IMG/VR virus record: IMGVR_UViG_3300017770_000088 | Coordinates: 1 to 30,849 of that record | Source of the DNA: a virus | DNA: 30,849 nucleotides | Strand: one strand, 5' to 3' | Shown here: piece by piece, positions 1-30,849 of the stretch | Numbering within the stretch: the stretch's first letter is position 1 | Layout of the letters: every line of letters begins with the position of its first letter | Notes under the pieces: generated by a model | Database searches by the model: none | What the model was told of the DNA's origin: nothing | What the model saw: the letters and a program-made list of their open reading frames with translations, nothing else | Translations under genes and position numbers: made by a program

Positions 1-3
1 CGT

Positions 4-285
4 TCATTTAAGGTCCTCCTTTGGGTTGAGTGGCTTGGAAGTATCGTACTCCGAGAGTCGTTTCCCGTCAAGGGATATGTCTAGATCCATGTCATAAGCC
101 GCGCAGGTATCGATAACGGTTTGGCCGATTTCAATCCAAGCACGCTTTACGACGTCGGGTGTCCACTCGTAAGTTGACTTTGTCGTGCAGTTCTCCAAGA
201 GCTGAAGCTGCTTAACAAGTTTCTCCACGCGAGGCGGAAACATGCGAGCAAAACGATCTCGCTTCTCTTCAGACGATTGTGGCAT
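4..285 (-). CDS. Small hypothetical phage protein
   Basis: This 93-residue protein is charged and soluble, with a basic N-terminal half and no membrane segment or signal peptide. Residues 18-45 (around LENCTTKSTYEW) resemble a helical motif I associate with small uncharacterised phage proteins, but I cannot name a family with confidence. Its start codon shares one base with the stop of the upstream gene (TAATG), and its own stop overlaps a further ATG (ATGA at 4-7) that would begin another gene running off the window edge. These junctions support translation as part of an operon of small genes. Function is unknown. Confidence 0.7.
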   Translation of the reverse strand: MPQSSEEKRDRFARMFPPRVEKLVKQLQLLENCTTKSTYEWTPDVVKRAWIEIGQTVIDTCAAYDMDLDISLDGKRLSEYDTSKPLNPKEDLK

Positions 286-470
286 TAATTTTTCTCCTTG
301 ATGTGTGTGGGCAATTCGTAGGAACGACGAATAGCTAAGACCAGTTTATAGGCACTAGACCATTCCTTTCTGGCTTGGACAGCACTCTCGTGATCGAACC
401 CTTGACTCTTGACGAGCGCAAGTTCTTTCTCGCCAAGGGCTGTCAACCATCCTCGCCGATCAGATATCAA
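285..470 (-). CDS. Small hypothetical protein
   Basis: This 61-residue, mostly helical, charged protein has no family that I recognise. It sits between two other small genes. It overlaps the upstream gene by 11 nt and the downstream gene by one base (TAATG), an arrangement typical of translationally coupled phage genes. There is no cysteine cluster, membrane segment or signal peptide. Being real rests on the junctions and on the lack of any competing frame. Confidence 0.62.
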   Translation of the reverse strand: MISDRRGWLTALGEKELALVKSQGFDHESAVQARKEWSSAYKLVLAIRRSYELPTHIKEKN

Positions 471-681
471 AATGCACCTCGTAGTCTAAAGCATCACCTG
501 CCGAACGAGGGCCAATGTAAATAATTGATTTACATGCCGGGATCTTTTTAACTTGCTTGTAGGCAGTGTAACTGTCAACTGCGTCAACAGAAGTTTCAAT
601 GATCTCGCCTGTGGCGTTTTGGTATTTGACAATGTAGTTGTCAGGAACTTCGTAGACTAGGCCTTCGGGTCGATTAATCAT
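460..681 (-). CDS. Small hypothetical protein
   Basis: This 73-residue protein is acidic to neutral with alternating hydrophobic residues (for example NYIVKYQNATGEIIE), suggesting a small beta-rich fold. I do not recognise a family. It follows the 78-residue gene by 5 nt and overlaps the next gene by 11 nt, so it is probably the second gene of the transcript started by the promoter at 951-979. Confidence 0.62.
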   Translation of the reverse strand: MINRPEGLVYEVPDNYIVKYQNATGEIIETSVDAVDSYTAYKQVKKIPACKSIIYIGPRSAGDALDYEVHFDI

Positions 682-686
682 GATGT

Positions 687-923
687 TCAGGAGTTAGGGG
701 TAGCGTGATTTGCCTGGATCAAGTCACCAGGAAGAATGTCGAGTAGTTCAAGAATATACTTGTCGCCTTCAGCGTCCCATCGGCCCAGGTCGACTGTTAT
801 GTCGCACTTTAAGTGGTCGCTGTATACGTCGAAGACGAGCTGTTCATCGGGATCGAGCTTGCGAAGCCCTTGGATTACTCGACTGTTGAACGAGAGGTCC
901 AGGGCTAAATTAACAAGGGTCAT
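687..923 (-). CDS. Small hypothetical protein, first gene of a promoter-led operon
   Basis: This 78-residue acidic protein is rich in Leu and Asp (such as LDPDEQLVFDVYSD) and probably adopts a small alpha/beta fold. No family is recognised. It is the first gene after a near-consensus promoter (TTGACA, 17-nt spacer, TATCTT), with the start codon about 28 nt beyond the -10 box. The transcript would continue through the next three small genes to the window edge. Strong host-type promoters of this kind often drive early genes that act on the host, but that role is only inference here. Confidence 0.65.
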   Translation of the reverse strand: MTLVNLALDLSFNSRVIQGLRKLDPDEQLVFDVYSDHLKCDITVDLGRWDAEGDKYILELLDILPGDLIQANHATPNS

Positions 924-950
924 TTGGTACCTTTGGCTGACTACCCTGTA

Positions 951-979
951 AAGATAACAGCTAAAAGGTGTTCTGTCAA
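951..979 (-). promoter_or_regulatory. Near-consensus sigma-70 promoter
   Basis: On the minus strand TTGACA (974-979) is followed by a 17-nt spacer and TATCTT (951-956). It points at the 78-residue gene whose start codon is at 923. This is among the clearest promoters in the window. Confidence 0.8.
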
Positions 980-1033
980 GAGGCTTCTCTAATGGGACAT
1001 GGATTGATTAATGGTCTGCAGTACAGGATACCA

Positions 1034-1114
1034 TCATTCGCTTGTCTTGATAAGCCACAGCGTCAGGCATATCACCATGTAAACGCCTGCTAGACAGAAG
1101 AAAGGACTGAGCAT
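1034..1114 (-). CDS. Possible 26-residue single-span membrane peptide
   Basis: An ATG-started frame encodes 26 residues dominated by one hydrophobic stretch (FFCLAGVYMVICLTLWLI) followed by KTSE. A GTG 18 nt upstream (1130-1132) would give 32 residues. It lies in the 245-nt gap between the two-helix membrane protein gene and the promoter at 951-979, where no longer frame exists. A lone membrane helix beside a candidate holin could be a lysis accessory, but the frame is so short that chance is a serious alternative. No clear Shine-Dalgarno sequence is present. Confidence 0.35.
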   Translation of the reverse strand: MLSPFFCLAGVYMVICLTLWLIKTSE

Positions 1115-1169
1115 AGGAACAGAGGGCAACACTATAACTTACAGGCTTGTCTTGTCAGCATCCGTAAAC

Positions 1170-1415
1170 TTAGTCACGCTTTACGGGCGGCTTAGAAGGC
1201 CTTGGGGTACTAGTTCTTGACGCACCCGAGCCTCCGACGAGAAGACTGAGTGTCGTTGCGATCATTACGTTAAAAACCTGTTCGATGCGTTCGGCTGCCT
1301 CGTCGCAGCGGTTAAGATTCTCGCACTTCAAGGCCCCGTAACTCATAAAAATAACCTGGCTAGCGAAGATGCCGGCCAGGATTTTGAGAAGAAAGGAGGA
1401 GTTTGTAGGATGCAT
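1170..1415 (-). CDS. Two-helix small membrane protein, candidate holin
   Basis: The 81-residue protein has two hydrophobic segments, roughly residues 8-28 (within SFLLKILAGIFASQVIFM) and 47-62 (VFNVMIATTLSLLVGG). A short Cys-containing loop (CENLNRCDEA) separates them, and the tail is Pro-, Arg- and Lys-rich (RTSTPRPSKPPVKRD). Small size, two helices and a positively charged C-terminal tail are the usual look of a class II holin, which forms inner-membrane lesions that release the endolysin. The two endolysin-like genes are elsewhere in the window, so there is no adjacent lysis cassette to confirm this. It could equally be another small phage membrane protein. It follows the 54-residue gene by 19 nt. 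Confidence 0.6.
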   Translation of the reverse strand: MHPTNSSFLLKILAGIFASQVIFMSYGALKCENLNRCDEAAERIEQVFNVMIATTLSLLVGGSGASRTSTPRPSKPPVKRD

Positions 1416-1434
1416 ATCCTATTTTGCCGGCAAC

Positions 1435-1599
1435 TTATGCCGTATAACTATGCCCGCGGTAGATAAACTCACCATGTACGACCTTTTTAGGGGCAGACTG
1501 GTAGGGTACGCCGCGATACGCCTTAGCGTTCGTGTATTGTGCTGCCAAAAGCGCGAAACGCTTCTGAAGCTTCTTCTGCTCGATGTGCAGGGTGTTCAT
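1435..1599 (-). CDS. DUF4278-like small protein
   Basis: This 54-residue basic protein begins MNTLHIEQKKLQ and has two copies of a YRG-x-x-Y element: AYRGVPYQ near residues 27-34 and FIYRGHSYTA at the C terminus. The repeated YRGxxY pattern is what I know from DUF4278, a family of short cyanobacterial and cyanophage proteins of unknown function. The frame lies between a terminator-led leader region and the two-helix membrane protein gene, with no competing long frame on this strand. The start is ATG at 1597-1599; no strong Shine-Dalgarno sequence is visible. Confidence 0.72.
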   Translation of the reverse strand: MNTLHIEQKKLQKRFALLAAQYTNAKAYRGVPYQSAPKKVVHGEFIYRGHSYTA

Positions 1600-1732
1600 G
1601 GGAGAATGCTCCACAGTGTTCAGGTCCCCGTTGCTTGGCCTGAATCGATCTGCAGTCCCGTAGGACTCAACGTTACTCTATTCTACCATGGTTTTAGTAG
1701 CCGTTGATACTGAACTGTATAGCAGAGATACC
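1600..1732 (-). promoter_or_regulatory. Structured leader of the DUF4278-like gene with a weak promoter
   Basis: About 130 nt between the terminator at 1733-1752 and the DUF4278-like gene contain no frame. On the minus strand there is a -10-like TAGAAT (1680-1685) without a good -35 box. Two inverted repeats follow: AGTCC / GGACT around a 4-nt loop (1654-1667), and TTCAGG / CCTGAA around a 14-nt loop (1619-1644). It looks like a structured 5' leader. I could not match it to a known riboswitch. Confidence 0.4.
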
Positions 1733-1752
1733 AAAAAAGGGGCCGAAGCCCC
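1733..1752 (-). terminator. Intrinsic terminator after the NrdR-like gene
   Basis: On the minus strand GGGGC-TTCG-GCCCC (1739-1752) is followed directly by six T (1733-1738). A perfect 5-bp stem with a UUCG tetraloop and a T tract is a textbook Rho-independent terminator. It ends the transcript that includes the NrdR-like gene. Confidence 0.88.
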
Positions 1753-1786
1753 AAAATTGAGTAATTATACTTAAGAGATTTAAAGT

Positions 1787-1990
1787 CTATAGCTCATCTT
1801 CTAAAAGTGAACGTAACTCGCCGAAGCGTTTTTCAGTGTGCTTGAGTCCCAGGAAATCGTCGTAAGGAACCTCAATTGTGGTAAACCGGTTACCACAGTT
1901 CACACACTCGCGGCGGCGACGTTGATAACGGTATTGCTGCCTGGACTCTAGGACCTTGGAAGATTGGGATTGGCAGTTAGTACAGATCAT
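1787..1990 (-). CDS. NrdR-like zinc-ribbon protein without ATP-cone
   Basis: The 67-residue protein starts MICTNCQSQSSKV and carries RRRRECVNCGNRFTTIE at residues 24-40. The four cysteines (C3, C6, C29, C32) and the Arg-rich run before the second pair match the N-terminal zinc ribbon of NrdR, the repressor of ribonucleotide reductase genes. NrdR is about 150 residues long and has a nucleotide-sensing ATP-cone after the zinc ribbon. That cone is absent here, and only about 25 charged residues follow. The gene overlaps the upstream unknown by ATGA and is followed by a strong terminator. Since the phage carries its own ribonucleotide reductase, the protein may bind NrdR boxes or interfere with host NrdR, but this is inference. 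Confidence 0.78.
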   Translation of the reverse strand: MICTNCQSQSSKVLESRQQYRYQRRRRECVNCGNRFTTIEVPYDDFLGLKHTEKRFGELRSLLEDEL

Positions 1991-2451
1991 GTAAAGACCA
2001 TGTCGTTAGGATGGGCAAGCATCTCGAGGACGGAGTTAGCTTTGTCGAAAGGCTTAGAAGCCTCGCCTTTGCCAAGGTGGCAGGAGCCATCTTCTCTGAG
2101 GAAGACACGAATGTTCTGGGGGAGGAAATGAGCATCACCCAAGGCGTCAAGAAGGCCATTCAGGCGCTCTCTAGTTGTGCGGCTAGGGCGTCCGAGTGAA
2201 TCATAGAAGTCACCCGCTCTTATAACCAAGCCTGAAACAACTGTTGGCTTCGAGGAGCTAAAGATTAACTCCAGGATCAACTTATCGAAGAGGCAGAACT
2301 TGACAGTTGAGCGAGGGCATTTAGTACACGAGTGGAAAGACACCCTAGTGTTGCCAGCTTCCTCTGCCTGAAAACTCTCAGGACCAATGGTAAGGAACTG
2401 ATGAAGCTTGTCAACTGCGAACTGGGTGAGTTGTCTGTTAGAGCGGGTCAT
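1987..2451 (-). CDS. Hypothetical protein upstream of the NrdR-like gene
   Basis: This 154-residue protein has no membrane segment. It contains two cysteines spaced CTKC (residues 42-45) plus another at 53, and a Gly-rich patch near the C terminus (DGSCHLGKGEAS). It is transcribed from a consensus promoter (2478-2506) whose -10 box is 26 nt upstream of the ATG, with an AGGAGG-type ribosome site (AAGGAGGCATCCA) before the start. It overlaps the NrdR-like gene by 4 nt, so both proteins are probably made together. I do not recognise the family. Confidence 0.72.
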   Translation of the reverse strand: MTRSNRQLTQFAVDKLHQFLTIGPESFQAEEAGNTRVSFHSCTKCPRSTVKFCLFDKLILELIFSSSKPTVVSGLVIRAGDFYDSLGRPSRTTRERLNGLLDALGDAHFLPQNIRVFLREDGSCHLGKGEASKPFDKANSVLEMLAHPNDMVFT

Positions 2452-2477
2452 TGGATGCCTCCTTGGTTGATGGGTTA

Positions 2478-2506
2478 ATTATAAGGGTAATTGGCCGGCT
2501 TGTCAA
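2478..2506 (-). promoter_or_regulatory. Perfect-consensus sigma-70 promoter
   Basis: The minus strand reads TTGACA (2501-2506), a 17-nt spacer, and TATAAT (2478-2483). Both hexamers match the sigma-70 consensus exactly. It overlaps the end of the upstream 78-residue gene and drives the hypothetical/NrdR-like pair that ends at the terminator at 1733-1752. Confidence 0.88.
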
Positions 2507-2739
2507 TCCTTGTCCAATTCTTTCAGGGCGTCGACTAGGTAAGGATTACGCACGTCGGCATAGGGATACTCTTTCTGGTACTTCCGCGCATAGTATTCGA
2601 CATGATCGGGAGTCCTTAGCATTTGAACCACTTGATCTCGAACCCACCTAGACCTATTGCAGTCAAGGCAAGTGAGCTGCAATTGAGCCGCCAAGTAGTT
2701 GCAGGTGCTTTGCATGTCGTCCAGAGAGTCAGGGGTCAT
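2503..2739 (-). CDS. Small hypothetical protein with a CxxC pair
   Basis: This 78-residue protein is helical and charged. It has a CLDC pair at residues 24-27 and a Tyr-rich middle (EYYARKYQKEYPY). No family is recognised; the single CxxC pair is too little to claim zinc binding. It overlaps the 46-residue gene upstream by 11 nt. Its stop region carries the -35 box of the next promoter, so it is the last gene of the unit starting at 3446. Confidence 0.62.
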   Translation of the reverse strand: MTPDSLDDMQSTCNYLAAQLQLTCLDCNRSRWVRDQVVQMLRTPDHVEYYARKYQKEYPYADVRNPYLVDALKELDKD

Positions 2740-2869
2740 CGTTTTTCTCCTCTTCAGGTGGATAAAGGTTTGCGATTGTTTCGTAGTAGCCAGGCGGTTC
2801 TAGCTCTGGCCTTTCCTTGAATATAGCTGCCCAGTCAATACCTCTAATCTGCTTTTTCTTGTTGGTCAT
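2729..2869 (-). CDS. Small hypothetical protein (46 residues)
   Basis: The frame encodes 46 residues starting MTNKKKQIRGIDWAAIF, with a compact WAAIFKERPELEPPGY segment and an acidic Pro-rich tail. The start is supported by one of the best ribosome-binding sites in the window (GGAGGGG, 3 nt before ATG) and by an ATGA overlap with the gene upstream. It overlaps the next gene by 11 nt. The IDW...RPEL.PPGY pattern resembles small uncharacterised phage proteins that I have seen before, but I cannot name a family. Confidence 0.7.
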   Translation of the reverse strand: MTNKKKQIRGIDWAAIFKERPELEPPGYYETIANLYPPEEEKNDDP

Positions 2870-3231
2870 GATCCCCTCCGGGGTGAATACCACCAGCGCT
2901 TGGATTCTTTGGGAAGTCGCCGGTCAAAAAGTGTGAGAGTTTGCGTCCAAGCAAAGCCAGTAGAATCCGTGGCGGTAACAGCGTAAGCAGGGCAACGAGA
3001 AGCAGCCAAGTCAGGAACAAACCTGCGGCCAACTCTTCTCCAGGATGGTTGCTTGCCACGCCACTGAAGGGAGCAAGATGGCCATGGGAGCTGCTCTCGG
3101 TCGTAGAGAATGCAGACAGGTCCTTGGACTTCGTAAACGAAAGATCCGCCATGGCTACGAATCTTTTTGCCGTGATCTAGACAATGACCACCTCCTTGCT
3201 GCGTCAATGAGTCTTGGGGGGAATACCGCAT
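2866..3231 (-). CDS. Hypothetical protein (121 residues)
   Basis: This basic, Trp- and Arg-rich protein has no recognised domain. It starts 2 nt after the stop of the preceding gene and overlaps the next one by ATGA. These tight junctions decide between this frame and a competing, Leu-rich frame over the same DNA. Four Cys residues and a His-rich start (GGGHCLDHGKK) are present but do not form an obvious metal site. Function is unknown. Confidence 0.6.
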   Translation of the reverse strand: MRYSPQDSLTQQGGGHCLDHGKKIRSHGGSFVYEVQGPVCILYDREQLPWPSCSLQWRGKQPSWRRVGRRFVPDLAASRCPAYAVTATDSTGFAWTQTLTLFDRRLPKESKRWWYSPRRGS

Positions 3232-3233
3232 GT

Positions 3234-3446
3234 TCAGGCTGCATCAGAAGAACCGCAAGGCACGACCTGACCATTAACAAAAGCAAATGCTTCAACAATC
3301 GCGTCCGCAAAGGCGTCTGCATACTCGGCAACTTCAGCAATGGAGTCAAACTGCATCTCAATAACTTCCGAGCCGCCATCAACAAACTCTTGCCTGCGCT
3401 CAGGATGAAAGCGAAAACGGGCAACGATAGGAGTTACTGTGTTCAT
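3234..3446 (-). CDS. Small hypothetical protein (70 residues)
   Basis: I chose the ATG at 3444-3446 because an AAGAGGT ribosome site lies 8 nt upstream. A longer frame from 3488 would start inside the promoter's -10 region. The protein begins MNTVTPIVARFRFHPERR and has an Ala- and acid-rich amphipathic helix (AEVAEYADAFADAIVEAFAF). It is the first gene after the promoter at 3478-3507. No family recognised. Confidence 0.66.
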   Translation of the reverse strand: MNTVTPIVARFRFHPERRQEFVDGGSEVIEMQFDSIAEVAEYADAFADAIVEAFAFVNGQVVPCGSSDAA

Positions 3447-3477
3447 AAAGGGTGACCTCTTGATTGAGTACATAACC

Positions 3478-3507
3478 AATATACCCACAAAAAAGCCGAG
3501 GTGTCAA
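3478..3507 (-). promoter_or_regulatory. Promoter whose -35 box lies in a terminator loop
   Basis: Minus strand: TTGACA (3502-3507), 18-nt spacer, TATATT (3478-3483). The TTGACA hexamer forms nearly the whole loop of the terminator hairpin after the portal gene, and the T tract falls in the promoter spacer. It would start the transcript of the small genes beginning at 3446. The same design recurs at 23642-23677. Confidence 0.8.
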
Positions 3508-3515
3508 GCCCCGGC
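3489..3515 (-). terminator. Intrinsic terminator after the portal gene
   Basis: Minus-strand stem GCCGGGG / CCTCGGC (3509-3515 with 3495-3501, one G-U pair) with loop CTTGACA, followed by TTTTTT. It lies 21 nt downstream of the portal stop codon. Confidence 0.82.
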
Positions 3516-3536
3516 CTCTAGGTATGTCTGCTGATC

Positions 3537-5144
3537 TTATTTCGCCTCTCTCGCAGCCTTCTCCGTGTTGCTCTGCTCTTCTTTGGCCTGCTTGTTGGCG
3601 GAAGACTGACCACTGGCTGGCTCATCACCTTGCCCTGGCTGGCTAGGAGCTTGTTCTTGGAACTTGTTAGCACGCTTCAAGTCTTCCCCTAGCTTCTGCT
3701 CAGACTCCTCATGCTGTAGCTCATGCTCGGCCTCTTTGTCTTCTTCAATGCGTTCCATCTCGTCATCGATCTGAAGATCAGGGTCAAGCACTCCACCGCG
3801 CTGAAGCTCCTCAAGCACTGTTTTCTTGGACAACAAGTCATTGGTGTAGAGGTTGACTAACTGGGCCATCTCAGAAGCACCCATGGGCTTATTAATCAGC
3901 GAATCATTGACCGCCAATCCTGACTCCATAGTAATGCTGGACTGCTCGCCGGAGTACCAGGCCCATAGACGCATGATGACGCCAAACATCGCGCTCTTGT
4001 TGCGGATTAGCGCAGATACACTGGACGCCACCTGAGAGGCTCTCAGAGAAGCCTCCGTAGCGGTCTTAACGTTGGCGCCATAAAGAAAGTTAAGAGAGCT
4101 TCGGTCCATCAGCTCTTCGACGTGCTTAATCTCCTCTTGGTGGCGTTCTAAGGATTTTCCGGTGGGCTCTGCGAAGGAGAAGTCACCCCCTTCAGCGCTG
4201 AGGTCAACCGCAGTATTAGGGCCAAGCACCAAAGGAGCGGGATTGCCATCAAGTCCGATAGGAGCACCTTTACGAACAGGGACGGGCATGGCGCATTTGT
4301 GGAGCAGTTCCTGCAGGTCGCTACGCATTTGGAAGTGCTGAATACTGAGATCCGCCAGGCCATCCATCGGGAGATCACCTTGGGCAAAACGGGACGTTGT
4401 GGCTCCATACCAAACAATGGGAACGACGGGAAGTGATGTGTTTATTTCGTCAATCTTTTGCTGCTCAAACCTACGAGCGGCGGTCTTGACTAGGCGGTAC
4501 ATCTCCACCTTTCCAGGGGTCATTACGTAGTAGATAGGCTCCACCTTGCTGCCATAAGCACCTTCTTCAGCCGGCATGCTGCGAAGCTGGCGGACAGTTA
4601 CCTGGGAGACCCTCTCGATACCGCGGTCGTAGGAGACCTGCCAGTTGATTACGTCAGAGCGCTTGATATTCAACAGATAAGGGTGTCGCCCATCACGCTG
4701 TTGATCAAAGAAGTTATCAGCACCACTGTCAGGCATCATGTCGACCATGACGTATGTGCCGCCATCGCGAAGAGCCTGCTCGTCGCAAGCCGTCAAGAAG
4801 CTCTGAATGCTAGAGCCTTGCATGTCCACATTGGCCTGGTTGCTCTCAAGGCTAGGGGGAGCTTGAACCAAGTTAAACCGACCCAATAGGCCAGCATAAG
4901 ATCGGATTGCGTCCCGATAGATGGGTGCATAAGTAGACCTGTCTAGGCGACAGTCGTAAGCACTTTGGGGCTCAGCGGGCTCCCGGTGCAGATACTTTGA
5001 CTTGGACAAACCTAGACCTCCCGCATTCAGCAAGGTCCAACAGTCGTAGGCTTGCTCAAGCTGAGGCAAGAGAGCTACTAACTCGGGTCGGTGGTAACTG
5101 ACCAGAGCTGGATCGTTATGAGGATGGGAAATTCCGTGAGACAT
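3537..5144 (-). CDS. Portal protein, DUF4055 type
   Basis: This 535-residue protein matches the DUF4055 portal-like family in length and in segments such as DGLADLSIQHFQ, GPNTAVDLSAEGGDFSF and GKSLERHQEEIKHVEELM. In this family the protein forms the dodecameric ring through which DNA enters and leaves the capsid and on which the terminase docks. The last 100 residues are low-complexity, rich in Glu, Gln and Lys (for example EMERIEEDKEAEHELQHEE), and probably a coiled or disordered tail. The gene stands alone between two terminators (5233-5253 and 3489-3515). The start has no clear Shine-Dalgarno sequence. The terminase genes are about 9.5 kb away, an unusual separation. Confidence 0.85.
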   Translation of the reverse strand: MSHGISHPHNDPALVSYHRPELVALLPQLEQAYDCWTLLNAGGLGLSKSKYLHREPAEPQSAYDCRLDRSTYAPIYRDAIRSYAGLLGRFNLVQAPPSLESNQANVDMQGSSIQSFLTACDEQALRDGGTYVMVDMMPDSGADNFFDQQRDGRHPYLLNIKRSDVINWQVSYDRGIERVSQVTVRQLRSMPAEEGAYGSKVEPIYYVMTPGKVEMYRLVKTAARRFEQQKIDEINTSLPVVPIVWYGATTSRFAQGDLPMDGLADLSIQHFQMRSDLQELLHKCAMPVPVRKGAPIGLDGNPAPLVLGPNTAVDLSAEGGDFSFAEPTGKSLERHQEEIKHVEELMDRSSLNFLYGANVKTATEASLRASQVASSVSALIRNKSAMFGVIMRLWAWYSGEQSSITMESGLAVNDSLINKPMGASEMAQLVNLYTNDLLSKKTVLEELQRGGVLDPDLQIDDEMERIEEDKEAEHELQHEESEQKLGEDLKRANKFQEQAPSQPGQGDEPASGQSSANKQAKEEQSNTEKAAREAK

Positions 5145-5232
5145 GGCAATCGCTGCGATGGTGGGCGTCGCGCCCTGAATGGTATCAGTAAGCCCGCATC
5201 TCGCTGACTATCTCTATAGAATGCCTTTCCGC
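5145..5232 (-). other. Portal upstream region
   Basis: About 90 nt separate the terminator at 5233-5253 from the portal start. There is a weak -10-like TATAGA in CATTCTATAGAG near 5212-5223 but no convincing -35 box, and no frame. A promoter is expected here because a terminator lies directly upstream, but I cannot fix it. Confidence 0.3.
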
Positions 5233-5253
5233 AAAAAAGGGGCTAAAAGCCCC
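5233..5253 (-). terminator. Intrinsic terminator overlapping a stop codon
   Basis: Minus strand GGGGCT-TTT-AGCCCC followed by TTTTTT (5233-5238). The TAG stop codon of the 54-residue gene lies inside the hairpin (5243-5245). It ends the RNR-Dcd transcript. Confidence 0.88.
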
Positions 5254-5407
5254 CTCCCTGTTTCTTTGGTTTGTTTAAAACTTCAATCGGCAGTCGGTTC
5301 AAGCTCCATAGATAGACCGCCTGGTCCCAGTTGTCTACCACTTGGCCCCCGACGCGGTAGATATTCCTGTCGTAGGGCTCGTCACTCGTCTGAGTAAATG
5401 TTTTCAT
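5243..5407 (-). CDS. Small hypothetical phage protein (54 residues)
   Basis: The frame encodes 54 residues starting MKTFTQTSDEPYDRNIYRV and ending in GGGF. It overlaps dCTP deaminase by ATGA, and its stop codon lies within the terminator stem, so it is the last gene of that operon. The order 'nWdqAvylWslnrLPiEVLnkp' with a Gly/Phe tail resembles small uncharacterised cyanophage proteins, but I cannot assign a family. The fit of both ends to regulatory elements makes a chance frame unlikely. Confidence 0.72.
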   Translation of the reverse strand: MKTFTQTSDEPYDRNIYRVGGQVVDNWDQAVYLWSLNRLPIEVLNKPKKQGGGF

Positions 5408-5904
5408 CCCTTGGACTCCTCAGCGCCAGTAGCTCCTTGGTACCGTCCGGTGACAGCGTAGGAGCGCATCGGCACTGCGTCCACCTTTGCAAAGCGCAAT
5501 TGTCCGATCCTCATGCCAGCTTTAAGAGGGAGTTCGGCGAACCTTCGGGAGTTGTGAAGCTCCAGGGTAACCCTGCCGTTGAAGCCCGGATCAATGTACG
5601 CTGCGAGCTGATGGCCGTAGCCTTCGCGGCCTCTGCTTGACTTGAGCTGGAACACGCACTCCATGTTGTTTGGGATGCGAACGTACTGCTCAGTACAAGC
5701 AAGAACGAAAGCACCAGGAGGCATCCAAAACGGCTCACTGCTGCAATTGATCTCGGTAAAATGGCCATTGTCATTCTCCACTAAGATAGATGAACCTAAG
5801 GTTACATCATAAGAGGCTGGATTGACAAGGGCTGAAAGGAAGGGCTCGACTAGCCCCATGTCGCGGCTGAGTTGTCTGATCTGGTGGTCAACGATGGTCG
5901 CCAT
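5404..5904 (-). CDS. dcd: dCTP deaminase
   Basis: The 166-residue protein shows the trimeric dUTPase/dCTP deaminase fold. Landmarks are NPASYDVTLGS near residue 28, LKSSRGREGYG near 87-97 (catalytic Ser and Arg of the SSRGR motif), DPGFNGRVTLELHN (E115 as the catalytic Glu) and a GRYQGATG C-terminal lid. In the family this converts dCTP to dUTP and ammonia, feeding dUMP to thymidylate synthase, here the phage ThyX. No separate dUTPase is visible, so either the host supplies it or this enzyme is a bifunctional deaminase-dUTPase; the sequence alone does not decide. An AAGGAG ribosome site (TTTAAGGAGACAGC) lies inside the preceding gene. It sits downstream of RNR in the same operon. Confidence 0.9.
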   Translation of the reverse strand: MATIVDHQIRQLSRDMGLVEPFLSALVNPASYDVTLGSSILVENDNGHFTEINCSSEPFWMPPGAFVLACTEQYVRIPNNMECVFQLKSSRGREGYGHQLAAYIDPGFNGRVTLELHNSRRFAELPLKAGMRIGQLRFAKVDAVPMRSYAVTGRYQGATGAEESKG

Positions 5905-6061
5905 GCTGTCTCCTTAAACGTGAGTAGTTGTTCCAGTTCTCCTGAACCAGATTGATAGCAAATGATGGGATCCGAGTAGCTTTTGTCGGATGATCATACT
6001 TGTCGTATTCCTTACGGAAGGCCCGGTAGGCCTCCCGCACCTGATCGGGCCCTGACATCAT
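5888..6061 (-). CDS. Small hypothetical protein between RNR and Dcd
   Basis: The 57-residue basic, helical protein starts MMSGPDQVREAYRAFRKEYD. Its first ATG overlaps the RNR stop codon (ATGA at 6058-6061), and it overlaps the dcd start by 17 nt while carrying the dcd ribosome-binding site. This coupling between two nucleotide-metabolism genes supports a real gene. No family is recognised and no function is assigned. Confidence 0.68.
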   Translation of the reverse strand: MMSGPDQVREAYRAFRKEYDKYDHPTKATRIPSFAINLVQENWNNYSRLRRQHGDHR

Positions 6062-8373
6062 TTGCCCTCCCTTTCGTCGGCATCCGCCTTAGCGATGCAA
6101 CTTGCATTGGTGCAACCCGCCACCGACTCGATTGACCAGTCAGAGCTGTCAAACTTGTTGAGAATGTCAAGGAATTTAACTTCTGAGTCCTGCAGGATGT
6201 CTTGCATAGACATCAGGCTGTCGTACTTGTCCTTGGAGATGGGCTCAAAGGGCAGACGAGGGAATGTAGCGTTGGCGTCAAACCGTGCCAGCAGAGCGGC
6301 GGAGATGTATCCGTCGTCATTCTGGATGTTTTCGTGCAGCAATTCGCTAAACTCGTCGATCTCGTGCTCGCGGAACTCGATAGTCGCGGAGGTGTTGTGG
6401 TCAGTGTAATGGCGCTGAACTTGCATGTACAGGCCGTACTGAGCTGCCGCAGAGAGTTGAGACAGGTCGAAGTCGTCACAACCAGGGATGTTAGCCCAGC
6501 TCACCTCGGTAGGAATTTCAACCAAGACTTCTTGGACGCGGGGATCCGTAATGTCATCAAGGAGATTTCCTTCTTCATCCCGTGCTGACTGGGCTGGGAT
6601 GACGCTGTAGCCGTGCTCGATAAGGGCTGGTACCAGAGGATCATTGACTCCGAGGGTGATACGACGAATAAAGCGCTGTGATTTAGGTGGGTGCCAACCA
6701 GAAGAGGCGCCAGTCAAGAGTGACTTAGTGCCGGCAGGTTGGACGGTGGTGATCCTGTTAGGGACACGGATACCGTGCTTCTCGCAATAGGCCTTGACAC
6801 CTTTGTGAGCAGCGGTACGCCAACGACGAAGGAAATGCGCCTCCATGCTTACGTACATATCAGTGGCCCGGCGGCCTTTGCGGCCTTCCATCATCCACTT
6901 CAGCCAGTCATAGCCACCAGCGTGGACCATGAAGTCGAAGAGTCCTGTAAAGCTAACTCCAACAATCGGATCGATCTCACGACTGTAGCGATAGCGCTCA
7001 TGGACAAACTCATGCTGAAGCAATGCCGCGACTTGAAGTCCAGCCGCATAGAAAGCGGTGTCCTGAGCTTCGTAGTCTCCGGGGTCAATGGTGTTCAGGT
7101 GAACCTCTGCAAGGTTGCAGTGGAAGTCACGCCCGATAATTTCGCCACAAGGATTCAGTCCGTAGCGGTCCATACGGTGGTCCAACTCGCGTTGATCCAG
7201 CTCGTAACCAATCTCATTGGCGCACTTCTTCAGGAATGCCTCAGCCGCACCGCGACCGACCTGAGTGTATGCATTCAGGAAAGAGCGCTTGCCGTTCTTG
7301 ATAGGTGACAGCAGATCAGCGTTAGCGCGTGCCACGGACTCGGGGACGTACTGAATAGCACCTTCTCCGGAGTTAAACTGCATGCGCACAGCCTCCTTGA
7401 TCTCTTCAAGAGAGGGTTTGGAGTGATAACAGCGAGTATGGTTAGCCATGCGAAGGGCTTCCTTCTTTGGATCCACGCGCCAGTTACCTTCCCCGTCCTG
7501 GGAGTACAAGCCAAGCTTTGCCACGGCAGCTTCTTTATCATCCGCGGCGAATTGACGCATGCCAGCACTGCGCCGGATATTGCCAGCTACGATGCAGGCT
7601 GCGGCTTCGTCGATCAACAAACATGCCTCAACACTTGTCAGTTGACGGCCGTTAGCACTATTGAGCAGGTCTACAACCTTGCGAAACATGGTCTCAAGCT
7701 TGATAGGGTTGGAAGTACCGCCAAAACCCTTCAATCGCTCACCTGCGGGACGAACGTTGCCCAAGTTCAGGTGAATGCGGACAAGGCCTGAGTGATGTTT
7801 CAGCCCTTCGCCGTGAGCCCAGTTGATCAGAGTCTGATAAGCGTCCTGCCAGCCCTTACGAGAGTCGCCGACTTTCAAGGTAACAGCGCCTGATGGCAGC
7901 AGGTCGTCAAAAGTGGTGTAAGGAATACGCTCGGAATTAGCTCCAACAGGGCAGACGGAGACAATCTCCAGCCTGTTTACAACGTCGGGAAGGTTGGAGA
8001 TGACGTCGCTCTCAAGAATGGCGCCGGTACCTGACCCTTGCATAGCCAAGTCGACCATCAAACCGAAGGCTTCTAGGTCTTCGATATGAGTGCTAGTGCA
8101 ATTGTAATAGCCAGAAAAGTTCTCCTGGCGCTTGCCCCAGTCAGTTCCCGCAACCCAAAAGGCGCGGCCGGATGGAAAAGCTCGCTGTGCAAGTGCCTGT
8201 TCTTTCACGACAGCATGCTCTTCGGCAGTAAACTTGCCAATCCGAGCAAGATCGTCAACCGTCCGGGTCATTGCTTCGGCGAAATTCTCCCTTCTACCGT
8301 CATCCTTTCGGCGGCTATAGGTGCGATAAAACACTGTTTCCGCTGACGGTGCTTGTGGTCGAAATTCGTTCAT
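6058..8373 (-). CDS. nrdJ: Class II (adenosylcobalamin-dependent) ribonucleotide reductase
   Basis: The 771-residue protein is close in length and motifs to monomeric ribonucleoside-triphosphate reductases of the Lactobacillus leichmannii type. The active site reads NPCGEIIGRDFHCNL: C409 is the thiyl-radical cysteine, E411 its partner, and C419 pairs with C92 in YNCTST to reduce the substrate. The C terminus carries a CxxxxC shuttle pair (C754, C759). The reaction makes dNTPs from NTPs using vitamin B12, so no NrdB radical subunit is needed. It is the first gene of an operon with a 57-residue protein, Dcd and a 54-residue protein, and follows a TATACTG promoter element. A glutaredoxin gene 2 kb away is a plausible electron donor. 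No inteins or frameshifts are seen. Confidence 0.95.
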   Translation of the reverse strand: MNEFRPQAPSAETVFYRTYSRRKDDGRRENFAEAMTRTVDDLARIGKFTAEEHAVVKEQALAQRAFPSGRAFWVAGTDWGKRQENFSGYYNCTSTHIEDLEAFGLMVDLAMQGSGTGAILESDVISNLPDVVNRLEIVSVCPVGANSERIPYTTFDDLLPSGAVTLKVGDSRKGWQDAYQTLINWAHGEGLKHHSGLVRIHLNLGNVRPAGERLKGFGGTSNPIKLETMFRKVVDLLNSANGRQLTSVEACLLIDEAAACIVAGNIRRSAGMRQFAADDKEAAVAKLGLYSQDGEGNWRVDPKKEALRMANHTRCYHSKPSLEEIKEAVRMQFNSGEGAIQYVPESVARANADLLSPIKNGKRSFLNAYTQVGRGAAEAFLKKCANEIGYELDQRELDHRMDRYGLNPCGEIIGRDFHCNLAEVHLNTIDPGDYEAQDTAFYAAGLQVAALLQHEFVHERYRYSREIDPIVGVSFTGLFDFMVHAGGYDWLKWMMEGRKGRRATDMYVSMEAHFLRRWRTAAHKGVKAYCEKHGIRVPNRITTVQPAGTKSLLTGASSGWHPPKSQRFIRRITLGVNDPLVPALIEHGYSVIPAQSARDEEGNLLDDITDPRVQEVLVEIPTEVSWANIPGCDDFDLSQLSAAAQYGLYMQVQRHYTDHNTSATIEFREHEIDEFSELLHENIQNDDGYISAALLARFDANATFPRLPFEPISKDKYDSLMSMQDILQDSEVKFLDILNKFDSSDWSIESVAGCTNASCIAKADADEREGK

Positions 8374-8408
8374 AGGTTCAGAAATGCGTAGGGGTAGATT
8401 GCCTAATC

Positions 8409-8414
8409 AGTATA
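8409..8414 (-). promoter_or_regulatory. -10 element upstream of RNR
   Basis: Minus-strand TATACT followed by GAT, just after a terminator and 36 nt before the RNR start codon. The expected -35 position falls in the terminator stem and reads CCCCCT, so there is no -35 match. It shares the TATACTG core found before psbA and other operons. Confidence 0.55.
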
Positions 8415-8416
8415 CA

Positions 8417-8437
8417 GAGAAACCCCCTGGAAGGGGG
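8417..8437 (-). terminator. Intrinsic terminator upstream of RNR
   Basis: Minus-strand CCCCCT-TCC-AGGGGG followed by TTTCTC. The stem is strong and the T tract is interrupted. It would end the small-gene transcript that finishes with the 50-residue protein at 8464. Confidence 0.72.
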
Positions 8438-8463
8438 CTCGCTCTCAAGGATTTGTAACTAAA

Positions 8464-8616
8464 TCAAGGAACCATCAAAGCGTTGATGACAAGGCATCCT
8501 GGGTACTGCTCTTTCGTCAGCTCGATAGCACGTTCCATGGTGACACAAAGGTGCAGTACGTGACGAGGAGTGGACTCGGACATGCGCTTGAATGTGACGT
8601 CGAATGCGTGTGACAT
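8464..8616 (-). CDS. Small hypothetical protein (50 residues)
   Basis: The frame encodes 50 residues starting MSHAFDVTFKRMSESTPRH, mixed in charge, with two Cys and no membrane segment. It lies 9 nt after the 67-residue gene and about 27 nt before the terminator at 8417-8437, so it fits as the last gene of that operon. A competing longer frame over the same DNA crosses the junction and has a low-complexity Ser/Thr/Cys composition, so I prefer this one. No family recognised. Confidence 0.62.
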   Translation of the reverse strand: MSHAFDVTFKRMSESTPRHVLHLCVTMERAIELTKEQYPGCLVINALMVP

Positions 8617-8625
8617 AGTTCAGGT

Positions 8626-8829
8626 TCAAGAGAGAGGGTTCTTAAGAGTAGCACCGGACACTCTGGTCCAGTAGCCCGATTCGTCGCTCGTGTCAAAATC
8701 ACGGGCTGCTTCGTATCCGTCATAGGCTGAAACGGTGAATTGCTTCATCCAGTCGCCAGTGCGGTAGCGGGCCAACAGTACATAGTCGGCCTTGGAGCGA
8801 TTGATGCGCTTGAACAGAAAGTTAAACAT
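8626..8829 (-). CDS. Small hypothetical protein (67 residues)
   Basis: The protein starts MFNFLFKRINRSKADYVLLARYR and continues with an aromatic-rich mixed segment (QFTVSAYDGYEAARDF). It has no signal peptide or metal motif. It follows the Cys-rich gene by 3 nt. The alternating pattern suggests a small beta-containing domain. No family recognised. Confidence 0.64.
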   Translation of the reverse strand: MFNFLFKRINRSKADYVLLARYRTGDWMKQFTVSAYDGYEAARDFDTSDESGYWTRVSGATLKNPLS

Positions 8830-8832
8830 CGA

Positions 8833-9081
8833 TTAGTCCTCGTAGGTAAGGCATTCGGGGGCAGACGGATTAAAGGAGCATAGGCGATCAAAGAAGCTGT
8901 TTGGTGATTTCAGCCACTTATCTTGCTGTGCTCCCAGCGCTGAGCTGTCAGACTCGAAAGGAAAGTCGTCAGTGTAGTCAAGGTGACCGCAAGGCGCTTT
9001 GCACTTACAGCCTTCACATGGTTTAGAACAAGCCATAAATAACTCCTGATAGCGTTGAGTGATCAGGTCAAGGAAGCTCAT
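8833..9081 (-). CDS. Small Cys-rich hypothetical protein
   Basis: I chose the ATG at 9079-9081 because it overlaps the stop of the 45-residue basic gene as ATGA; a start further upstream would run through that gene. The 82-residue protein has a cysteine cluster CSKPCEGCKCKAPCGH at about residues 18-33, which could bind zinc or an iron-sulfur centre, followed by an acidic tail. The Cys spacing does not match a family I can name. No membrane segment. Confidence 0.66.
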   Translation of the reverse strand: MSFLDLITQRYQELFMACSKPCEGCKCKAPCGHLDYTDDFPFESDSSALGAQQDKWLKSPNSFFDRLCSFNPSAPECLTYED

Positions 9082-9215
9082 TTCTTTCCTTGGCCGCGGT
9101 AGGGCTTTTTGCCGGAACCGTTTTTGAAAGAGCCGCGCTTGCGAAGGCCGTTGCCTTGGCTTGTGCGCTTCTTGGGCCCAGCGGTGTGGTCGTTGGACTG
9201 GGAATACATTGCCAT
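9078..9215 (-). CDS. Small strongly basic protein (45 residues)
   Basis: The frame encodes 45 residues, of which about a quarter are Lys or Arg, with repeated Gly and Ser (KKRTSQGNGLRKRGSF and KKPYRGQGKK). It has no hydrophobic core and is probably disordered. Such proteins bind DNA or RNA, or condense DNA; this is inference from composition. Similar short K/R/G-rich proteins ending in YRGQG-type tails occur in cyanophages to my memory. It is coupled by ATGA to the Cys-rich gene. The extended -10 element at 9241-9249 lies 26 nt upstream. Confidence 0.68.
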   Translation of the reverse strand: MAMYSQSNDHTAGPKKRTSQGNGLRKRGSFKNGSGKKPYRGQGKK

Positions 9216-9240
9216 AGAACTGAAGCGGGTTTACTTGATA

Positions 9241-9249
9241 ATTGTAGCA
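9241..9249 (-). promoter_or_regulatory. Extended -10 promoter element
   Basis: Minus-strand TGCTACAAT, a TGn-TACAAT extended -10, 26 nt before the 45-residue basic gene. No good -35 box. Confidence 0.5.
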
Positions 9250-9251
9250 GA

Positions 9252-9491
9252 TCAGGGGTGTTCCCGATCCCACAGGTTCGTAAATTGAAACTTTCCAGGA
9301 GTTGGATAACCTGCTTCCTTTGCCAGCTTCGACAGAGCCTTGTGCATCCTCCAGGCCATGTACTTCATCCTGTAGTTGATGTAGAAGATTTGCAGCTTAA
9401 GACTAGCGGCCGTCAAGATCCGTGTTGTCAGTTCTGGCTCGATAGCAAATGCAGCCAGCAGCAAGCACAGCGTCAGGTAGGTTCCGTACAT
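9252..9491 (-). CDS. Small membrane-anchored hypothetical protein
   Basis: The 79-residue protein begins with a hydrophobic segment (MYGTYLTLCLLLAAFAIEP) that could be an N-terminal membrane anchor. A basic, aromatic helix follows (YINYRMKYMAWRMHKALSK), then a tail with PTPGKFQF and WDRE. No cleavage site is obvious. It lies 4 nt after the 54-residue gene. The layout suggests an inner-membrane protein with a cytoplasmic domain. Function is unknown; given the muramidase gene nearby, a role in lysis is conceivable but unsupported. Confidence 0.66.
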   Translation of the reverse strand: MYGTYLTLCLLLAAFAIEPELTTRILTAASLKLQIFYINYRMKYMAWRMHKALSKLAKEAGYPTPGKFQFTNLWDREHP

Positions 9492-9495
9492 AAAA

Positions 9496-9660
9496 TCACC
9501 AATCAGGGTTGTGAAACACGTGATGCAGAACGTGATCCTTGGGAATCAGCTCTGAAGCGTGCATAGTGGCATCAGACAAAGACCTTGCATAAAGATCAAG
9601 GTTGAAGTCTTGAAGGTTGGGAGAGCGGTACACCGCCCTATAGAGTTTGATGACTTCCAT
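9496..9660 (-). CDS. Small hypothetical protein (54 residues)
   Basis: I start this at the ATG at 9658-9660 (MEVIKLYRAVYRSPN), because an upstream extension would overlap the muramidase gene and the promoter at 9688-9716. The -10 box of that promoter is 28 nt upstream. The protein is small, helical and His-containing (HVLHHVFHNPDW). No family recognised, and no Shine-Dalgarno sequence. Confidence 0.62.
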   Translation of the reverse strand: MEVIKLYRAVYRSPNLQDFNLDLYARSLSDATMHASELIPKDHVLHHVFHNPDW

Positions 9661-9687
9661 AGTTGTCGTGTTCGGGGGTACTCTGCA

Positions 9688-9716
9688 ATTATGGCAGATC
9701 ACCTCCAGGTTGCCAA
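9688..9716 (-). promoter_or_regulatory. Promoter inside the end of the muramidase gene
   Basis: Minus strand: TTGGCA (9711-9716), 17-nt spacer ending in TGC, CATAAT (9688-9693). Both hexamers are one mismatch from consensus and there is an extended -10 TG. It drives the row of small genes that runs down to 8464. Confidence 0.7.
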
Positions 9717-10327
9717 GAAGTCTTAATGCTCTGTAACAATTGAGCAACTTCTTGCCTGGAGATGGAGGCTCGATTGCCTCCGTAGCCATCGTAGTAACCG
9801 CGGCCATGGCGGTATTCCACGCAAGCCCATTCGCGGGCAAGAGCGTCTACAGCGGCTCCGACATTGTTGTGGCTGCCTTGTAGGTAGGCGATGATTGTAG
9901 GGCGCTTGTAAAGCACTAGAGCAGCCATCAGGCGGTCCTGGACTTCGGGAGTGAAGTTGTCTGACCATGAGACGGAGGAGCTGTCAACAGCAAACCTCAA
10001 GGTGACGGGGATGAACTGATAGCGGCCAACGGCATAAAGCCAGCCTGATTGCATTGAAGCAACCCTGGAGAGGCTGAATCCACTAAAAGAGCTGCCGGTT
10101 AACCCATCAATCCCTTGAGGAGTGTCGCCGGCCCATCCCCTGTTTACTGAGTTGTAGTTGCCTTCACCTCTTGCCAGCAGATCGGCCAGAGGCTTGAGCT
10201 GTTCATGCATAGGAGCGGCCACGGTGACCTCCTTAGCAGCAAGCTCAGCAACTGAAGACAAAGAAGCCCCCGAACCGCCGAGCATTGAAGCCAGCAGAGC
10301 GGGAGCAAATAGTTGACGAAATGTCAT
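9689..10327 (-). CDS. Muramidase / lysozyme-like protein with N-terminal hydrophobic leader
   Basis: The 212-residue protein has a lysozyme-like core: RGEGNYNSVNRG near residue 53 (E55 a likely catalytic Glu), AVGRYQFIPVTLR near 99, and later VQDRLMAALVLYKRP and NNVGAAVDALAREWA. The order resembles glycoside-hydrolase endolysins of the lambda R / phage muramidase type. The first 25 residues (MTFRQLFAPALLASMLGGSG) look like a signal or signal-anchor sequence, which would allow export without a holin. It could act at lysis or be a virion-associated wall hydrolase. Its neighbours are glutaredoxin and nucleases rather than tail genes. The GH24 enzyme at 28354 is a second wall hydrolase. Confidence 0.75.
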   Translation of the reverse strand: MTFRQLFAPALLASMLGGSGASLSSVAELAAKEVTVAAPMHEQLKPLADLLARGEGNYNSVNRGWAGDTPQGIDGLTGSSFSGFSLSRVASMQSGWLYAVGRYQFIPVTLRFAVDSSSVSWSDNFTPEVQDRLMAALVLYKRPTIIAYLQGSHNNVGAAVDALAREWACVEYRHGRGYYDGYGGNRASISRQEVAQLLQSIKTSWQPGGDLP

Positions 10328-10330
10328 GAA

Positions 10331-10531
10331 TTAAAGTTCTCGAAGATACTTTGCTAGCTCAAGGAACCCTCCAATAGGTTCTCCGTCAAGCTCGATATAA
10401 GGTACCGTCGGCCACAATTCACTCTTTTCGTTGAGTTCCACGTACTGAATCTCGCTGAGGTCGAGTAGTTTCTTGGCATAGCCACACCACTTGCAGTCAG
10501 GCAGTGTGTTGATGATCGCAGTTGGTTTCAT
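10331..10531 (-). CDS. grx: Glutaredoxin
   Basis: I start at the ATG at 10529-10531, which overlaps the stop of the nuclease gene as ATGA; a longer upstream frame would run through that gene. The 66-residue protein is a compact glutaredoxin: CKWC redox pair (C13, C16), TVP cis-proline motif at 42-44, and EPIGGF near the C terminus. Glutaredoxins pass electrons from glutathione to ribonucleotide reductase and other targets. Here the phage class II RNR is the natural partner, although class II enzymes more often use thioredoxin, so this pairing is inference. At 66 residues it is shorter than the usual 80-90. Confidence 0.86.
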   Translation of the reverse strand: MKPTAIINTLPDCKWCGYAKKLLDLSEIQYVELNEKSELWPTVPYIELDGEPIGGFLELAKYLREL

Positions 10532-11010
10532 TGAAGAGACTCCGTAGATTTGAGCTTGGACTGTGGAAAAGAGTAGCACCCCCTTCCGGCGACCCACTCT
10601 TTCCAGTATTCGGGCTTCATTGCCTCGACGGCTTTGATCCACCCGTGAATTCTAGTCGGTGAATTCGGCTCACAGGTTACCAGGACAAGGGTTTTGTCAG
10701 GATCTTCATCTTTCTGCACAAGTAAGTCGTAATTATGCTTAGACCTAGTCTTGACATCAATCCATCCCGGTAAATCCGTGCTACCTCTGACTGGTACTCC
10801 GTCCTGATACAGGGCATCAATAGAATTGATCATCAAGGCTACGGCGTATTCGCCAGCGCATCCCAGTTTATGCCAAAGAAGGGCCTTTTGGCCCCTCTCT
10901 GCTCCACCGTTCCTGCCGCGCCTGCCATCTCTTTCGTTGACGGTCTGCCTGCGCACGGCTTCCTTGAGGATAGCTTCCCGCTGAGCGGGGGTGAAGTTGA
11001 TTTCAATCAT
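10528..11010 (-). CDS. PD-(D/E)XK nuclease-like protein
   Basis: The 160-residue protein carries GCAGEYAVALM (E54) followed by GSTDLPGWIDVKTR (D79; IDVK with D85 and K87), then LVLVTCEP and IHGWIKAVEAM. This is the order of the PD-(D/E)XK restriction-endonuclease-like fold: an N-terminal Glu helix, an Asp, and a D-x-K pair in a strand. Phage relatives act as endonucleases, recombination nucleases or packaging accessories; which one applies is not decided by sequence. It is coupled to the metallophosphoesterase (TAATG) and to glutaredoxin (ATGA). Confidence 0.78.
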   Translation of the reverse strand: MIEINFTPAQREAILKEAVRRQTVNERDGRRGRNGGAERGQKALLWHKLGCAGEYAVALMINSIDALYQDGVPVRGSTDLPGWIDVKTRSKHNYDLLVQKDEDPDKTLVLVTCEPNSPTRIHGWIKAVEAMKPEYWKEWVAGRGCYSFPQSKLKSTESLQ

Positions 11011-12302
11011 TAAACCACCACTCGAACCAGCGTCTGAGGCTCGCTGAAAGCTTCATGTGCTTTATCAGCACTTCTTGCGTTGTACTCGGCAAGCTTAGAA
11101 ATGATTTCATAGCCTTCAACGTCGTCCACGCGCTGCAGGTCGGCTTTAAAGCCATCAAGGCCTTGAGGTGTGACCACGTGGATGTTCTGCGCCGCTTTCG
11201 ACACAAAGCCCAGTGCCTCCTCAGAATAGGCGTTAGAACCCACGAGACTGGCATTTCGAGACACATAGTCAGAAACGACCGTAGCATGGATGTGACCGCA
11301 AAGGATGTGAGTGATGTTGATACCCTTGGCTGCATACTTACCAATCATCGCCTGGCACTTCTTTTGGTCTGTGGCGTTGATCTGATGACCATGGATACCC
11401 AGGAACGTCTCGTTGTGGATCTTGAACACAACGTCGTTGGCCTGGAACTCATGGAATCGCATTCCTTTGTCGCCAGTGGTTTCAAAGAGAGCGCTTAGCA
11501 TATTGTAAATAGTGAAGTCGTAGCTGTCAGTCGCCACCACGTCCACCCAGCCCAATCCTTCTTTGGCCCGAGATTCATTCCCGGTGACGCCGAAGCAGTC
11601 GACAAAGAAATCAGCACGAAGATCCATCAAGAACTGCTTATACAGATGTACAGCCAGAACGGTCGCACGGGCGCGATTGGTGCTCATTGCCAGCAGCTCG
11701 TCCAAACGCCGATCACTGTTCATCAAGTCGCCACCGAAGAACACTACAACCTTCTCGGCTCCGTAAGCACTGCCTAGGAGTTTAGTCTTCTGCGCTAGGA
11801 GCTGCAAGCGTTTAGCCGCAACTTCAAAGTCAAAGCGATTTGTGGGCAGGTTGACTAACTCGTTGAAGTGGTTGTCGCTTAAATGGACAACTAAAGTAGC
11901 AGTAGCAGGATCATAGGGTCCAGTACGGCGAGGGCAAGAAGAAAGAGCAACGCTAGAATCACGCAGCTCCTCAAGTATGCAGGCGCTGTAGGAAGCGACG
12001 GCGTTCTCGATTCGGGAGTATTCACGAAAAGACTTGCGCTCAATGCGCTGAAGATCTTGAAGTTTTTGATTCGTTTTAGCAAGGCGAACAGTCTCCGTGA
12101 GAAGCTCGAGGTCGGGCTCCTGTGCGTTGATCTCCGTCTTGATGTAGGAGCGAAGTTGATTTGGCTTGGCCAGGTAAGGATGAATCTCGTGCAAAGCAGT
12201 AGCAGCTCCCAAGTAGGAACCGTGTTCTGCATAAAGCTCGAGGACTTCCTCACGCAAATGGCTGATCGGTGTCAGATTCATGAGGGGGGTGCAGTACTTC
12301 AT
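11010..12302 (-). CDS. Calcineurin-like metallophosphoesterase
   Basis: The protein shows the metallophosphoesterase signature in order: HLSDNHF (D143, H145), FFGGDL (190-192), VTGNES (241-243), IHGHQ (H304, H306) and CGHIH (336-339). These bind two metal ions that hydrolyse phosphodiesters or phosphomonoesters. An alpha-helical 120-residue N-terminal region, with possible coiled coil around 70-100, precedes the catalytic domain. Phage relatives act on DNA ends or protein phosphates; lying directly after primase, a DNA-processing role is likely (inference). Starting at 12302 gives 430 residues with a 53-nt overlap on primase. An ATG at 12279-12281 would give 423 residues and a 32-nt overlap; neither has a good ribosome site. 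Confidence 0.85.
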   Translation of the reverse strand: MKYCTPLMNLTPISHLREEVLELYAEHGSYLGAATALHEIHPYLAKPNQLRSYIKTEINAQEPDLELLTETVRLAKTNQKLQDLQRIERKSFREYSRIENAVASYSACILEELRDSSVALSSCPRRTGPYDPATATLVVHLSDNHFNELVNLPTNRFDFEVAAKRLQLLAQKTKLLGSAYGAEKVVVFFGGDLMNSDRRLDELLAMSTNRARATVLAVHLYKQFLMDLRADFFVDCFGVTGNESRAKEGLGWVDVVATDSYDFTIYNMLSALFETTGDKGMRFHEFQANDVVFKIHNETFLGIHGHQINATDQKKCQAMIGKYAAKGINITHILCGHIHATVVSDYVSRNASLVGSNAYSEEALGFVSKAAQNIHVVTPQGLDGFKADLQRVDDVEGYEIISKLAEYNARSADKAHEAFSEPQTLVRVVV

Positions 12303-13860
12303 TTTCCATTATATCGCGGATATGCGCGATTACGGAGGGTTCGTCATCAATGATGACATTTGGTCTGACCAAGGTCCGAAGCTGATTCATGTAATGAGGC
12401 TCAGCTACGGCCACAACAGCCATAACACTGTGTGGGGTCAGATCTACCGTGGAGCACTGTTCCAGCTCCAGGAGGCGCTGTGAGAGCCATCTCAGGGCGG
12501 GATTGTCCACTCTTGCCAGCAGATCGCGTAGAGGATCGCGCTGACCTGGGCGGTGAACAAATATTCGCAGCATTCTACGCTCGGCGGCCGTGCGAGACGC
12601 GAAGATGTCACGAGGCTTCCAGGCATGAAGAGAAGATGTATGCGCAGCACCGCTACCCCACTCCGCTGCAAGTTTGGCAGCAGCTTTAGAGTCTTCGGTC
12701 AGAACCCTAGAGGCTTTGTCTATGTAGTGAGTCCGTAGAGCCTTTGACTGCAGGTTACTAATAAGCGAGCGCATCTTCTTCTCAACATCCGTAACCATGG
12801 CGGTATCGGTCTTGTCAAGAGAATCAGCCCAAGTGTCGATAACCCAGTCCAGCCAGTTAGGTGCTCCGGCTATGTAGTGGTAAAGATCACCACCTGACTG
12901 AAGCAGGCTGTCAGGATCTTCTCCCTCAGGCAGAGTGGCCACTTTTATAGAACATTCTCCGCTCATTGCTAGCGGGCCTGCCGCTGAGATGAACTGCTCC
13001 GCAGCCTTTCGGCCGCCAGCATCGCCATCAAAGCAAAGAACAAAGTTCTTATTGGCTCGTGCTAGCCGTTTTAAGACACTAATATCCGGAGCCCCTGTAC
13101 CCTGGGCCGCGATAACGTTGCGGATACCAGCCTGCCACATCGCCACCACATCCAGATGACCTTCCACAAAAATGGTGCAACCCGCTTCCCTGGCAGCGTC
13201 GCGAGCCCGATGTTCGTTGAATACCAACAACTTCTTTTGGAACAGATCGCTGTCGGCTGAGTTTTTGTACTTAGCTGGCTGCTCTTCCTTGGACTTTGTC
13301 GCTCGACCAGTGAAGCCAACAAGCTGACCGCGGTGGTCATGTATGGGCACAGTGATGCGTCCACCGAACTCACCTCCAGGAGCGTAGCCAATGCTAAACT
13401 CTTCGGCGGCCTCGGGAGTCATGCCTCGGTCTGTCCAGATACGGCGAATCCGGCCACCCTTAGGACCAGTAAAAGCCTCTGCGAAGGCCTTCTGCTGGAC
13501 CTCTAAGGCATTGATGGCACTAGCTCGTACTGCTTTGCGGCGTGCTATCTCCTCAGGGTTCTCGTCCGTAGCTTCGAACTTGAGCCCAAGAATGTCACAC
13601 GCATGCTCTGCCGATTCGCGCAGCCCCATGCCTGTCTTTTGCTGCAGGTAGTCCAGAACGTCACCACCTTGCCTGCATACATGGCAAAAACAAAACCCCT
13701 TCTGATCAGAGACTGTCAGAGAGGGATTAGTGTCTTCGTGCCATAAGCATTGAGTCAGGAACTCGTGTCCAACTCGCTTAAGTTGACCGCCAGAAGCCAG
13801 AATTACGTCTGACAAGGGGGCGGCCTTGATTCGTCTTAGAGTTTCTTGTGAAATAGCCAT
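12250..13860 (-). CDS. DnaG-type DNA primase
   Basis: The 536-residue protein has the three primase parts. A zinc-binding domain is formed by C38, H41, C59 and C62 (CLWHEDTNPS and FCHVC). It is followed by GRITVPIHDHRGQLVGFTGR in the DnaG core. A TOPRIM domain has FVEGHLD (E233) and LCFDGDAGGR (D278, D280). It synthesises RNA primers for lagging-strand replication. The C-terminal 150 residues are less conserved and should contact the helicase, which here is encoded on the opposite strand at 25917-27593. A possible promoter at 13867-13896 would give a leaderless message. Length is typical for a phage DnaG. Confidence 0.92.
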   Translation of the reverse strand: MAISQETLRRIKAAPLSDVILASGGQLKRVGHEFLTQCLWHEDTNPSLTVSDQKGFCFCHVCRQGGDVLDYLQQKTGMGLRESAEHACDILGLKFEATDENPEEIARRKAVRASAINALEVQQKAFAEAFTGPKGGRIRRIWTDRGMTPEAAEEFSIGYAPGGEFGGRITVPIHDHRGQLVGFTGRATKSKEEQPAKYKNSADSDLFQKKLLVFNEHRARDAAREAGCTIFVEGHLDVVAMWQAGIRNVIAAQGTGAPDISVLKRLARANKNFVLCFDGDAGGRKAAEQFISAAGPLAMSGECSIKVATLPEGEDPDSLLQSGGDLYHYIAGAPNWLDWVIDTWADSLDKTDTAMVTDVEKKMRSLISNLQSKALRTHYIDKASRVLTEDSKAAAKLAAEWGSGAAHTSSLHAWKPRDIFASRTAAERRMLRIFVHRPGQRDPLRDLLARVDNPALRWLSQRLLELEQCSTVDLTPHSVMAVVAVAEPHYMNQLRTLVRPNVIIDDEPSVIAHIRDIMENEVLHPPHESDTDQPFA

Positions 13861-13866
13861 ACAGCC

Positions 13867-13896
13867 ATCTTACCACTAGAAGAGCGATTGTTGCAA
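13867..13896 (-). promoter_or_regulatory. Candidate promoter for primase, possibly leaderless
   Basis: Minus strand: TTGCAA (13891-13896), 18-nt spacer ending in TGG, TAAGAT (13867-13872), an extended -10. Expected initiation is at about 13860, exactly the primase ATG, which would give a leaderless message. It lies in the last codons of the sigma-like gene. Confidence 0.45.
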
Positions 13897-14607
13897 CCTG
13901 TCTTTACCAATAGGTTCGCCTTCGAACGCATCCAGGTCGATAGTGCCCCAGTCGATGCTCTCACATCCCGCTGCATCCAGGATCGTATCAACAGCTTCTG
14001 TCGGAATGCGTGAGCCAGTCCCAGACAAGTACAGTTCCATTTTGTCCAGGATGGCCTGCTGATCTGGGCAGAGAGTATCCAGAGCGTCTTCGGCGGCCCG
14101 TAGGTAAATGTTGGCGAAGTTCATTTCATCTGGCTCAAGCGGAGCTGTGGGAGCTGCCTGATCCTTCAGTTCCAGTGGAGGGCCACTGCAAACCTTACGC
14201 ACCTCTAGCCATTCTTCCTTGGTAATCTCTAAGGCCGCAGCGATCTCAAGGTCATTGGAGCCACGGTAAAGCAACTTGCGCCCCTTAACCCAACGTTCGC
14301 GCATCTTATGGCTCAATCGAACCGCATAAGTCCTGTCGCGAACCCAGTGCAGTAACTCGCCACGAATAGTAGGAGTTGCCAACGAGCTGAATTTCATGCT
14401 TTTGCCTGTTACCGGATGAGGGCGGGATGCATCGTAACGATATGCCGCCTTGCATAACCCCTCAAAGGCCACTGATTCCAGTGTCTGGTAGTCGATTCCC
14501 GTGCTTCTTTGTATTCTCCAAGCCTCGCGTCTGGCTAGGTTTAAGTTGTTAGCAGCCAGCTCTTGCTGTTCATGGCTCATCTGAAATTTCGCTTGTTTAC
14601 GAGCCAT
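13876..14607 (-). CDS. Sigma-70 family protein with reduced region 4
   Basis: The 243-residue protein has a clear sigma region 2: LESVAFEGLCKAAYRYD, FSSLATPTIRGELLHWVRDRT and VRLSHKMRERW fit the core-binding and -10-recognising part of SigB/SigF-like factors. The IRGE..H..RD block is diagnostic. Region 4 begins plausibly (EDALDTLCPDQQAILDKMEL), but the helix-turn-helix that reads -35 boxes is not recognisable in the remaining 60 residues. A factor without it would rely on strong or extended -10 elements. Alternatively, the protein binds core polymerase as an anti-host factor. It lies between terminase large subunit and primase. Confidence 0.8.
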   Translation of the reverse strand: MARKQAKFQMSHEQQELAANNLNLARREAWRIQRSTGIDYQTLESVAFEGLCKAAYRYDASRPHPVTGKSMKFSSLATPTIRGELLHWVRDRTYAVRLSHKMRERWVKGRKLLYRGSNDLEIAAALEITKEEWLEVRKVCSGPPLELKDQAAPTAPLEPDEMNFANIYLRAAEDALDTLCPDQQAILDKMELYLSGTGSRIPTEAVDTILDAAGCESIDWGTIDLDAFEGEPIGKDRLQQSLF

Positions 14608-14621
14608 ACTTAATTACAGTC

Positions 14622-16145
14622 CTACCAAGCATTATACCTAGGGCTGTTTGGGAGGATTCTATCGCCACGGCCCCAGGTCACAGAAGTCATCTGTGGTGCG
14701 GAACGCTGACTGCAGTAATTGATAGCCATTGTCAAGCTATCCACCATGTCATCGTTTTTCGAAGCCGGGAACAACGCGAATTCATTCATGAACGCGTCAA
14801 GCCAAGTCGCACTTGCTGGTAGGTAAACGTTTCCAGCTTCAACTAGTGGCACGATACCTGCGGCTCTTGCTTCTTTACTTTTCTCGGGCTTGAATCCAAT
14901 AAGTCCTGGAACCTTCTTCTGCATCATCTGGTAAACAGCGTAGCCAGATGCCGCTAGCTCGATAATAGTGCCTGATAAAGCGTGTCGCTGGTATAGCCGA
15001 GAAATCATGGTCATGGTGCCTACGACGTCCAGCTTTGCTCTTACTAGGTCCAATACGTAGAATTGCGAACCAGCCTGGCCTACAACAGCTCCGACCACGT
15101 AGTCACTTTTCTTGGTATTTGTAAACGTACAGTCAACGCTTAGCATTATACGGCTGAATTCCGGCATTACCGTATCATGGTCGTAGTACTGCCACCATGT
15201 CGGGTCGAACAGGTTACCACCTTCTGGAGCGGGGCGCTGTTGGTACAAAGAAGCAAAATCTCGAGACCCCACGGCCTCTCTAATACGTTCCAGATCGTCC
15301 GATCCGTACCTCTGAGGGCAAAGCGGCTCACCAACCTCTGCTCGCCAGTCGTCAACCTTGGGGCAGTGAGAAGGAAGCAATGGGCGATCGTCTTCATCCT
15401 CGTAGATAGCAGGAAGGTCGACGATGGTCCAGTTCTCTCTACCTTTCTCTGATACGTTCTGTTCGTTCTCCAGGAGTTGGCCGATCATGTCGCTTTCCGA
15501 CCACCTGGTCTGAATGACCACAATAGCCCCGACGTGAGGCTCTAGACGTGTGTACAGGGTGGATGTATACCAATCATTCAACTTCTCCATCATTCGAGAT
15601 GATTCCGCATCCTCCCGGTTCTTGACTGGGTCATCGACGATGAGAAGGTGCCCTGAGCGGCCAGTAACGGCGCCCCCAACACCAGCGGCCCATAGGCCAC
15701 CGCCACCCTCCGTTCCCCATGCATTTACAGCCTGGCTTGACGGGTTGAGAAGACCACCGCCCTCTCTATAGAAGTCTCTTGCTTTGCGGGAGAATCCTTC
15801 GGCAAGTTCGGCCGAGTAAGAACTAATTCCCACATAACGATCGGGATGAGCCAATAGATAAGCAGCAGGCAAAAGCTGTGAAGCAAGCAGGCTTTTACCA
15901 TGTCGTGGAGGGACTTGCAGGATGAGTCGATTACATTCTCCATTGATGACTCGCTGGAGCTGTTCGATAACTGTTGCATGGAATTTGTAGAACTTGTATT
16001 GAGGATACACTTTGCGGATAAATTTCCAAAGCACAACCTCCTTGCCGTCGAGAAGGGTGTTAGCCTTTTTAGCCTTGACCTTCTTGACGAGGTCCTGACC
16101 AGAAGCTGCTCTTTCTAAGTAGTCTTTTCCGAGTTTGGCTGCCAT
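14622..16145 (-). CDS. terL: Terminase large subunit
   Basis: The 507-residue protein has a packaging ATPase domain with Walker A VPPRHGKS (78-85) and Walker B LLIVDDP (167-173), followed by a C-terminal RNase H-like nuclease domain. Nuclease acidic residues are D338 in LSVDCTF, E396 in IIELAASG, and D465/D466 with D469 in KNDDMVDS. It cuts concatemeric DNA and pumps it through the portal. It overlaps the small subunit by one base (TAATG). The sigma-like gene starts 14 nt downstream of its stop. Confidence 0.93.
   Translation of the reverse strand: MAAKLGKDYLERAASGQDLVKKVKAKKANTLLDGKEVVLWKFIRKVYPQYKFYKFHATVIEQLQRVINGECNRLILQVPPRHGKSLLASQLLPAAYLLAHPDRYVGISSYSAELAEGFSRKARDFYREGGGLLNPSSQAVNAWGTEGGGGLWAAGVGGAVTGRSGHLLIVDDPVKNREDAESSRMMEKLNDWYTSTLYTRLEPHVGAIVVIQTRWSESDMIGQLLENEQNVSEKGRENWTIVDLPAIYEDEDDRPLLPSHCPKVDDWRAEVGEPLCPQRYGSDDLERIREAVGSRDFASLYQQRPAPEGGNLFDPTWWQYYDHDTVMPEFSRIMLSVDCTFTNTKKSDYVVGAVVGQAGSQFYVLDLVRAKLDVVGTMTMISRLYQRHALSGTIIELAASGYAVYQMMQKKVPGLIGFKPEKSKEARAAGIVPLVEAGNVYLPASATWLDAFMNEFALFPASKNDDMVDSLTMAINYCSQRSAPQMTSVTWGRGDRILPNSPRYNAW
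14631..14636 (-). promoter_or_regulatory. -10 hexamer upstream of the sigma-like gene
   Basis: Minus-strand TATAAT, a perfect -10 hexamer at the end of the terminase large subunit gene, 23 nt before the sigma-like start codon. No -35 match at 17-18 nt. Confidence 0.4.
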
Positions 16146-16783
16146 TAGCTGTCAAGCGGGATTTCGTATACATCAGCTTCTTCGATGTCCGCCTGGTGCT
16201 CAGAAAGCTCCTGGTCGACCACCTGCATAAGCTCATTAACACCAAGAGAGGTTGCCCAAGCCTGGCGCCCGGTGTCTGAGATGTTGGCCGCGGCCCTCAT
16301 CAGTCCTGAGACAAGTGCCATGGGGATCTCTTCTCCCTCAGCTTGCGCTTTGGCGATCCTGGCCTGGATAATCCCCATCAAGTCAGAACTAACATCCATC
16401 ATCAGCCTGGCCTGATCCTCGTTGGCCTGCCGAAACTCCTGAATAGCGTCTCTGTGGCGATTGCGCTCGAGGTCGTTAGCCTGTTTGAAGGTTATCGACA
16501 TCTGGTGCTTGTCCCAGGCTGCACAACGCTTGTCCCAGTTGTAGCGGTTCGCATAGGCCGATATAGTTACCGGCTGCTGCCCGCAAAAGCTTGCCGTAGA
16601 TTCGTAAGACCTAGCCCCGGCAGAATTCAAGTAATGCTGAAAAGCACGGAACTCTTTTTCATTCTCGTGGCGGCCTGCGTCATTAGCCTTATAGCCGCGA
16701 GTGTACTCCCAGATCTTGGGACCACGCTTAATCTCGGGCTTGGCTTCTTTCCAGGAACTGGGATCGCTTGACATAACTGACAT
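16145..16783 (-). CDS. terS: Terminase small subunit
   Basis: The 212-residue protein is placed directly upstream of the large terminase with a one-base overlap. It has an N-terminal DNA-binding-like region: FRAFQHYLNSAG, then VTISAYANRYNWDKRCAAWD, whose A..Y.W..R..AWD pattern is shared by many small terminases. A helical coiled-coil-like middle (residues 95-155) suits a ring-forming oligomer. It recognises the packaging site and activates the large subunit. An alternative ATG three codons in (16772-16774) would leave a longer 5' leader from the -10 box at 16795. Confidence 0.82.
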   Translation of the reverse strand: MSVMSSDPSSWKEAKPEIKRGPKIWEYTRGYKANDAGRHENEKEFRAFQHYLNSAGARSYESTASFCGQQPVTISAYANRYNWDKRCAAWDKHQMSITFKQANDLERNRHRDAIQEFRQANEDQARLMMDVSSDLMGIIQARIAKAQAEGEEIPMALVSGLMRAAANISDTGRQAWATSLGVNELMQVVDQELSEHQADIEEADVYEIPLDS

Positions 16784-16794
16784 CTCGTCGTCGT

Positions 16795-16810
16795 AGTATG
16801 CCGAGGCATA
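16795..16810 (-). promoter_or_regulatory. -10 box overlapped by an inverted repeat, upstream of terS
   Basis: Minus-strand CATACT (16795-16800) follows the psbA-hli terminator and precedes terS by 12 nt. It partly overlaps the perfect inverted repeat TATGCC-GA-GGCATA (16797-16810). That could be an operator or a second hairpin following the terminator. Confidence 0.45.
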
Positions 16811-16830
16811 AAAAAAGGGCCCGAAGGCCC
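16811..16830 (-). terminator. Intrinsic terminator after psbA-hli
   Basis: Minus-strand GGGCC-TTCG-GGCCC followed by TTTTTT and A (16811-16816, with a further T at 16810). It lies 10 nt after the hli stop codon and closes the photosynthesis cassette. Confidence 0.88.
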
Positions 16831-16840
16831 TAGGTCATCG

Positions 16841-17032
16841 TCAGAACAATCCTGGGATGATCTGACCGGTTAGAGCATAAGCTCCAATAGCAGCTACAAA
16901 GCCAAGCATTGCAAGGCGGCCATTTAGCTTTTCAGCGCGAGTGTTGTGATCCACAGTAGTTTCAGCAAAGTACATTTGAGGCTCGATAGCATAGGCATTA
17001 AGCCGTCCGCGTTCTTCTTTTACGATAGTCAT
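16841..17032 (-). CDS. hli: High-light-inducible protein
   Basis: The 63-residue protein ends in a single membrane helix carrying the chlorophyll-binding signature [13 protein letters not shown] (E34, N37, R39), followed by [18 protein letters not shown]. Hli proteins sit in the thylakoid membrane, bind chlorophyll and carotenoid, and protect photosystem II during stress and D1 replacement. The gene overlaps psbA by ATGA, so it is translated from the psbA message. A strong terminator follows. This is a host-derived auxiliary gene typical of cyanophages. Confidence 0.95.
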
Positions 17033-18108
17033 CCGACAGCAGGTGCTTTAAGGGCAATGGGGACGATGTTGTTAGAAGCCAGGTCGAGAGGAAAGTTGTG
17101 TGCATTCCTTTCGTGCATCACTTCCATGCCGAGTCCCGCACGGTTCAGTATATCACCCCATGTATTGATCACACGGTTCTGTGAGTCTGTGACCGACTGG
17201 TTGAAGTTGAAGCCGTTGAGGTTGAAGGCCATGGTTGACACGCCAAGGGCGGTGAACCAGATACCCACAACAGGCCAGGCTGCAAGGAAGAAGTGAAGGC
17301 TACGGCTGTTGTTGAACGAGGCGTATTGGAAGATCAGGCGACCGAAGTAGCCGTGAGCAGCCACGATGTTGTACGTCTCTTCTTCTTGGCCGAATTTGTA
17401 GCCGTAGTTCTGACTTACTTGTTCAGTTGTCTCTCTAATGAGAGAAGAAGTAACCAAGCTACCGTGCATGGCGCTAAAGAAAGCACCACCAAACACACCA
17501 GCAACTCCCAACATGTGGAACGGATGCATGAGGATGTTATGTTCGGCTTGAAAGACGAGCATGTAGTTGAACGTTCCGCTGATCCCGAGTGGCATTGCAT
17601 CAGAAAAAGATCCTTGACCGAATGGGTAGACAAGAAAGACTGCCGAAGCGGCTGCAACGGGTGCAGAGTAAGCAACACAGATCCAGGGGCGCATACCTAA
17701 CCGGTAGCTAAGTTCCCATTCTCGTCCCATGTAAGCGTAGATACCAATAAGGAAGTGGAAGACAACGAGCTGGAAGGGTCCGCCGTTGTAGAGCCATTCG
17801 TCAAGAGTGGCTGCTTCCCAGATTGGATAGAAGTGCAAGCCGATGGCGTTGCTGGAAGGTACGACTGCACCTGAGATGATGTTGTTTCCATAAAGCAAAG
17901 AACCGGCGACCGGTTCGCGGATCCCGTCAATGTCGACGGGTGGAGCGCCTACGAAAGCGACGATGAAGCAAATGGCTGCAGCAATCAGTGTCGGGATCAT
18001 TAAGACGCCAAACCAACCGACATAAAGACGGTTGTTAGTGGAGGTAACCCACTGGCAAAACGATTCCCATGCTGACACTGCGCCCTGGTCCAGGACGGAT
18101 TGTGACAT
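17029..18108 (-). CDS. psbA: Photosystem II D1 protein
   Basis: The 359-residue protein is a full-length D1. All functional residues fall at their standard positions: Y161, D170, E189, H190, H198, H215, S264, H272, H332, E333, H337, D342 and A344, with the usual C-terminal extension after A344 that CtpA removes. Residue 130 is Glu (YMGREWEL), the high-light D1:2 type, rather than the Gln of D1:1. During infection phage D1 replaces the rapidly lost host D1 and sustains electron flow for phage DNA synthesis. The message probably starts at the extended -10 box at 18161-18169 and begins with a stem-loop. It runs through hli to the terminator at 16811-16830. Confidence 0.98.
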
Positions 18109-18137
18109 GGTATAAAGACGTTGAATGGTTAAATAAG

Positions 18138-18153
18138 GGAGAGCTGTCTCTCC
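18138..18153 (-). promoter_or_regulatory. 5'-terminal stem-loop of psbA mRNA
   Basis: Minus-strand GGAGAG-ACAG-CTCTCC, a perfect 6-bp stem with a 4-nt loop, begins one base after the predicted start of transcription (about 18154). A hairpin at the very 5' end can protect a message from RNase E-type decay. It could also act as a weak terminator for thyX (CTTATTT follows). Confidence 0.55.
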
Positions 18154-18160
18154 GTATGTC

Positions 18161-18169
18161 AGTATACCA
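18161..18169 (-). promoter_or_regulatory. Extended -10 promoter of psbA-hli
   Basis: Minus-strand TGGTATACT (TGn plus TATACT), 52 nt before the psbA ATG. No -35 box at 16-18 nt. The extended -10 compensates for that in sigma-70 promoters. Confidence 0.65.
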
Positions 18170-18187
18170 TGACAGATGATACAATCG

Positions 18188-18835
18188 CTACAAAATGAAT
18201 GCCGCTTCGTATATCGACGGCAGATTATCCTTGATAATGCCTTTAATGTCCTCGGCGATCAGTCGATGCTCGAGCTGTGTTTCCTCACCTGCCCTGATCT
18301 GCACGTAGTGAATGAAAGAGCGGATGGTTCCAGCCATGTAGATCTTAGTTGGCGTACCTAGGGGCAGCACCGACCTGGCACACTCCTTGGCGACGCCCTT
18401 TTCAAGCATGTGCTGGTAAAGGTCCTGAGCTTGGGAGTACAGGCGTTCTGTATGCAGCTCGAACATCTCCTTGATCTCAGGGTCAAGGTTGTCGTGGCTT
18501 GCCTGCTTGTTCTTGGTGTCCTGTGTGCGCAGATGAGGCAGTCCAATGGCCTCCAGCTCACCCACGTCGGAATAACGCTGAGAGAACTCCTGGAAGCTGA
18601 AGGAGCGGTGTCGTAGTACCTGAGCGGCTATCGCCCTAGTAGTACTGATCTCGACCTGTATGGAGGCCATCTCAAACGGAGACCAGTGCTTGTGCTTGAT
18701 GAGGTACTTGATCAGGCGTGGGGCGGTATCCATGTTCGCCTGGTTCTTGGGATTGCTTACCCGTGCCATGTAGACGATCTGTTCTTCCGCGTTTGGCGTT
18801 ATCGAGACAAGTTGAGCGCTGTGGTTCTCTAACAT
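18188..18835 (-). CDS. thyX: FAD-dependent thymidylate synthase
   Basis: The 215-residue protein carries the ThyX signature [13 protein letters not shown] (residues 75-87, RHRxxSxxxxSxR) and upstream [15 protein letters not shown], both typical. ThyX makes dTMP from dUMP using methylenetetrahydrofolate, FAD and NADPH, and does not consume tetrahydrofolate as a reductant as ThyA does. Its dUMP can come from the phage dCTP deaminase after dUTP hydrolysis. It overlaps the RecE-like gene by one base (TGATG) and is the last gene before the psbA promoter. Confidence 0.95.
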
Positions 18836-19671
18836 CAGAAAAGGTCCTCCTCGGGGGTCTCCTCAACTTTAACAGGGTTGTACCAATTTGGATACCCCAT
18901 GCTTCGAATTACCGGTTCCTTGTTTGGCCATTCACCGGTTTCGTTGCATTTCGCATACCTGCGCAGCGCTATCTCGCATTTTGTCATAGCTTCATTCATC
19001 ATCTCAGGGCTGGCCTCGAACAGATCGACGGTAAAAGGCGCCTTACGCTCAACGGCCACGAAGATAAAGCGGAATGGCTTGCCGTAGGCCACCGAAGCTG
19101 CCTGAGCATAATACGCAGCCTGAAAGTCGTAACCTAGGTTGATGACCTTCTTCTGGAACTGGTCATGATCAACAGTGTCTGTTGTTTTAAGGTCAAGAAC
19201 AATACCTTCGTCAACCAGTACACGGTCTAGCCGGGCTTTACAACCCACGCCCAACCAATCCCAATAATACGAGACCTCGTTGTATTTAATGTAATCCTCT
19301 TGAGTTGGGTCAAACCAAGCCAGCTTAGCCAGCTCTGCCGCCATGCCCTGAACACTGCCCCAGGGATCATCCTTGCCTCCGCTACTCAGTACTTTCTTTC
19401 GGCCGACCCCCTCTTTCCATTCCTTGCCTTCCTTGGTATTGAGCTTGATGCCATCAGGCTTGCGGACATAAGAGGCGTCAAACTTCGTCTCCCCGTCTAG
19501 GCTAAGGCAATGCAATGCGGTACCCATCTCCATGGCAGGAGTAGGGATCATTCTGAACTTAAGCGCGGCCTGATAATGTGCAGGGCTGCTCAGGATCTTC
19601 TTCAAGCTGGACTGGTTGATACCCTCCTCTCGTCGGTAGTCAAACTCGGGCTGGCTATATGCGATTTCCAT
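18835..19671 (-). CDS. RecE-like exonuclease (PD-(D/E)XK, DUF3799 type)
   Basis: The 278-residue protein resembles the catalytic C-terminal domain of RecE / exonuclease VIII. It shows INQSSLKKILSSPAHY, MGTALHCLSL (H54), CKARLDRV (D149), IVLDLKTTD (D160, K162) and GYDFQAAYYAQA (Q184). Such enzymes digest one strand of double-stranded DNA in the 5' to 3' direction, leaving a 3' tail for an annealing protein. A probable annealing protein is at 23738-24448 and a RusA-like resolvase is two genes upstream, so a phage recombination pathway is likely. It is coupled to thyX. Confidence 0.87.
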   Translation of the reverse strand: MEIAYSQPEFDYRREEGINQSSLKKILSSPAHYQAALKFRMIPTPAMEMGTALHCLSLDGETKFDASYVRKPDGIKLNTKEGKEWKEGVGRKKVLSSGGKDDPWGSVQGMAAELAKLAWFDPTQEDYIKYNEVSYYWDWLGVGCKARLDRVLVDEGIVLDLKTTDTVDHDQFQKKVINLGYDFQAAYYAQAASVAYGKPFRFIFVAVERKAPFTVDLFEASPEMMNEAMTKCEIALRRYAKCNETGEWPNKEPVIRSMGYPNWYNPVKVEETPEEDLF

Positions 19672-19688
19672 TTAAGATGGTCAACTTA

Positions 19689-20393
19689 TTAATAACCAGT
19701 ATATCGCTTCAGGGCAATTCGATAATCCATCATATCATGGCACTCTTTCAGATTCCGCCCATCGCCACGAAGGCTAATAGGAGGTGTACCATGAGTCCAA
19801 CCAAACGTCCCAGGGAGCATAGGGGTCCAGTCACCTTTATTGATGAAGCGAAGGTTTGTGCGACTCTTTTGATTGGCAATCCACACGGCGTGGCTGTTGC
19901 CCCATCTAGGGCATCCGAACGTCACCAGGTCGGGATCAAGCTCCCAGTTCATTGTAGTGACCGCAAGAGCTGCCAGGGCGCCTCCTAGGCTGTGACCCGT
20001 GACAATCCAGCGAACTCCCTCGAGACCGTAGTCTTCAGTGATGGAACGAATCTGTGGAGAGACCTTTCTCCAAGAGGCATTGAACCCACCGTAAACTTTT
20101 GGCGTCACTGATGGCACAAAAGGTCTCAATGACTCCCATGACATAAGGTAGCGATGCTTTTCGGGCCAAAACTTAAGGTTCTCAAGCCAGTCCTGCGAGT
20201 CGTCACTTCCCCGGAAACACAGTAAGCGATGCTTCTTATTGCCGTATATTGCCGCATGCACGTTTTCAGAATCAACCGTAGTCAAAATACTCAGGCTCTC
20301 GCCTGCCCCTGGATCAGAAATAACGTTGTAGCCATAGTAGCTGTCGACGCAAGCCTCACAGGCTAAGTTGGCTACTTTCCGGTTCGATCTCAT
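19689..20393 (-). CDS. Class 3 lipase (alpha/beta-hydrolase)
   Basis: The 234-residue protein has a lipase class 3 layout. LCFRGSDDSQDWLENL carries the oxyanion region near residue 60, VTGHSLGGALAAL the nucleophile elbow (S135), LVTFGCPRWGN the following strand, FINKGDWTPMLPG D188, and KECHDMMDY H219. The Ser-Asp-His triad therefore appears complete. The family hydrolyses acylglycerols and some phospho- or galactolipids. There is no signal peptide, so it acts in the cytoplasm, perhaps on inner or thylakoid membranes; the substrate is unknown. It overlaps the RusA-like gene by 38 nt, in an operon with recombination and nucleotide genes. Lipases are uncommon in phage genomes. Confidence 0.87.
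   Translation of the reverse strand: MRSNRKVANLACEACVDSYYGYNVISDPGAGESLSILTTVDSENVHAAIYGNKKHRLLCFRGSDDSQDWLENLKFWPEKHRYLMSWESLRPFVPSVTPKVYGGFNASWRKVSPQIRSITEDYGLEGVRWIVTGHSLGGALAALAVTTMNWELDPDLVTFGCPRWGNSHAVWIANQKSRTNLRFINKGDWTPMLPGTFGWTHGTPPISLRGDGRNLKECHDMMDYRIALKRYTGY
19698..19703 (-). promoter_or_regulatory. -10-like TATACTG near the lipase stop
   Basis: Minus-strand TATACT followed by GGTTAT, in the last codons of the lipase gene and 27 nt upstream of the RecE-like start. No -35 match. It shares the TATACTG core with other sites, but the bases are also coding (YTGY), so chance is possible. Confidence 0.35.
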
Positions 20394-20733
20394 AGATCCT
20401 GATGAGCCATCGAGACTCAGCTTTAATTGCTTTCGTCCAGGATACCGTGACCTGAGGAATAACCGACACTCGGTCGTCGACCCACAGCACCTTGTTTGCT
20501 GTATCGAAGAAGGCGCCGATAATGTTATCGATGTCGGCCCTGCCTTCTCCCCACAGTTGAATCTCTATACGAAGGGGCCCCTCTAGTGGGAGCCCGTCAT
20601 ACTGCTCTTTAATCTTCTCTAGCATCTCTTTCTGGTTCTTCTTGTAGGCCACCGGCATGAAAGTTCCATGCTTGGTGACCCTTGGTCGAGCCTTGGAGAA
20701 CAAGGGGTGAAGGATATCTAGCTCGATCATCAT
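20356..20733 (-). CDS. RusA-like Holliday junction resolvase
   Basis: The 125-residue protein matches RusA in length and motifs: KARPRVTKHGTFMP at the N terminus, and the Asp cluster ADIDNIIGAFFDTANKVLW with VDDRVSVI (D67, D69, D77, D86, D87). RusA-family enzymes are dimeric nucleases that cut four-way junctions using divalent metal held by these Asp residues. In phages they resolve branched DNA before packaging. It lies between a DUF3310 gene and the lipase in the long operon. Confidence 0.9.
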   Translation of the reverse strand: MMIELDILHPLFSKARPRVTKHGTFMPVAYKKNQKEMLEKIKEQYDGLPLEGPLRIEIQLWGEGRADIDNIIGAFFDTANKVLWVDDRVSVIPQVTVSWTKAIKAESRWLIRIYEIEPESSQLSL

Positions 20734-20760
20734 ATAGAGACAGGTGCCTCAGGATGCCAA

Positions 20761-21372
20761 TCAACCGCAGCGGCCTCGATCGTTGAGCAAGCAAGAAGAA
20801 CCATCTTTCTTCACACCAAAGACAAAGCCACGGCGCTCAAAGGTAGAGACGATTTCATCCTCCTGGAACTTGTCCAAGTCCTTGTGGTTTAAGACTTCAT
20901 CAACTTCCTCTTTACTCAGCTCCACTGGACCCCAGTCAGCCCCAAAGTCCGACCAAAAGTCTTCCCAGTCATCGGAGTCAGGAAAGGACAAAGTATCTTG
21001 TGGCCCTGTTTCAAAAGGAACCGGCTGAGCAGCTCCCCACAAGTTGTCTGGCTCGATGAGCGTATCGAAACCACTGCCGCCGTAATCGGGCCATGCGATA
21101 GCGTCGTCCTGGGTCTGGCCATAGAAGGTCAGGACCTGCTCGTAGTCAGTAGGAGGCTCTTGGTCTAGCTCTAGTCGGTCAATCTCTCTGTCCAAGTACC
21201 ATCGAGCCTTCTTCAGGTCTTCCAGGGCGTTCTGCTTGCGTCCTGCACGGCTGATGTACTTGACTGTATTTCCTAAACGATAGTTGAGGTCCCAGTCTTC
21301 GATAACGGCGATTGGCTCGTAGATACGGCCTTCGGCGTAATGAGCTGGACGGTGGATTGAGTCGTGGGTCAT
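20761..21372 (-). CDS. DUF3310 protein with acidic extension
   Basis: Residues 6-67 are a DUF3310 domain (RPAHYAEGRIYEPIAVIEDW, YRLGNTVKYISRAGRK, DLKKARWYLDREI). The domain is common in phages and sometimes labelled nucleotide kinase by analogy with T7 gp1.7; its activity is not settled. The next 110 residues are strongly acidic (DSDDWEDFWSDFGADWG and more) and probably disordered or DNA-mimicking, an unusual extension. The C terminus (GVKKDGSSCLLNDRGRCG) is separate in character. The start overlaps the preceding gene by ATGA. Confidence 0.82.
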   Translation of the reverse strand: MTHDSIHRPAHYAEGRIYEPIAVIEDWDLNYRLGNTVKYISRAGRKQNALEDLKKARWYLDREIDRLELDQEPPTDYEQVLTFYGQTQDDAIAWPDYGGSGFDTLIEPDNLWGAAQPVPFETGPQDTLSFPDSDDWEDFWSDFGADWGPVELSKEEVDEVLNHKDLDKFQEDEIVSTFERRGFVFGVKKDGSSCLLNDRGRCG

Positions 21373-21626
21373 AGTGCGGAGTGCTCCAGATTGCGGGCGT
21401 CATGACAGACTACTGTCTTGTTACCTCGGTTAAGTCGGACAGTAACCCTGTCCTTGGCCCATTGTACCACAGTACCTTTCTCCCAGCCAGCTCCCATGAA
21501 TACCTTTGCGGGTGATCCTTTACGAAGTGCCTGAGTGAACTCGATAGGTCCCTGCATGCGCTGAGACATCTTGAGTACCGACGGCTTGGGCGTAAATTCG
21601 CCGGTAAGTTTGTTAGTCCTCCCCAT
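21369..21626 (-). CDS. Small hypothetical protein with SH3/KOW-like stretch
   Basis: The 85-residue basic protein has a central beta-rich part (AKVFMGAGWEKGTVVQW, then DRVTVRLNRGNKTVVCHD) that looks like a small SH3 or KOW-type barrel. This is pattern-based and not a firm assignment. Such domains often bind nucleic acid. It overlaps the upstream gene by 14 nt and the DUF3310 gene by 4 nt. Confidence 0.66.
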   Translation of the reverse strand: MGRTNKLTGEFTPKPSVLKMSQRMQGPIEFTQALRKGSPAKVFMGAGWEKGTVVQWAKDRVTVRLNRGNKTVVCHDARNLEHSAL

Positions 21627-21876
21627 TGTTCTCCCTCCGTTTCATAGTAAAGTCATCTTTGGCGAAGATCATAGCGCGATCGGTGTGATTGCGCCAGACC
21701 TCTTCGGCTTGGCTCCAGTTCATCGGCTTAGTTTTCTCCATATCGGGCCACAGAAGAACCACAAACTCGCCTGAGCGCTTGTCTGAGCCCTCTTGCGTCT
21801 TCTCTTGAGCCCATGCCTGGTGCTCTCGTTCCTGCCGCTTACGCTTAGCCCTGCGCTGCTTTCCGTATCTAGCCAT
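21613..21876 (-). CDS. Small basic hypothetical protein
   Basis: The 87-residue protein begins with a very basic helix (MARYGKQRRAKRKRQEREH) and continues with a mixed segment (VVLLWPDMEKTKPMNW). It probably binds nucleic acid through the basic tail, by composition only. It overlaps both neighbours by a few bases in a tightly packed operon. No family recognised. Confidence 0.64.
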   Translation of the reverse strand: MARYGKQRRAKRKRQEREHQAWAQEKTQEGSDKRSGEFVVLLWPDMEKTKPMNWSQAEEVWRNHTDRAMIFAKDDFTMKRRENNGED

Positions 21877-22294
21877 TCCAGCTCTCCAAGCTTAGGTGAA
21901 AAGGCAATTGGCCGTCGACACCAGCTACTGCCTTGATAATCGTGGGAAGGTTTCGATCGTTCTGCCCCTTGGTAAGTACCCACATATCCTTTTCCTCGTT
22001 GTAGCGAACTAGGCCGGAAGCCGTCCAATCACCTAAAATTTCGTCAATCAACCATTCTGCTCGAGTACGATCGTCTTCAATCTCTTCGGAGAATCCGGAC
22101 TTCAAGTCCTCCGTAGAGCAAATCGGCGTGACACAAGCCAGGACTTCGCTCGTTCTGACGGCACAGCGTGCCAGCAAGACACCCCAAACGAAAGGACGAA
22201 TGGTGGCGTGGTTAAGGGCTGGGGTTTCGTCATGAAGCAGGCCTGTCGTTCCAGGGCAGTCTTCCGCTTGCTGCCAATCAAGGTTTAGAGACAT
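21869..22294 (-). CDS. Hypothetical protein, first gene of the recombination/ThyX operon
   Basis: The 141-residue protein is mostly helical. ALNHATIRPFVWGVLLARCAVR and RAEWLIDEILGDWTASGLVRY followed by a short beta hairpin (EKDMWVLTKG) suggest a winged-helix-like fold, hence possible DNA binding. I cannot name a family. It is the first gene after the terminator at 22333-22364 and the extended -10 box at 22320-22328. Its promoter serves seven downstream genes to thyX. Confidence 0.68.
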   Translation of the reverse strand: MSLNLDWQQAEDCPGTTGLLHDETPALNHATIRPFVWGVLLARCAVRTSEVLACVTPICSTEDLKSGFSEEIEDDRTRAEWLIDEILGDWTASGLVRYNEEKDMWVLTKGQNDRNLPTIIKAVAGVDGQLPFHLSLESWNG

Positions 22295-22319
22295 AGGATT
22301 CGGTGGGGTAACTCCTTAC

Positions 22320-22328
22320 AGCATAGCA
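22320..22328 (-). promoter_or_regulatory. Extended -10 promoter of the 22294-18188 operon
   Basis: Minus-strand TGCTATGCT followed by GTAAGG, just after the SSB terminator and 26 nt before the first start codon. No -35 box. Similar to the site at 23642. Confidence 0.55.
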
Positions 22329-22332
22329 CATA

Positions 22333-22364
22333 AAAGAAGACCCCCCTGGTTTTTGCCAGGAGGG
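22333..22364 (-). terminator. Intrinsic terminator after SSB
   Basis: Minus-strand CCCTCCTGG / CCAGGGGGG, a 9-bp stem with one G-U pair and a 6-nt loop, followed by TCTTCTTTT. It separates the SSB transcript from the next operon. Confidence 0.85.
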
Positions 22365-22431
22365 TTACATCTTCGTTCGGTTTAAGCGTCGCGGGACGAT
22401 GCTTGAAGGGTAGCCGTCCCTATTTTACCGA
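22365..22431 (-). other. 3' untranslated region of SSB with two competing hairpins
   Basis: Between the SSB stop and its terminator are two inverted repeats that share bases. GGGACG / CGTCCC spans 22393-22420 with a 16-nt loop, and GCGTCG / CGATGC spans 22386-22402 with one mismatch. They cannot form together. No frame is present. I saw no match to a known RNA family. Confidence 0.4.
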
Positions 22432-22785
22432 TCAAAAAGGGTCAGAATCACTGTCTTCAGTGTCGCGACGAGCCTCCAAGTAAGTAACTTGGAAGTTTTT
22501 AACGTCAAGGTAAGTCTTGCCGTTGTACTCGCGTTGAACCAGTTGACCGGTGCCGGCTACTTTGTCACCACGCTGAACTCGATCTGCTGCAATCTCGGCA
22601 GCCTTGCCACGTACTTCTACGCGGTAAAACTGTCCTTTAGACTCCTCTCCGCGCTTAGTGTAGACGTATTGGCGGTCAGCAACGCTGAATGTTGCGACCT
22701 TGTCGCCTGAATCAAACTCTTTGATAGTTACAGCTTCTTCGCCAGATTTGGCGGTCACTGTTCCTGCGATTGAAAGGGTGGCCAT
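22432..22785 (-). CDS. ssb: Single-stranded DNA-binding protein
   Basis: The 117-residue protein has an OB fold recognisable from VATFSVADRQYVYT, GQFYRVEVRGKAAEIAADRVQRGDKVAGTGQL and GKTYLDVKNFQVTYLE. It ends in an acidic tail finishing DSDPF, the SSB tip that recruits replication and repair partners. It is shorter than bacterial SSB (about 150-180 residues) because the linker is short. It coats single-stranded DNA during replication and recombination. AAGGAA precedes the start. Terminated by the hairpin at 22333-22364. Confidence 0.93.
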   Translation of the reverse strand: MATLSIAGTVTAKSGEEAVTIKEFDSGDKVATFSVADRQYVYTKRGEESKGQFYRVEVRGKAAEIAADRVQRGDKVAGTGQLVQREYNGKTYLDVKNFQVTYLEARRDTEDSDSDPF

Positions 22786-22813
22786 TGTGCGGTTCCTTAG
22801 TAAGGTGTACTTC

Positions 22814-22822
22814 AGTCTATCA
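22814..22822 (-). promoter_or_regulatory. Extended -10 element of SSB
   Basis: Minus-strand TGATAGACT followed by GAAG. The TGA is also the stop codon of the sigma-like gene. It lies 29 nt before the SSB start. CTGAAC about 18 nt upstream is a weak -35 candidate. Confidence 0.42.
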
Positions 22823-23605
22823 GGCCCGTGCCTGGAGTTCAGCGATCGTAGCTCGAATCAGCTTACTGCCCTCCTTAGGAGAGAAGCCTGACTTACAGCT
22901 AGCAATCATCATGTTGCCACGCCGTGAATACTGGCGCATCAGCTCCTGAGTCTTGGAAGGAATGCCTGCTGCGTCCATGGCTGCATCCAGCGAAGGGCAG
23001 CGACGGCCTGACGCAGAAGGGTCTTCGTATGAAAGACTGTTTTCTTGGCCAAGCAAGTCACTAAGGCGGCTACCGTCCTCGTCATTAAGGAGAAGGTCGG
23101 TAGAGCCACAACCGTTAGCAAGGCTGGCGGCTTGGATCAGTCTGTCATCCTTGGGAGAAGAGGCGATCTTAGACCGTTTGCCGTGGGTGCGCTGGTACAT
23201 CAGCTCACGAGTAGTGGCCTCAGGTACCCGGATCATCTGATAATTGTTGTACTGATAGCGCTGCATTGCCTGGCGGATCCAGGGAACGGCATAGGTGCTG
23301 AACTTGTATCCACGAGTGGGGTCGTACTTTTCAGCGGCGCGGCGCAAGCCAAGGTATCCGGATTGCAGCAAGTCGCCTGTACTGCTATGCCCCATGTTGA
23401 AAACGGATGACTTAGAGCAGAAGCTTGTGCATACGTTCGCAACAAGGCGAAGGTTGTGCTCCGTAATCTTGTTGACAATCGACAAGTATTCTTCAGAACC
23501 TACGTCGGCTTTATTGCGCTGGTTGCAAAGCTCAAGCAGTTCATCTTCAGCCAACAATTCGTAGCGGCCGGCGGCGTTGAGCCAGAACTTGATTTGATCG
23601 GACAT
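22820..23605 (-). CDS. Sigma-70 family RNA polymerase sigma factor
   Basis: The 261-residue protein has a strong sigma region 2 resembling the RpoD group: GDLLQSGYLGLRRAAEKYDPTRG (about 77-99) and YKFSTYAVPWIRQAMQRY, then the region 3 entry MIRVPEATTREL. A linker rich in Ser, Asp and Gly follows. The C terminus (GFSPKEGSKLIRATIAELQ) could be a diverged region 4 helix but lacks a clear helix-turn-helix. It would direct host RNA polymerase to phage promoters. It is led by the loop-embedded promoter at 23642-23671 and sits just upstream of SSB. Confidence 0.9.
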   Translation of the reverse strand: MSDQIKFWLNAAGRYELLAEDELLELCNQRNKADVGSEEYLSIVNKITEHNLRLVANVCTSFCSKSSVFNMGHSSTGDLLQSGYLGLRRAAEKYDPTRGYKFSTYAVPWIRQAMQRYQYNNYQMIRVPEATTRELMYQRTHGKRSKIASSPKDDRLIQAASLANGCGSTDLLLNDEDGSRLSDLLGQENSLSYEDPSASGRRCPSLDAAMDAAGIPSKTQELMRQYSRRGNMMIASCKSGFSPKEGSKLIRATIAELQARA

Positions 23606-23641
23606 AGTTGCGTTACCTCGTTAGGTGTGTTTGACCCTTAC

Positions 23642-23671
23642 AGTATGCCATAAAAAAACGGGGCCTGTCAA
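23642..23671 (-). promoter_or_regulatory. Promoter whose -35 box lies in a terminator loop
   Basis: Minus strand: TTGACA (23666-23671), 18-nt spacer, CATACT (23642-23647). TTGACA fills six of the seven loop bases of the hairpin at 23659-23677, and the T tract lies within the spacer. It drives the sigma-like gene, whose start is at 23605. Confidence 0.8.
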
Positions 23672-23677
23672 GCCCCG
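23652..23677 (-). terminator. Intrinsic terminator after the annealing-protein gene
   Basis: Minus-strand CGGGGC-TTGACAG-GCCCCG followed by seven T. It lies about 60 nt after the stop codon at 23738. Confidence 0.88.
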
Positions 23678-23737
23678 AGTGATAAGTTTTCTAGGACGCT
23701 ACCCTTGAAAAAGTCTGCAAGCGATAAGCACGCCTGA

Positions 23738-24448
23738 TCAATACTCTTCGCCGTCGGCTGGGTCCGCGGGACCGTAGGCTTTGTTGAGTTCGTCGGCTGA
23801 CTTGGCAGCGAGGGTTTTGATGCCTGCAGCCCATTTGCCGTCGAGCTTTTTGACGATGGCGTCAATTGCGACGGTGTGGACTCCCTTTTCAAGGGCCGCC
23901 TCGCGAAAGGTAGCCTCCGTCACCTCAGAAGTGCCACCAGAAGCCACTGCAGGGGCCGCCTGAGTCGCAGCCGGGGCAACCGGTGCCTTTGGGGCGGCAG
24001 ATCCTCTGAAAGCCTCGATAGCATCGAGATTAGCCGAATCACCGTAGCCGGACTCAAGGGGAAGCTTGGCCCAAAGCTCGTATGCAAGGCCGAACACAAA
24101 GCTGGCAGCTAGGCAGGTGCCACGACGCTGGGTGTCGGTGATATCTCGAGCTGTGATCTTGTCGTAAGGAATTGCGTTGTTGCGGTTATCCATCACAGCC
24201 TGGGGCACAGCAGGTGTCTCGGTGCCGTCGAAGTGGACGAACTGGATCAACAGGTAGGCTCCAACGGGAGCACGATGCAGCAGACCACCGTCATCCGCGG
24301 TAATGCAGCTAGCGGTCCACCCCGGTGCGTGAGTACGCAGCAGGTTCAGGGTGCGGGACCAGTTGATGTAAGCAGCTTTGAATTTGCCTGTGCCGATAGT
24401 CTCGACCAGGTCTTTTGTTGCGACGCCAGCAAGGTTTGGGATGGTCAT
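23738..24448 (-). CDS. Probable single-strand annealing protein (recombinase)
   Basis: The 236-residue protein has an N-terminal domain (to about residue 130) with FKAAYINWSRTLNLLRTHAPGW, then ITARDITDTQRRGTCLAASFVFGLAYELWAKL. I associate this pattern with phage single-strand annealing proteins of the DUF1071/Erf-like group. The middle is an Ala/Pro-rich linker (SAAPKAPVAPAATQAAP). The C-terminal 60 residues look like a small helical domain ending in an acidic tail (DPADGEEY). The function would be annealing complementary strands exposed by the RecE-like exonuclease at 18835. The assignment is from memory and context; a structural search is needed to be sure. Confidence 0.62.
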   Translation of the reverse strand: MTIPNLAGVATKDLVETIGTGKFKAAYINWSRTLNLLRTHAPGWTASCITADDGGLLHRAPVGAYLLIQFVHFDGTETPAVPQAVMDNRNNAIPYDKITARDITDTQRRGTCLAASFVFGLAYELWAKLPLESGYGDSANLDAIEAFRGSAAPKAPVAPAATQAAPAVASGGTSEVTEATFREAALEKGVHTVAIDAIVKKLDGKWAAGIKTLAAKSADELNKAYGPADPADGEEY

Positions 24449-24480
24449 TCGATTCCTCTACTTTTGAGGTTTACTCAATC

Positions 24481-24509
24481 AATATACCTTGCCGCTGCCC
24501 CAGTGTCAA
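24481..24509 (-). promoter_or_regulatory. Near-consensus sigma-70 promoter
   Basis: Minus strand: TTGACA (24504-24509), 17-nt spacer, TATATT (24481-24486). It drives the annealing-protein gene, whose start is 33 nt downstream. Confidence 0.85.
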
Positions 24510-24519
24510 TAGGGTTTTC

Positions 24520-24804
24520 TTAGATGGCTTTCCTGGCTTTGTTTACGTCCCTGATCAGTTGCTCTCGCTTCCTTCTGGCACGGTACCGGCGCTTGCGAAC
24601 CTTCTCGTATTCCGAGCTGTTCTCTTCGATCCAGTGCCGACGGAACGCGTGGAGGTACCACCGCGGCCAAAGCTTCAGCGGCCCGACAAGCTTCCAAAGC
24701 CGCTTCTCATGGCTCAGGTCGTAAGCCAATGTCCGCCCCATAGCCTCGCCGCCCTCCTCGTAAGCCGCACGTGTCTCCTTTTTCCATCCTGTTGGCAATT
24801 GCAT
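24520..24804 (-). CDS. Small basic hypothetical protein
   Basis: The 94-residue protein is rich in Trp, Arg and Lys (LWKLVGPLKLWPRWYLHAF, and KVRKRRYRARRKREQ near the C terminus). It is probably helical and able to bind nucleic acid, judged by composition alone. It is the first minus-strand gene after the divergent control region at 24805-24966 and ends 11 nt before the annealing-protein promoter. No family recognised. Confidence 0.65.
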   Translation of the reverse strand: MQLPTGWKKETRAAYEEGGEAMGRTLAYDLSHEKRLWKLVGPLKLWPRWYLHAFRRHWIEENSSEYEKVRKRRYRARRKREQLIRDVNKARKAI

Positions 24805-24859
24805 CGCTAGAACCTATAAACGTAGTAATAAGTCTTTAAAAGCTTATATATAGATGTAA

Positions 24860-24873
24860 TCCCAATATTGGGA
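24860..24873. promoter_or_regulatory. Palindromic operator-like site
   Basis: TCCCAATATTGGGA is a perfect 14-bp palindrome midway between the divergent genes, suited to a dimeric regulator. A further TTGGGA half-site is at 24919-24924. Confidence 0.6.
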
Positions 24874-24889
24874 CGAAAACCGTCTCAAA

Positions 24890-24924
24890 TCCGGGATCCG
24901 GGATCCGGGATCCGGGACTTGGGA
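24890..24924 (+). repeat. Tandem 7-bp repeats (iteron-like)
   Basis: Four perfect tandem copies of TCCGGGA (24890-24917) are followed by a degenerate fifth, CTTGGGA (24918-24924). The array is immediately upstream of the initiator gene. Confidence 0.8.
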
Positions 24925-24932
24925 TTTTCACG

Positions 24933-24941
24933 TGCTATGAT
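24933..24941 (+). promoter_or_regulatory. Extended -10 promoter of the plus-strand operon
   Basis: TGCTATGAT (TGn plus TATGAT) lies 26 nt before the chosen ATG at 24967. No good -35 box; the heptamer repeats occupy that position, so an activator could bind there. Confidence 0.55.
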
Positions 24942-24966
24942 GTTAAAGCCCCTCGTAAGCGACTCT

Positions 24967-25911
24967 ATGATTTGCGTCCGTACCCAGGTAGGTCGATCGC
25001 AGTACACCAGGATTCCGAATGCCCTTTTTGAGGCAAACTTGCCACAAGCTGAAGAGCTGGCATGGATTCGCCTTGCTTCCCTTGATCGCGCAGAGTTCAG
25101 CGACGAGTACAGCAGCATGGATGACTTGGCTACTGCCTGTCACATGAAGCGCTCCACCCTTTACCGGGCATACAAGGCGCTAGAGGACAAAGGCTTCGTC
25201 GGACGAAGTGGAAACACCATCCTTGTGCAGGTACCTGGCTTCACTCCGTCGGCCGATGCCCAACCCGTCGAGATTGTCGCGGTTGAAGAGGAGCCAGTTC
25301 AAGAGACCGTCGCATCAGAAGTCGCCAAGGCTCCACGCCGCAAGCCGTCAGGCATTAGCCAGAAGGAGTCAGCCAAGCAGATCATCGAAGCCTGGAACAA
25401 GTACAAGCCCGATGCATGGTTGACGGCCCCTCCCTCTCTGAACCCTGGAACATTCATCGCCATAGAGACGCAAGCCAAGCGACTCAAGATTGAGCGTCCT
25501 GGCTATGCTGGCCTGATCAAAGACATCTGCCTTGGCGCATCTCAGGACGAATGGTGGAAGGTTCAGACGATGAAAGCCAGCATGATCTTCGGCTTTGGTT
25601 CCGAAATTGCTGATATCAAGTTTGAGAACGTTGAGAAACTTTACAAGCTTGGTAATAAGCCTGCAGCTAAGTCGGCCGGCTTTGATCGCACTCCAAAAGC
25701 CTTTTTGGAATGGTATCAGAGCTTAAAGCTTGGCGTCGAAGAGGTAAAATCAATCGACACTGAAAGCCTTGACGTTGCGTTGGAGACAGAAAAGCGTTAC
25801 ATTGAAGAAGCTAACGGTGACAGAACCCAAGCTCGTGTGTACTATGTAAATCAAAAGCCGGTCCACTGGTCTGGCAAATCCTCCGTCCGCGCTCTCTTCT
25901 ACCTCCCTTGA
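24967..25911 (+). CDS. Winged-helix replication initiator / helicase-loader-like protein
   Basis: I chose the ATG at 24967 (MICVRTQVGRSQYTRIP) because earlier starts lie upstream of or within the promoter and repeats. The 314-residue protein has an N-terminal winged helix-turn-helix at about residues 15-90 (TRIPNALFEANL, SSMDDLATACHMKRSTLYRAYKALEDKGFV), as in phage and plasmid initiators. A linker follows, then a second helical domain (SAKQIIEAWNKYKPDAW, WWKVQTMKASMIFGFG) similar in style to DnaD/lambda O-type loader domains. The gene precedes a DnaB-like helicase and follows iteron-like repeats, which supports an initiator or loader. It could instead be a transcription regulator. Confidence 0.7.
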   Translation: MICVRTQVGRSQYTRIPNALFEANLPQAEELAWIRLASLDRAEFSDEYSSMDDLATACHMKRSTLYRAYKALEDKGFVGRSGNTILVQVPGFTPSADAQPVEIVAVEEEPVQETVASEVAKAPRRKPSGISQKESAKQIIEAWNKYKPDAWLTAPPSLNPGTFIAIETQAKRLKIERPGYAGLIKDICLGASQDEWWKVQTMKASMIFGFGSEIADIKFENVEKLYKLGNKPAAKSAGFDRTPKAFLEWYQSLKLGVEEVKSIDTESLDVALETEKRYIEEANGDRTQARVYYVNQKPVHWSGKSSVRALFYLP

Positions 25912-25916
25912 ATCCT

Positions 25917-27593
25917 ATGCCTCTCCCCTTCTACATTCAACAAGCAGTTGACCTCGGACTCCTCGAGTCCCAGGACGACAAAATCGTAGGTTGCGCCAAA
26001 GAAGAAGTCGAAACAGTACTGGGTGTTGCTCGCATCATCGAGAAGATCCAGCCGACTACTGCTGCGACGAAAGACGACACCACTGATCAAGAGGCCATTG
26101 TTCTCTGCAGAGTGCTTACGAGCCCATCCGGTGTTGCTCGCGAGCTTTGGGCCGATCTTCGGTGCGCCGTAGGTATTGGCCATGGACAATCGCTTCCATA
26201 TCAACTGTGGTCAACTGATAGCTTCCGGGCTGTCGGCGGACATATCGACCGTGTTTACAACGGCAACGCAGACGGAACGTCTGTCATCAGCCCGCGCACA
26301 CTGATTGAGTCGTTCGGCCTGAACCCAACTATCTCGACGCTAGACTTCAACGAGACTGTCTCAAATCTGAGCCAGAACGAGACAATGCGTCGTTACGGCG
26401 TGCCAGAATCTGAGTGGGATGTAGCCATAGACTTACTTCGCCAGGCTCGCGCCCGCGCAACTTTTAAGGACGCACAACACCTGGCAGAGCAGTCAATACG
26501 CTCCGACTCTAAGCTGGAGAAAGCTATCGAGGCACAACAGCAAGAGCTGATGAAAGCTCTAGGCATGTTGAGAGGCTCTGTAGGCAACCAGGGAAACGCA
26601 GTTGATGCAGTTGAGGACTTGGTTAGCCCGAAGGATGGGCGAGTCAGCCTGATTGATCAGATCATGAACGCCCGCGAGATGGTTTCTCCTGTTAGTACAG
26701 GAATCGACGCCATGGATATCGATATGGAGGGTGGTGTTCGCCTTCCTGGCCAATCCGCAGGCGGTCGACTGTTCACGCTCGCGGCTCGTACCGGCGTAGG
26801 TAAAACAATCTTGGGCGTTTACGCTGCAGTTAACTTGGCCCTCGGTGGATTGCAGGTTGGCTTTATTTCCGCAGAACTAGATCGATCTGCTGTTTACGCC
26901 CGTATCTGGTCTGCCGCGACGCATCAAGCAAACAGTAATACTAACTGGGTCGAAGTGGGTGACATTGAGTCGCCTGGCCAAAACCGTGAGCAAGTTAGCT
27001 CCAACATCATGGCGGCGGCTAATTCAATTCAAGATAGCGGCGGCAAGCTCTTGATCGAAGACCCTTGGGGCGCTGACGTAGATGCTGTGATCAACTCTTT
27101 ACGCTCAATGAAAGCCAAGAACCCTGAGCTTCGTTGCGCCATAGTCGACCACTTCCATGTACTGGCTCGCCATAAAGGAGCACCTAGTTCCGAAGCAGCA
27201 ATGCTTGAAGAACGTGCCTATAAGCTCATGAACGCTGCTAAAGAGCTGGAAATCGACCTTATCGTCTTAGCTCAGATGAACCGGGTAGGCATGGATAGTC
27301 TTTCTGCTAAACAGCCTCCAACCTTAGACCAGATCAGAGGCACCGATGCTCTATCTCACGTCAGCCATGCAGTGTGGATTGTACGAAAGGAGGCTGAAAC
27401 GGAAGATAATCAAGGGCAACAAAGGGATCTTGAGTTCTGGCACGCAAAAACTCGTGGCCGTCAAGCTTATTGGGGAAATGGCCGAATCCAAGGTATCAAG
27501 GGCTTTGTGGACAAGTCAATCTTGTCCATGGACTATAAGTTCAGTTCAGTCAAGTTTGACCGAACAAAAGCCGACCTCGGACAGTCTTGGTAA
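25917..27593 (+). CDS. DnaB-like replicative helicase
   Basis: The C-terminal half is a RecA-like ATPase: Walker A AARTGVGKT at about residues 289-297, Walker B region CAIVDHFHVL, LIVLAQMNR, then LDQIRGTDALSHVSHAVWIVRK and KTRGRQAYW, as in DnaB and DnaB-like phage helicases. It unwinds DNA at the fork and interacts with primase (12250-13860). The N-terminal 230 residues are not typical DnaB and may carry a loader-binding domain. The ATG at 25917 follows the initiator stop by 5 nt; a TTG at 25908 overlapping that stop is an alternative (561 residues). The product is 558 residues from the ATG. Confidence 0.87.
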   Translation: MPLPFYIQQAVDLGLLESQDDKIVGCAKEEVETVLGVARIIEKIQPTTAATKDDTTDQEAIVLCRVLTSPSGVARELWADLRCAVGIGHGQSLPYQLWSTDSFRAVGGHIDRVYNGNADGTSVISPRTLIESFGLNPTISTLDFNETVSNLSQNETMRRYGVPESEWDVAIDLLRQARARATFKDAQHLAEQSIRSDSKLEKAIEAQQQELMKALGMLRGSVGNQGNAVDAVEDLVSPKDGRVSLIDQIMNAREMVSPVSTGIDAMDIDMEGGVRLPGQSAGGRLFTLAARTGVGKTILGVYAAVNLALGGLQVGFISAELDRSAVYARIWSAATHQANSNTNWVEVGDIESPGQNREQVSSNIMAAANSIQDSGGKLLIEDPWGADVDAVINSLRSMKAKNPELRCAIVDHFHVLARHKGAPSSEAAMLEERAYKLMNAAKELEIDLIVLAQMNRVGMDSLSAKQPPTLDQIRGTDALSHVSHAVWIVRKEAETEDNQGQQRDLEFWHAKTRGRQAYWGNGRIQGIKGFVDKSILSMDYKFSSVKFDRTKADLGQSW

Positions 27594-27618
27594 AATGTAA
27601 GCAGGTACGTAGGACATC

Positions 27619-28053
27619 ATGTTCGATTTTACTAAAGGACTCTTCGGAGTAATTCTGAAAGTATCTGACCGATTCTGGGAGCTTGTCGCGGTTTTCGCTG
27701 GCCGGGCTGGAGGTACTGCTCACTGGCTTATCGGTAAAATTGCTATCCTTGCCTTGAGACTTGTCGATAAGGAAAAAGTAGAAGGCATTATTGCGCAAGG
27801 CGCTATGGCTAAGCAACAAGCCGAGCTTGAATTAATGTCGTCAGCTTCTCAGCTACGCGACCACGCTGTAGAGACAGGCGAATGGAAGGCAGAGCACACC
27901 ATTGCCATCAACGCTATTGGCGTAGCTTTAATAGACGCATGCGACTGGGAAGAGGCTGCCGTTCACAACTACTTGCGCGGTGTAGTCGAAGCTGTTCCTG
28001 GTCTTGAATATGGACTCGAACCGCCCGGAAACGACCTAGGCGGCCTGCTATAA
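27619..28053 (+). CDS. Hypothetical protein, third gene of the plus-strand operon
   Basis: The 144-residue protein has a hydrophobic N-terminal 45 residues with two possible amphipathic or membrane helices (LFGVILKVSDRFWELVAVFAG, HWLIGKIAILALRLV). A helical middle and an acidic C-terminal domain follow (AIGVALIDACDWEEAAVHNYL, VVEAVPGLEYG). It might associate with membranes. No family recognised. It is the last gene of the replication operon; TATAAT spans its stop codon. Confidence 0.68.
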   Translation: MFDFTKGLFGVILKVSDRFWELVAVFAGRAGGTAHWLIGKIAILALRLVDKEKVEGIIAQGAMAKQQAELELMSSASQLRDHAVETGEWKAEHTIAINAIGVALIDACDWEEAAVHNYLRGVVEAVPGLEYGLEPPGNDLGGLL

Positions 28054-28054
28054 T
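28046..28054 (+). promoter_or_regulatory. Extended -10 box overlapping a stop codon
   Basis: TGCTATAAT (TGn plus a perfect TATAAT, 28049-28054) overlaps the TAA stop of the 144-residue gene. The expected start is near 28061, only about 60 nt before the terminator at 28103-28123. No -35 box. Confidence 0.45.
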
Positions 28055-28060
28055 GAAGGG

Positions 28061-28123
28061 TCGGCTGATCAAGCATAGGCTGATCGCTGCGGGGGGAGTT
28101 AAGGGGCCGAAAGGCCCCTTTCT
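28061..28123 (+). ncRNA. Candidate short terminated RNA
   Basis: An extended -10 box at 28046-28054 and a strong terminator at 28103-28123 would produce an RNA of about 62 nt. It contains a direct repeat GGCTGATC (twice, in the stretch 28062-28087). A 27-codon basic frame starting ATG 28053-28055 also spans it, but its codons in the hairpin (GPKGP) follow from the stem, so I do not call it a gene. The region could simply be the operon's 3' end. Confidence 0.3.
28103..28123 (+). terminator. Intrinsic terminator of the plus-strand operon
   Basis: GGGGCC-GAAA-GGCCCC followed by TTTCTC. It lies in the convergent gap between the replication operon and the minus-strand small gene. The reverse strand has no T tract, so termination is mainly for plus-strand transcripts. 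Confidence 0.85.
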
Positions 28124-28326
28124 CATTGGGATTTAATCCAATCGATAATTCCCTGCTTGCGGATAAAGAGTCCGATGTAGCTGCCTGACGGGTAAAGGGG
28201 GCGGCAATAGTAACGGAGTTCACCGTTTCTTGGATTTATGTGCTGCGTCGGGCTGACGGCCGCCCCAGTGGAGCAAAGATTATGACCGTCCCAGAAATAG
28301 CCAGGCAGCCATGGCAGGATTTGCAT
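28123..28326 (-). CDS. Small hypothetical protein next to endolysin
   Basis: The 67-residue protein starts MQILPWLPGYFWDGHNLC and has aromatic, Cys, Gly and Pro-rich character (HINPRNGELRYYCRPLYPSG). It lies 27 nt downstream of the endolysin gene and stops just at the convergent terminator. No other frame explains this stretch. Function is unknown. Confidence 0.58.
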   Translation of the reverse strand: MQILPWLPGYFWDGHNLCSTGAAVSPTQHINPRNGELRYYCRPLYPSGSYIGLFIRKQGIIDWIKSQ

Positions 28327-28353
28327 GGTTTCTATTCATTCGCGCAAGGCTAC

Positions 28354-29526
28354 CTAAAAATTGTTACTTAAATCCATATACCAGCCATCGTGGTCATTTG
28401 CAATCAGCCAACGCTTCATTAAATTCTTCTTCGAGTAGCGCAGTTGTTCGCCTGAATTCCATGCAGGGTAGCCGCCATTCACGAGGTCCATATCTCCTGC
28501 CGGATCGTTTACGTAGAAGTGCGTTGAATCGTGGCCAGTTAAACAAATCCAATGACCTCCGCCAGTAGGGGAATCTACAGGGCCTTTATGTAAGACGCCA
28601 ATTGGAACTGGTACGCCTTTGTCGAGAAGAGCTTCTAAGTCGGCCTGAGAGCCGTTATAGAGCATCTCTGCCTCGAAGCCAAGAGAATGAGCCGCTGCCA
28701 TTTGAGCCTCTGCAGATACTGTGTCTCCGTACTGAAACACTACATTCAAGTACCAGTCATCGTCGCCTTCGATTTTATCAGGGTCGATGTAGTCCAGGGC
28801 CATGGTCATTGAACTGCTGAAGCACATCCTGTGACCATGCTCGGTGGCCGAATCATTTTGATCATAATAAGGCACATCCAAAGGGAAGCTTTTTGGTTTA
28901 CTGGCAACCGGTTCTTTAGATTCTTCTTCTTTTCTGGAACGATAAGCAGACTTAAACGCTTCAAGCAGTTCTGGCGCCAGATTGGACTCCAACATTCTCC
29001 ATGCAGCCACTTGATGAGGCAGGCCTTCGTGGTATGTCGCAGCGTCCTCTAAGAATGACTTAGGTAACGAGCCCGAGCCCACAGGAGTACAAGCAAGCTC
29101 AACCTCTGCGTCACGCCGTCTCACCAGTCCGGGCATCGGTCCGTCGCCACCATTCACCCACTTAGGCAGCTCTTCTTTGAAGACGGGGCCCTTCGTCTCA
29201 CCTGCATTCAACCTTTTTCTAAGCGTCGATTCCTCAAGAGCAAACCATCCACAATTATAAGTAAAGCTAACAAGGGCATCGAACTCATGCTGATTGATCT
29301 CAACCTTGATCAGCGCGTCTACAGCCTCTTCAAACTTCTTCAAGTCTTCTTTTAGATATGCTCCAGCCTGCTCCATGCTAATCGTAAAACCTGGTTGAAC
29401 CTCTGGCCCAGTATGGCCATAGCCAATCGTCCAGGGGTCACCTCCCGTTCCGGGGTCCGGATAGGCTTCTAGCCTTAGACCCTCGAAGTCTCTAATTAGC
29501 TCTACGCCAGCGGGAGATATTTTCAT
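28354..29526 (-). CDS. Endolysin: GH24 lysozyme fused to C39-like cysteine peptidase
   Basis: I start at the ATG at 29524-29526 (MKISPAGVELIRDFEG), preceded by AGAAG; a longer start would overlap the upstream gene. Residues 1-150 are a GH24 (T4-type) lysozyme: FEGLRLEAYPD (E15, D24) and WTIGYGHT (T33), the E-D-T catalytic set, with the common TGGDP insertion. Residues 215-350 resemble a C39-like papain-fold peptidase: PLDVPYYDQND, CFSSSMTMAL (C235), GGGHWICLTG (H325) and FYVNDPAGD (D341). The first cleaves glycan strands, the second presumably cross-linking peptides or substrate proteins. The linker is helical. No signal peptide, so a holin is needed unless it is a virion enzyme. Confidence 0.85.
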   Translation of the reverse strand: MKISPAGVELIRDFEGLRLEAYPDPGTGGDPWTIGYGHTGPEVQPGFTISMEQAGAYLKEDLKKFEEAVDALIKVEINQHEFDALVSFTYNCGWFALEESTLRKRLNAGETKGPVFKEELPKWVNGGDGPMPGLVRRRDAEVELACTPVGSGSLPKSFLEDAATYHEGLPHQVAAWRMLESNLAPELLEAFKSAYRSRKEEESKEPVASKPKSFPLDVPYYDQNDSATEHGHRMCFSSSMTMALDYIDPDKIEGDDDWYLNVVFQYGDTVSAEAQMAAAHSLGFEAEMLYNGSQADLEALLDKGVPVPIGVLHKGPVDSPTGGGHWICLTGHDSTHFYVNDPAGDMDLVNGGYPAWNSGEQLRYSKKNLMKRWLIANDHDGWYMDLSNNF

Positions 29527-29557
29527 TGTTCTTCTCGGATTGCTAGGGCTAGGATGC

Positions 29558-30841
29558 CTATGTAGCCGGGAAGGTAATTGCACCAGTTCCGTCAACCTCG
29601 CGCTTCCGGATAAAACCAGAACTGTCTGTAGTCAGCTCGGCCTTGACAAGTGGCGGAGTCCACCCAAGCTGTAGCGTTTCATCCTTTTCGTTTACGATTG
29701 ATGTTGTTGTTGTACCATTCTGTGACCTGACGTTCGGGGTAAAATTAGCGTTAGAGTTCTGAGAGACGACAACAATCGGCACATCGGCAGTAACATACCC
29801 AGCGCCTAGAGCACCGGCCAGTTGGATTACGCTTGGATCAGCGGCGAGGGCATTCTCGTTTGCGATAAGGCCTGAGCAAGGGAAGAACTGGTCTTCAGGA
29901 CTTGAAAGCGTAATGCCAGTTCCATTGTTGCCACGGGTAAGTGGAATCGTGTACTTGAGGACTGTTGTCTGGTTAGTTGCATCCCACTCGTAGTACTTAG
30001 CTGTGCCTTCGTAAGGAGAAGCAATCGCAACGCTTGATTCGCCGCCATCTCCCTGGTCAAAGATGTATAAAGGCTGTGCCACGACCTGAGACATAGCAGA
30101 TACGGGCAGCATAGGGCTAGCCTCTAGGCCAGCGGTGTCAGCGCCAGAATAGGCGCTAATAAGTCCTTTAGCTCTTGCTCGCGTCGCACCGTTAGGCTCG
30201 TAGTCAGCATCGATCGCGCCTGTCGTGCCGTCATAGTCGATAGGAGCCCCTGGACTTACGACAAAGTTACCTGTGGCCCCATCTCTGACGTAGTAATCGA
30301 CAGAGGTATTGTCGTAAGGAGCAGAAACGGCGCCGGACCTTGGCCAAGTGATCCCGTCATTAGTCAACGGCATGATCAAGCGTGTGTCATAGAAACGTTG
30401 GCCAGCGTCAGCAGGGGCCCCCGGAACTGAGGCAGGATTTCTTCCCATAGATGCCTGTACTGCACCCATCACTGGGTTGGTTGCGGTAATTCTGTATTCA
30501 CCGTTTGCGTTTGTATAGAAGTATTTTTGCTCAAACGGTTTGAGCTCTATGTCCTCTTGATTCAGGACTACAGCGTCGTTTCGAGTTATCGTCACTTTAG
30601 ATGGCAGAGGTCCGCAAGTGATGATGATCTGCCCTGTATCTGGTCCTGTACCTGGAGCGTTCTGTGAGTTACGGAAGCAGTAAACAAACGTATCAGTGAA
30701 AGCCAAGCCGAGACTAGATAAAGGCATCGGACTCTGCTGTCCGCCTTGGGTCTGTTCGCTGCAGCCGTAGAAGCCTTGCGTTGATGTGATAATCACTCCA
30801 CCGCCCAGATTTGTGAAGCAAATCACTTCGCCCAGGGACAT
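29558..30841 (-). CDS. Probable virion structural protein (tail or appendage)
   Basis: The 427-residue protein is Gly-, Thr-, Ser-, Ala- and Asn-rich with many short beta-prone segments (VIITSTQGFYG, FTDTFVYCF, KYFYTNANGEYRITA) and few charged runs, typical of phage tail or head-decoration proteins. The N-terminal 60 residues (MSLGEVICFTNLGGGV) seem more conserved in style, and repeats of Asp-Gly and Pro-Gly suggest a fibrous or beta-helical region. It lies directly upstream of the endolysin with a 31-nt gap. I cannot give a precise role. Start ATG is 8 nt from the window end, so upstream signals are not visible. Confidence 0.6.
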   Translation of the reverse strand: MSLGEVICFTNLGGGVIITSTQGFYGCSEQTQGGQQSPMPLSSLGLAFTDTFVYCFRNSQNAPGTGPDTGQIIITCGPLPSKVTITRNDAVVLNQEDIELKPFEQKYFYTNANGEYRITATNPVMGAVQASMGRNPASVPGAPADAGQRFYDTRLIMPLTNDGITWPRSGAVSAPYDNTSVDYYVRDGATGNFVVSPGAPIDYDGTTGAIDADYEPNGATRARAKGLISAYSGADTAGLEASPMLPVSAMSQVVAQPLYIFDQGDGGESSVAIASPYEGTAKYYEWDATNQTTVLKYTIPLTRGNNGTGITLSSPEDQFFPCSGLIANENALAADPSVIQLAGALGAGYVTADVPIVVVSQNSNANFTPNVRSQNGTTTTSIVNEKDETLQLGWTPPLVKAELTTDSSGFIRKREVDGTGAITFPAT

Positions 30842-30849
30842 AAACTCTC

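Follow-up and report, generated by a model that had tools for sequence, protein, structure and literature searches.

A putative terminator hairpin carrying the −35 box of the next promoter in cyanosiphovirus-like DNA

The DNA signals that end transcription and those that begin it are as a rule regarded as distinct. A known case of overlap is the Escherichia coli frd terminator, which overlaps the ampC promoter, placing the terminator of one operon within the control DNA of the next; in that case the hairpin comes after the ampC promoter and acts, in addition, as an attenuator of the downstream transcript. In T4-like phages, composite promoter–terminator cassettes have been named promoter-early stem-loops (PeSLs; Arbiol 2010; Comeau 2014; as summarised in PMC4503421 and PMC5931544), and the account of cyanophage P-SS2 lists 19 ordinary sigma-70 promoters and 22 rho-independent terminators (PMC2784084). 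In bacteria, recycling of RNA polymerase (RNAP) allows reinitiation where terminators lie near promoters, over distances of up to ~1 kb (PMC11347151, PMC6978380). Here we describe a phage locus at which the tip of a predicted terminator hairpin is at the same time the recognition box of the next promoter. It resembles the PeSLs in apparently uniting an intrinsic terminator and a strong sigma-70 promoter within a compact intergenic cassette flanked by phage genes of the same direction, and the PeSL cassette is its nearest known relative, alike in its presumed functions and different in its layout.

The element between the SSAP and sigma-factor genes

The window analysed here is the whole of a 30.8-kb IMG/VR virus record (IMGVR_UViG_3300017770_000088; 30,849 nt), whose replication genes match those of the Synechococcus siphoviruses S-CBS2 and S-CRES1-3. 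On its minus strand, the gene for a Sak-type single-strand annealing protein (SSAP, 24448–23738; Pfam SSAP_Sak, E = 8.8e-5; phrog_21418, E = 9e-68), the counterpart of which is annotated as Rad52 recombinase in S-CRES1 and S-CRES3, is followed by the fused element (23677–23642), the gene for a 261-aa sigma-70 family factor (23605–22820; Pfam Sigma70_r2, E = 3e-13; phrog_351, E = 1.2e-26) and the SSB gene (22785–22432). The Pfam and PHROG matches thus confirmed both neighbours named in the initial annotation, the upstream one being a Sak-type SSAP and the downstream one a sigma-70 region 2 protein. An ordinary promoter without a hairpin (TTGACA-17-TATATT, 11/12; 24509–24481, minus strand) precedes the SSAP gene and forms a counterpart to the fused element. 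Elsewhere in the window, psbA, coding for the photosystem II D1 protein, was found at 17029–18108 (minus strand; phrog_182, E = 9e-196), on a contig with cyanosiphovirus-like (S-CBS2/S-CRES) replication genes; cyanosiphovirus genomes have been proposed to be without psbA and psbD (PMC6157547). The sole match of an Rfam search was a glutamine-II riboswitch at 1619–1675 (minus strand; RF01704, 54.7 bits), with no family at the fused element.

Read along the minus strand, the element is CGGGGC-TTGACAG-GCCCCG-TTTTTTT-ATGG-CATACT. The hairpin (23677–23659), assigned from its fold and from compensatory stem change among relatives, has the makings of an intrinsic terminator: an 8-bp stem with six GC pairs, followed by seven Ts (23658–23652), about 60 nt past the SSAP stop codon. 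Its folding energy is −13.2 kcal/mol (z −3.4), a value reached by 1 of 200 shuffles. The −35 box TTGACA (23671–23666) matches the consensus at all six positions, in agreement with the initial annotation, which had placed it in the loop. It does lie inside the hairpin, at the tip, but the fold of lowest energy pairs the two Ts of the box with the AG that follows; this gives the 8-bp stem and a GAC loop, and leaves the box partly paired instead of fully exposed in the loop. The T tract doubles as part of the promoter spacer and CATACT (23647–23642) lies 18 nt downstream of the −35 box, both as first described and read directly from the sequence. As promoter boxes the two are unequal, since the −35 is a full consensus match and the −10 matches only 4/6 positions; a TG is, however, present at the extended −10 position (TGG + CATACT, 23650–23642). 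Together these features make up a putative sigma-70-type promoter, TTGACA-18-CATACT with TG, 36 nt before the sigma-factor ATG, with a predicted transcript start at ~23635 and a leader of ~30 nt. The plus strand has no T tract at the hairpin, so that the hairpin can terminate transcription on the minus strand only, that is, transcription coming from the SSAP gene.

Conservation at the SSAP–sigma junction

The sigma-factor protein as query returned one relative only in viral contigs, and the SSAP was used as query instead. Among the closer relatives in the IMG/VR contigs found in this way, the order SSAP–sigma–SSB is general, and 37 distinct SSAP–sigma intergenic regions were left once near-duplicates had been removed. 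An automatic test (−35 in a perfect hairpin, T tract and −10) was passed by 21 of these 37 regions, and those failing it were classified by eye. Four more have TTGACA in a hairpin, three with bulged stems (L001, L010 and L027) and one with a poor −10 (L032), and recurrence in related genomes, a check named beforehand, was accordingly seen in 25/37 distinct gaps. Five regions have the hairpin, the T tract and the extended −10 without a −35, and seven, from deeper relatives, have neither feature. The five without TTGACA in the loop are L006, L016, L023, L024 and L042 (e.g. TATGGCATACT); loss of TTGACA with the extended −10 kept suggests that an extended −10 can replace the −35. At the same junction, the fused element is found in S-CBS2 (GCTTGACAGGCCCTCTTTTTTATTGGTATACT), S-CRES3 (GGGGGTTGACGGGCCCCCTTTTTTCATGTCATACT) and S-CRES1/2 (AGCCCCTTGACATAGGGGCTTTTTTACTGCATAAT).

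When the 25 elements were anchored at the −35 box, TTGAC was invariant save for one A, the −10 was conserved and the T tract was strong at +13 to +16 (T in 21–24 of 25 in four columns), while the outer stem positions were near 0 bits. The summed pairing energy was −371 kcal/mol for the native elements versus −202 ± 15 kcal/mol with the downstream halves exchanged, and 0/5000 permutations were as good. The stem has thus turned over on both sides together with the boxes unchanged, and on these grounds both the hairpin and the promoter functions appear to be under selection. The original proposal that the two kinds of signal occupy about 36 bp in common is supported, and both are conserved in the relatives.

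Recurrence in the window and in other phages

When the window was scanned for terminator hairpins that contain TTGACA, with up to one mismatch, and are joined to a −10 at 16–18 nt, two elements emerged, versus 0.1 per dinucleotide shuffle. The second, aggccgggg-[CTTGACA]-cctcggctt TTTTGTGGG TATATT (3517–3478, minus strand), lies after the portal gene (phrog_145), and its stem is unlike that of the first (aggccgggg vs cggggc). S-CBS2 likewise carries a fused element after gp089 (L088:24016). What is probably a variant whose hairpin lacks a −35, consisting of a hairpin, a T tract and the extended −10 TGC-TATGCT, is located between the SSB gene and a 141-aa ORF (22365–22320, minus strand), and a weak one, with a TTCG hairpin, a T tract and CATACT 15 nt on, no −35 and no TG in place, precedes the small terminase gene (16831–16795, minus strand). 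Whether almost every terminator of these phages is joined to a promoter was tested as well, and this proved only partly true (11/63 vs 1–2/63 at control offsets). A further fused element 3' of the SSB gene was seen in L012:7011, L014:7088, L021:7066 and L017:4251; its −10 differs (TAGAAT), and the sequence downstream is well conserved. Several of the start codons annotated in S-CBS2 and S-CRES3 fall 4–9 nt past a strong hairpin and T tract (L087 32976, 33383, 34705; L088 5014; L090 11811, 12231), which leaves no room for a ribosome-binding site; these genes are possibly leaderless, or their hairpins have another role.

Beyond this lineage, the IMG/VR promoters that follow the scheme TTGACA–T tract–YATACT have spacer lengths clustered at 17. 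A hairpin was counted when at least 6 bp with at least 4 GC surrounded the −35 and ended at the T tract, with a spacer of 16–18; several of the database-scan fractions given here are samples among the matches listed, with related contigs only partly removed. Such a hairpin was present in 21/99 distinct promoters with T-tract spacers, among the matches listed, compared with 0.08% for random upstream arms and 0/102 for A-tract spacers, again among the matches listed (Fisher p = 1e-7 against the T-tract set). For bacterial genomes the figure was 2/97 among the matches listed in one scan (Fisher p = 2.5e-5, viral vs bacterial). The strict pattern GGGGNTTGACANNCCCCTTTTTT, which does not require a −10, occurred in 107 stretches of viral contigs, versus 0 for the loop ACAGTT and 7 for the loop TGTCAA. 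A −10 stood at a spacer of 16–18 in 55/65 distinct strict-pattern sites, 48 of them with a spacer of exactly 17, and in 59/64 the gene before the site was co-directional. TTCG-loop terminators with a similar stem had a −10 at the matching distance in 17/112 cases, and the loop sequence hence predicts the promoter.

The genes flanking the strict sites include psbA, Hsp20, small terminase/exonuclease, tail fibre/helicase, an NAD-synthetase family gene and thymidylate synthase, neighbours which suggest that the carriers are cyanophages and other phages of marine origin. The isolate S-ShM2 has a fused element before its helicase gene and P-TIM68 has one, with GTGACA, 3' of Hsp20; none was found in the 97 kb of Syn9 that were scanned, so the element is not used by all cyanophages. 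For one context, L520, no isolate gave a match. In S-ShM2, the helicase CDS is annotated to begin at 1520, which is inside the predicted fused promoter (L564:1501–1529) and probably too far upstream. Annotation of terminators and promoters is affected by such overlaps, and the combined signature is specific enough for locating operon boundaries in unannotated viral contigs.

According to the initial annotation, the arrangement may couple upstream transcription to expression of the sigma factor. This did not hold up as the reason for its existence: the same device is present at the junction of the portal gene and the next ORF in the window and, elsewhere, before helicase, thymidylate synthase, exonuclease and NAD-synthetase-family genes. 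The second copy in the window and the wide range of downstream genes argue for general operon punctuation and against a sigma-specific switch, and the device looks like a general punctuation of serial operons.

Possible function and comparison with known systems

The association of the two signals is real and greatly exceeds what chance would give. A terminator and a promoter might be expected to fall side by side by accident where gaps of ~130 nt have to hold both, but 0.1 elements are expected per shuffled window, and the register of 16–18 nt is constant across many unrelated stems, with hairpins in 0.08% of the random-arm control; recurrence had already ruled this explanation out, and its probability is negligible. 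Equally, palindromes over promoters are typical of operators and the stems are symmetric about the −35, as would suit a dimeric regulator that binds the palindrome over the −35 box, the hairpin being incidental. A palindrome shared within the genome is nevertheless not what we found, as the window's two stems differ; moreover, the stems vary among relatives with pairing preserved, and one side requires a T tract (A-tract spacers came with a hairpin in 0/102 cases, among the matches listed). Binding of such a regulator was rejected on account of the stem turnover and the A-tract control, and we consider it highly improbable. At the level of the sequence, it is demonstrated that the two signals are present in a constant register, that they are conserved together while the stem turns over, and that they recur at other junctions between co-directional genes. 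The best explanation, in which we have strong confidence, is a fused terminator–promoter of ~36 bp that would serve as punctuation of co-directional operons. Its purpose would be compact punctuation and the insulation of back-to-back operons; as a widely recurring element, it would represent a minimal 36-bp punctuation mark for phages.

In the proposed mechanism, the same ~36 bp would be read twice, once as RNA and once as double-stranded DNA. As RNA, the GC hairpin and the U tract would halt polymerase arriving from the SSAP operon; as DNA, the holoenzyme would read the −35 at the hairpin tip, the spacer formed by the 3' arm and the T tract, and the extended −10, and would start the sigma/SSB operon. 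We infer that termination and initiation in vivo are carried out by the host RNA polymerase. Judging from usual polymerase footprints, a polymerase that has halted at the T tract, with its RNA ending at ~23652, would cover ~23669–23634, from the −35 box to the predicted start. With footprints that overlap in this way, terminating and initiating polymerases could not occupy the site at once, and simultaneous termination and initiation at one site would be precluded.

How far this overlap is exploited is a matter on which two readings differ from plain punctuation. Polymerases pausing at the T tract could cover the promoter and thereby repress sigma expression until the early wave has passed, in keeping with the presumed footprint geometry and with an overlap at the sigma gene that is kept in most relatives; but the device is not sigma-specific and terminated complexes may depart too quickly to matter, and we regard such a switch as rather unlikely. 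The coupling might instead be positive, with RNAP staying on the DNA after RNA release and restarting at the overlapping promoter. Intrinsic termination often leaves RNAP with retained sigma on the DNA, reinitiating nearby in vitro (PMC6978380, PMC6978322) with an efficiency that depends on distance and on sigma (PMC11347151), and at this locus the distance between terminator and promoter is near zero, with co-directional upstream genes at 59 of the 64 strict sites. This behaviour is, however, known for E. coli RNAP in vitro, a 2024 paper describes it as not yet demonstrated in vivo and found no recycling of this kind by phage-type RNAPs (PMC11347151), and simple compaction accounts for the same data, which leaves a restart on the spot conceivable but doubtful. 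The fused elements provide many natural constructs with which to ask if, in vivo, an RNA polymerase initiates again right where it has terminated. Going beyond compact punctuation, we tentatively raise the possibility, judged from sequence patterns, that through them many phages, chiefly those of marine cyanobacteria, follow a regulatory grammar not described so far, in which a terminator hairpin bearing the next −35 delivers the terminating polymerase onto the promoter or excludes others from it; if true, serial operons would be coupled without any regulator.

In the open-access literature, we found no relevant earlier description of a promoter within a terminator loop, and one may exist elsewhere. 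Compared with ampC/frd, the order of the signals is different, as the predicted start site of the fused element lies downstream of the hairpin. P-SS2 offers the same two kinds of signal in the same type of phage; its promoters and terminators are treated separately in the accessible part of that account, which describes no fused element (PMC2784084). The work on RNAP recycling, in turn, describes no terminator and promoter that share DNA. For the PeSLs, the layout was measured in the T4-like phage RB49 (144 of 164 kb), where a complete promoter follows the T tract, the −35 beginning 14–32 nt after the stem in 10/10 cases, and where the hairpin loop is an ordinary one, with a −35 in the hairpin in 0/47 terminators. 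In the window, S-CBS2 and S-CRES3 taken together, the −35 lies in the hairpin in 5/63 terminators and downstream in 0, and the window element has no complete promoter downstream of its T tract. PeSLs occur as near-identical repeats through which recombination takes place; the two elements of the window have different stems. Relative to the PeSL cassette, the promoter of the fused element is thus shifted upstream, so that its −35 falls within the hairpin and its spacer takes in the T tract.
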